Below are positions 1-36,574 of a DNA stretch of 36,574 bases, in pieces. Within the stretch, counting starts at the first letter, position 1. Every line of letters begins with the position of its first letter. The translations under genes and the position numbers were made by a program. The stretch lies in the IMG/VR virus record IMGVR_UViG_3300021093_000196, positions 1 through 36,574 of that record, one strand, 5' to 3'. The notes under the pieces were generated by a model. It was not told where the DNA came from. It did not search any database and saw only the letters and a list, made by a program, of their open reading frames with translations. The stretch comes from a virus.

Positions 1-1
1 T

Positions 2-502
2 GTATGGTGGCGGTCACCTATATCTGCTTTCTGTAATGAAGAAGGTATACCTGAACAACCATTATCAGAACTATGTTTATGGGATAGTTTCTCATACAAT
101 ATTGCAGTTACAACCTTTCATCAATTAGCAGGAAGTAAAATTAAATTTCTACAAAGAAATAAGAAAGAACAGCTTGGCAAGTATCTCTTCACTCTAGACT
201 GGTCTGAAGGTGATTTTAATGAATTAGATTTTGGCTATGCATCTAAACCAGATCAGCATAAATGTGGTCATGTAATAGAAATGGATAATGGTAATTTTGC
301 TATACAACCTAATAATAGAATAAGAGTATTTGATTCTAATATGGGTGTTAATTGGAATGAACCACCATTAATTAATAGACTAGTTAATACCTATACATGG
401 AGTGTTGAGGATCAACCTAAATGGACTACTGTAGAAAAAGAAATAGGAGAATACGATTATCAGTACGAAAATACTGAAAAAAATAAAAAAAGTGAAAAAT
501 AA
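2..502 (+). CDS. Unidentified protein, 5' end outside the window
   Basis: The frame is open from base 2 with no stop and no convincing start before the ATG at 281, so the gene begins upstream of the window; 166 codons are visible. The protein is rich in Trp, Tyr and Asn, with WWRSPISAFCNEEG near its visible beginning and CGHVIEMDNGNFAIQPNNR in the middle, and an acidic/lysine tail. There is no membrane segment or enzyme motif that I can name. Its stop overlaps the GTG start of speD by 11 bases, so the two are probably translated together. I have the impression that similar proteins occur beside speD in marine phages, but cannot confirm it. Function unknown. Confidence 0.75.
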   Translation, partial: VWWRSPISAFCNEEGIPEQPLSELCLWDSFSYNIAVTTFHQLAGSKIKFLQRNKKEQLGKYLFTLDWSEGDFNELDFGYASKPDQHKCGHVIEMDNGNFAIQPNNRIRVFDSNMGVNWNEPPLINRLVNTYTWSVEDQPKWTTVEKEIGEYDYQYENTEKNKKSEK

Positions 503-923
503 ATTATTAGTTCACAAACATTTAATCGTAAGGGCAGAAACAATAAGCCCACCTATGGATGAGGAATTTCTACAACAATGGTTAAAGAAATTTATAAAAA
601 CTATTGGAATGAATATTATGATGGGACCATATATTAAATATTGTAATATGGTTGGTAATCGTGGTCTAACTGGTATTGTTATAATAGAAACTTCTCATAT
701 TGCTATGCATATTTGGGATGAAGTTAATCCATCCTTAATGCAATTTGATTTATATTCTTGTGGTAATTTTAATCCAGAAAAGATATGTGAAATTATAAAT
801 ACTGATTTTTGCACTACAAAGATTGAATATAAATTTTTAGATAGAGAACAAAATCTAAAAGAAATAAATACAAATAGTTTTAATTATATAGATCATCAAA
901 TGTATGATGAACTAGGATATTAA
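492..923 (+). CDS. speD: S-adenosylmethionine decarboxylase proenzyme
   Basis: This 143-residue protein matches class 1b AdoMet decarboxylase, which self-cleaves to form a pyruvoyl cofactor and makes decarboxylated AdoMet, the aminopropyl donor for spermidine. The core is at residues 64-91: ETSHIAMHIW holds the expected pyruvoyl-forming Ser68 plus His69 and His73, and FDLYSCG holds Cys90, the usual acid/base residue. The residue before the serine is Thr67, where bacterial enzymes usually have Glu in an ESH motif. The start is GTG, overlapping the preceding gene by 11 bases, with no strong ribosome site. No spermidine synthase is visible, so the product would feed the host pathway. speD is a known auxiliary metabolic gene of marine phages. 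Confidence 0.85.
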   Translation: MKNKLLVHKHLIVRAETISPPMDEEFLQQWLKKFIKTIGMNIMMGPYIKYCNMVGNRGLTGIVIIETSHIAMHIWDEVNPSLMQFDLYSCGNFNPEKICEIINTDFCTTKIEYKFLDREQNLKEINTNSFNYIDHQMYDELGY

Positions 924-945
924 TAATTCTACTTATATCTATTGA

Positions 946-958
946 TATAATAGCAGAG
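946..958 (+). promoter_or_regulatory. Possible extended -10 promoter
   Basis: TATAAT at 946-951 is preceded by TGA (extended -10 form), with no good -35 box. A start near 958 would give a short leader before the small basic-protein cassette at 1014. The start point coincides with the AGGCAACACA element that recurs at 2694. Confidence 0.4.
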
Positions 959-980
959 GCAACACAACTGCTCCCCAGTG
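957..980 (+). repeat. Short repeat element, copy 1
   Basis: AGGCAACACA, a 3-base gap, then GCTCCCCAGT. The same two blocks recur in the same order at 2694-2719 with a 6-base gap. The flanking AGCAG (952-956) and CTGCT can pair, giving a small stem. Copies bracket the small-protein/lysin cassette. Function unknown. Confidence 0.6.
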
Positions 981-1013
981 GAATAATATTAATTTAAAAC
1001 AAGTTATATAATA

Positions 1014-1193
1014 ATGAAAAATAAAAGTACAGTAAATAAAGCTGGTAATTATACAAAGCCATCTTTAAGAAAAAGATTATTTAATTCTATTAAATCAAGA
1101 GCAGTTATGGGAACTGCCGCTGGTCAATGGTCAGCACGAAAAGCACAATTATTAGCTAAAAGTTATAAGGCTAAAGGTGGTGGATATAAATAA
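1014..1193 (+). CDS. Small basic phage protein (DUF5872-like N-terminal type)
   Basis: Fifty-nine residues, strongly basic. The core PSLRKRLFNSIKSRAV...GQWSARKAQLLAKSYKAKGGGYK resembles, from memory, the N-terminal segment of a widespread uncharacterised family (DUF5872) seen in phages, bacteria and large viruses. It has no membrane segment or catalytic motif. Its stop overlaps the next ATG (TAATG at 1191-1195), which supports translational coupling, and it is the first of four consecutive small basic proteins. Nucleic-acid binding is a reasonable guess from charge alone; the function is unknown. Confidence 0.75.
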   Translation: MKNKSTVNKAGNYTKPSLRKRLFNSIKSRAVMGTAAGQWSARKAQLLAKSYKAKGGGYK

Positions 1194-1486
1194 TGATTAC
1201 AAAAATAAAAAGAGACCCTAAGGTAGGAACAGGTAAAAAACCAAAAGGATCTGGTCGTAGATTATACACAGATGAAAATCCTAAAGATACCGTTGGTATA
1301 AAATTTGCTACTCCTATGGATGCTAGACGAACTGTTGCTAAAGTAAAAAGAATAAATAAACCATATGCTAGAAAAATACAAATACTAACTGTTGGTGAAC
1401 AAAGAGCAAGGGTTATGGGTAAAACACAAGTTGCATCTATATTTAAAAAAGGTAAAGAAAGTATAAGAAGAGAGAGGAATCTGTAA
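1193..1486 (+). CDS. Small basic protein with GTGKKPKGSGRRLYTDENP motif
   Basis: Ninety-seven residues, highly Lys/Arg-rich. The N-terminal motif RDPKVGTGKKPKGSGRRL followed by YTDENPKDTV is strikingly conserved-looking; I recall near-identical strings in proteins of marine phages and giant viruses of algae, though I cannot verify this here. The C-terminal half is helical and charged. It starts on the overlapping TAATG of the previous gene and its stop overlaps the following ATG by one base (TAATG again at 1484-1488). Probably part of the same translationally coupled set; function unknown. Confidence 0.75.
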   Translation: MITKIKRDPKVGTGKKPKGSGRRLYTDENPKDTVGIKFATPMDARRTVAKVKRINKPYARKIQILTVGEQRARVMGKTQVASIFKKGKESIRRERNL

Positions 1487-1737
1487 TGGCTCTTGCAAAA
1501 AGTCAAAAATCCTTAAAGGCATGGGGAGATCAAAAGTGGAGAACTAAATCTGGTAAACCATCTTCAAAAACTGGAGAACGATATTTACCAGAGGCAGCTA
1601 TTAAATCTTTAACTCCTGCAGAATATGCAGCTACAACAAAAGCAAAACGTGAGGGTAAGAGGCAGGGAAAACAATTTGTAAAGCAACCTAAAAGTATTGC
1701 TAAAAAAGTAAAGCAATATAGACAAGTTAATTTATGA
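1486..1737 (+). CDS. Small basic protein (DUF5872-like C-terminal type)
   Basis: Eighty-three residues, basic. SQKSLKAWGDQKWRTKSGKPS, ERYLPEAAIKSLTPAEYAAT and KAKREGKRQGKQFVKQP resemble the C-terminal part of DUF5872-type proteins. The gene at 1014 resembles the N-terminal part, so here what is often one protein appears to be split into two genes with another gene between them. It overlaps the next gene by 4 bases (ATGA at 1734-1737). Function unknown. Confidence 0.75.
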   Translation: MALAKSQKSLKAWGDQKWRTKSGKPSSKTGERYLPEAAIKSLTPAEYAATTKAKREGKRQGKQFVKQPKSIAKKVKQYRQVNL

Positions 1738-2057
1738 CAACTAATATTAAAGAAAAACTTAAAAGATATGGCTTAACAAATTTAAATCAACCAAAACGAA
1801 CACCATCACATCCTACTAAAAAAGCTATTGTCGCTGTTAAAAATAATGGTGGAATAAAGGTTATAAGATTTGGTGATCAGAAGATGGGACATAATTATAG
1901 CCCAGAAGCTAGAAAGAGTTTTAAAGCAAGGCATGCAAAAAATATTGCTAGAGGTAGTACAAGTGCCGCCTATTGGGCAAATAAAGTATTTTGGGCAGGA
2001 CCTGGTGGTTCCGTAAAACAACCTCCTAAAACCCAAAAACATGTTAAGGGTAAGTGA
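1734..2057 (+). CDS. Small basic protein with VIRFGDQKMGHNYSPEARKSFKARHAK-type motif
   Basis: One hundred and seven residues, basic. A TPSHPTKKAIVAVKNNGGIKVIRFGDQ stretch is followed by EARKSFKARHAKNIARG and AAYWANKVFWAGPGGS, a pattern I associate with uncharacterised proteins of phages and large DNA viruses. It has no membrane segment. The start overlaps the previous stop (ATGA), and its own stop overlaps the GTG start of the lysin (GTGA at 2054-2057). Last of the four-gene basic cassette; function unknown. Confidence 0.75.
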   Translation: MTTNIKEKLKRYGLTNLNQPKRTPSHPTKKAIVAVKNNGGIKVIRFGDQKMGHNYSPEARKSFKARHAKNIARGSTSAAYWANKVFWAGPGGSVKQPPKTQKHVKGK

Positions 2058-2659
2058 AATATAAGATATTATTTATAATAATAATAATCTTAGTAATAAT
2101 AATAAAAATAATAATGAATAATCAAACTATATCTAAAGAAAAATTTCCTAAATTTGTATATGATTTAGCTAAAAAGGAAATTATAAAATTTCCAGAAGAA
2201 TCTATTGTAAGAAAAATAGATCCTGCTGTTGTGGCAACTATAGCTGTAGTAGAGAGTGGGTATGGTCAATTTGAAAACGCACCTACAGCAAAACGTGCTA
2301 ATAATTATTTTGGAAGAAGAGCAGTTGGTGACGATGAATATCTAAGGGCTGGTGGTGGTGCTAAATTAAAAGAGTATAGTGGGCTAGAAGAAAATATAAA
2401 AGATTTTTTATTAATGATGGAAAAAGGAAATTACTATAAAGATTATAGAGCATCATTAGAAAAAAATGATTCTATTCAAAATCAGTTTAATGCAATAGCA
2501 AAATCTTATGCTGAGAATCCGCAGTATAGTTTAGTATTAAATAGTATTTATAAAACAGTTATGAAACCAATTAAACAGATGGATAAATTATCTGGAACAT
2601 ATATTAGTACAGGACTTGATGAACAAACAAAATCATTAATGGAAAAGGCATCTCCTTAA
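2054..2659 (+). CDS. Membrane-anchored glucosaminidase/Bax-type lysin
   Basis: The 201-residue product probably cleaves peptidoglycan for host lysis. Residues 3-20 form an uninterrupted Ile/Leu/Val membrane helix that would act as a signal anchor. The rest resembles the GH73/Bax glucosaminidase fold: AVVESGYG at 64-71 carries the likely catalytic Glu67, NNYFGRR at 83-89 matches the NLFG-type motif, and a late YAENPQYSLVLNSIYK repeats the usual YAxDPxYxxxLxxII ending. The helix lacks the Gly/Ala residues typical of signal-arrest-release endolysins, so a fixed anchor is more likely. The GTG start overlaps the preceding stop. No holin is seen beside it. Confidence 0.75.
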   Translation: MKYKILFIIIIILVIIIKIIMNNQTISKEKFPKFVYDLAKKEIIKFPEESIVRKIDPAVVATIAVVESGYGQFENAPTAKRANNYFGRRAVGDDEYLRAGGGAKLKEYSGLEENIKDFLLMMEKGNYYKDYRASLEKNDSIQNQFNAIAKSYAENPQYSLVLNSIYKTVMKPIKQMDKLSGTYISTGLDEQTKSLMEKASP

Positions 2660-2693
2660 AATTTTAAGGGGAAGCTATTACACTCCCCCTCAT

Positions 2694-2719
2694 AGGCAAC
2701 ACATGACAGGCTCCCCAGT
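2694..2719 (+). repeat. Short repeat element, copy 2
   Basis: Same AGGCAACACA ... GCTCCCCAGT blocks as at 957, separated here by TGACAG. The second block forms the left arm and loop of the terminator at 2709-2732. Confidence 0.6.
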
Positions 2720-2732
2720 TGGAGCCTTTTTT
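2709..2732 (+). terminator. Intrinsic terminator of the left rightward operon
   Basis: Stem GGCTCC/GGAGCC, loop CCAGTT, then six T. It follows the lysin gene and separates it from the converging minus-strand genes. On the minus strand no T-run follows the stem, so it should act mainly rightward. Confidence 0.85.
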
Positions 2733-2743
2733 ATTTGGAGACT

Positions 2744-2929
2744 TCAACAAACATCAGCATCCAATATCTTAATATACTTTTTAGGTTTATTACGATACAA
2801 AGATGGATTAGCCCATCTCTTTCTCCAAATCCAGTTGTTAAATTTAGCAGAATATTTTTCTATCATATCCATAAAAGGATTATGCCAGAATCTATATTTA
2901 AATACTCTGTAACAATTTCTTAATATCAT
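2744..2929 (-). CDS. Small protein of unknown function, end of leftward operon
   Basis: Sixty-one residues, rich in Trp, Arg and Lys (NPFMDMIEKYSAKFNNWIW, RKRWANPSLYRNKP). Composition is plausible for a phage protein, but no family is recognised. It overlaps the end of the next upstream gene by 32 bases and has only a purine run immediately before the ATG. It would be the last gene of the leftward operon, facing the terminator at 2709-2732. It could be spurious. Confidence 0.45.
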   Translation of the reverse strand: MILRNCYRVFKYRFWHNPFMDMIEKYSAKFNNWIWRKRWANPSLYRNKPKKYIKILDADVC

Positions 2930-3152
2930 CTTCTAATTTTTTTCCCATTCCATTACAGTGGTTTATTACAGAAGCACAAAGATTACCATGATATTTATAA
3001 TCCTTTAGTGCCTCTCTAATTTTTCCAACAGGCTTTCCACCATAATCTAATATTATACTATTATCTTTACTAAGTCCAATCTTTAATTCAAATAACAAAC
3101 CAGTATGTTTATCAAACTCACTTGGTAATTTCTGTGCTAGTTTCACTTTCAT
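2898..3152 (-). CDS. Unknown protein
   Basis: Eighty-four residues from the chosen ATG at 3152, which has AAGGAG six bases upstream; an ATG two codons earlier abuts the ribosome site and is less likely. Mixed charge, with KIGLSKDNSIILDYGGKPVGKIREALKDYKY in the middle and a Lys/Asp-rich helical end. Overlaps the end of the preceding gene by about 35 bases. No family recognised. Confidence 0.7.
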   Translation of the reverse strand: MKVKLAQKLPSEFDKHTGLLFELKIGLSKDNSIILDYGGKPVGKIREALKDYKYHGNLCASVINHCNGMGKKLEDDIKKLLQSI

Positions 3153-3321
3153 AATCATCTCCTTTCTGTTTTTTTACAAAGTCTTTACTTATTCTAGGAT
3201 CCAAAGCCTCAAGTTTAGATAACATTCCCATTAGTTGAACTACTTCTCCATAAGGTCTTGTCATTAAATATCTAAATATGTTTTGTAGTTGTTCTGATGT
3301 TATTAAATATACTTTATCCAT
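3118..3321 (-). CDS. Small conserved-looking phage protein
   Basis: Sixty-seven residues. It begins MDKVYLITSEQLQNIFRYLM, then TRPYGEVVQLMGMLSKLE, a predicted helical pair that resembles small phage proteins of unknown role with the pattern YLIxxxxLQ...RPYxEVxxLxxxL. The ATG overlaps the preceding stop (TAATG at 3319-3323), so it is probably translationally coupled. Function unknown. Confidence 0.7.
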   Translation of the reverse strand: MDKVYLITSEQLQNIFRYLMTRPYGEVVQLMGMLSKLEALDPRISKDFVKKQKGDDYESETSTEITK

Positions 3322-3524
3322 TATAAATTTATAGCCTCCTGATACACAAAATTAGTATATATTTTTCTAATAAGTTCTTTATTAAATAAATAAGAATTAT
3401 CTGAATTTGTTTTATGAAATATATCATTACAGTATTCCACTGTTTCTTCCATTGTTTTTTTATCATTAATACACTCTACTATAATTCCCTCTATTTCTAG
3501 CAAAGCATTTTTAACTTGTCCCAT
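3321..3524 (-). CDS. Small unknown phage protein
   Basis: Sixty-seven residues beginning MGQVKNALLEIEGIIVECIND, an amphipathic helix of a type I have seen at the start of small marine phage proteins. The rest is acidic and Tyr/Asn-rich. It starts one base after the DUF3310 gene and is coupled to the next gene by TAATG. No catalytic motif. Confidence 0.7.
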   Translation of the reverse strand: MGQVKNALLEIEGIIVECINDKKTMEETVEYCNDIFHKTNSDNSYLFNKELIRKIYTNFVYQEAINL

Positions 3525-3525
3525 T

Positions 3526-3753
3526 TTATTTAACCTCCATTATTAATCGTTTTAAATACCATTCAGCTTTATATAAATCCTGTAATGGCTCCCCCTTAAA
3601 TTTATATCTTGATACATATTTTAAGATATTGCCTTTAAGGTATCCGTGATATTCATCATTAGTCATGCAATCACGAATAACATCTATAGTCTCCTTTTTA
3701 CCTTTTAGATAATGCTTAGGAGAATTAACATTATCAAATGATTTATTTGCCAT
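3526..3753 (-). CDS. DUF3310 protein (phage nucleotide-kinase-like)
   Basis: From the ATG at 3753 the product has 75 residues; a GTG six codons earlier is possible but overlaps the phosphoesterase gene. The pattern VNSPKHYLKGKKETIDVI, YLKGNILKYVSRYKFKG and DLYKAEWYLKRLI is the DUF3310 signature, a domain also found in T7 gp1.7, a phage nucleotide kinase. A role in nucleotide metabolism or regulation is therefore a family-based inference. It sits between the metallophosphoesterase and small unknown genes in the replication operon. Confidence 0.75.
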   Translation of the reverse strand: MANKSFDNVNSPKHYLKGKKETIDVIRDCMTNDEYHGYLKGNILKYVSRYKFKGEPLQDLYKAEWYLKRLIMEVK

Positions 3754-4483
3754 AGTATTTTTTAACTTCACTATAAGACATAGTTTCTAAATCATAAGAC
3801 CCATTAGACACATTGCGTTTAATAATTAAACCACTCCACCACATATGCTGTGTACCCTTAGCATACCCTTCAATATGGTTTAAATAACATCCTGCTGATA
3901 ATGCATGTAGTTTTTTACCATTTGGTAATGTGGAGATTGCATAATCTAAAAGATGACAATGACCAACTGTTGCAGATACTTTATGTTTATTTAAAATAGT
4001 TCTTGCAACATTTTCTCCAGATATAGCTGTTCCCATAATTCCAGATGGTAATTGATGAACATAATGCACACCATCAATTATTTTAATTTCTTTATATGGT
4101 ATTTCTTTCCAACCATACTCTTTGTATTTAAGATTAGAAATTTTTAAAGTCCCCTCAAGTTCTGGATTATCTTGAACTATTCTATCAATCCTATCTTCAT
4201 GATTACCTAGTATCATAATTTTTTTAACTTTATGTTTACCTAATCCTTTATTAAATTTACTTAGTGCATCTTCTGCGTGTTCTAAATCTTTTTTATATCT
4301 CCTACCTTCAAAACACATTTTATTCTTATCATAAGAGCATAATGAATCCATAGATACAAAATCTCCCATACATATTACATAATCAACTTTTATATCCGCA
4401 GCCACTCTACCTGCCCATAAAAATCTATCATTGTTTGATTTAGGTGTACAATGAGGATCACCAATTATTAAGTGCGTTGCCAT
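3743..4483 (-). CDS. Calcineurin-like metallophosphoesterase
   Basis: The 246-residue protein carries the complete metallophosphatase motif set: GDPH at 8-11 (Asp9, His11), GDF at 40-42 (Asp41), GNHE at 93-96 (Asn94, His95), His143 in YVHQL, and GHCH at 174-177. These residues bind two metal ions and hydrolyse phosphomonoesters or diesters; the actual substrate (nucleotide, DNA end, RNA or protein) cannot be told from sequence. There is no signal peptide, so it acts in the cytoplasm. It lies in the replication/nuclease operon two genes downstream of a PD-(D/E)XK nuclease, which suggests nucleic-acid processing or host DNA breakdown. Confidence 0.9.
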   Translation of the reverse strand: MATHLIIGDPHCTPKSNNDRFLWAGRVAADIKVDYVICMGDFVSMDSLCSYDKNKMCFEGRRYKKDLEHAEDALSKFNKGLGKHKVKKIMILGNHEDRIDRIVQDNPELEGTLKISNLKYKEYGWKEIPYKEIKIIDGVHYVHQLPSGIMGTAISGENVARTILNKHKVSATVGHCHLLDYAISTLPNGKKLHALSAGCYLNHIEGYAKGTQHMWWSGLIIKRNVSNGSYDLETMSYSEVKKYYGK

Positions 4484-4484
4484 A

Positions 4485-4820
4485 TTAGTGTATTTCGTTA
4501 TTGTTTTTTGCTTTTAAATATTCAAGAAAGTCAATTATATTGTCTTCACTGAATTTACGTCTTTCTTCATGCTTACCATTAAGACTTTTAGATTTTTGCT
4601 CATCTTCTGAAAAACCTTTTAATCCTAAAATGTAAGTCGTATGAGGATCAAGAACGGCTTGTTTAATCATTCCTCTAGCTATAGTAGAACAAAGATTAAA
4701 TTCTTCTGTAGTCATTTGATTGTTTTCAGATACTATGCCACAAGTAAATCCATGATTCCATGGGGCTACTACTATCTTAACACATCTACCCATATCAACT
4801 ATATTTTTTTGTTTTGCCAT
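4485..4820 (-). CDS. Unknown protein in the replication operon
   Basis: One hundred and eleven residues. The N-terminal half holds CVKIVVAPWNHGFTCGIV and FNLCSTIARGMIKQAVLDPH; the C-terminal half is charged and helical. No family, metal-binding set or membrane segment is recognised. It overlaps the preceding nuclease gene by 22 bases and is followed almost directly by the phosphoesterase gene. Confidence 0.75.
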   Translation of the reverse strand: MAKQKNIVDMGRCVKIVVAPWNHGFTCGIVSENNQMTTEEFNLCSTIARGMIKQAVLDPHTTYILGLKGFSEDEQKSKSLNGKHEERRKFSEDNIIDFLEYLKAKNNNEIH

Positions 4821-5158
4821 ATATTACCTTTCAAGTTTATAAAGTGTTGTGCATCTAAAATTACTAAAGGATTTCTATTGTTCATTTTTAAAAAAACAAT
4901 AGGATTAAAATCACCATGGCTATCAGCTTGGTCGTAGGCTTTATAAATACTTGTCCATGTTTCATTGTTTTTACATTCAATATCATATGGAAATATTTCT
5001 TTAGCCACCTTTGATAATTTAATATCTGCACCACTTTCTCCCATAATTGCTACCCTTATATCGTCATCTGTTAGGGAAATAAATACTTTTTTTAAAGTAT
5101 CTTTAACCCAATCTTGAAGTCTACGACCCTTTGCTTTTCTACTGCGAATCGTAGTCAT
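4799..5158 (-). CDS. PD-(D/E)XK nuclease, possibly Holliday-junction resolvase-like
   Basis: The 119-residue protein has the compact layout of small restriction-fold nucleases: a basic N-terminus (RSRKAKGRRLQDWVKDTLKK), GADIKLS with Asp45, then YDIECKNNE with Glu61 and Lys63 forming the E-x-K pair, followed by a helix (YKAYDQADSH) and a final strand (NPIVFLKMNNR). This architecture is shared by phage resolvases and VRR-NUC-type enzymes. A role in resolving branched DNA before packaging or in recombination is inferred. It overlaps the end of the larger nuclease gene upstream by 20 bases. Confidence 0.7.
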   Translation of the reverse strand: MTTIRSRKAKGRRLQDWVKDTLKKVFISLTDDDIRVAIMGESGADIKLSKVAKEIFPYDIECKNNETWTSIYKAYDQADSHGDFNPIVFLKMNNRNPLVILDAQHFINLKGNIWQNKKI

Positions 5159-6035
5159 ATTCTTTTCTAGGATTATTTAGTTCTGTATACCATACCCACT
5201 TTGGATTCTTTCCTTGTGATTGTTGTTGGGGCAATAACTGTAATTTATCCCCCCAACATGGTACTTTATATGGACAAAAAGAACATATATTTCCTAAAAC
5301 TTTATTACCAGTTTCTTTACCACGATAAGTTTCTTTAACCTCATCATAGCACCTTTTAAATGGAACTTTATTAACTAATGCTTTAACATTATCTTTTGCT
5401 AATGTCAATGCTTTTGCTTTATATTCTCCATCTGCTACTGGAGTTTCACAAACAACCCACTCACCAGTAGATTTATTAATTACTATCCATCCACCAAAAG
5501 GTAAGTTTTCACTTTCAGCATATAGATAGCCTTGTGGTATATAACCAAAGGCATCATCCTTTGCTATTTCTGCAAAGCCACCATTCTCTCCAAACTTTTT
5601 TTCAAAAGAATATGGAGACGCACTTTTTATATCCCAGATTTTATTATCAATATTAACATCATAAGACCCCTCAATTTCACTACCATTCCATTTGTATTTA
5701 ACTTTTTTTTGTTGATTTTTAATATCAATCCCAGAAGATTTAATTACAAATACTGCTAGTGCTTCAATTAAATCCCCAAAAGTATTTCTCATTTTAATAT
5801 TATAAGGTTGCCCTTCGCCTTTAATATTTTTAGATTCCATTTGTAATTGACATAATGGTCTACCAATATTACTCATACGAATTTGAAATTGAGATGCACG
5901 TTCCTCTGAAAATTGCTTACGCAATGCAGATTTACATGCCTCACCAAATTCCTCAACCAGTTTTTCTGATATTTTTACTGGTTGTTTTGCAACCTTATCA
6001 AGATATAATTGTACTTTATGGAGAATTGTATTCAT
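5139..6035 (-). CDS. Cas4/RecB-like PD-(D/E)XK exonuclease with Fe-S cysteines
   Basis: The 298-residue protein has nuclease-core residues Asp126 (GSYDVNID), Asp135 and Lys137 (WDIKSAS), then QGYLY at 168-172, the order expected of a RecB/Cas4-type nuclease. Four cysteines are placed as in Cas4 and AddB iron-sulfur nucleases: Cys62 near the N-terminus and Cys251, Cys254, Cys260 near the C-terminus (CSFCPYKVPC). It would degrade DNA ends and probably serves phage recombination or host DNA turnover. The ATG overlaps the stop of the SSB-like gene by one base (TAATG), tying the two in translation. No CRISPR array is present, so a Cas4 role in adaptation is not indicated. Confidence 0.8.
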   Translation of the reverse strand: MNTILHKVQLYLDKVAKQPVKISEKLVEEFGEACKSALRKQFSEERASQFQIRMSNIGRPLCQLQMESKNIKGEGQPYNIKMRNTFGDLIEALAVFVIKSSGIDIKNQQKKVKYKWNGSEIEGSYDVNIDNKIWDIKSASPYSFEKKFGENGGFAEIAKDDAFGYIPQGYLYAESENLPFGGWIVINKSTGEWVVCETPVADGEYKAKALTLAKDNVKALVNKVPFKRCYDEVKETYRGKETGNKVLGNICSFCPYKVPCWGDKLQLLPQQQSQGKNPKWVWYTELNNPRKEYDYDSQ

Positions 6036-6895
6036 TATGATTTAAATATTTCTACAGGATCAGAATCTTCTGCGTCTAGTTTTTCAACTAATTTAGCAGA
6101 ACTAGCATCACCATTAGTATACTTTTTATCTTTTGCTGTTTTCCATAAGGCAATTACTTCATTATTTTCTTTAGTAATTAACTCTTGAAATACTTGTATT
6201 GTAGCCAAATCATCTTCAGTTAATTTTAAATTAGCATCAGTATTAACTTTAATATCTGGTGTATAGAAAGTATTTCCACCTTTCTTTTGCCTTTTTGTAT
6301 CTATAGTTAATGTACAAGCATACATTAATTTATTTCTTTGATTTATAGACTCAATGGCTTCAGTAACTGGATTATAACTAGTTCCAGTAACTCTCCAAAC
6401 TATTGGTAAATTCTCAATAGTATGGTCAGTTCCCTTTGCTAATTTACCTTTAAAAGATATTATACCATAAATTAATTTATAACATCTAATTTTTCTTTGT
6501 TCAGCTAGAACCTCTGGAGATAGTTTATCTCTATCTTTATATGGAAGTTTTCCACATTTTGTCCCACCTAATATATCTAATGCTTCCTCTTTCCAATTTT
6601 TAAATATAATAGACCTATTAATATACTCCCCTTTTTCTGGCTCAAAGTGCATATATTGCATTGCACTAATGAATGGTCTTACAGTAACAGGTTTACCATA
6701 AACATTTTCATTTGTATTTGGATCGTAGACTACGAAACTGCCTACAGGAAGTGTATTGCCTTGCTCATCATCTGGATTCCTATTAATTGATAATCTAGGA
6801 ATATTATTTTTATTCTCAGAACCAGTGTCTTGACCTATTGCTTTTTTAATTTGGTCAACTGACATTGATTTAAGATTTACAACTTGATTTTCCAT
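6035..6895 (-). CDS. Putative single-stranded DNA-binding protein
   Basis: The 286-residue protein has no enzyme motif. It is charged, with strand-rich central segments (GSFVVYDPNT, YACTLTIDTKRQK) and an acidic C-terminus (KLDAEDSDPVEIF). The C-terminal acidic tail, the position first in an operon with exonuclease and resolvase, and its own strong promoter and TAAGGAG ribosome site are what one expects of an abundant phage ssDNA-binding protein. The assignment is by context; a recombination mediator is an alternative. Confidence 0.5.
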   Translation of the reverse strand: MENQVVNLKSMSVDQIKKAIGQDTGSENKNNIPRLSINRNPDDEQGNTLPVGSFVVYDPNTNENVYGKPVTVRPFISAMQYMHFEPEKGEYINRSIIFKNWKEEALDILGGTKCGKLPYKDRDKLSPEVLAEQRKIRCYKLIYGIISFKGKLAKGTDHTIENLPIVWRVTGTSYNPVTEAIESINQRNKLMYACTLTIDTKRQKKGGNTFYTPDIKVNTDANLKLTEDDLATIQVFQELITKENNEVIALWKTAKDKKYTNGDASSAKLVEKLDAEDSDPVEIFKS

Positions 6896-6932
6896 TTATA
6901 ATTTACTCCTTATTTTTGAGTTTAGGTTTGAC

Positions 6933-6961
6933 TGTATATCATATTTTGTAGTTAAAGTCAA
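6933..6961 (-). promoter_or_regulatory. Sigma-70-type promoter for the SSB/nuclease operon
   Basis: Minus strand: TTGACT (6961-6956), 17-base spacer ending TGA, then TATACA (6938-6933). The leader carries TAAGGAG before the ATG at 6895. The spacer/-10 string AAATATGATATAC is shared with the plus-strand promoter at 15923. Confidence 0.75.
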
Positions 6962-7034
6962 GTGTTTTTAGAAAAAAAGTTTAATATAAAAATCACTATA
7001 AATATAACTAAAAATATTTGTAATATAAAATCTA

Positions 7035-7244
7035 CTAGCATACTTTGGTTACTCCATATGTTGTTATTACTTCAATATTATCTGTTTTAGCATAATATAT
7101 AATATCATGAAAGTGTGGATGATTTACATTTAAATATAGTTTTTTTGGTAAATCACCAAATTCTGATATTAATTGTTGATATTCAAGATAAGCCCCAAAA
7201 CTCTCATCTTCAAAATCATCTAATGTTTCTAATAATTGAACCAT
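7035..7244 (-). CDS. Small unknown protein downstream of DNA polymerase
   Basis: Sixty-nine residues. It begins with an acidic helix (MVQLLETLDDFEDESFGAYL) and ends with a strand-like NIEVITTYGVTKVC; His-rich NVNHPHFHD lies between. The ATG overlaps the stop of the preceding small gene (TAATG at 7242-7246), which has an AAAGGAG before it. No known family. About 140 bases of non-coding DNA with a promoter follow before the SSB-like gene. Confidence 0.65.
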   Translation of the reverse strand: MVQLLETLDDFEDESFGAYLEYQQLISEFGDLPKKLYLNVNHPHFHDIIYYAKTDNIEVITTYGVTKVC

Positions 7245-7393
7245 TATATTTCTCCTTTTATATTTTTAACAAACCTATTTTCTAATGTTTTTTTTAATTT
7301 TTTATTAATAGTTTTGTCAGTGCCAAATGTCATGACAGTAACTTTGTCCTTAAACCATTTGCGTACATTTTTTTCTGCATTATCTTTATACAT
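7244..7393 (-). CDS. 49-residue basic protein coupled to DNA polymerase
   Basis: A short frame starting with an ATG inside the last codons of the polymerase gene and ending on the TAATG that starts the next gene. The product is basic: MYKDNAEKNVRKWFKDKVTV, then TFGTDKTINKKLKKTLENRF. Overlaps at both ends and an uninterrupted frame support it as real. No family recognised; a polymerase accessory role is only a positional guess. Confidence 0.6.
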   Translation of the reverse strand: MYKDNAEKNVRKWFKDKVTVMTFGTDKTINKKLKKTLENRFVKNIKGEI

Positions 7394-9425
7394 TTATTTC
7401 CCCCATTTCAAGCCAATTGACTCCAAGTTTTAATTCGCAATCAAGTGGTACATTAAAGTTAATTCCATAATAATCCTTCATAGCAGGTATTACGGAAGCT
7501 GCACCCTGTTTAAATACATTACTCATCACAGCTTCTTCTCCAGGATAAACATCAGCCACAATAGAATCGTGAACTGTGTTGATTAGTAAACTTTTTACCT
7601 TATTTTTTCTCATTAGATTATATATTTGAATACAGGCTAAAGGTACAATATCTGCTGTAGCAAATCCTTGTACTGGATAATTTTTAATCTGTGTTCCATA
7701 ACTAGAACCTCCCCATGGCATTCGTTCAGCATATGGAAAAGCATATTCCCTACCAGTTGGTATTTTTACAACTTTATATTTAATGGCTTGTGTTTGCAAT
7801 TTATCATGCCATTGTGCAATGTGTTTATATTTTTTTAAAAACTCTGAATAGTATTTCTTTTCATTTTCAGTTCCAGTTACACCACCATATAAAGGTTTAA
7901 AAGTATGTGCCTTTGCATCTTGCCGAGAGACACCAATAATATCTGCGGAGTATTGATGAACATCTATTTTATTTTTAATATCTTCCATACCTTGTAGGTC
8001 TTGTGCAAGAAAAACAGCAGTTCTAAATTCTAACTGAGAAAAGTCTATTTCAAGTATTTTACCATTATCAAATCTAGATTTAATTACCTTACGAATAGGA
8101 AACGTTTTTGCTCGTGGTTGATTTTGAAAGTTTGGGTCACGACTTGATAGTCTTCCTGTTGCAGTAACACACTGCATAAATTTAGGATGAAGTAATCCTT
8201 TCTCATTTGTAAAAGATTTAATTCCATCTACAAACGTATTGAGATAAGTTTCTACTGCATTATATCTTACAATAGCTACAATAAATTCTTTTAAGTCTCC
8301 CTCACTTTTACTTGCTAATTTTTCTAGTGTAGTTCTATCTGTTCTAAAGCCACCATCAGCAATATCATAGACAGACTTTGGTTTTTGCATAAATCCTGCA
8401 ATCTTTGCTAACTGTGAATATATTAATCCCTCACCATCACAACTAGAACATTTAGTATAATTCTTAAATTCACTACCATCTTTTTTGATTCTTTTAATTA
8501 TACCCTTACCATGGCAAGTCATACACTGTGAAGAACTTGTTTTATAAATTGTATCTGTGTGTGCCTTAACTAAATTATTAATTTGATTTATAGAATACTG
8601 AGGTCTTCTTCTAGTTTTACCAGTTCTTTCATCAATACCAATATTAAATATTTCTTTCCATTTATTTTTATCTCTAACCTTTTTTGAATATATCAACCAA
8701 GATAATTGTTCTGTACTAGATGGATTGATTTTTGTATCCCCCATTTTTTCAAATATGGTCATATCAATTTTTTGTTTTAGATAAGCAAACTCTGCTCTAT
8801 ATTGTTTTTCAACATCAGCTAGTGATATAGTATCAACATAAATACCATTGCGTTCCATATCAATTAATACAAGAAGAAAATCGTTCATCATTTTAATTGT
8901 TTTAATTAGACCTTTATCTTTATCTAATTTAAAATCTTCCATTTGCGAATCAAATAATTTTTTAGTAATTAAAACATCATGTCGCCCATACTCCTCAACT
9001 ATCTCCATAGGTATATCCTCAAATGATATACCCTTATCATAATAGTCCTCAATAGATGTATCTTTCTTACCAATCTTTCTTCTTTTACAGGTAGCATCTA
9101 AAGATATACCACGCCTTAATCCTCTAGATAAAACATATTCAGCTATCATTGTATCATAAACTTTACCACTATAATTAAATCCAGATTCTAATAGCCAAGT
9201 TAAATCAAATTTTAAGTTATGTCCAATTAATAATGTTGTCTTATCTAGTATAGATTGTATTTCTTTATGTGCATTTTCATCTGCTCGTTGACTATGCTTT
9301 ATAAAAAAATATTTATCATTAATTCCTACGCTTACTAAATAATTTTTAGGATTAAATGGAAGTGGATCCATTTTTCCATCTTCTGTTTTTTGAAACGTAG
9401 TTTCAATATCAAGTGTTGTTATCAC
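7386..9425 (-). CDS. polA: Family A DNA polymerase with inserted DnaJ-type zinc finger
   Basis: The 679-residue replicative polymerase has an N-terminal DEDDy exonuclease (Asp6, Glu8, Asp74, Tyr146, Asp150). A zinc-finger segment with CMTCHGKG at 301-308 and CSSCDGEG at 326-333 follows; this is half of a DnaJ central domain and a hallmark of HMO-2011-type phages. Polymerase motifs come next: TATGRLSSRDPNFQNQPR (421-438), motif A DFSQLEFR with Asp461, motif B Arg501/Lys505/Phe509/Tyr513, and motif C VHDS with Asp620. Motif C has Ser621 where Glu is usual. Phe at the position equivalent to E. coli residue 762 is the form generally linked to virulent phages. The start is GTG with AAAGG upstream; ATG at 9427 is out of frame. 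Confidence 0.95.
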   Translation of the reverse strand: MITTLDIETTFQKTEDGKMDPLPFNPKNYLVSVGINDKYFFIKHSQRADENAHKEIQSILDKTTLLIGHNLKFDLTWLLESGFNYSGKVYDTMIAEYVLSRGLRRGISLDATCKRRKIGKKDTSIEDYYDKGISFEDIPMEIVEEYGRHDVLITKKLFDSQMEDFKLDKDKGLIKTIKMMNDFLLVLIDMERNGIYVDTISLADVEKQYRAEFAYLKQKIDMTIFEKMGDTKINPSSTEQLSWLIYSKKVRDKNKWKEIFNIGIDERTGKTRRRPQYSINQINNLVKAHTDTIYKTSSSQCMTCHGKGIIKRIKKDGSEFKNYTKCSSCDGEGLIYSQLAKIAGFMQKPKSVYDIADGGFRTDRTTLEKLASKSEGDLKEFIVAIVRYNAVETYLNTFVDGIKSFTNEKGLLHPKFMQCVTATGRLSSRDPNFQNQPRAKTFPIRKVIKSRFDNGKILEIDFSQLEFRTAVFLAQDLQGMEDIKNKIDVHQYSADIIGVSRQDAKAHTFKPLYGGVTGTENEKKYYSEFLKKYKHIAQWHDKLQTQAIKYKVVKIPTGREYAFPYAERMPWGGSSYGTQIKNYPVQGFATADIVPLACIQIYNLMRKNKVKSLLINTVHDSIVADVYPGEEAVMSNVFKQGAASVIPAMKDYYGINFNVPLDCELKLGVNWLEMGEINV

Positions 9426-9438
9426 ATTTACCTTTCAG

Positions 9439-10656
9439 TTAATCTTCGTATCTACTTAATTGTTTATTAATTCGACAATTAGGCTCTCCATGATATCCAT
9501 TAATTTTATTCTTACTTATACATAAACTTCTATGCATATCCTCTGGGTCTCGTTCAATAGAATGTTTACCTATACCTATAATTAAATCTGCTTCGGCAGC
9601 TTTTCCTGTCTTAGAATTTTCCATCATATCAAACGAAATACTATTTCTGTTATGGGCATCTGCTGATGCTTGTGATATAGCTATAACACAACAGTTTCTT
9701 CTTTTTGCTATCTCCCTTGCACCAGTATAGATTGCTCTTAACTTCTCATCAGTTCGTGCAAATGTACCAGAAACATTTATTTTGTCAAGTTGGTCAATAA
9801 TAATTATATCTGGTTTATGTTTTTCACAATGCGAATCTATATCTTCAATAGACCAATCTACAACATCAAGCATTTTAATATTATCTTTTATTCTAGACCA
9901 ATCTTTATGTGCTAGTTCTATGTTTTCAATAATCTCATCTTTAGTGTAGCCAGTATAACAATTTATAGCCCTCATCTGTGTTCTTACAGCAGGTTCTTCA
10001 TTTATAAATGCGTGTACCTTTGCACCTTGTTCAGCGAAACCCTCGGGTGAGGCAACTAAACTTACCCAAAAAGCAGTCTTTCCAGTTTCTGGTCTTGCAA
10101 ATACAATCATTAAATTACCATTACCAATACCACCAACATTATCTTTTAATATTTTTAAATTAAATTTCCATTTAGTTGTAATATTTAATTGATTTAATAA
10201 TTCTCCAATATTATTTGTGACAGCATCTATCTGCTCAACTGGTAATTCTTTTTTATAAGAGTCTATTATATTTGATATTATATTAAATTGTGCCGTTTTA
10301 CCATTATATATTTCAGTAGCTTCAACTGCAATTTGCTGTGCAATATCTCTATCTCTCATTATCTTAATAATATCTCTAGCAACTTCTTCATTAGGAGTTT
10401 CTGCATTTTTTATATCTTCAATTAAATCGCTAAAGGTTTCTCTCATTGCTCTTGTTAGGGCAGGATTATATACCTTTGTGTGTAGGCTATATAAATCATC
10501 AATCTTAATATCAGATTCATACTTATCGTGTGCTTTTTTTATAGTATCAAAGAGTGAGCCGATATTTCCCTCAAATATATTTCTAGATATTGCACCCTTA
10601 TACTTATCGTAGAATGTTTTCTTTAATAATAACTTAATCATTTGCTTTTCAATCAT
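9439..10656 (-). CDS. DnaB-like replicative helicase
   Basis: The 405-residue protein has an N-terminal helical region and a RecA-type ATPase. Walker A is FARPETGKTAF (residues 186-196), Walker B is PDIIIIDQLDKI (282-293), and AISQASADAH and MENSKTGKAAEADLIIGIG follow as in DnaB/phage gp4-type helicases. It would unwind DNA ahead of the polymerase. It overlaps the upstream primase gene by 8 bases and is followed 13 bases later by the polymerase, forming a primase-helicase-polymerase unit. Primase and helicase are separate here, unlike the fused T7 gp4. Confidence 0.9.
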   Translation of the reverse strand: MIEKQMIKLLLKKTFYDKYKGAISRNIFEGNIGSLFDTIKKAHDKYESDIKIDDLYSLHTKVYNPALTRAMRETFSDLIEDIKNAETPNEEVARDIIKIMRDRDIAQQIAVEATEIYNGKTAQFNIISNIIDSYKKELPVEQIDAVTNNIGELLNQLNITTKWKFNLKILKDNVGGIGNGNLMIVFARPETGKTAFWVSLVASPEGFAEQGAKVHAFINEEPAVRTQMRAINCYTGYTKDEIIENIELAHKDWSRIKDNIKMLDVVDWSIEDIDSHCEKHKPDIIIIDQLDKINVSGTFARTDEKLRAIYTGAREIAKRRNCCVIAISQASADAHNRNSISFDMMENSKTGKAAEADLIIGIGKHSIERDPEDMHRSLCISKNKINGYHGEPNCRINKQLSRYED

Positions 10657-11431
10657 AGAACACCTTTCTTATATCATCTGTTGAGTAGTATTTTAAATCA
10701 TCTTCTAGTATCTTTACCTTTACATTATCAAATCCTATAGACCTTAAATAATTTGCTATGTCATAGGATTTTTTAGTTGCATCTCTATCAAGAGCCACAT
10801 ACAAATTTTTATACTTTGGAATATGTGGTGTAAATTTATCTTGATAGCTTGTTCCCATTAAAGCCATGCCAATCATTACATTTGATACAGCACATGCTGA
10901 CGCACAGTCTTCAACTAGAACAACATCTTCTCCCTGACCACACCTGAATGGGTAGTCTTTATTTCCATAGATATACCATTTAGGATATACTTTTGAAGTA
11001 AGTCCTCGACCAATGGCACCTCGTATATTATCATAATCTTTAATTAAAAATACAACTCTATCTTGCCTTACATCATATCTAAATTCTGCTCTACCCCAAG
11101 ACATGGATTCCCAGCAATTATTTTTATGTAAATATTCTAATGCTTTTTGATTTGAATGAATAGATTTAAAACTATCTGGCATAATAAATTTATCAGATTC
11201 TTTTACTTCTTCAGTATTAAAAGTTTTATATACTTTGTGCATTGATAATTTGTTTTCTTGCTTACCCTTTGCTGAACACGAGGCATGAAAGCAATACCAG
11301 TATAAAGTTCCATCATCATTTTTTACTACAAATGTATTTTTATGACTACAAAATGGACAGTCTATTCTAATCTCAGAATCATACTGTACTAATAAATTTT
11401 GCACTACTTCTAATTGCTGTTGGTAATTCAA
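10649..11431 (-). CDS. DNA primase (zinc finger plus TOPRIM)
   Basis: The 260-residue protein begins with a zinc-binding domain: Cys25 and Cys28 in DCPFCSH and Cys47/Cys52 in WYCFHASC, with His49 as another possible ligand. The TOPRIM domain follows, with VLVEDCASACAVS (Glu174) and VALDRDATKK (Asp215, Asp217) supplying the metal-binding residues. It makes RNA primers at the fork for the adjoining helicase and polymerase. It overlaps the helicase start by 8 bases and the preceding small gene by 4 bases. Confidence 0.9.
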   Translation of the reverse strand: MNYQQQLEVVQNLLVQYDSEIRIDCPFCSHKNTFVVKNDDGTLYWYCFHASCSAKGKQENKLSMHKVYKTFNTEEVKESDKFIMPDSFKSIHSNQKALEYLHKNNCWESMSWGRAEFRYDVRQDRVVFLIKDYDNIRGAIGRGLTSKVYPKWYIYGNKDYPFRCGQGEDVVLVEDCASACAVSNVMIGMALMGTSYQDKFTPHIPKYKNLYVALDRDATKKSYDIANYLRSIGFDNVKVKILEDDLKYYSTDDIRKVFYD

Positions 11432-11619
11432 TTTATCTCCTCATAGGTTATGAAAATTTTTTTCTTATCATAAAGTTTATCGTACGTTAATACTATCGCA
11501 TTAGAGTTTAACATTTCTGCTACCTTATTTTCTACACTTGCAACATCAAGAGAGTCTACCTCTGTTATAAAAGACCCAATCCATCTGTAAATAATAAGTT
11601 TAACTTTGATTTTTTTCAT
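11428..11619 (-). CDS. Small unknown protein, possibly leaderless mRNA
   Basis: Sixty-three residues, with KKIKVKLIIYRWIGSFITEVD at the N-terminus and a strand-helix pattern after it; it ends in KIFITYEEIN. No family is recognised. There is no ribosome site, and the nearest promoter-like sequence would start RNA at about the A of the ATG. It heads the primase-helicase-polymerase operon and overlaps the primase start by 4 bases. Confidence 0.65.
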   Translation of the reverse strand: MKKIKVKLIIYRWIGSFITEVDSLDVASVENKVAEMLNSNAIVLTYDKLYDKKKIFITYEEIN

Positions 11620-11625
11620 CGCAGT

Positions 11626-11654
11626 TGTCTAGCACAAAATATGTCTTAAGTCAA
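11626..11654 (-). promoter_or_regulatory. Possible promoter of the primase-helicase-polymerase operon
   Basis: Minus strand: TTGACT (11654-11649), 17-base spacer ending TGC (extended -10), then TAGACA (11631-11626). The -10 is weak, but spacing is ideal, and it lies between the stop at 11660 and the ATG at 11619. Confidence 0.4.
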
Positions 11655-11659
11655 GTTTA

Positions 11660-12031
11660 TTATATTTTAGTGCCAAATACTGTAAAGTCTTTTTCCTTTT
11701 CGTTAGTGTCGTAAGTTAATGATACTCCCTTAAGTTCTTTTAAAGATTCATCTCTTAATTTTATATTGTTTTCATCAACAAATAATATTAAGTCATCTAG
11801 TATAGTTTCATAATTTGCGTCATTATATGGTGCACCTTGCAGATAATTAGATATAGATTCATTAAATGCTTCTCTCACAGATTCGACTGTAGCTGGTTGT
11901 ATATTTCCATCGAGATACATTTTATAAATATCTGTTGCTGTTTCTATTAAAACTTTTAAAAATACAGATGGTTTATATTCATTTATATTAAAATGGGCAT
12001 AGTCTAGCGTATTTTTTATTTTATTTGTCAT
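11660..12031 (-). CDS. Unknown helical protein
   Basis: One hundred and twenty-three residues from the ATG at 12031, chosen because it is embedded in the end of the preceding small gene; an ATG at 12049 would add six residues. The body is mostly helical and acidic (FLKVLIETATDIYKMYLDGN, YETILDDLILFVDENN). No motif or family is recognised. It is the last gene before the promoter at 11654. Confidence 0.65.
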   Translation of the reverse strand: MTNKIKNTLDYAHFNINEYKPSVFLKVLIETATDIYKMYLDGNIQPATVESVREAFNESISNYLQGAPYNDANYETILDDLILFVDENNIKLRDESLKELKGVSLTYDTNEKEKDFTVFGTKI

Positions 12032-12149
12032 TTTTACTTTCTTCTTCATCGTGATTAATAATTAAGTGCATGCCATCACCATGGTCATACGTAATTTCAA
12101 AATCAATATCATTATCTAATAGTAGTGATATTACTTCATCTCTTGTCAT
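12021..12149 (-). CDS. 42-residue acidic protein
   Basis: ATG at 12149 with AAGGAG nine bases upstream. The product is acidic: MTRDEVISLLLDNDIDFEIT, YDHGDGMHLIINHDEEE. It overlaps the next gene at its end and the previous small gene at its start. The YDHGDGMHL string echoes WDSQDHGFNL of the 48-residue neighbour, which may point to a shared origin. Function unknown. Confidence 0.6.
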   Translation of the reverse strand: MTRDEVISLLLDNDIDFEITYDHGDGMHLIINHDEEESKNDK

Positions 12150-12282
12150 TATATTTTTCTCCTTTCCAAACTTGTAAGTTTAAGTTAAAGCCATGGTCTT
12201 GGCTGTCCCATGTAAAAGACCAGTCATTACCATACAATTTTTTTAAAAGTTTTACTAACTTATTTTCATCTTTTTTTTTCAT
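12136..12282 (-). CDS. 48-residue unknown protein
   Basis: ATG at 12282, ending TGA at 12136, overlapping the next gene by 14 bases. The sequence has a basic start (MKKKDENKLVKLLKKLYGND) and an aromatic second half (WSFTWDSQDHGFNLNLQVW). The ribosome site of the downstream gene lies inside this frame. No family recognised. Confidence 0.55.
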   Translation of the reverse strand: MKKKDENKLVKLLKKLYGNDWSFTWDSQDHGFNLNLQVWKGEKYNDKR

Positions 12283-12316
12283 ATAATTTATTATTAAATA
12301 TATATAGTCTTATATT

Positions 12317-12574
12317 TTATCTCATTACTGGTATAGTTGGCAAGTCTTCATAGGTTGTAAAGATAGCACCTGCACCATTTCCTTCATCGTCCATTGATGG
12401 GTATAACATTTCACCATCATCTAAAGTAATAACAATTGACCTAAAGTCCCAAGCAAGTTGTTTTGTTTCCTCCTTATCCATGACTCTAATATCAACAATT
12501 TTCTTATTTAAGAGATTTTTTTTAATTTTTTTTACCCACATATCGTCAAATTTTTTTATTTCCGCTTCAGTCAT
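12317..12574 (-). CDS. Small conserved-looking phage protein
   Basis: Eighty-five residues. A helical first half (AEIKKFDDMWVKKIKKNLL) is followed by VDIRVMDKEETKQLAWDFRS, then IVITLDDGEMLYPSMDDEGN, then GAGAIFTTYEDLPTIPVMR. The YPSMDDEGNGAGAIFT segment is a pattern I recall from small phage proteins of unknown function. AGGAG lies 11 bases upstream of the ATG. Confidence 0.7.
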   Translation of the reverse strand: MTEAEIKKFDDMWVKKIKKNLLNKKIVDIRVMDKEETKQLAWDFRSIVITLDDGEMLYPSMDDEGNGAGAIFTTYEDLPTIPVMR

Positions 12575-12621
12575 ATTAGTTGTTTCTCCTATTATTGTTT
12601 ATGTTTTATTACATCTAACTA

Positions 12622-12858
12622 TTAATAGCTAGATTTTACTTCGTTAAGATGTTCGTCAAGCACAAGATAAAGTTCTTCTGCAGTGTTTTCTATTAAATCA
12701 TCTGTAAAGCCTTGTGCAACAGCTTCTATCTTAAAGAATTTTACAATTTTATCTGGGTGAACGTAAATCCCATCTACTGTAGTAAATACACCAGATTTAT
12801 AATCATCAATTACTTTTTCAGATAAATCTCCAATATACTTTACTTGTTCATATTGCAT
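12622..12858 (-). CDS. Unknown acidic protein
   Basis: Seventy-eight residues with a strong ribosome site (AAAGGAGG four bases before ATG). Acidic and helical toward the end (GFTDDLIENTAEELYLVLDE). No recognised domain. Confidence 0.65.
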   Translation of the reverse strand: MQYEQVKYIGDLSEKVIDDYKSGVFTTVDGIYVHPDKIVKFFKIEAVAQGFTDDLIENTAEELYLVLDEHLNEVKSSY

Positions 12859-12871
12859 TTGTCCTCCTTTG

Positions 12872-13177
12872 TTAAGTGTTTAGTCTATCGTATTTGATTA
12901 AAATAGTGTCATGCTCTTGGTTAAAAGGCTTATCACATACGAAATAACAAAGCCTATTCACAAGCCACATACTATTTTGTATCCACATATATTCATCTCC
13001 CTCGACCAGTGTCCAAATTTTATTAAGGTCTTGTTTTGCAACAAATTCTTTTTCTTTTCCATAAGTTTCAAAACTATAATTAACATTATCTATTCCACAA
13101 TAAGTTCCATTTTTATCAATGTGGTTTGGAATAGGTTTATATGTTTCAAACCATTTTACAAAATTTATTTTTTTCAT
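12872..13177 (-). CDS. Unknown protein
   Basis: One hundred and one residues, Trp/Tyr-rich (INFVKWFETYKPIPN, IWTLVEGDEYMWIQNSMWLV), four Cys without a clear metal-site spacing. The ATG overlaps the TGA of the preceding gene (ATGA at 13174-13177). Function unknown. Confidence 0.65.
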   Translation of the reverse strand: MKKINFVKWFETYKPIPNHIDKNGTYCGIDNVNYSFETYGKEKEFVAKQDLNKIWTLVEGDEYMWIQNSMWLVNRLCYFVCDKPFNQEHDTILIKYDRLNT

Positions 13178-13353
13178 TTATCCCCCTCAATAGCTTTAAG
13201 TGCTAATAATTCTTCTTCCTCCCAACTAAAATAAAAATCTATTAGCTTTTCTCTTGCGACCTCAAGTAAATCTTGATGAGACATAACTTGAAGTCTCTGT
13301 TCTATAAAATTATAAAGTTGTTCTTCTTGTTTTTCTGATAAATTATTGTTCAA
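13174..13353 (-). CDS. 59-residue acidic helical protein with TTG start
   Basis: Starts at TTG with GGAGG six bases upstream; no ATG fits as well. The product is LSEKQEEQLYNFIEQRLQVM, SHQDLLEVAREKLIDFYFSW then EEEELLALKAIEGDK: acidic, entirely helical, and similar in feel to short cyanophage/pelagiphage proteins of unknown role. It overlaps the zinc-ribbon gene at its start and the next ATG at its end. Confidence 0.65.
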   Translation of the reverse strand: MNNNLSEKQEEQLYNFIEQRLQVMSHQDLLEVAREKLIDFYFSWEEEELLALKAIEGDK

Positions 13354-13501
13354 GTTGTGCCTCCCCTAATTGCCACTCACAATCGTCATTATAAAAATAA
13401 TTAGGATAGTTTTCTTTCATAAATATATCCTCACATTCAAAACAAACATATTCACCCCAAGTATCACAATTTTTACATTCTTTATTTGGTATAATAATCA
13501 T
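13343..13501 (-). CDS. 52-residue zinc-ribbon protein
   Basis: Cys9/Cys12 and Cys20/Cys23 form two closely spaced CxxC knuckles (ECKNCDTWGEYVCFECED), with Cys41 further on, indicating a small zinc-binding fold. The ATG at 13501 has only a weak purine site, and the frame overlaps both neighbours. Possible nucleic-acid or protein contact role; unknown. Confidence 0.6.
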   Translation of the reverse strand: MIIIPNKECKNCDTWGEYVCFECEDIFMKENYPNYFYNDDCEWQLGEAQLEQ

Positions 13502-13538
13502 CAACACCGCCAATCCAAAGAATATATCTATATTTCAT
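13482..13538 (-). CDS. 18-residue peptide, WIGGVDDYYT type
   Basis: ATG at 13538 overlaps the preceding stop (TAATG), and the product MKYRYILWIGGVDDYYTK matches the beginning of a small protein type that I recall from marine phages, which usually continues further. It may be a truncated remnant. It overlaps the zinc-ribbon gene in another frame. Confidence 0.4.
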   Translation of the reverse strand: MKYRYILWIGGVDDYYTK

Positions 13539-13765
13539 TATTCTACCTTGTTTATATTTACTTGACAATCGTCACCATATTCAGTTCCTTCAAAAGAAAC
13601 CCTATAATCATCTCCCTCATAGCTATTGGGTTTATCTAAACTCACATTACTTATACAATCACTTATTTCATTGTCATCAAGTTTAACATCACTCTCAACA
13701 ATAAAATGTCTTGAGTCTTGTGAGTATTCCTCTACCTCATATTTGTATTTATATTTTTTAGTCAT
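13538..13765 (-). CDS. Unknown acidic protein
   Basis: Seventy-five residues, AAAGGAG ribosome site. Strand-rich, acidic: KYKYEVEEYSQDSRHFIVES, then repeated acidic strands ending CQVNINKVE. It may form a small beta-barrel-type fold, but no family is recognised. Confidence 0.65.
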   Translation of the reverse strand: MTKKYKYKYEVEEYSQDSRHFIVESDVKLDDNEISDCISNVSLDKPNSYEGDDYRVSFEGTEYGDDCQVNINKVE

Positions 13766-13791
13766 TATTCTATCTCCTTTGTTGTTTATTG

Positions 13792-14163
13792 TTATTGTTT
13801 AACATAACTATTCCAGTAATGTCCTTTTACTATTAGTAATAAGGATTTATTTTGTTTATGTTTTTGTAATACTCCTTGTACTAATAATTTTTTTATTGCA
13901 CGACTAACAACAGCACTAGTTAAATTTAATCGTTCTCTCAATAGTCTTATTAAAACTCTTGGTTTTATACCCTTAACTCTTTTTGATTCATCATTATCAT
14001 TGTCTTTTATTAATTTAACAACATCATCAAATACTAAACTAAAATTATTTTGTCTTTTATTTTTAAAATGTAAATCACAAAATGCACTAAACCATAGATT
14101 CCATTCTTCCTTATCACTCCAGTTAGGTGCGTTCTCGTGACCAGTATATTTAGTGTTGCTCAT
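13792..14163 (-). CDS. Putative winged-helix DNA-binding protein
   Basis: One hundred and twenty-three residues. Residues 68-112 look like a winged helix: PRVLIRLLRERLNL, TSAVVSRAIKKLLVQGVLQK, then a strand (KSLLLIV) forming the wing. The N-terminal part is Trp-rich (NAPNWSDKEEWNLWFSAFC). It could regulate phage genes or aid replication; the target is unknown. It overlaps the preceding gene by 14 bases. Confidence 0.6.
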   Translation of the reverse strand: MSNTKYTGHENAPNWSDKEEWNLWFSAFCDLHFKNKRQNNFSLVFDDVVKLIKDNDNDESKRVKGIKPRVLIRLLRERLNLTSAVVSRAIKKLLVQGVLQKHKQNKSLLLIVKGHYWNSYVKQ

Positions 14164-14791
14164 ATGATATAGTTAAATTATTTTTATTCCAACAAGCCCT
14201 ACAATCACGACATTCTCCATCTTGTTTTAACGCAGGGCAAGGTATATATTTTGTTTTTTCAGTATGAACAGCACTAGTCCATTTCCAAAATGTAGGTGGC
14301 TCTCCATCTACTTTAATTGCTGATGCTCTAATAATTAAATTAGGGGGTAGGTCATCTTCTTTAATCTGTGATAGTATATCATATTCTCTAGTAGGTAGCC
14401 AATGGTTTATATCTGGAGTGTTCTTGCATACTTGAATAATCTTTTGTAAGTGTTCAAGAGATTGTAAATCACCAGAATCAAACCATCTAAAATATTTTTT
14501 TTTATCTGTTATATTTTTATATTTTAATTTAATTAACATAGTCATAGCGTCAACCCAATACGGCTCGTTCATAGCTTGAAGTCTTTTTTCATGTGCTAAT
14601 TTTACATTGTGCATTACATAATGCCCTTTGAGTGCATAGCAACCATTACATACTGTGCCTTTTATTTTTGCTAATTTACTTCCTACATTACATTTTTTTG
14701 CAGATATTCCAAAAGAGTATGATGGCATTTTACTTGTGTTTGATAATGTTCCAAGCTGTTCCTGTAATGTTTTAATAGTTTGTTTAATCAT
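14150..14791 (-). CDS. Cysteine-rich phage protein (gp88-like family)
   Basis: The 213-residue protein matches, from memory, a phage family named after mycobacteriophage gene product 88: SKMPSYSFGISAKKCNVGSK, VCNGCYALKGHY (Cys48, Cys51), YFRWFDSGDLQS (100-111) and HWLPTREY (130-137). A C-terminal CRDCRAC with Cys185, 194, 197 and 200 suggests a metal or Fe-S site. The family has no established function. It overlaps the zinc-ribbon gene at 14788 by 4 bases and the winged-helix gene by 14. Confidence 0.7.
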   Translation of the reverse strand: MIKQTIKTLQEQLGTLSNTSKMPSYSFGISAKKCNVGSKLAKIKGTVCNGCYALKGHYVMHNVKLAHEKRLQAMNEPYWVDAMTMLIKLKYKNITDKKKYFRWFDSGDLQSLEHLQKIIQVCKNTPDINHWLPTREYDILSQIKEDDLPPNLIIRASAIKVDGEPPTFWKWTSAVHTEKTKYIPCPALKQDGECRDCRACWNKNNLTISYEQH

Positions 14792-15060
14792 AAAGACCTA
14801 GAATCAAATTCTATACTGCAATCATCACAAAAAAAGAATGCGTTACCATCATTGTAAAATATATCCCTTGTATTTATTACTGATACATCTACATCTCCAG
14901 TCATTTCTTTATCAATACTTACTGACCTTTCTCCTTTTAATATTGCTTTCCAAGCACCATCTTTGTCTTGGTTATAAGTTATATTAACCCATGAATTGCC
15001 ATCTACATCTGGCAAGTATTTTATATTAGTTGATTCACAATTTATACATTTTAGTGCCAT
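14788..15060 (-). CDS. Zinc-ribbon protein
   Basis: Ninety residues with CINC at 5-8 and CDDC at 78-81, a zinc ribbon whose knuckles are separated by a long strand-rich insert (GAWKAILKGERSVSIDKEM). It has AAAGGAG seven bases before the ATG and a possible own promoter. Role unknown; such ribbons often bind nucleic acid or RNA polymerase. Confidence 0.65.
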   Translation of the reverse strand: MALKCINCESTNIKYLPDVDGNSWVNITYNQDKDGAWKAILKGERSVSIDKEMTGDVDVSVINTRDIFYNDGNAFFFCDDCSIEFDSRSL

Positions 15061-15083
15061 ATATTTCTCCTTTAAAACCTACA

Positions 15084-15112
15084 ATATTAGCACATAAAAT
15101 CTGGTGTGTCAA
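15084..15112 (-). promoter_or_regulatory. Possible promoter inside the end of the upstream gene
   Basis: Minus strand: TTGACA (15112-15107), 17-base spacer ending TGC, TAATAT (15089-15084). The -35 lies within the last codons of the preceding gene; the start would be about 17 bases before the ATG at 15060. Confidence 0.45.
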
Positions 15113-15569
15113 TACCAGTATACTTTGCAAATACTTTTTTTTCTCCAATATAATAATTTCTATAAGATGTAATGTAGCTATTTGTTTTATATTTATCTGG
15201 CATACATAAAGGTGGTATTAAAAAATTAATGTATTCAAATTTATTTTTTACGTGGTCTTTCAATTCGGTTAGCTTATTTAATATACGACTTGTGCTGTGT
15301 ATTCTATTCTTATATCTATAACTATATTGATTAATTAAAAATTTTAATAAGTCTAATGACCATTGATAATTGCCTAAAGAATTTCCTACCCATATTGTCA
15401 TAGGGTGTTTTGGGAAAGCTGGTTTATATAATTCATTATTCATACCGCAATGTCTTTGATATGCTGTTGATAACATCTGTGCTGTTTCTAATATCATTTT
15501 AACTACATGCTTGTCGCAGTGATACCTTGCACATACTTCGGGGTCTCTATGTAAATGAAATATGTTCAT
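15087..15569 (-). CDS. Conserved phage protein, HCDKHVVKMILE family
   Basis: The 160-residue protein begins MNIFHLHRDPEVCARYHCDK and continues HVVKMILETAQMLSTA, a sequence I recognise from many phages, with WVGNSLGNYQWSLDLLKFL and YSYRYKNRIHST as second and third conserved blocks. Histidines and cysteines in HCDKH could bind metal. No activity is established that I know of. It overlaps the preceding gene by 4 bases. Confidence 0.75.
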   Translation of the reverse strand: MNIFHLHRDPEVCARYHCDKHVVKMILETAQMLSTAYQRHCGMNNELYKPAFPKHPMTIWVGNSLGNYQWSLDLLKFLINQYSYRYKNRIHSTSRILNKLTELKDHVKNKFEYINFLIPPLCMPDKYKTNSYITSYRNYYIGEKKVFAKYTGIDTPDFMC

Positions 15570-15871
15570 AGTTGTTTAAATAGATTTTGCACAAAGGTTA
15601 ATATATTTTGGTCTTTTAACTTATTAGTTTCATAAGCTAATTTAAACATATCATATAATTTATTTAAGTGCAAGTGATTAAGGTTTGCTCGGTCGCACCA
15701 CTCTTCGTAGTCTTTTGAAGTTAAGAATCGTATTGCTTCTTCTTTTAATTGTTTTTCTCTTCTAAAATTATCTGGTGATGTCTCTCCAACGGAATCAAGC
15801 CAAGCCCTTATTAGAACTTGTCTAGCTAATTCATTTTCTTGAGTAAGTTTTACTTCGTAGTATGATTCCAT
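15566..15871 (-). CDS. Unknown helical protein
   Basis: One hundred and one residues, all helical. SPDNFRREKQLKEEAIRFLT and SKDYEEWCDRANLNH resemble a helical module found in small phage proteins with no known function. AAGGAG lies 12 bases before the ATG. It is the first gene after the intergenic stem-loop at 15963. Confidence 0.65.
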   Translation of the reverse strand: MESYYEVKLTQENELARQVLIRAWLDSVGETSPDNFRREKQLKEEAIRFLTSKDYEEWCDRANLNHLHLNKLYDMFKLAYETNKLKDQNILTFVQNLFKQL

Positions 15872-15922
15872 AATTATTTATTATCTCCTTGTTATTAATA
15901 AAATATTTATTTTTTAAATTGA

Positions 15923-15951
15923 TTGACGCAAATGAAAAAATATGATATACT
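15923..15951 (+). promoter_or_regulatory. Plus-strand promoter opposed to its neighbours
   Basis: TTGACG (15923-15928), 17-base spacer ending TGA, TATACT (15946-15951). All genes around it are on the minus strand. A start near 15958 would produce an RNA beginning with the large stem-loop at 15963-16001 and running antisense to the gene at 16019. Confidence 0.65.
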
Positions 15952-15962
15952 ATCGTGTCGGT

Positions 15963-16001
15963 CTAGGGGGGGTTATAATATATAATATAACCTTCCCCTA
16001 G
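15963..16001 (+). other. Large stem-loop, possible small RNA or leader
   Basis: CTAGGGG at the left pairs with CCCCTAG at the right, and GGTTATA with TATAACC inside, giving about 15 paired bases around an AT loop, with a small mismatch between the two stem parts. No T-run follows on either strand, so it is not a standard terminator. The interval 15872-16018 holds no gene. Confidence 0.6.
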
Positions 16002-16013
16002 TAATATTGTCGA
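15984..16013 (-). promoter_or_regulatory. Possible minus-strand promoter in the stem-loop
   Basis: Minus strand: TCGACA (16013-16008), 18-base spacer, TATATT (15989-15984). The -10 lies in the loop of the stem-loop. It faces the plus-strand promoter at 15923 and could serve the gene at 15871. Confidence 0.4.
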
Positions 16014-16018
16014 ATGAT

Positions 16019-16198
16019 TTAATAACTATAACCAGTCATTAAACATTTAACATATAAATCCCCCTTTGGGAAATCTTTGTACTTTTTTTTGAGACCTCTT
16101 AAATTACGAATAGCCTCATTAAAACTTTCTCCCTTAATTAATATATTATCATATTCTGTTATATATAAATATTGAATAGAATTAGTTTTATATGTCAT
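16019..16198 (-). CDS. Small unknown protein
   Basis: Fifty-nine residues from the ATG at 16198, which overlaps the preceding TGA (ATGA); an ATG nine codons earlier lies inside that gene. Basic centre (AIRNLRGLKKKYKDFPKGD). Predicted antisense RNA from 15923 would cover it. No family recognised. Confidence 0.6.
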   Translation of the reverse strand: MTYKTNSIQYLYITEYDNILIKGESFNEAIRNLRGLKKKYKDFPKGDLYVKCLMTGYSY

Positions 16199-16428
16199 AT
16201 CATTTTCTCTACTGTTGATAACCAATAATGTACTCTTGATTTAAAGGCTATAAATTTATTTGCTTGGTTTAAATAGGCTTCATTAAAAACTGAGTCTCTA
16301 GATTTTATTCTAGTAGTGTCTTTAAGAATTATATCTATCCATCTGTCGTATCTGTGATTATCAATTTTGATTTGGTGTATATCTTCAAAATTAAATTTCA
16401 CATATTCTTCATGTTTAACTATTGCCAT
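16195..16428 (-). CDS. Small unknown protein
   Basis: Seventy-seven residues: VKHEEYVKFNFEDIHQIKID, HRYDRWIDIILKDTTRIK, then a helical end. Three bases separate it from the preceding gene. No motif recognised. Confidence 0.6.
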   Translation of the reverse strand: MAIVKHEEYVKFNFEDIHQIKIDNHRYDRWIDIILKDTTRIKSRDSVFNEAYLNQANKFIAFKSRVHYWLSTVEKMI

Positions 16429-16431
16429 AAA

Positions 16432-16773
16432 CTATTGCCCACTAGCTACTTGTCTTGAAGGTGAATCAACAATAACTGCATCTACCCACCAGTATTTGCT
16501 TTTCTTAATAGCAACAAAGTTTCTTTGATTTCTTCTCCAAAGTTCTAACATGTCATTAGTATGCAAAAGTATTCCACTATAATCAACATGATATCCATTT
16601 TCTATTCTGCTAATATGAATAGTATATTTATCTCTTGCTGTACCTTGTTCTTGATATAAATATGATATATCATCAATAGAAAATTCTACATGTTTTGGTA
16701 GATTATTTTCTTCTACATACTCAGTATTTTGCCAAGTATCTTCTGTTCCTACTTTTCTTCTTTCCATTCTCAT
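16432..16773 (-). CDS. Unknown protein, first gene after an insulated promoter
   Basis: One hundred and thirteen residues, mixed strands and helices (HVEFSIDDISYLYQEQ, YTIHISRIENGYHVDYSG, KYWWVDAVIVDS). GAGG lies seven bases before the ATG. The gene is separated from its promoter by the terminator-like hairpin at 16803-16835. Function unknown. Confidence 0.65.
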   Translation of the reverse strand: MRMERRKVGTEDTWQNTEYVEENNLPKHVEFSIDDISYLYQEQGTARDKYTIHISRIENGYHVDYSGILLHTNDMLELWRRNQRNFVAIKKSKYWWVDAVIVDSPSRQVASGQ

Positions 16774-16802
16774 ATGTTGTCCTCTATGTTGTTTGGTTAA
16801 AT

Positions 16803-16835
16803 AAAAAAGGCGTACCTACGATTAATAGATACGCC
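16803..16835 (-). terminator. Intrinsic terminator joined to a promoter (cassette C)
   Basis: Minus-strand reading: GGCGTATC, 11-base loop, GGTACGCC, then six T. One wobble pair. The first arm begins three bases after the -10 box of the promoter at 16839, so RNA from that promoter would lack the GGC of this arm. Confidence 0.85.
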
Positions 16836-16838
16836 TTT

Positions 16839-16867
16839 AGTATATCACAGTGTTATATTGTTGTCAA
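16839..16867 (-). promoter_or_regulatory. Strong promoter against a terminator (cassette C)
   Basis: Minus strand: TTGACA (16867-16862), 17-base spacer ending TGA, TATACT (16844-16839). The -35 directly follows the stop of the upstream gene. Expected start near 16832, inside the terminator stem. Confidence 0.85.
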
Positions 16868-17791
16868 TCAATTTACTGACACTCTTGCTTGTGAGCCACC
16901 CATTATAACTGCTAGTTTAGCTTTCGTTGTAATATTTTTTACAGCGTCTCTAACTTTAGCGTCATTCTGTATCAATGAGATAGCGTCATCAGATAAACAA
17001 ACTAAATCTGTACTAGTACCACCAATTAAATGTAATGGGGCATCAGTCCAAACTTTCTTAATTTGCTCTTGAGTTTTTGCAAATTTTATTAATGAAGTAT
17101 ATGCTTCAAGTCTTTTTCTTTGAGCTTGTTTTCTATTATCTAATGATAGACAAACCTTCTCAAATGCAAACTTAATTTGCATAATACTTTCAATTGTTTT
17201 TGTATCAACTGCTATTCTTTGATAATTGCACGACCTATTTGGGCGAACAAAAGACCAATTATCTTCTCCATCTTTTTCAACCCATGCGTCTCGTAGCTTT
17301 TCTGCTTTTTGTCTGTGTTCAGTATAAGTAGAATAGGTATATCTTTTAATACCATAATCACTAGGGGTATTATACTTACCCTTATAGTCTACATCTACAT
17401 TTGCTGATAGTAGTGAATCATATTCAAGTACCTCAAATATTTTTTGATTTGGTTGAGACTTATACTCAAATTCCAATCCATGATTAACCGAGGTATCCTT
17501 AAAAATTATACACATATCTTTGTGAGTACAATCATACTTCGCAAGAATGTCCATATCTTTTTTAGGATATTTGGATTCAACAACTTTTCTAACAATTTCA
17601 TGTATGTTAGTTCTAGTTTTGTAATAATTATCCTTTGCTATTTTATAATTATAATCATGGTCTATTACTTCTTCTACGCCTTTCCTATGATTATATTTAG
17701 TTGAAACAGCTGGAGTTCTCATTACAGCTTTAACTGCTTCATGTAGCAGGACTTCCTTATCTGCTTTCAATAGGCGAGTTTGCTTTTCCAT
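16868..17791 (-). CDS. Unknown 307-residue early protein
   Basis: The start is the ATG at 17791, five bases after AGGAG; a frame extension to 17848 runs back into the terminator stem and is discounted. The protein is soluble, Lys/Asp/Tyr-rich, and helical at both ends, with KLRDAWVEKDGEDNWSFVRP in the middle and a Cys/His-containing region (KYDCTHKDMC) near residue 100. The C-terminal part (AVIMGGSQARVSVN) may contain a strand. No domain is recognised. It is a single-gene unit between two promoter/terminator cassettes, one of the largest early proteins. Confidence 0.7.
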   Translation of the reverse strand: MEKQTRLLKADKEVLLHEAVKAVMRTPAVSTKYNHRKGVEEVIDHDYNYKIAKDNYYKTRTNIHEIVRKVVESKYPKKDMDILAKYDCTHKDMCIIFKDTSVNHGLEFEYKSQPNQKIFEVLEYDSLLSANVDVDYKGKYNTPSDYGIKRYTYSTYTEHRQKAEKLRDAWVEKDGEDNWSFVRPNRSCNYQRIAVDTKTIESIMQIKFAFEKVCLSLDNRKQAQRKRLEAYTSLIKFAKTQEQIKKVWTDAPLHLIGGTSTDLVCLSDDAISLIQNDAKVRDAVKNITTKAKLAVIMGGSQARVSVN

Positions 17792-17837
17792 ATGTTCTCC
17801 TATGTTTATGTTGATTTTATCCTTGATTGCTATAAAC

Positions 17838-17869
17838 AAAAAAGGCACTACCTAATTAAAGATAGTGCC
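17838..17869 (-). terminator. Intrinsic terminator joined to a promoter (cassette B)
   Basis: Minus-strand reading: GGCACTATC, 8-base loop, GGTAGTGCC, then six T, with one wobble pair. The first arm starts two bases after the -10 box at 17872. Confidence 0.85.
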
Positions 17870-17871
17870 TC

Positions 17872-17900
17872 ATTATATCAAGCTGTATGTACTATGTCAA
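17872..17900 (-). promoter_or_regulatory. Consensus promoter against a terminator (cassette B)
   Basis: Minus strand: TTGACA (17900-17895), 17-base spacer ending TGA, TATAAT (17877-17872). The stop codon of the upstream gene (TGA, 17899-17897) is inside the -35 box. Expected start near 17865, inside the terminator stem. Confidence 0.9.
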
Positions 17901-18220
17901 ATAGTAGTATTTATTTTTTGAATTACTGCAACATCTCCAGCTATGTAATCCCCCATAACGGGTACACGATTTGCTCTTGTTAGCCAATTATACCAAGCAC
18001 AGTTTGCTTTGTCATTTAGTTTTTTATTTTTTAACTTACCCTCTCCATCAATAAGAATTTCAAACGAACGCTTTGAAAAACCAGTTATGAATCCTTTTTG
18101 TATTTGTATTGTATCTGCATTAATTAATGGATATATTTTAATCCAGCTTCTATCTGTTCCTAAATCGTGTTCTTCTTCGGAGTTATCTGTTCTCCAAATT
18201 AAAACTTTATATTTCTGCAT
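17897..18220 (-). CDS. DUF3846-like protein
   Basis: One hundred and seven residues. INADTIQIQKGFITGFSKRS, FEILIDGEGKLKNKKLNDKA and MGDYIAGDVAVIQK follow the pattern of DUF3846-type phage proteins (a strand, then an IYVDEEGKLxxxxxN segment, then GxVVI near the end). Function of that family is not known to me. It overlaps the preceding gene by 14 bases, and its stop codon forms part of the -35 box of the next promoter. Confidence 0.55.
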   Translation of the reverse strand: MQKYKVLIWRTDNSEEEHDLGTDRSWIKIYPLINADTIQIQKGFITGFSKRSFEILIDGEGKLKNKKLNDKANCAWYNWLTRANRVPVMGDYIAGDVAVIQKINTTI

Positions 18221-18614
18221 TTTCTTTCATAAGTTTTTTAAGATTACTAAATTTTACCTTATGCAAAGCCGTAATCCTAACTTCATCATTATTAAGTAAA
18301 TCATTGATTTTAAATAGTTTTCTACCTATAGAAATCCATTTCATAGTTCTATAATTAATATTTCTATAAGACTTTTTATTTAAATCAAATGCACAAAGAT
18401 AATGTTCTGGGTTTGTAGTTTGTCCCTTACCTTTTAACTTTGTGTAAGTTCCTTCTGTTGTTTTAAATTTTGACCTAGCAACTTTGTCAAATTTACCAAC
18501 ACGATACTCACCATTTTTTTTAATGAAACCAACTCTAAATTTTTTAGATTTAGTTTCTTGTATTAAACTAGAAATAAATGTAGGGAAATCTCCTACAACT
18601 ATTGCTTGTTCCAT
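18207..18614 (-). CDS. WYL_2/SH3-like phage protein
   Basis: One hundred and thirty-five residues. FRVGFIKKNGEYRVGKFDKV, then TTNPEHYLCAFDLNKKSYRN and INYRTMKWI fit the small Sm/SH3-like barrel of phage proteins (WYL_2, formerly DUF2693), where a KxxGxxR strand pair is followed by VxDxxxxxxRxxxxxxI. The C-terminus adds a basic helix. A nucleic-acid or ligand-binding role is conceivable but unproven. It is preceded by a 180-base leader with two stem-loops and an AGGAG site. Confidence 0.5.
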   Translation of the reverse strand: MEQAIVVGDFPTFISSLIQETKSKKFRVGFIKKNGEYRVGKFDKVARSKFKTTEGTYTKLKGKGQTTNPEHYLCAFDLNKKSYRNINYRTMKWISIGRKLFKINDLLNNDEVRITALHKVKFSNLKKLMKENAEI

Positions 18615-18648
18615 TATGTTTCTCCTATGTTATTATTAAACCTTTTAT

Positions 18649-18684
18649 GTGAGTAAGAATGCAGGTTTTCCCCTTCTTACTCAC
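18649..18684 (-). other. Leader stem-loop upstream of the gene at 18614
   Basis: Perfect 11-base stem GTGAGTAAGAA/TTCTTACTCAC around a 14-base loop, located about 35 bases before the ATG. No T-run follows. It may stabilise the mRNA or be an RNase III site. The leader 18615-18763 contains no gene that I can support. Confidence 0.6.
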
Positions 18685-18763
18685 TTTTATTTTATGCAAG
18701 GTTTCACCACTGGTGTTTTCTTTTCCAAAGTTTGTACTTCACTTCAACCAACACTCTTAAAAT

Positions 18764-18795
18764 AAAAAAGGCGTATCCAAATTAATGAATACGCC
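18764..18795 (-). terminator. Intrinsic terminator joined to a promoter (cassette A)
   Basis: Minus-strand reading: GGCGTATTC, 8-base loop, GGATACGCC, then six T, with one wobble pair. The first arm starts three bases after the -10 box at 18799. The GGCGTA core is shared with cassette C. Confidence 0.85.
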
Positions 18796-18798
18796 TTA

Positions 18799-18827
18799 AT
18801 TATACTTTAATATTATACTAATGTCAA
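18799..18827 (-). promoter_or_regulatory. Perfect-consensus promoter against a terminator (cassette A)
   Basis: Minus strand: TTGACA (18827-18822), 17-base spacer, TATAAT (18804-18799). It begins two bases after the stop of the upstream gene. Expected start near 18792, inside the terminator stem. Confidence 0.9.
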
Positions 18828-18828
18828 A

Positions 18829-18993
18829 TTATCTTTTAGATAATTTATTTTCTAATTCTTCAATCTGCTTTCTTATCTTTGAGTATTTTATATTATTAAT
18901 TGCATCAGCTGTTAATTGAATACACATTATAATTAATAAATAAAGTATTATAACACAAGCTATCGTAGCAAGTATCCACATAATAGTTTCCAT
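18829..18993 (-). CDS. 54-residue membrane protein with charged C-terminal helix
   Basis: ATG at 18993 with AAAGGA five bases upstream. Residues 4-24 form a membrane helix (IMWILATIACVIILYLLIIM), followed by a charged coiled-coil-like tail (KYSKIRKQIEELENKLSKR). The layout is compatible with a spanin-like or holin-associated protein, but its place among early genes argues for another membrane role. Function unknown. Confidence 0.7.
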   Translation of the reverse strand: METIMWILATIACVIILYLLIIMCIQLTADAINNIKYSKIRKQIEELENKLSKR

Positions 18994-19012
18994 ATTTATC
19001 CTTTATTATTTT

Positions 19013-19249
19013 TTATTCATCTAATTCTTGTTGCTCATAAATATTACTAGGTATTTCAATAGCAACAGTATTTTTTTCCCAAGCACTTATATCACTATCC
19101 CAATAGTAAAGGCAGTCTTTTGCCTTACGCATATGATAGTGCATTTCTGCTGTTGGCTTATCATTTGATTCTATTTCAAGTAATGCTTGTAATAATTCTC
19201 TACGACAAGACCTTTTCCATTTTGAAAATGGATTGTTATTATCTAGCAT
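19013..19249 (-). CDS. Small unknown protein
   Basis: Seventy-eight residues, helical, with Trp/His-rich stretches (FSKWKRSCRRELLQALLEIE, AEMHYHMRKAKDCLYYWD). It is the first gene after the promoter at 19342 and its 5' stem-loop. No family recognised. Confidence 0.65.
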   Translation of the reverse strand: MLDNNNPFSKWKRSCRRELLQALLEIESNDKPTAEMHYHMRKAKDCLYYWDSDISAWEKNTVAIEIPSNIYEQQELDE

Positions 19250-19286
19250 TTAATATCTCACATTCTTTTTTATATAATGTTAGGGT

Positions 19287-19334
19287 GTGTAGTTAGGGGA
19301 GTACTCGATTACAAGCCAAAAAACCTAACTACAC
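19287..19334 (-). other. 5'-terminal mRNA stem-loop
   Basis: Perfect 11-base inverted repeat GTGTAGTTAGG/CCTAACTACAC with a 26-base loop that itself contains the palindrome GAGTACTC (19299-19306). The stem begins at about the predicted start of RNA from the promoter at 19342. Confidence 0.7.
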
Positions 19335-19341
19335 AGATTAT

Positions 19342-19370
19342 AATATAACAAATTTAATTTAATATGTCAA
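19342..19370 (-). promoter_or_regulatory. Sigma-70-type promoter with 5' stem-loop
   Basis: Minus strand: TTGACA (19370-19365), 17-base spacer, TATATT (19347-19342). The stop codon of the upstream zinc-ribbon gene (19369-19367) is inside the -35 box. Confidence 0.85.
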
Positions 19371-19546
19371 ACTGATTGTTGTTGAGAAAATATTTTATTA
19401 AATATATTTTCATCAAGTATATTTTCTCGTGGTACTTTTACACAGTCGGGACAGTTTTTTGTATAACTTGCGTTTTCTCCCTCTATCTGTACTCTAATTG
19501 TTATATAGTTATTACCCTTACAAGTCTTACATATTTGCTGTATCAT
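19367..19546 (-). CDS. 59-residue zinc-ribbon protein
   Basis: ATG at 19546, with AAAGGAA upstream. Two knuckles, CKTC at 6-9 and CPDC at 32-35, frame a strand-rich segment (NNYITIRVQIEGENASYTKN), a small zinc ribbon. The C-terminal half is helical. The stop lies within the next -35 box. Role unknown. Confidence 0.65.
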   Translation of the reverse strand: MIQQICKTCKGNNYITIRVQIEGENASYTKNCPDCVKVPRENILDENIFNKIFSQQQSV

Positions 19547-19570
19547 TTGTATTTCCTTTCTATTTTATAA

Positions 19571-19843
19571 TCAATCTAATAGCACCATGTACTCATTTGG
19601 AAAGTTTTTAATAAACCAATCCAAACCTTGTCGGTGTGTTTTCCAATCTTGGAATTGCTCACAACCCATAATTAAATCATAGACTGCAACAGCAAACCAA
19701 GGTAATACACAGGTGCTTCCACTAAAACGATTTGCAACTTGTATTTCTTTTCCCTTATCAATTTCCAAATCTAAACTGAATGGAATTTTATAAGTTTTAT
19801 TTTTCCAAGTTATCTCTCGCTTCGTATCATACAGCTTCATCAT
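19571..19843 (-). CDS. Conserved-looking phage protein, NRFSGSTCVLPWFAVAVYD type
   Basis: Ninety residues. ANRFSGSTCVLPWFAVAVYD, LIMGCEQFQDWKTHRQGLDW and FIKNFPNEYMVLLD form a pattern I recall from cyanophage and other marine phage proteins of unknown function, usually of about this length. AAAGGA lies before two adjacent ATGs; the first is taken. Soluble. Confidence 0.7.
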   Translation of the reverse strand: MMKLYDTKREITWKNKTYKIPFSLDLEIDKGKEIQVANRFSGSTCVLPWFAVAVYDLIMGCEQFQDWKTHRQGLDWFIKNFPNEYMVLLD

Positions 19844-19854
19844 TTTATTCCTTT

Positions 19855-20097
19855 CTATTTTTGTTTAGTCTTACGCAGTTCTGCATAGTACGCCTTAAAA
19901 TGATTTACTCTTTTATTATCTAAAAAGTAAATCAATTCTTGAATAATGTCTGTCTTTTCTATATCATTAAAGTCAGAAAAATTATCCGAGAATCTTATAC
20001 CCATGACTTCTTTGAAGTCTTTATCAACCTTAAATGTGATTGAATAAGAATTATTTGGAAGTTGTATTACATTATTTATTAAATTTAATTTTGGCAT
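19855..20097 (-). CDS. Small unknown protein
   Basis: Eighty residues, strand-rich first half (VIQLPNNSYSITFKVDKDFK), helical and basic second half. The ATG overlaps the preceding stop (TAATG). No family recognised. Confidence 0.65.
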   Translation of the reverse strand: MPKLNLINNVIQLPNNSYSITFKVDKDFKEVMGIRFSDNFSDFNDIEKTDIIQELIYFLDNKRVNHFKAYYAELRKTKQK

Positions 20098-20249
20098 TAA
20101 TCTTTTTTTTTATTTTTTTCTTCTTGTAAGTCTGACTTAAATAATGTTTCTACATATTGCGTGTAATAAAATTCTGAATCTTTTGAGTTCTTACTTTCTA
20201 AAGATTTTTTTAAATATTTCTGTGCTTGTTTTTCTAGTTTAGTTTTCAT
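20097..20249 (-). CDS. 50-residue charged helical protein
   Basis: Starts at the ATG at 20249, which overlaps the stop of the upstream tiny gene (TAATG); a longer frame from 20303 would overlap that gene completely. MKTKLEKQAQKYLKKSLESK and a Lys-rich tail make a single charged helix. Function unknown. Confidence 0.6.
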   Translation of the reverse strand: MKTKLEKQAQKYLKKSLESKNSKDSEFYYTQYVETLFKSDLQEEKNKKKD

Positions 20250-20332
20250 TACATTAAAAAGTTTATGTATAAAGTCCAAGCCATACAGTAAAGTAAGAAG
20301 CAAGATACTATGATAATTGGTATTATACGCAT
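20249..20332 (-). CDS. 27-residue membrane peptide
   Basis: ATG at 20332, joined by TAATG at both ends. MRIIPIIIVSCFLLYCMAWT continues LYINFLM, a single hydrophobic helix with one positive residue at the front. Translational coupling on both sides supports it. Function unknown. Confidence 0.55.
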   Translation of the reverse strand: MRIIPIIIVSCFLLYCMAWTLYINFLM

Positions 20333-20418
20333 TAGTTAGTTTTATATATTACAAGTAAAGCAAGAATTGCTACAACAATAACAATTAAGATTGATATACT
20401 TGTTTCAGTTATAATCAT
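20332..20418 (-). CDS. 28-residue membrane peptide
   Basis: ATG at 20418, just downstream of a consensus promoter. MIITETSISILIVIVVAILA then LLVIYKTN is a single membrane helix. It starts about 8 bases after the predicted RNA start with no ribosome site. First of a chain of four genes linked by TAATG overlaps. Confidence 0.55.
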   Translation of the reverse strand: MIITETSISILIVIVVAILALLVIYKTN

Positions 20419-20424
20419 AATTAT

Positions 20425-20453
20425 AGCACCTATTATACATGGTGCTTTTTTTT
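20425..20453 (+). terminator. Plus-strand terminator overlapping a minus promoter
   Basis: AGCACC, 10-base loop, GGTGCT, then a run of eight T in all. No plus-strand gene is close upstream, so it may block antisense transcription. The loop is the -10 region of the minus-strand promoter. Confidence 0.65.
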
Positions 20454-20460
20454 ATGTCAA
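20432..20460 (-). promoter_or_regulatory. Perfect-consensus promoter
   Basis: Minus strand: TTGACA (20460-20455), 17-base spacer, TATAAT (20437-20432), with TG directly before the -10. The -35 abuts the T-run of the upstream terminator. Confidence 0.9.
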
Positions 20461-20462
20461 AT

Positions 20463-20496
20463 AAAAAAGCCCCCACAAACTTAATTGCAGGGGCTT
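20463..20496 (-). terminator. Intrinsic terminator after the 22-residue peptide gene
   Basis: Minus-strand reading: AAGCCCC, loop, GGGGCTT, with the T-run continuing. It ends the single-gene unit started by the promoter at 20618. Confidence 0.85.
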
Positions 20497-20516
20497 CATT
20501 TATTATGTCCTCATTT

Positions 20517-20585
20517 TCAGGCAATTGCACCTAAAATTAAACCAAGCAAAAGCCAGAAAACGATTGTTCCAAAAACCATAGACAT
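20517..20585 (-). CDS. 22-residue membrane peptide in its own transcription unit
   Basis: ATG at 20585 with AAAGGAG nine bases upstream. The whole product, MSMVFGTIVFWLLLGLILGA followed by IA, is one membrane helix with a Gly-x-x-x-Gly-like end. It has a dedicated promoter (20618-20646) and terminator (20463-20496), strong evidence that this tiny frame is a real gene. It could modify or depolarise the membrane, or bind a membrane enzyme; unknown. Confidence 0.75.
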   Translation of the reverse strand: MSMVFGTIVFWLLLGLILGAIA

Positions 20586-20617
20586 TGTCTTTTCTCCTTT
20601 CTTGAGTTTATAAAAGT

Positions 20618-20646
20618 ACAATATAGCCGTGGTCTTGTTATGTCAA
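20618..20646 (-). promoter_or_regulatory. Promoter of the 22-residue peptide gene
   Basis: Minus strand: TTGACA (20646-20641), 17-base spacer, TATTGT (20623-20618). The leader is short and carries a strong ribosome site. Confidence 0.75.
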
Positions 20647-20652
20647 GTTGAA

Positions 20653-20841
20653 TTATTTATATTGAAAAAACTTGTAGTTGTTCTGTTCGGTCTTGGTTTG
20701 TGGGAATTGTTTTAAGTATTTTTGAATTGATAGTTCTTTATTTTTTTTGCTGTTTAATACATACCAATAAGTTGTCCCCTTGTTATCTATTCCAATTGTA
20801 TATTTATAGTTTATGACTTCAAATAAATTTAACTGTGTCAT
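20653..20841 (-). CDS. Small unknown protein
   Basis: Sixty-two residues, Tyr/Lys/Asn-rich: TQLNLFEVINYKYTIGIDNK, GTTYWYVLNSKKNKELSIQK, YLKQFPQTKTEQNN. A strand pair followed by a helix; no family. It starts two bases after the stop of the 30-residue membrane peptide. Confidence 0.6.
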   Translation of the reverse strand: MTQLNLFEVINYKYTIGIDNKGTTYWYVLNSKKNKELSIQKYLKQFPQTKTEQNNYKFFQYK

Positions 20842-20843
20842 TT

Positions 20844-20936
20844 TTAATAGTCCCCCATGTTAAGTAATATTCCTAGAATACCAATTCCAAGTCCTGTTAT
20901 TATTAAAGCAATTAAAATAAATTCACTGGCTATCAT
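20844..20936 (-). CDS. 30-residue membrane peptide
   Basis: ATG at 20936 overlaps the TGA of the previous gene (ATGA). MIASEFILIALIITGLGIGI continues LGILLNMGDY: a Gly-containing membrane helix with short polar ends. Function unknown. Confidence 0.6.
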   Translation of the reverse strand: MIASEFILIALIITGLGIGILGILLNMGDY

Positions 20937-21118
20937 TTATTTTTTTTAAATTTATTTAATTGAATAAGGTTATTAATATGATTATTTAATTGATGTTTTT
21001 TTATCATTCTATTATTTAAAAAGTTGTCTAGTTTATCTATTAAATATAAAATCAATCCGACTGTTAAAAAGCAAAAAAATAAAATAATTACCCATATTAG
21101 TTCGTTGTCTAGTGTCAT
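20933..21118 (-). CDS. 61-residue membrane protein, first early leftward gene
   Basis: Residues 7-27 form a membrane helix (IWVIILFFCFLTVGLILYLI), followed by a long basic/polar tail (FLNNRMIKKHQLNNHINNLI, QLNKFKKNK) that would face the cytoplasm. It starts 24 bases downstream of the predicted start of the operator-controlled promoter at 21149, making it the first gene expressed leftward. Function unknown. Confidence 0.7.
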   Translation of the reverse strand: MTLDNELIWVIILFFCFLTVGLILYLIDKLDNFLNNRMIKKHQLNNHINNLIQLNKFKKNK

Positions 21119-21148
21119 GTTATTTTTTTAGTTGATTAAATTAGTTTT

Positions 21149-21177
21149 ATTATATATGCAAAAATTGCATAGGTCAA
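21149..21177 (-). promoter_or_regulatory. Early leftward promoter with palindromic operator as spacer
   Basis: Minus strand: TTGACC (21177-21172), a 17-base spacer that is exactly the palindrome copy at 21155-21171, then TATAAT (21154-21149). A protein on the palindrome would directly block or realign polymerase. Confidence 0.85.
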
Positions 21178-21207
21178 GGGGGTGGCTATGCAAAAACTGC
21201 ATAGCTC

Positions 21208-21243
21208 ATAGGTTGTACTCGTATAGGTTGTAGCTGTACTCGT
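21208..21243. repeat. Direct repeat pair in the control region
   Basis: ATAGGTTGTA+CTCGT at 21208-21222 is followed directly by ATAGGTTGTA+GCTGTA+CTCGT at 21223-21243. Together with the palindromes they resemble a replication-origin or regulator-binding layout. Confidence 0.6.
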
Positions 21244-21255
21244 TTTGTTCTATTT

Positions 21256-21270
21256 CTTAACAGTGTTAAG
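21256..21270. promoter_or_regulatory. Perfect 15-base palindrome
   Basis: CTTAACAGTGTTAAG, between the second and third operator-like palindromes. A probable binding site for a second dimeric regulator. Confidence 0.55.
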
Positions 21271-21328
21271 GATATACATATTAATATGAGCCATGCAAAA
21301 ATTGCATAGCTGATATTCCTATATGTTA

Positions 21329-21357
21329 TTGACTTAAAAAAATTAGTGTGTTAAAAA
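21329..21357 (+). promoter_or_regulatory. Rightward promoter for the 276-residue protein
   Basis: TTGACT (21329-21334), 17-base spacer ending TGTGT, TAAAAA (21352-21357). The -10 is weak. The third palindrome is just upstream, so activation or joint control with the leftward promoter is possible. Confidence 0.5.
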
Positions 21358-21384
21358 GTAATTACTAACAACAAATAAAAACAC

Positions 21385-22215
21385 ATGACAAAAACAGAAA
21401 CAAAAAAAGAAACTAATGAAACTAAAAATTTCATGGATTCTTTAAAAGCTAATGAAAGTTTAAAAAGTGTACTTTCAACAGCTTTAAAAAATACTCAATC
21501 TTTAATGAGTGTTTTATTGCCAAAAATTGCAACAGCAATAAAAGATTTAATTATTGAGTTTAAAGCAAAAAACAAAAACAATACAAAAACCAATGAGACT
21601 GATTTAATTCAAGTAAAAGCATTAAGGGAACATGCTTTTCAGCTTGTTAATTACAACAGAAAAGAACAGTTAAACACAGCGTTTGAAATGGTTGTCACTA
21701 GAGCAATAAGACTGGCTTTAATGACAGTTGATTATTCAAACGAATTTAATGTTGATACTAAAACCAATTCGGTTTTTGTAATGAGCAAAATAGCAACGCC
21801 TTTCATAGTTGAAAAACTAGAGGGGCAAAAATCTGCAACGAAAAAAAAGCCGAATACCTCGACTGAATTAGTTGAGATTAATACAGGGATAATTGACAAG
21901 GTTTTTAGAGTTAAATATCCAACAAAGGTTTTAAGACGAGCAAAAACTAAAGACGAAAGCCCAGAATATACTTTAAAGGATATGTCAGTTGCTTTCACTA
22001 AAAACTTTAGATTAGCTGTTGCATATGCAAGTCAGAGAAAAGTAGATTTTTTTGATTTGATTGATGATGAGACAGTTAAGACAATAGTTGAAATGAAAAA
22101 ATTACTTGATACTAATTTAAACCAAGTAGTTAATTTCAATAATCAATTCCAAGTAAATATTGATGGAGATGGAATTGAAAAAAGAGAAACTGAAAAAATA
22201 GTTATTAACAAATAA
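21385..22215 (+). CDS. Unknown 276-residue protein, divergent from the early genes
   Basis: The only rightward gene between the early and late blocks, with its own terminator. The sequence is Lys/Thr/Asn-rich at the start, then helical: NTQSLMSVLLPKIATAIKDL, EHAFQLVNYNRKEQLNTAFE, MVVTRAIRLALMTVDYSNEF, a basic middle (RVKYPTKVLRRAKTKDESPE), and a helical end (DETVKTIVEMKKLLDTNLNQ). No nuclease, ATPase or classical helix-turn-helix motif is evident. Its position next to the operator cluster makes it a candidate regulator or replication initiator, but the sequence alone does not show this. Confidence 0.75.
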   Translation: MTKTETKKETNETKNFMDSLKANESLKSVLSTALKNTQSLMSVLLPKIATAIKDLIIEFKAKNKNNTKTNETDLIQVKALREHAFQLVNYNRKEQLNTAFEMVVTRAIRLALMTVDYSNEFNVDTKTNSVFVMSKIATPFIVEKLEGQKSATKKKPNTSTELVEINTGIIDKVFRVKYPTKVLRRAKTKDESPEYTLKDMSVAFTKNFRLAVAYASQRKVDFFDLIDDETVKTIVEMKKLLDTNLNQVVNFNNQFQVNIDGDGIEKRETEKIVINK

Positions 22216-22232
22216 TTAAAGAATAATAATCA

Positions 22233-22269
22233 AGCCCCCTTGGCTAATAACCTCGGGGGCTTTTTTTTT
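22233..22269 (+). terminator. Strong intrinsic terminator
   Basis: AGCCCCC/GGGGGCT stem with a 15-base loop and nine T. It ends the rightward gene at 21385. Confidence 0.95.
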
Positions 22270-22706
22270 ACCCCCTCTAAAATATTCTAGCATATACTCA
22301 AATTAATTCGTAAGTACTTACCAAGTAATTGCTAGGGTACAAAATCCAATTCCCCCTCAATTCCCTTTAGGTGTAAATTTGATTTTACTTTTAAAATAAA
22401 TTGCCAATTAATTTTTAGGAATATTTTTAGATATATTTTTTGAGATTATTATTGATATTTGTTTAGGGTATATCTGCAAAATAGCCAAGGGGTACGCAGG
22501 GGACACATGGGGGGTGTACCTAGGTATGTATGTACTCATGAGAAAATCTTAAAAAACCTTGTTAAGTACCTTTGGGCTATATCTTTGGGTATATATTCCA
22601 AATATTCCAGGCTATATTCTAAGGAATCCCCTAAGGTATATCTAGGGGGAAATACCATTTTACCTGTATTATAGATATATATCCCCCCTGGGTATTCCTA
22701 TGGAAT
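22270..22706. other. Repeat-rich non-coding region
   Basis: No convincing gene. It contains at least five copies of a GG(G/C/T)TATAT(C/T) motif (22466, 22574, 22587, 22610, 22635), several GGAAT/ATTCC blocks, runs of five to six G or C, and the near-palindrome TATTCCTATGGAATA at 22693-22707. A 71-codon frame at 22459-22674 lacks an ATG and covers the repeats, so it is discounted. Candidates are a replication origin, packaging site or non-coding RNA, the last read from the promoter at 22707. Confidence 0.6.
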
Positions 22707-22735
22707 ATTATACACACCATAATCAATTTTGTCAA
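22707..22735 (-). promoter_or_regulatory. Perfect-consensus leftward promoter with no gene ahead
   Basis: Minus strand: TTGACA (22735-22730), 17-base spacer, TATAAT (22712-22707), TG directly before -10. It points into the repeat-rich region, and a stem-loop begins at the -10 edge. Confidence 0.85.
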
Positions 22736-22766
22736 GACATAATTAAAATATATTTTTAAAAGATAC

Positions 22767-22794
22767 TTGACAATCTAGCCAAATGGTGTATAAT
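22767..22794 (+). promoter_or_regulatory. Rightward promoter of the morphogenesis block
   Basis: TTGACA (22767-22772), 16-base spacer ending GGTG, TATAAT (22789-22794). It shares ATGGTG-TATAATAT with the divergent promoter 32 bases away. The leader to 22912 can fold: AGCC-ATTGT pairs with ACAAT-GGCT around 22849-22888. Confidence 0.85.
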
Positions 22795-22912
22795 ATATAA
22801 ATTATGGGTCTATCAAAGGGATCACACACAATAAGCTAATTAACTAATAGCCGAGGATTGTCACTGATACACCCACAATATTTTGGCTGTAGCCATTTTA
22901 AATAAATATACT

Positions 22913-23392
22913 ATGGAAAAAAAATACGAAGAAACAGATTTATTATACGATAATAGTTATGAAGATGACTATGACATGCGTAAAAGTCCTAATCCATTAG
23001 GAAGAGGTAAAGGTCTTTCTCCAAAAGAATTAATGGAAAAGGATGATACAATTACTTCACGATCTGGTGATAAAGCCAGTTATAATTTTCGCATGAGTCC
23101 AAATCCTCTTGGTCGAGGTAAGTTTTCGAATATGAGTATGTCTGTAACAGAACGAGAAACAATTGAACCTAAAATATCTGGTAAACTTGACACACCAGTA
23201 TTGAAAGATTTTAAAACTGCATTTAAAGAAGCTAGAAAAAAAGGAGTAGAAACTTTTATGTATGGTGGTAAAAAGTTTTCTACAGCAACTGCTGAAGATG
23301 TAAAAAAAGCAGGATATAGTAATTTAAAAGATTATCTAAATTCTAAATTTAAAAAGAAAGTGCAGAATGAAACACCAATGGACTTATCATAG
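22913..23392 (+). CDS. Unknown protein with a repeated SPNPLGRGK motif
   Basis: The ATG at 22913 gives 159 residues; an upstream TTG would add ten. RKSPNPLGRGKG and FRMSPNPLGRGKF occur about 45 residues apart, probably a binding motif used twice. The second half has FKTAFKEARKKGVETFMYGG followed by KKFSTATAEDVKKAGYSNL, a pattern I recall from small proteins in marine phage head-gene blocks. As the first gene of the late operon it may be a virion or packaging accessory protein. Confidence 0.7.
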   Translation: MEKKYEETDLLYDNSYEDDYDMRKSPNPLGRGKGLSPKELMEKDDTITSRSGDKASYNFRMSPNPLGRGKFSNMSMSVTERETIEPKISGKLDTPVLKDFKTAFKEARKKGVETFMYGGKKFSTATAEDVKKAGYSNLKDYLNSKFKKKVQNETPMDLS

Positions 23393-23433
23393 TATACATA
23401 ATCTTCCATTTAATGAATTAATGGAAATTGTAA

Positions 23434-23844
23434 ATGCTAGACATGGATTCTACTATAATAAAAACTCCAGAGAAAAACTTAACCGATATGCAAGAGAAAT
23501 TCCTCGAAGCATTATTCGGAGAAGCGAAAGGAAATCCAAAACACGCAGCCGAAATAGCTGGATACTCAGAAACAAGTTATCCAAAGGTAATTAGAAATTT
23601 AAAAAAAGAAATTATAGAATTGGCAGAAAACTACCTTGCCTTCCACTCTGCCAAGGCTGCTTCACGCATGGTCGACCTTTTAGATGAAGATGGTACCACA
23701 CCACAAGCAAGTGTCAGACTAGAAGCAGCCAAACAAATTTTAGATAGAATAGGTGTATCAAAAAAAGATCAACTTGATATTAATATGAAATCTATATCAG
23801 GTATTTTTGTACTTCCAGCAAAAGATGGAACCATTAAAGATTAG
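23434..23844 (+). CDS. Terminase small subunit
   Basis: The 136-residue protein starts at the ATG at 23434 or, three codons later, at 23443. LTDMQEKFLEALFGEAKGNP then KHAAEIAGYSETSYPKVIRN form the N-terminal helix-turn-helix of phage small terminases, followed by a helical oligomerisation region (LAENYLAFHSAKAASRMVDL) and ASVRLEAAKQILDRIGV. It would recognise phage DNA and deliver it to the large subunit, two genes downstream. Confidence 0.85.
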   Translation: MLDMDSTIIKTPEKNLTDMQEKFLEALFGEAKGNPKHAAEIAGYSETSYPKVIRNLKKEIIELAENYLAFHSAKAASRMVDLLDEDGTTPQASVRLEAAKQILDRIGVSKKDQLDINMKSISGIFVLPAKDGTIKD

Positions 23845-24097
23845 AAGAAAAAGTAAAACTATTCCATTTGGATTTAAATTAAGTGATGATCCAACTTATT
23901 TAGAACCTATTTCATCAGAATTACAAGCATTAGATGAAGCTAAAAAATATATTAAAAATTGTTCATATCGAGAAGTAGCACAATGGCTTACAAAAAAAAC
24001 AGGTAGATATATATCTCATGTCGGACTTAGAGAAAGACTTAACAGAAATACAACCACCGAAGCCAAAGAAGAAAATAACACAAAGACAGAAAGCTAA
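23825..24097 (+). CDS. Small helix-turn-helix protein preceding large terminase
   Basis: Ninety residues from the ATG at 23825; a TTG six codons earlier is less likely. DDPTYLEPISSELQALDEAK, then KYIKNCSYREVAQWLTKKTG and RYISHVGLRERLNRN resemble a helix-turn-helix of the resolvase/homeodomain kind. It overlaps the small terminase end and the large terminase start (80 bases). Proteins like this recur just before the large terminase in marine podoviruses, to my recollection; a packaging accessory role is likely. Confidence 0.65.
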   Translation: MEPLKIRRKSKTIPFGFKLSDDPTYLEPISSELQALDEAKKYIKNCSYREVAQWLTKKTGRYISHVGLRERLNRNTTTEAKEENNTKTES

Positions 24098-25661
24098 AAC
24101 TTCTGCAAAAGAGGCATTAGATAGAACAAGAGAAAAAGTTGCAAGATTAGAACAAAGTTTACGATCTGCAAAAGAGCATCATCAAAACGTTAAAGAAAAA
24201 TTAATTACAGTTAATAAAGCATTAGATGGTAGTGAAACAAAACTATTAACTGAAGATGTTATTAATGATGTTCCTAAAAATATACAGGAACATATTAAAA
24301 ATCAAGAAGTAATATTTAAACCAAATGATGGTCCACAAAGAAACTTTTTAGCTGCATCTGAGCGAGAAGTTTTTTATGGTGGAGCAAGAGGTGGTGGTAA
24401 ATCATACGCTATGTTGGTAGACCCACTACGATATTGTAATAAAACACAACATCGTGCATTACTTCTTAGACGTACAATGCCAGAGTTAAGAGATTTAATT
24501 AATCATTCTCAACGATTATACTCTAGAGCATTTCCAGGAGCAAAATGGAGAGAACAAGAAAAAGAGTGGAGATTTCCATCAGGTGCAAAGATAGAGTTCG
24601 GTTATGCGGAAAACATGACCGATGTATTAAGATACCAAGGGCAATCTTACACATGGATAGGAATAGACGAGTTACCTCAATATCCTACTCCAGATATTTA
24701 TAATTTTCTAAGATCATCACTTAGATCTGTAGATCCAGAATTACCCGTTTTTATGAGGGCAACAGGCAATCCTGGAAACGCTGGTTCACAATGGGTTCGA
24801 GAAATGTTTGTTAATCCATCGGAACCAAACGTACCCTTTTTTGTTTCTGTTGATACTCCAAATGGTATAAGAAAAATTACAAGAAGATTTATTCCTGCAA
24901 AATTACAGGACAATCCATACTTAATGCAAACAGATGATTATTATATCATGCTTGCATCTTTACCTGAAGTACAAAAAAAACAATTTTTAGATGGCGATTG
25001 GGATGCATTTGAAGACTCAGCATTTCCAGAATTTAATAAATTAAAACACGTTGTTGAGCCATTTGAAATACCTAAAGGATGGTATAAGTTTCGTGCTGCT
25101 GACTGGGGATATTCTTCTCCTGCTTGTGTTCTTTGGTTTGCTGTTGATTATGATAATAATCTATGGATATACAGAGAACTTTATATAAAAAAAATTACAG
25201 CAGATTTATTTGCAAAAAAAGTTTTAGAATTAGAAAATAAAGAACAAATTGCATACGGAGTATTAGATGCAAGTACTTGGGCAAAACGAGGAGATGTAGG
25301 TCCTTCAATTGCAGAAACAATGATTCAATCTGGATGTCGTTGGAGACCATCTGATCGTTCACCAAATAGTAGAATTAGTGGTAAATTAGAATTACATAAA
25401 CGTTTAAGTTTAAATACAGATACACAAGAACCAGGAATTAGGATATTTTCAAACTGTAGAAATTTAATTAGAACACTTGGAACTATTCCAAATGATACAT
25501 CAAATTTTGAAGATGTAGACACCACTTCAGAAGACCATGCATATGACGCATTACGATATGGATGTATGAGTAGACCTATTCATCCATCTACAGGTAAAAC
25601 ATTTAGAGGAATCGGTTCAACACATGATTTTGTGCCAGTAGATAAAAACTTTGGTTACTAA
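24018..25661 (+). CDS. terL: Terminase large subunit
   Basis: The 547-residue packaging motor begins with a basic coiled-coil leader of about 95 residues. The ATPase domain has Walker A GGARGGGKS (121-129), Walker B WIGIDEL (213-219) and an ATGNPG coupling motif (249-254). The nuclease domain has Asp362 (RAADWGYSS), Asp417 (GVLDAST) and Asp510 (HAYDALRYG). It cuts concatemeric DNA and pumps it into the procapsid through the portal. The first 80 bases overlap the previous gene. Confidence 0.95.
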   Translation: MSDLEKDLTEIQPPKPKKKITQRQKAKTSAKEALDRTREKVARLEQSLRSAKEHHQNVKEKLITVNKALDGSETKLLTEDVINDVPKNIQEHIKNQEVIFKPNDGPQRNFLAASEREVFYGGARGGGKSYAMLVDPLRYCNKTQHRALLLRRTMPELRDLINHSQRLYSRAFPGAKWREQEKEWRFPSGAKIEFGYAENMTDVLRYQGQSYTWIGIDELPQYPTPDIYNFLRSSLRSVDPELPVFMRATGNPGNAGSQWVREMFVNPSEPNVPFFVSVDTPNGIRKITRRFIPAKLQDNPYLMQTDDYYIMLASLPEVQKKQFLDGDWDAFEDSAFPEFNKLKHVVEPFEIPKGWYKFRAADWGYSSPACVLWFAVDYDNNLWIYRELYIKKITADLFAKKVLELENKEQIAYGVLDASTWAKRGDVGPSIAETMIQSGCRWRPSDRSPNSRISGKLELHKRLSLNTDTQEPGIRIFSNCRNLIRTLGTIPNDTSNFEDVDTTSEDHAYDALRYGCMSRPIHPSTGKTFRGIGSTHDFVPVDKNFGY

Positions 25662-25670
25662 AGGAAAAAA

Positions 25671-25799
25671 ATGAAAAACTCAAATAATACATTATTAAAA
25701 GGAAAACAAAAAAATCTTCCTCCCTTTTTAAAAGAAAAGATATTAAAGGCAAAAAAGAAAAATTCTATTAAAAAGAAAAAAAATGCCACTGTCAAGTAA
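25671..25799 (+). CDS. 42-residue basic protein
   Basis: ATG at 25671 directly after AAAGGA. The product has a LKGKQKNLPPFLKEKILKAK core and a Lys-rich end. The KxLPPFLKxKI pattern is common in small proteins near phage terminase and portal genes. Function unknown. It overlaps the next ATG. Confidence 0.65.
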   Translation: MKNSNNTLLKGKQKNLPPFLKEKILKAKKKNSIKKKKNATVK

Positions 25800-25926
25800 G
25801 GGAAAAAAAATAATGAAAGCGATGAAAAAAGAATATGGTGTCAAAAAAGGACAAACTGTATTTTATGCATCTGCTAATAAAGGCACTATCAAAGGTGTCA
25901 AAAAAAATTCCAAAAATAAATATTAA
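25783..25926 (+). CDS. 47-residue basic protein, MPLSSKGKKIMKAMKKEYG type
   Basis: ATG at 25783. MPLSSKGKKIMKAMKKEYGV, then KKGQTVFYASANKGTIKGV, is a pattern that recurs widely in phages as an approximately 45-residue protein in the head-gene block; I know of no function. It overlaps both neighbours in other frames. Confidence 0.75.
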   Translation: MPLSSKGKKIMKAMKKEYGVKKGQTVFYASANKGTIKGVKKNSKNKY

Positions 25927-26182
25927 AAACTTTCCGTATCCTCTCGTATTATTATATTGGGAGGATATCACAAGTCATTCACATTGGGAAGATATAATAG
26001 AAATTAAAAAGTCTAAAACTGCAATTTGCTGTAGCGTAGGATGGCTTGTTGAATCAAATAAAGATACAACAGTTATAATGGCAGATTATAGTTTTGAGCA
26101 AGACAATACTATAAAAGACGGGGGATCTTACACCACTATACCTACAAAAAATATTATATCAATTAAACAATTATTAAAATAG
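25895..26182 (+). CDS. Conserved-looking phage protein of unknown function
   Basis: The reliable part is NFPYPLVLLYWEDITSHSHW, KTAICCSVGWLVESNKDTTV and TIPTKNIISIKQL, a strand-rich small protein type (YPLVxVxWxDxxSHxxW ... SVGWLI) I recall from marine phages. The start is uncertain: a GTG at 25895 gives 95 residues, while an ATG at 25835 would overlap the previous gene. Soluble. Confidence 0.6.
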   Translation: MSKKIPKINIKNFPYPLVLLYWEDITSHSHWEDIIEIKKSKTAICCSVGWLVESNKDTTVIMADYSFEQDNTIKDGGSYTTIPTKNIISIKQLLK

Positions 26183-26191
26183 GAGCACATC

Positions 26192-26371
26192 ATGGGTCGA
26201 AAAATTAAAGTACAAACTGCATCAGAATTACTAGAAGATATTCGAGAAAAAATTGACGAGTTAGAAGATAAAATTTATGAACTTGAAAATAATGAATCTG
26301 ATCAATCGGAAGATAATGAAGATTCAGATGATGAAGATTTAGATGATGAATCCGAGGAGGATAAAGAGTAA
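26192..26371 (+). CDS. 59-residue acidic coiled-coil protein
   Basis: AGGAG is six bases before the ATG at 26192. A basic start (MGRKIKVQTASELLEDIREK) leads into a coiled coil (IDELEDKIYELENN) and a tail of almost only Asp, Glu and Ser. It overlaps the next ATG (TAATG). It may be an assembly chaperone or scaffold-like accessory protein; unproven. Confidence 0.7.
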   Translation: MGRKIKVQTASELLEDIREKIDELEDKIYELENNESDQSEDNEDSDDEDLDDESEEDKE

Positions 26372-26598
26372 TGGTAGAAAAAGTATTTAATCCATTAGCA
26401 AAAGTAAAACAAGGTGATCATAATGGTTCTGTTGAACTATCAATGAAACAGCCAACTGTTAACATTGATTTTTCTAAACACGCACCAAGAAAATATGAAT
26501 CTGAAAAAATATTAGGGGAAATGAATTATCCTAAAGCTAATAAAAAACAGAACGTACAATCAGAATTGTTTACTAAAGCTGACGAAAAAGATTACTAA
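26371..26598 (+). CDS. Small protein with C-terminal F-x-x-ADE(K/R)DY motif, copy 1
   Basis: Seventy-five residues: MVEKVFNPLAKVKQGDHNGS, VELSMKQPTVNIDFSKHAPR, ending SELFTKADEKDY. The ending recurs in the next protein as SKIFSMADERDY, so the two probably share a partner or processing enzyme. It starts by TAATG coupling. Function unknown. Confidence 0.7.
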   Translation: MVEKVFNPLAKVKQGDHNGSVELSMKQPTVNIDFSKHAPRKYESEKILGEMNYPKANKKQNVQSELFTKADEKDY

Positions 26599-26611
26599 CA
26601 AGGAGAACTAA

Positions 26612-26803
26612 ATGAAAAATAAAATCATGCAAGGTGAATTATCATCTGCTGCTGAATCTAAATTAATTAGATACGGACTAGAAATTGATGCAAATAAAAA
26701 ACTTATGCAAGGAGAAATGGCTCCTGCTGAATTTGCAAAAAAAAAGTCTAAGTCTAAAGTAGATTCTAAAATATTTTCAATGGCAGACGAAAGAGATTAC
26801 TAG
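26612..26803 (+). CDS. Small protein with C-terminal F-x-x-ADE(K/R)DY motif, copy 2
   Basis: Sixty-three residues with an internal repeat: KIMQGELSSAAESKLI then KLMQGEMAPAEFAKKK. The ending SKIFSMADERDY mirrors that of the preceding protein. AAGGAG lies six bases before the ATG. Probably a small virion or assembly protein; unknown. Confidence 0.7.
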   Translation: MKNKIMQGELSSAAESKLIRYGLEIDANKKLMQGEMAPAEFAKKKSKSKVDSKIFSMADERDY

Positions 26804-26814
26804 TAGTTATTTAA

Positions 26815-28908
26815 ATGAAAGACAACCAAGATAACGGTAATAATCAATTTACAGATTATAGTAATCTTGTTGGTCATATAAAAAGTAAATTTCAAGAATC
26901 TGAAACTTCTAAAATATATGATGAAAAACGTTGGTTACAATCATATAGAAACTACAGAGGAATATATGGTCCTGAAATGGCTTTTCGAGATAATGAAAAG
27001 TCAAGAGTATTTGTTAAAATTACTAAAACAAAAGTACTAGCAGCATTTGGACAAATTATAGAAGTTTTATTTTCACAAGGTAGATTTCCATTAGGAGTTA
27101 AACCAACTACTGTACCAGAAAATAGTGTGCAATATGCACATTTAGATCCTCAAGCATCTGGTAAAGATGAAAATAGATTACCACAACCTAAAGATATTAT
27201 TAGAGATATTTATGGGTATGAAGGTGATGGTAAAGAAATTAAACCTGGAACTACTGCAAGTGATCTTATGCGAACTCTCGCACAAGATTATGATCAATTA
27301 GGATTTGAAGAAGGTTCAGCTAAACTGGGTCAACCACAAATAGAACCAGCAAACTTAGCAGCTGAAGCTATGGAAAAATTAATTCATGATCAATTAGAGG
27401 AATCAAGTGCAGTAACAATAATGCGTCATACATTTTTTGAAATGGCATTATTAGGAACAGGAGTTATTAAAGGACCATTTACAAACACAAAAATGTATCA
27501 TTCATATGATAAAGCAAATGGTTTAAATATACATATTACAAAACAAAAAACAATACCTAGTATTGAAGCAGTATCATGTTGGAATTTTTATCCAGATCCA
27601 AATGCTACAAATATTAATGATTGTGATTATATAATTCAAAGACATAGTTTTAATAAACAACAGTTAGCTGATTTAAAAAATAAACCTATGTTTAATAGTG
27701 CAGCAATTGATGCATCATTAGAAGCTGGACCTAATTATCAAGTTAGAGGATTTGAATCATCTCTTTATGACAGAGAAAATATTACAAGTGTATATAAAAA
27801 TAGATTTGAAGTATTAGAATACTGGGGAATAGTAAGTAAAGATATAGCAGAAAATTATGGAATTGAATTAGAAGATGATCAACAATTTGTACATATTAAT
27901 GCTTGGATTTGTGGAAATAATATTTTAAGAGTTGTAGAAAATCCATTTACTCCAAAACGTATTCCATATTTAGTTTGTCCATATGAAGTAAACCCATATC
28001 AATTTTTTGGTGTAGGTATTGCTGAAAATATGGAAGACTCACAGCAAATTATGAATGGTCATGCAAGAATGGCAATTGATAATTTAGCACTATCTGGTAA
28101 TTTAGTATTTGATGTTGATGAAACAATGTTAGTACCAGGACAGGATATGAAAGTTTATCCTGGAAAAATATTTAGAAGACAAAGTGGTCAAACAGGTCAA
28201 GCAGTTCATGGATTAAAATTTCCAAATACAGCACAAGAAAATTTAATGATGTTTGATAAGTTTAGACAACTAGCAGATGAAGCTACTGGTATTCCTTCAT
28301 ATTCACATGGAACAACTGGTGTAATGTCAACAACTAGGACTGCTTCTGGTATGTCTATGTTAATGGGTGCTGCTGCATTAAGTATTAAAACAGTTATTAA
28401 AAATATTGACGATTATCTTTTAAAACCTCTTGGAGAAGCATTATATCATTGGAATATGCAATTTAATGATGATACTCCAGAAATTAAAGGAGACTTAGAA
28501 GTTAAAGCAGAAGGAACAAATTCTTTAATGCAAAAAGAAGTAAGGTCACAACGATTAATTACTTTTATGCAAACAGCTGCAAATCCTGCTTTAGCACCTT
28601 TCGTTAGATGGCACACATGCTTACGTGAAATTGCAAAATCTTTAGACATTGATCCAGAACAATTAATTAATGATCCAGAGAATGCACAAATCTATGCACA
28701 TATAATGGGGTTAGCAAATGGAAATCAAGTTAATAGAAACGCTGTTGGAGGACAAGGTCAAATGGGATCGCCTATGTCAGTTCCTCCAGGGGCTTCGCCA
28801 ACAGATCCAACAGGAGTTGGAGGTGGCAACATCGGAACTGGCAGTGTACCGATGCCAGGGGAAACTGGCTTTAGTGCGGCAACTGCTGAACCTACAGGAA
28901 GCGAATAA
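26815..28908 (+). CDS. Portal protein
   Basis: The 697-residue protein lies directly in the terminase-to-capsid block and has the length of podovirus portals. Segments such as KRWLQSYRNYRGIYGPEMAF, CWNFYPDPNATNINDCDYII, FGVGIAENMEDSQQIMNGHA and RQLADEATGIPSYSHGTTGV follow portal order (wing, stem and crown helices). Twelve copies would form the DNA channel at one capsid vertex. The Gly/Pro-rich C-terminus overlaps a 70-codon frame (28718-28930) in the +1 frame. Start at ATG 26815, with no clear ribosome site. Confidence 0.9.
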   Translation: MKDNQDNGNNQFTDYSNLVGHIKSKFQESETSKIYDEKRWLQSYRNYRGIYGPEMAFRDNEKSRVFVKITKTKVLAAFGQIIEVLFSQGRFPLGVKPTTVPENSVQYAHLDPQASGKDENRLPQPKDIIRDIYGYEGDGKEIKPGTTASDLMRTLAQDYDQLGFEEGSAKLGQPQIEPANLAAEAMEKLIHDQLEESSAVTIMRHTFFEMALLGTGVIKGPFTNTKMYHSYDKANGLNIHITKQKTIPSIEAVSCWNFYPDPNATNINDCDYIIQRHSFNKQQLADLKNKPMFNSAAIDASLEAGPNYQVRGFESSLYDRENITSVYKNRFEVLEYWGIVSKDIAENYGIELEDDQQFVHINAWICGNNILRVVENPFTPKRIPYLVCPYEVNPYQFFGVGIAENMEDSQQIMNGHARMAIDNLALSGNLVFDVDETMLVPGQDMKVYPGKIFRRQSGQTGQAVHGLKFPNTAQENLMMFDKFRQLADEATGIPSYSHGTTGVMSTTRTASGMSMLMGAAALSIKTVIKNIDDYLLKPLGEALYHWNMQFNDDTPEIKGDLEVKAEGTNSLMQKEVRSQRLITFMQTAANPALAPFVRWHTCLREIAKSLDIDPEQLINDPENAQIYAHIMGLANGNQVNRNAVGGQGQMGSPMSVPPGASPTDPTGVGGGNIGTGSVPMPGETGFSAATAEPTGSE

Positions 28909-28930
28909 AAAAAATAAAGAAAAAGAATAA
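28718..28930 (+). CDS. 70-residue helical protein overlapping the portal gene end
   Basis: The frame is out of phase with the portal and overlaps it for 191 bases. It encodes a clean amphipathic helical protein: KWDRLCQFLQGLRQQIQQEL, EVATSELAVYRCQGKLALVR, QLLNLQEANKKNKEKE. The overlap is visibly richer in G and C than the surrounding AT-rich gene, as if both frames were under selection. The next gene begins immediately after its stop. Small proteins with a YRxQGxLxxLxxLLNL-type ending follow portals in other phages, in my recollection. Confidence 0.6.
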   Translation: MEIKLIETLLEDKVKWDRLCQFLQGLRQQIQQELEVATSELAVYRCQGKLALVRQLLNLQEANKKNKEKE

Positions 28931-30151
28931 ATGGCATTTACACTCAAATTACTACAAAACGGACAATACGCACTAGATACACAAGATTCTTTTGTATCTA
29001 CTATGGCTCCAAAAATTAGTTCAGCAGAATTTGAGGCATACAGTGGTCAAAAAAGTACAGCTGCAACAACTGGTCAAGAACTAGTTGGTTCAACAAATCT
29101 TGCAGAACAAACACAAAAAGTTTTAAGAGAAACTCCTGGTCAATATCAAACAGTAATTGATCCAACTACAGGAGAAACAAAAACAACTGCTAAAGGTCAA
29201 GAAATTACTCAAATTAAAGATACTATTTCAACTTTACCTAAAGCACAAGCTGCACGTTCACCAAGAGAAACTTCTTTAGATAAAGTTCAAAGAATTTTAG
29301 GATCAAGTCCAGCACCATCTACTGGTTTTAATATGGATGAATATTTTGGTAGATTAGAAAATATTCAAAAGCAAGCACAAAAAGCACAAACAATTAATAC
29401 ACTAATTAAAGCAGGTGGAGATATTGGAATGGCTTTTTTAAAACAAAATTATGGTGGATTTAAAACTCCTGACTTTACACCATTAACTGGCGGAAGTTTT
29501 CCTGGAGGTGGAGGTTTCTTTCAACAAGGAACTGGAACTACTCCAACATTTAGTCCAGGCGTAGGAGCAGGTCTGGCTGCTGCAGGGACATTTTTACAAA
29601 CAGGCGATGTAGGCAAAGCTGCTAAAGCAGGTGGTGCTTCATATATTGGTGGAACAATTGGTACATCTGTTGGTGGTCCAGTTGGAGGTGCTATTGGTTC
29701 TGCAATTGGTGCAGCTATTGGATGTTTCTTACCAGATACATTAATTACAATGTCTAATGGTTCTACTAAAAAAATTATTGATATTGATTTAAAAGATAAT
29801 ATAGCTATTGGTGGAAAAGTATTTGCAACTGGTAAATTTTTAGTTAATAATTTATACGACTATAAAGGTGTTAAAGTTTCAGGTAGTCATTTAGTAAATG
29901 AAAATAATAAATGGCTAAGAGTTGAAGATAGTAAACTTGCCATTTCACTTGGAAACAATGAACACATTGTTTATACTTTAGGAACTGATAATAGAAGAAT
30001 TTTAATTAATAATATTTTATTTACAGATTATTTTGAAGTAGAAGATCAAAATAATTTGTTTAAATATGGAGATTCATATTTTACTAACTGGCAACAATAC
30101 ACAAAAAATTTAAGTAATAAAAATATAAATATATTAAATAAATTTATATAA
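28931..30151 (+). CDS. Virion protein with glycine-zipper segment and C-terminal Hint domain
   Basis: Residues 1-180 are soluble and Thr/Gln/Lys-rich. Residues 187-264 are Gly/Ala-rich, and 209-264 forms glycine-zipper hydrophobic stretches (GGTIGTSVGGPVGGAIGSAI). At Cys265 a Hint (hedgehog/intein) domain begins: CFLPDTLITMSNGSTKKIID is block A, VSGSHLVNENNKWLRVEDS (316-334) is block B with His320, and LFTDYFEVEDQ (363-373) is the last strand. The terminal His-Asn and nucleophile of a splicing intein are missing, so N-terminal cleavage at Gly264-Cys265 is expected rather than splicing. The N-terminal product could be a membrane-active ejection protein. Confidence 0.8.
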   Translation: MAFTLKLLQNGQYALDTQDSFVSTMAPKISSAEFEAYSGQKSTAATTGQELVGSTNLAEQTQKVLRETPGQYQTVIDPTTGETKTTAKGQEITQIKDTISTLPKAQAARSPRETSLDKVQRILGSSPAPSTGFNMDEYFGRLENIQKQAQKAQTINTLIKAGGDIGMAFLKQNYGGFKTPDFTPLTGGSFPGGGGFFQQGTGTTPTFSPGVGAGLAAAGTFLQTGDVGKAAKAGGASYIGGTIGTSVGGPVGGAIGSAIGAAIGCFLPDTLITMSNGSTKKIIDIDLKDNIAIGGKVFATGKFLVNNLYDYKGVKVSGSHLVNENNKWLRVEDSKLAISLGNNEHIVYTLGTDNRRILINNILFTDYFEVEDQNNLFKYGDSYFTNWQQYTKNLSNKNINILNKFI

Positions 30152-30166
30152 TACTTTTTGTATTTA

Positions 30167-30598
30167 ATGCAATTTAGAAAATGGAATTTAGATATTGATT
30201 ATCAATATTTAATCAAATGGTGGGGTCAATATAATTTTGGGATTGTTCCAAAAGATTGCTTACCACCAAATGGAATTATAGTAGAACAGGATAATAAACC
30301 AATTTGTGCTGGTGGAATTTATTTTACAGGTACAAAATTTGGTTTTATGGAATGGATTATAGTTGATAAAACTGTTAATTTAAAACTTGCACATAAAGCA
30401 TTAAATTTATGTATAAGTCAAATAATTGAGTTTGCTAAAACAAATAATATAAAATTAATTTTTACAGTAACTGCAGCAACAGCATTACATAAACGTTATG
30501 TTAAATATCATGGAATGAAAATTGCAGAAAATAATGTAAAAACATTTATAAAAGATTTAGATAGTAATTATAATAATTTTGATTGGGTATCAGAATAA
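30167..30598 (+). CDS. GNAT-like acetyltransferase domain protein
   Basis: The ATG at 30167 gives 143 residues. IDYQYLIKWWGQYNFGIVPK, DCLPPNGIIVEQDNKPICAG, GFMEWIIVDKTVNLKLAHKA, a helix, IKLIFTVTAATALHKRYVKY and HGMKIAENNVKTFIKDL follow the strand order of GNAT folds found in phage head-gene blocks. The acetyl-CoA loop is not of the classical RxxGxG/A form, so activity is uncertain. It follows the Hint protein closely. Confidence 0.65.
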   Translation: MQFRKWNLDIDYQYLIKWWGQYNFGIVPKDCLPPNGIIVEQDNKPICAGGIYFTGTKFGFMEWIIVDKTVNLKLAHKALNLCISQIIEFAKTNNIKLIFTVTAATALHKRYVKYHGMKIAENNVKTFIKDLDSNYNNFDWVSE

Positions 30599-30614
30599 AA
30601 AAGGAAAATAAATT

Positions 30615-31163
30615 ATGGCAATTGATGCAAGTGGAAAACCAACAATGACTGGAATGATGGATGCGAGACCAAGAGTCCCGCAAGCACCAGATTTACGTGG
30701 ATTACAACCAGCAGTTCAACAAGAGCCTAAGAAAATAAAACAACCCGTACAAAAAACTATAAGTCCAAAAGATTCTTTAAAACAGCAATTTCCTGAAGCA
30801 ACAGACATGGAATTAGAATTTGCTGAAAGATCTAAAAATTTAACGGATGAAGATAAGACAACTTTGCAATCTGTTTTATCTCCATCTGTTAGAATTGCAT
30901 TAGAAAAAATAATACCAGAGTTTAAACCAATAATGGATGCTTTTGGTACAAATGAACCTAATGTAGTTATTCCTTTATCAGTTGCATCAAACTATGCAAT
31001 GATAAAATATGGTGGTAGTTCAATAGATGAAGCTATACAAAATTTTACAACAGATTTGTTAGCATCATCTGAAACACCACGTATGATGGAACAAACAACT
31101 GTGCCACCTAGCCCAGAACCACAAGGTTTAATGGCTAGCCCACAAACTATGGAAGAAGTATAG
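30615..31163 (+). CDS. Unknown, possibly virion, protein
   Basis: One hundred and eighty-two residues with an AAGGA ribosome site. The ends are Pro/Gln/Met-rich and likely disordered (ARPRVPQAPDLRGLQPAVQQ; PPSPEPQGLMASPQTMEEV). The middle is a helical domain (SLKQQFPEATDMELEFAERS, VRIALEKIIPEFKPIMDAFG, GGSSIDEAIQNFTTDLL). Context between portal and scaffold suggests a head or ejection protein; not recognised. Confidence 0.65.
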   Translation: MAIDASGKPTMTGMMDARPRVPQAPDLRGLQPAVQQEPKKIKQPVQKTISPKDSLKQQFPEATDMELEFAERSKNLTDEDKTTLQSVLSPSVRIALEKIIPEFKPIMDAFGTNEPNVVIPLSVASNYAMIKYGGSSIDEAIQNFTTDLLASSETPRMMEQTTVPPSPEPQGLMASPQTMEEV

Positions 31164-31169
31164 AGCAAC

Positions 31170-31192
31170 CCTTATCCATAAGGCACTCAACC
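31170..31192 (+). promoter_or_regulatory. Stem-loop plus CACTCAACC element, copy 1
   Basis: CCTTAT-CC-ATAAGG palindrome followed directly by CACTCAACC, in the leader of the scaffold/capsid genes. A stem-loop with the same tail occurs at 33686. Confidence 0.5.
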
Positions 31193-31208
31193 CATAAAGG
31201 TAAAAATA

Positions 31209-32165
31209 ATGGAACGAGAAAACGAAGTTCTGGAAACAGAACAACAAGAAATTGTTAACGAAGTAAAAGAAGAAAAAATTACTTTAAAAGACGCTAATCC
31301 TTATAACAAGAATAAACCTCTTGATGATGAAGAAAAAGCATTTTTAAAAGGTAAATTATCTGATTTTAATAGAGAACAAAAAGAAAAGGCAACAACAGCA
31401 ACCGAGCAGAAGGACCCTAATGCAACTGAAGAAACTGCAGAAAAGAAAGAAGCAAAAGTTACTCCTCTTACTGAACGCCCTGTAGAAGCTGAAGATAAAA
31501 TTTTTAAGAAACGTTATGACGATCTTAAAAGACATTATGATTCTACAATTCAAAAACATAAAGATGAATTGAGATCTTTACGTACACAATTAGAATCTTC
31601 CGCAAAACAATTTGTTCCTCCAAAATCTAAAGCTGAATTAGAACAATGGAGACAAGAGTATCCTGATGTCTATGACATGGTAGAAACCATTGCAATGACA
31701 AAAGCAGACTCTCGTACAAAAGAGTTAGAGGAAAAATATCATTTTATCCAAAAACAACAAGAACAAATTAATAAAGAAAAAGCTGAAGTTGAGCTTTTAA
31801 AATTACATCCAGACTTTAATGAAATTAGACAAAATGAAGAATTTCATACATGGGCTGGTAAACAAGATCCTGTTATACAAAGTTGGTTGTATGAAAATAC
31901 ATCCAATGCACAATTAGCAGCTAGAGCTTTAGATTTATACAAAATGGATCAAGGTATTAGTAAGCTAACTAAAAAACAGGAAAATGATGTAAAAAAAGAA
32001 GCAGCTAAAGCTATAACTAAAACTAAGAAAAGCGAAGATACTGATATTAAGCCTAAGAGAATTTGGACACTGTCTGAAATTTCTAAACTTAAATCTCATG
32101 AATATGAGAAGTATGAAAAGGAACTTGATTTAGCACGTTTAGAAGGTAGAATCCAACAAAGATAA
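31209..32165 (+). CDS. Scaffolding protein
   Basis: The 318-residue protein is placed directly before the major capsid gene and is dominated by Lys and Glu. It has long coiled-coil stretches (FKKRYDDLKRHYDSTIQKHK, KELEEKYHFIQKQQEQINKE) and a basic C-terminal helix (EYEKYEKELDLARLEGRIQQ), the usual coat-binding end of podovirus scaffolds. It would guide procapsid assembly and then be released. No protease gene is evident. Confidence 0.85.
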   Translation: MERENEVLETEQQEIVNEVKEEKITLKDANPYNKNKPLDDEEKAFLKGKLSDFNREQKEKATTATEQKDPNATEETAEKKEAKVTPLTERPVEAEDKIFKKRYDDLKRHYDSTIQKHKDELRSLRTQLESSAKQFVPPKSKAELEQWRQEYPDVYDMVETIAMTKADSRTKELEEKYHFIQKQQEQINKEKAEVELLKLHPDFNEIRQNEEFHTWAGKQDPVIQSWLYENTSNAQLAARALDLYKMDQGISKLTKKQENDVKKEAAKAITKTKKSEDTDIKPKRIWTLSEISKLKSHEYEKYEKELDLARLEGRIQQR

Positions 32166-32196
32166 ACCTAAAACAAACTAAACAAGGAGAATAACT

Positions 32197-33138
32197 ATGG
32201 CTTTTACAAAAAGTTCAGGTTATGGTAATTTACCCTCTGGTAATTTTACCCCACAGATATTTAGTCAAAAGGTTCAAAAGTTCTTCAGAAGAGCATCAGT
32301 AGTTGAGGACATTACCAATACTGATTACGCTGGAGAAATTGAAAATTTCGGCGATACTGTAAAAATAATAAAAGAACCAGTTATTACTGTAGCAGATTAT
32401 GCTAGAGGAACAGCTGTTTCTACACAAGATCTTGCTGATGACCAATTAACATTGGTTGTTGATCAAGGTTCATACTTTGCTTTTAAAATTGATGATATTG
32501 AAGAAAGACAATCTCATGTAAATTTTGAAGCACTTGCAACTTCTTCAGGTGCATATGCACTCAAAAAGAGTTATGATTTTAATGTACTAAAATACATTTA
32601 TGATAACGCTTCTACAAGTGCAGCTAACACAGGAACAGATGCATCACCATTAACAGGTACAACTAATTCTAACACACTAGTGGATATCATATCAGCTGCT
32701 AAAACAGTTCTTGATCTTAATGATGTTCCAGAAGAAAATAGATGGCTAGTTGGACCTCCAAAATTTTTCCAACAACTGAGAAAAGCTGATTCTAAATTAA
32801 TGGATCAATCAGTAATGGGAGAAGGTGGATCGTCTCAAATAAGAAATGGTCTAGTAGTGGATAAACCAGTATTTGGTTTTAACATGTATGTAACTAATTC
32901 TATCGTTGCTGGTGGAACTGGTGCTACTGCAAGCCAAACATTTGGAACTGCATCTGGTTCAACTGAACATATTTTCCTATATGGACATATGTCAGCTGTA
33001 GCAACTGCTAACCACATTGCAAAAACTGAGTTAATCAGAGACCCTGATTCATTCGCAGACATCGTAAGAGGATTACACGTTTATGGAAGAAAAGTTCTAA
33101 GAACTGACGCTGTATTCTCTGGTGTTGTAACATTATAA
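32197..33138 (+). CDS. Major capsid protein
   Basis: The 313-residue protein follows the scaffold after AAGGAG. FTPQIFSQKVQKFFRRASVV, GEIENFGDTVKIIKEPVITV, YFAFKIDDIEERQSHVNFEA and VPEENRWLVGPPKFFQQLRK match capsid proteins that use a P22/HK97-type fold, with an N-arm, E-loop region and peripheral domain. It forms the icosahedral head. Thr/Gly/Ala-rich composition near 235-260 may be a surface loop. Confidence 0.9.
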   Translation: MAFTKSSGYGNLPSGNFTPQIFSQKVQKFFRRASVVEDITNTDYAGEIENFGDTVKIIKEPVITVADYARGTAVSTQDLADDQLTLVVDQGSYFAFKIDDIEERQSHVNFEALATSSGAYALKKSYDFNVLKYIYDNASTSAANTGTDASPLTGTTNSNTLVDIISAAKTVLDLNDVPEENRWLVGPPKFFQQLRKADSKLMDQSVMGEGGSSQIRNGLVVDKPVFGFNMYVTNSIVAGGTGATASQTFGTASGSTEHIFLYGHMSAVATANHIAKTELIRDPDSFADIVRGLHVYGRKVLRTDAVFSGVVTL

Positions 33139-33150
33139 TAGGAGAATAAA

Positions 33151-33597
33151 ATGGCTTCATATAATAGTTCAAATTCTTCTACATTAATACCTGCATCAAA
33201 TGATAAATTTAGACTAGCATCAGAAGTTGTTGATTTTTCAACTACAACTAATGTTGCTAATGATAATTTTGATGTTATTGGCATTCCAGCTAACAGTTAT
33301 GTTGTTACTGCTGGTTGTGACGTTTTAACAGTAGATTCTGCTGGTAATACTGGAAAAATCGCAGTTGGCGATTCTAGTGGTGCTGCTATTTACGTTGCTG
33401 CTGTTGCACCTACAAGTGCAACTCAGTTAACTCCAGCTAATACAACTGGAAAATGCTATGCATCCGCTAATGACATTAGATTAACTATCACTGATGGTGC
33501 AATTAATGCTAAAGTTAGAGTATGGGCAATAATGATTTCACTTGATAAAGGTGGAACTGAAAAAGATACAGAATCACAATCTGTAACTTTTGCTTAA
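33151..33597 (+). CDS. Probable head decoration or fibre protein
   Basis: One hundred and forty-eight residues, almost all beta strand and rich in Ala, Thr, Val, Asn and Ser (ASEVVDFSTTTNVANDNFDV, GKIAVGDSSGAAIYVAAVAP). It lies 12 bases after the capsid gene with its own AGGAG. Small beta-rich proteins at this place usually decorate the capsid surface. No motif confirms it. Confidence 0.65.
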   Translation: MASYNSSNSSTLIPASNDKFRLASEVVDFSTTTNVANDNFDVIGIPANSYVVTAGCDVLTVDSAGNTGKIAVGDSSGAAIYVAAVAPTSATQLTPANTTGKCYASANDIRLTITDGAINAKVRVWAIMISLDKGGTEKDTESQSVTFA

Positions 33598-33609
33598 TAC
33601 TAAGTAATT

Positions 33610-33633
33610 TCTAGGGGGAGAAATCCCCCTGGA
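33610..33633 (+). other. Stable stem-loop with GAAA tetraloop
   Basis: TCTAGGGGGA-GAAA-TCCCCCTGGA: ten pairs including a wobble, closed by a GNRA-type loop. No T-run follows, so it is more likely a stabiliser or processing site 3' of the capsid/decoration genes than a full terminator. Confidence 0.65.
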
Positions 33634-33685
33634 TTAAAATAGAATTTTTAAATATTATTTATTAAGATTGATTCTTAGTAATAAT

Positions 33686-33716
33686 AGTGATGCTCATAAG
33701 AGATCACTCAACCTCG
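33686..33716 (+). promoter_or_regulatory. Stem-loop plus CACTCAACC element, copy 2
   Basis: AGTGAT-G-CTC-ATAA-GAG-ATCACT forms a nine-pair stem with one bulged base and an ATAA loop; its right arm continues into CACTCAACC (33705-33713). It lies in the Hsp20 leader. Confidence 0.55.
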
Positions 33717-33735
33717 CTTAACAAAGGAGCAAATA

Positions 33736-34137
33736 ATGACATTTAATTTGTCACCATTATTTAATTCACTTACAATAGGATTTGATTCTATGTTTGATGA
33801 ATTATCAAAAATTCCAACTTCAACTTTTCCACCATACAATATAGAAAAAGTAGAAGATGGTAAATATAAAATAACTTTTGCAGTTGCAGGATTTACTAAA
33901 AAAGATATTGAAGTATCTTGCAAAGATAATACTTTAAAAGTATCAGGCAAAGTACAATTTCCAAAAGATGCTGATTACTTATATAAAGGTATTGCAGAAA
34001 GAGCATTTAATCAATCATTTAAATTAGCAGACTATACAAGTGTAATTAAAGCTGAAATGAATGATGGTCTTTTAGATATCGAACTGGAACAAAAATTACC
34101 AGAAGATAAAAAAGAAAAAAAGTTTAATATATTATAA
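33736..34137 (+). CDS. Hsp20 small heat-shock protein
   Basis: The 133-residue protein is an ATP-independent chaperone of the alpha-crystallin family. PPYNIEKVEDGKYKITFAVA and GFTKKDIEVSCKDNTLKVSG cover strands 2-5; GIAERAFNQSFKLAD holds the loop and strand 7; AEMNDGLLDIELEQKLP has the conserved A-x-x-x-x-G-x-L motif; the tail ends EKKFNIL, like the I-x-I anchor. Its place between capsid and tail genes suggests help with virion protein folding. Hsp20 genes are known in cyanophages and other marine phages. AAAGGAG precedes the ATG. Confidence 0.9.
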   Translation: MTFNLSPLFNSLTIGFDSMFDELSKIPTSTFPPYNIEKVEDGKYKITFAVAGFTKKDIEVSCKDNTLKVSGKVQFPKDADYLYKGIAERAFNQSFKLADYTSVIKAEMNDGLLDIELEQKLPEDKKEKKFNIL

Positions 34138-34165
34138 CTAATTTAAGAGTCTCAGTAAAAATTAT

Positions 34166-35263
34166 ATGGCAACAACTTATCTAACATTAATAAATAGAGC
34201 TTTACGAGAGCTAAATGAAACTGAACTAACTAGTGCAGGTTTTTCTACTAGTAGAGGTGTTCAGACTTCTATGAAAGATTTTATTAATAAATCAATTCAT
34301 GATATTTATAATGATGCAGGTGAGTTGCCTATATTATTTTCTCAAAAAAATCAACAAACAAGTGTTGGAGTTCAGGAGTACGAATTACCTACTGATATGA
34401 GAAAAGTTGACTGGGACTCTTTTTTTATAAAACCAGGAGAATTAATAACAAATTCAGAGTTTACATCTAATATATCAAATTGGACAACATTATCTGGTTC
34501 ACCAACTCATGTTACAACAGAAAATGGAAGATGTAGATTAAATAACTCTGCTATTTTTCAAGAAATATCTACAGTAAAAAATAGAACCTATAAACTTCAA
34601 GTAAGATTACAAGACCCAGATTCATCTGGATCAAGTTTAAAGGTACAAGTTGGAATAACTTCTGGAGGTACAACTAATTTAAATACAACCTTATCAGTTT
34701 CTAATTTTGGAGAAGGTAAAGTTTTAACAACTACATTTACTGCAACAGCACAGAATACTTATATTACTCTTGATAATGATGATGCAACAAATTTAGAAGT
34801 AGATTACATAAGAGTTTCTGATAATCAATTAAGTTTAAGAAAATTAAATTTTATATCCTATGATGAGTGGATGCAAAAATATAAAGAAAGTGATAGTGTA
34901 AATGATGAAGGATCCTATTCTCTTCCTGTATATGCATACAGAAAACCTAATTATACTTCATTTGGATTAAGTCCAATTCCAGATAGAAGTGATTACATAG
35001 TACAATATGATTATTATACACTTCATACAGATTTATCTTTAGCAGCAGATTCAATGGCTTTACCAGATAGATTTGGATCCTTAATAGTGGATAGAGCAAA
35101 ATATTATATGTATATGCTACGATCAGATCCACAACATGCTACTTTAGCAGAAAGAGATTACAAAGAAAAAATAAGATTATTAAAAGTAGATTATACATCT
35201 CCTCAAGAGTATATGAGGGACTCCAGAGTTGTATCTAGTAGCACTAATTTAACATTAGGATAA
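34166..35263 (+). CDS. Head-tail connector with inserted jelly-roll-like domain
   Basis: The ends match podovirus connector/tail tubular A-type proteins: residues 1-91 (TTYLTLINRALRELNETELT, IHDIYNDAGELPILFSQKNQ, YELPTDMRKVDWDSFFI) and 221-365 (FISYDEWMQKYKESDSVNDE, AYRKPNYTSFGLSPIPDRSD, SLIVDRAKYYMYMLRSDPQH). Between them, about residues 92-220, lies an insert whose pattern (NSEFTSNISNWTTLSGSPTH, IFQEISTVKNRTYKLQVRLQ, NLEVDYIRVSDN) is that of a carbohydrate-binding CBM4/9-like jelly roll. The protein would ring the portal and display the extra domain outward. Confidence 0.8.
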   Translation: MATTYLTLINRALRELNETELTSAGFSTSRGVQTSMKDFINKSIHDIYNDAGELPILFSQKNQQTSVGVQEYELPTDMRKVDWDSFFIKPGELITNSEFTSNISNWTTLSGSPTHVTTENGRCRLNNSAIFQEISTVKNRTYKLQVRLQDPDSSGSSLKVQVGITSGGTTNLNTTLSVSNFGEGKVLTTTFTATAQNTYITLDNDDATNLEVDYIRVSDNQLSLRKLNFISYDEWMQKYKESDSVNDEGSYSLPVYAYRKPNYTSFGLSPIPDRSDYIVQYDYYTLHTDLSLAADSMALPDRFGSLIVDRAKYYMYMLRSDPQHATLAERDYKEKIRLLKVDYTSPQEYMRDSRVVSSSTNLTLG

Positions 35264-35266
35264 AAA

Positions 35267-35587
35267 ATGAAAATTGATAAAAATTTAAAAAGTTATGGTA
35301 ATGAATATGATAAATATTCAGATATGGCAGAGACAATAATTTCAGATGATATAATAAGAGATGATCCTAATAAAACAATGCCACCAATAATGCCCGAAAT
35401 TGATAGAGATATTTTACCTGTAATGCCAAATAGCCCTGGAATGCAAAATCCAAAATTTTTTCAACAATATGCAATGGGTAAAAAACCAAAGGTTGAACCT
35501 GAAAAAAAACCTGAGGAAAAAAAGACCAATGAACAAATAAAACGAGAAAGATTAGAGGAATTAAGAAAAGAACTTAAGATAAAATAA
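35267..35587 (+). CDS. Small protein with MKIDKNxKxYxNxYDKY start, copy 1
   Basis: One hundred and six residues. The first 17 residues (MKIDKNLKSYGNEYDKY) recur in the next gene. The middle is Pro/Met-rich (MPPIMPEIDRDILPVMPNSP), and the end is a charged helix (KTNEQIKRERLEELRKELK). Starts three bases after the connector stop. Probably a small virion or assembly protein; not recognised. Confidence 0.7.
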   Translation: MKIDKNLKSYGNEYDKYSDMAETIISDDIIRDDPNKTMPPIMPEIDRDILPVMPNSPGMQNPKFFQQYAMGKKPKVEPEKKPEEKKTNEQIKRERLEELRKELKIK

Positions 35588-35592
35588 TAATT

Positions 35593-35856
35593 ATGAAAAT
35601 AGATAAAAATTCAAAAACTTATAGTAATGATTATGATAAATATTTAGAGGTTAATGAATCTTTACAAAAAGAAGAACCTGGATATTTAGAGGTTGCTAAA
35701 GTTATAATTATTGGAGAAGCACCAGCTAAAAGAGCACAAGCTGCAAAGGCAATTAAAACTAAAGATACTAAAACATTAGAAGGAATGACTCTTGGTGATG
35801 TTGCAACTCCTAGTGAATTAAAATTATTAAAAGATAAAAATAAAAATAAACCATAA
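35593..35856 (+). CDS. Small protein with MKIDKNxKxYxNxYDKY start, copy 2
   Basis: Eighty-seven residues starting MKIDKNSKTYSNDYDKY, the same N-terminal motif as the preceding gene, then an unrelated Ala/Lys-rich body (AKVIIIGEAPAKRAQAAKAI, KDTKTLEGMTLGDVATPS). The shared start suggests either a partial duplication or a common targeting tag. Function unknown. Confidence 0.7.
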   Translation: MKIDKNSKTYSNDYDKYLEVNESLQKEEPGYLEVAKVIIIGEAPAKRAQAAKAIKTKDTKTLEGMTLGDVATPSELKLLKDKNKNKP

Positions 35857-35861
35857 GATAA

Positions 35862-36574
35862 ATGCCAGCAACAGATTTAATATCACCGTTTACTGTTAGT
35901 TGTGCTGGAGGTTTAGTTCTTAATAAAGATGTTTTTTCAATGCAACCTGGTGAAGCACTTCAGCTTCAAAATTTTGAACCAGACATTGAAGGTGGATACA
36001 GAAGAATTAATGGAACAACAAAGTTTAATAGTAATATAGTTCCGCAAGTATCACTAGCAACTGAAAGAGTTGTAATGAGTGCTATATTTAATGGTCAAGT
36101 ATATGCTGCTAGGGGAGGAAGTATTCATAGAGGCGGAACAACTGGATCTTGGACTTCTGTTATAACTGGTCTTACAACTCCTGTAAAAAATTATACTCAT
36201 AGAATTTTAAATTTTGATGGAACTGAAAAAATAGTTATTTGCACAGGTGTTGATCAATTTGCACGATCAATTAATACATCAAATACTGTTACAGTTATTA
36301 ATGCTGCTAATGCTCCAGAATTTCCTAAATTTGTAGAGGTATTTAGAGATCACGTATTTTATGCTGGAATGTCAGCAACTCCACAAACTGTTACATTTTC
36401 AGAACCATTTAATGAAGATGGATTTTTAGCTGGAAGTGGTGCTGGAACATTTAAAGTAGATAGCACTGTTGTTGGATTAAAAGTATTTAGAGATATACTA
36501 TATATTTTTTGTGAAGATAAAATTTATAAATTAGCTGGATCATCTTCAGCAAATTTTGTTGTGCAACCTGTTAC
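35862..36574 (+). CDS. Tail/stabilization protein, 3' end outside the window
   Basis: The ATG at 35862 opens a frame that runs off the window; 237 residues are visible. MPATDLISPFTVSCAGGLVL, MQPGEALQLQNFEPDIEGGY and RRINGTTKFN are followed by repeated strand blades (VVMSAIFNGQVYAARGGSIH, VVGLKVFRDILYIFCEDKIY). This start and blade pattern resembles podovirus tail stabilization proteins (P22 gp10-like or tail tubular B-like propellers) that follow the connector. It would extend the tail from the connector ring. Confidence 0.75.
   Translation, partial: MPATDLISPFTVSCAGGLVLNKDVFSMQPGEALQLQNFEPDIEGGYRRINGTTKFNSNIVPQVSLATERVVMSAIFNGQVYAARGGSIHRGGTTGSWTSVITGLTTPVKNYTHRILNFDGTEKIVICTGVDQFARSINTSNTVTVINAANAPEFPKFVEVFRDHVFYAGMSATPQTVTFSEPFNEDGFLAGSGAGTFKVDSTVVGLKVFRDILYIFCEDKIYKLAGSSSANFVVQPV

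Follow-up and report, generated by a model that had tools for sequence, protein, structure and literature searches.

Promoter-first composite promoter-terminators among the early genes of an HMO-2011-type phage and their possible part in sorting RNA by origin

The early region and its three cassettes

The window, by which we mean the whole stretch of DNA that was analysed, is a virus record of 36,574 bases. Its terminase shares 75% amino-acid identity with that of the pelagiphage HTVC033P and 46-54% with those of other HMO-2011-type isolates. Terminase, polymerase, portal and gene order are held in common with this group: small early genes are followed by primase, helicase and DNA polymerase, in matching order, on one strand, and the structural genes lie on the other. 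On these sequence grounds the virus is an HMO-2011-type phage near HTVC033P and not a T4-type one, its closest isolate being an HMO-2011-type podovirus. A megablast of the window found no near-identical DNA in named phages. HTVC033P, a 53-kb isolate with HTCC1062 as its host, is the sole cultured member of HMO-2011 subgroup IX, which reportedly ranks with the group's most abundant; the paper describing it mentions neither promoters nor terminators (PMC9038755).

Three cassettes, each made of a promoter and of a hairpin followed by a T-run, lie on the minus strand of the early region. We list them with the neighbouring genes and with one further composite.

20432..20494, minus strand: composite in the usual order, terminator 20494-20463 (hairpin 20494-20469 and T6), then promoter 20460-20432
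18799..18827, minus strand: site A promoter, TTGACA 18827-18822, N17, TATAAT 18804-18799
18764..18795, minus strand: site A hairpin GGCGTATTCATTAATTTGGATACGCC (18795-18770) and T6 (18769-18764), 3 nt past the -10
18792, minus strand: site A predicted +1, the G after GGC
18207..18614, minus strand: gene after site A, 135 aa, homolog of HTVC033P gp10, weak match to PHROG 2267
17872..17900, minus strand: site B promoter, TTGACA 17900-17895, N17, TATAAT 17877-17872
17838..17869, minus strand: site B hairpin GGCACTATCT..AGGTAGTGCC (17869-17844) and T6 (17843-17838), 2 nt past the -10
17866 (A) or 17865, minus strand: site B predicted +1
16868..17791, minus strand: gene between sites B and C, 307 aa from ATG; other relatives have gp12-type genes instead
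16839..16867, minus strand: site C promoter, TTGACA 16867-16862, N17, TATACT 16844-16839; the -35 abuts the upstream stop codon
16803..16835, minus strand: site C hairpin GGCGTATCTA..TAGGTACGCC (16835-16809) and T6 (16808-16803), 3 nt past the -10
16832 (G), minus strand: site C predicted +1
16432..16773, minus strand: gene after site C, 113 aa

When the sequence was read again, the cassettes were found where the first-pass annotation had placed them, with the near-perfect promoter that it described (TTGACA-N17-TATAMT in all three, 11-12 of 12 consensus positions) and its gap of 2-3 bases before the terminator (3, 2 and 3 nt for the cassettes at 16867, 17900 and 18827). All three hairpins open with GGC and are followed by six T, also as described, and they close with GCC. 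The stem, on the other hand, which had been given as 8-9 pairs, has 10, one of them U.G, and this wobble, said to keep the same position throughout, is pair 8 in two cassettes but pair 7 in the third. The complete elements read TTGACA-N17-TATAAT-TAA-GGCGTATTCATTAATTTGGATACGCC-TTTTTT at site A (18827-18764), TTGACA-N17-TATAAT-GA-GGCACTATCTTTAATTAGGTAGTGCC-TTTTTT at site B (17900-17838) and TTGACA-N17-TATACT-AAA-GGCGTATCTATTAATCGTAGGTACGCC-TTTTTT at site C (16867-16803). The start proposed at first pass, on the seventh base after the -10, falls directly after GGC in the cassettes at 16867 and 18827 but one base further at 17900, where a start on the sixth base, at a C/A step, would drop exactly GGC.

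A G+C-containing 10-pair stem with T6 directly after it has the form of an intrinsic terminator, and we treat the hairpins as putative ones; promoters and terminators of the cassettes rank among the strongest matches of the region. No Rfam match was found in the window or in HTVC033P. The SDs of the window genes lie outside the cassette hairpins, so the full hairpin hides none of them. At most sites the -35 abuts or contains the stop codon of the upstream gene: a single nucleotide separates the two at site A, and a TGA lies within TTGACA at window 17900, in the relatives' loci L182, L213, L220, L226 and L019, and in HTVC033P. The promoter would thus fill the stretch that must part stop codon from terminator, and space would be saved.

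Chance co-occurrence of promoter and stem was ruled out. With a promoter of at least 11/12 and a terminator within 0-6 nt after it, such pairs number 3 in the window and 0 in each of 100 dinucleotide shuffles, and 0.007 of them would be expected if 7 terminators and 10 promoters were placed at random. The order terminator then promoter occurs in the window only at 20494/20460, in an arrangement also found in L009; the three cassettes are reversed.

Several minor features of the region were recorded. The promoter 20460-20432 has AGCACC..GGTGCT around its -10, which on the plus strand gives a 6-pair stem and then a T-run, a possible antisense terminator. A leader of about 150 nt (18763-18620, minus strand) separates the site A terminator from the gp10-type gene; it folds better than shuffles (z -2.6, and z -2.4 for L294:2126-2270), has no Rfam match, and varies among relatives, some having a long leader and others one of about 20 nt. 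Where the early genes meet the structural ones, consensus promoters stand back to back (22735-22707, minus strand; 22767-22794, plus strand), and about 250 non-coding bases next to them contain runs of C and of G.

Spacing and pairing in relatives

Loci of relatives were gathered by a conserved neighbour protein and by DNA pattern, and in 29 clade loci every promoter-terminator pair within 120 nt was listed with no preference as to spacing. With d taken as the nucleotides from the -10 to the start of the stem, all 27 distinct promoter-first elements lie at d = 2-4 (1 at 2, 20 at 3, 6 at 4), and 11 elements have the terminator upstream, with 41-77 nt from the first base of its stem to the end of the -10; many of these elements share ancestry, so the counts of 27 and 11 are not independent. 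No stem stands at d = 5-111 after a strong promoter in the 29 loci: spacings at which a promoter would terminate its own RNA are depleted in the clade. The promoter-stem spacing pointed out at first pass is thus conserved at orthologous sites, in HTVC033P as well as in relatives known from metagenomes.

Orthology is given by the flanking genes, site A lying before the gp10-type gene, site B before the 307-aa or gp12-type gene and site C after it. The site A promoter has orthologs in L009, L018, L157, L182, L214, L220 and HTVC033P, and the last carries cassettes at site A (2066, d = 4) and site B (3103, d = 3). The genes between and after the sites vary among relatives while the sites persist, and cassettes within one genome look alike (loop TTAATT). 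In HTVC033P the expected place of site C, between gp12 and gp13, is a non-coding gap of 183 bases (L294:4217-4400) whose folding, at z -1.4, is not clearly above that of shuffles. No cassette was found in the stretches examined of HMO-2011, HTVC115P and HTVC027P, so the cassette is not universal in the wider group. A distant blastn search with one cassette returned chance matches only.

A pattern scan of IMG/VR gave 20 distinct hairpins, 18 of them at d = 2-5, whereas a near-identical pattern in bacterial and archaeal genomes (one per species) gave 26, of which 3 lie at d = 2-5 and the others at 7-19. This contrast was drawn with a stricter pattern that allowed 0-14 nt between -10 and GGC; a looser IMG/VR pattern gave mostly background among the matches listed. 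Since the bacterial and archaeal look-alikes stand mostly at 7-19, the tight spacing is a trait of these phages and not of the search. A C|R step at the start was discarded as evidence, a purine after GGC being common in the bacterial look-alikes also.

The stems have diverged in sequence and kept their pairing. In 23 distinct clade stems 229 of 230 positions are paired, and the observed pairing was never reached in 2000 column shuffles, be it over the first eight pairs or over the basal three; relatedness of the stems inflates this result but does not explain the double changes. Basal pair 2 goes from G-C to A-U, with a G.U intermediate in L217, and basal pair 3 from C-G to G-C. The position at which sigma70 promoters start is established for E. 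coli and is carried over here; the predicted +1 follows that behaviour, from which a SAR11-type polymerase may differ. The basal three pairs lie about 4-6 nt past the -10, upstream of the position at which sigma70 transcription usually begins. As the predicted start comes after the first base of the stem in all promoter-terminator layouts of the clade, the promoter's own RNA would never hold the complete stem. That the basal pairs covary although they lie outside this predicted RNA is best explained by selection on RNA arriving from upstream. In pairs 4-10 of the 23 stems, whose sequences are related, wobbles have U on the 5' side of the stem and G on the 3' side in 27 cases, against 3 of the converse.

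Upstream RNA, own RNA and the competing readings

The leading explanation, which we hold with moderate confidence on sequence evidence, is that the terminator spares its own promoter and acts on RNA coming from upstream. A cassette would be a host-sigma70 early promoter set in a short untranslated 3' segment bounded by the upstream stop codon and the intrinsic terminator, and the basal pairs of the latter would lie ahead of the new transcription start. In RNA from upstream all 10 pairs of the stem would form next to the U-run, and this RNA would terminate. The promoter's own RNA, starting about 6-8 nt past the -10, would lack the outer 2-3 pairs (GGC, GAC or GGG), form a weaker hairpin 2-3 nt back from the U-run and mostly read on into the gene. 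Each early gene or pair of genes would then be expressed from its own promoter alone, in minimal space.

Predicted energies go in this direction. The full hairpin of site A has -14.4 kcal/mol and the one from +1 has -7.0; the corresponding values are -14.9 and, from 17866, -6.3 kcal/mol at site B, and -14.7 and, from +1, -7.3 kcal/mol at site C. In the window cassettes GCC is left unpaired between the truncated stem and the U-run, and an intrinsic terminator whose hairpin stands 3 nt farther from its U-run should terminate poorly. The earlier statement that the new RNA lacks the base of the stem and passes is therefore plausible, but a 7-pair hairpin stays, about twofold weaker and 3 nt off the U-run. 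Across the elements the own RNA still forms a hairpin of -4 to -11 kcal/mol ahead of the U-run, so partial self-termination by the truncated hairpin is possible according to the folding model; elements with d = 4 and a GGG base would lose 2 pairs only. "Insulator", the word first used for the cassettes, goes too far: transcripts would be kept apart, but a polymerase from upstream has to run over the promoter first and would stop only afterwards, which leaves the promoter unshielded.

A further argument comes from site A in L219, L227 and L235, where there is no terminator and the promoter is followed by an SD-masking hairpin, for example GTACTCTTATTAACCAATAGGAGTACAATG. In the predicted read-through RNA of these loci AGGAG is masked at -8 to -15 kcal/mol; in L219 it is hidden in read-through RNA (-15.1 kcal/mol) and exposed in RNA from +7 (-2.8 kcal/mol for the whole segment). 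Two silencing modes at one site, with the start inside the 5' arm in both, are the strongest hint that sorting by origin has been selected. The self-exempting mechanism of the first-pass annotation thus gains from the spacing, the covariation of the basal pairs and this SD-masking alternative, whereas the actual 5' ends, the termination of upstream RNA and the escape of own RNA are what we infer. A broader and tentative proposal, possible rather than probable in our eyes, would be that an abundant marine phage clade sorts RNA by origin: only read-through RNA would form the complete hairpin and be silenced, through termination or through SD masking, which could replace each other at a given site, and each early gene would answer to its own promoter alone. 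SD-masking hairpins predicted to be broken in promoter-started RNA were recorded at L219:8908-, L227:6921- and L235:6015-, all at site A, and at L294:1739+.

One could also assume that the hairpin chiefly serves the new mRNA, whose base-paired 5' end would resist 5'-end-dependent decay, upstream termination being secondary or one of two roles; we find this unlikely as the main function. The own RNA does retain a hairpin of 6-8 pairs from the predicted +1, and not every start-site hairpin is a terminator, since site B of L018 keeps promoter and hairpin at d = 3 without a T-run, and the predicted RNA of the strong window promoter 19370-19280 (minus strand) opens with a 12-pair hairpin, TGTGTAGTTAGG..CCTAACTACACA, which has a long structured loop and again no T-run. 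The latter and L220:512, which likewise lacks a T-run, are 5'-terminal hairpins that would be whole in the own RNA. The case of L018 leaves room for a 5'-end role in the new mRNA, and 5'-end protection may be shared or primary at some sites. Such a role requires, however, neither basal pairs that covary outside the own RNA nor a T-run kept in nearly all elements; a T-run follows 26 of the 35 start-site hairpins, and such a hairpin is absent from many of the clade's other promoters.

Promoter-proximal attenuation, in which much of the own RNA would stop at the T-run as short RNAs unless a phage factor or a condition permits read-through, seems to us a still poorer candidate. The predicted start is indeed some 25-31 nt away from hairpin and U-run, the truncated stems keep the folding energy quoted above, and the bacterial look-alikes at d 7-19 fit the layout. 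An attenuator, though, starts upstream of a complete stem, and here the stem base is 3-4 nt past the -10, ahead of the predicted start. The range in which attenuation would be efficient, d = 5-111, is the one that holds no clade element; the spacing is held at the very edge where the base of the stem is lost, and three unpaired nucleotides part the stem from the U-run.

It is improbable, in our opinion, that promoter and terminator were simply packed together once and then copied, their overlap at the start having no functional meaning. Compaction and common ancestry would account for the -35 abutting or containing the upstream stop codon and for the likeness of cassettes within a genome, but d stays at 2-4 while the spacer changes in sequence and differs by 1-2 nt in length and the stems diverge with compensation, and at site A a translational hairpin takes the same start-in-arm placement. 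As to a DNA operator, in which the inverted repeat that directly follows the -10 and spans the start region would be bound by a dimeric repressor, we give it hardly any credence, for stem sequences differ among sites while the pairing, the U.G wobbles and the T-run are kept, which argues for selection at the RNA level.

Related systems and other overlaps

Returning to terminators that would spare their own promoter, parallels can be drawn with several known systems. Composite elements termed PeSL (promoter-early stem-loop) are reportedly found in T4-type phages, as Arbiol in 2010 and Comeau in 2014 are said to have described. The cassettes resemble them in that a strong sigma70-like early promoter adjoins, and is fused to, a stem-loop of the intrinsic-terminator type, at small early genes and repeatedly in a gene-swapping region. 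In our scan of RB49, which we take to be the type phage for these elements, most elements have the terminator ahead of the promoter (d -64 to -67) and a few overlap (d -17, 0, 5 or 6), whereas the cassettes have the promoter first at a fixed 2-4 nt.

Another parallel concerns the leader hairpins of the T4 genes e, soc, 49 and I-TevI, in which RNA from upstream bears a complete silencing hairpin; for gene e, upstream transcripts are silenced, and translation is left to late transcripts in which the 5' part of the structure is missing (PMC3014915). The adjacent promoter starts its RNA inside the hairpin, so that this RNA lacks the 5' part, as we predict here from the -10 (seventh base). The T4 hairpins block translation and serve late promoters, whereas the cassettes have a T-run, and termination should be their mode of action; no SD is hidden in the window cassettes, unlike at site A of L219, L227 and L235. 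A literature search for overlapping or composite promoter-terminators found the Salmonella case alone, in which the terminator of one unit overlaps the promoter of the next and affects expression, for instance at tufB-secE and S10-spc-alpha (PMC7055797). That case is bacterial, conserved for operon concatenation, and like the cassettes by its overlap.

In control of the pyrC type in E. coli, the formation of a 5' hairpin depends on a start shift of 2-3 nt. Which start is used is set by nucleotide pools, and the hairpin, once formed, covers the SD; the start position governs a 5' hairpin there as well, but no terminator is involved. Composite promoter-terminators (PeSLs) and control by a start inside a hairpin are already known, and the geometry seen here is a variation on them. 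By analogy, the cassettes would be composite promoter-terminators working like the control of T4 gene e, at the level of termination. If this is confirmed, phages that infect the most abundant marine bacteria, and whose gene regulation is almost unstudied, would possess a 65-base part that closes one transcript and opens the next yet does not stop itself, and it could provide a compact part for synthetic gene circuits. The rule implied is that a stem 2-4 nt past the -10 would spare the promoter and that one at least 8 nt past it would not.

Other overlaps were also encountered. In six terminator-upstream elements the -35 lies within the hairpin of the terminator, as it does in CCCCTGTGTCTTAATTGACATGGGGG-T7 of HTVC033P (L294:615-640, L294:1247-1273, L018:290, L157:1185, L182:6568 and L182:7016), which, judging by the layout, could be another self-sparing overlap after the start-in-arm form. 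In unrelated IMG/VR contigs (L106, L123, L134, L141, L151, L155, L105 and L167) it is the -10 that is enclosed by a strong terminator hairpin, in its loop or its upper stem; with the -10 inside the hairpin, as in L106, L123, L155, L105 and L167, the start would fall in the loop or 3' arm and the own RNA would be spared completely.
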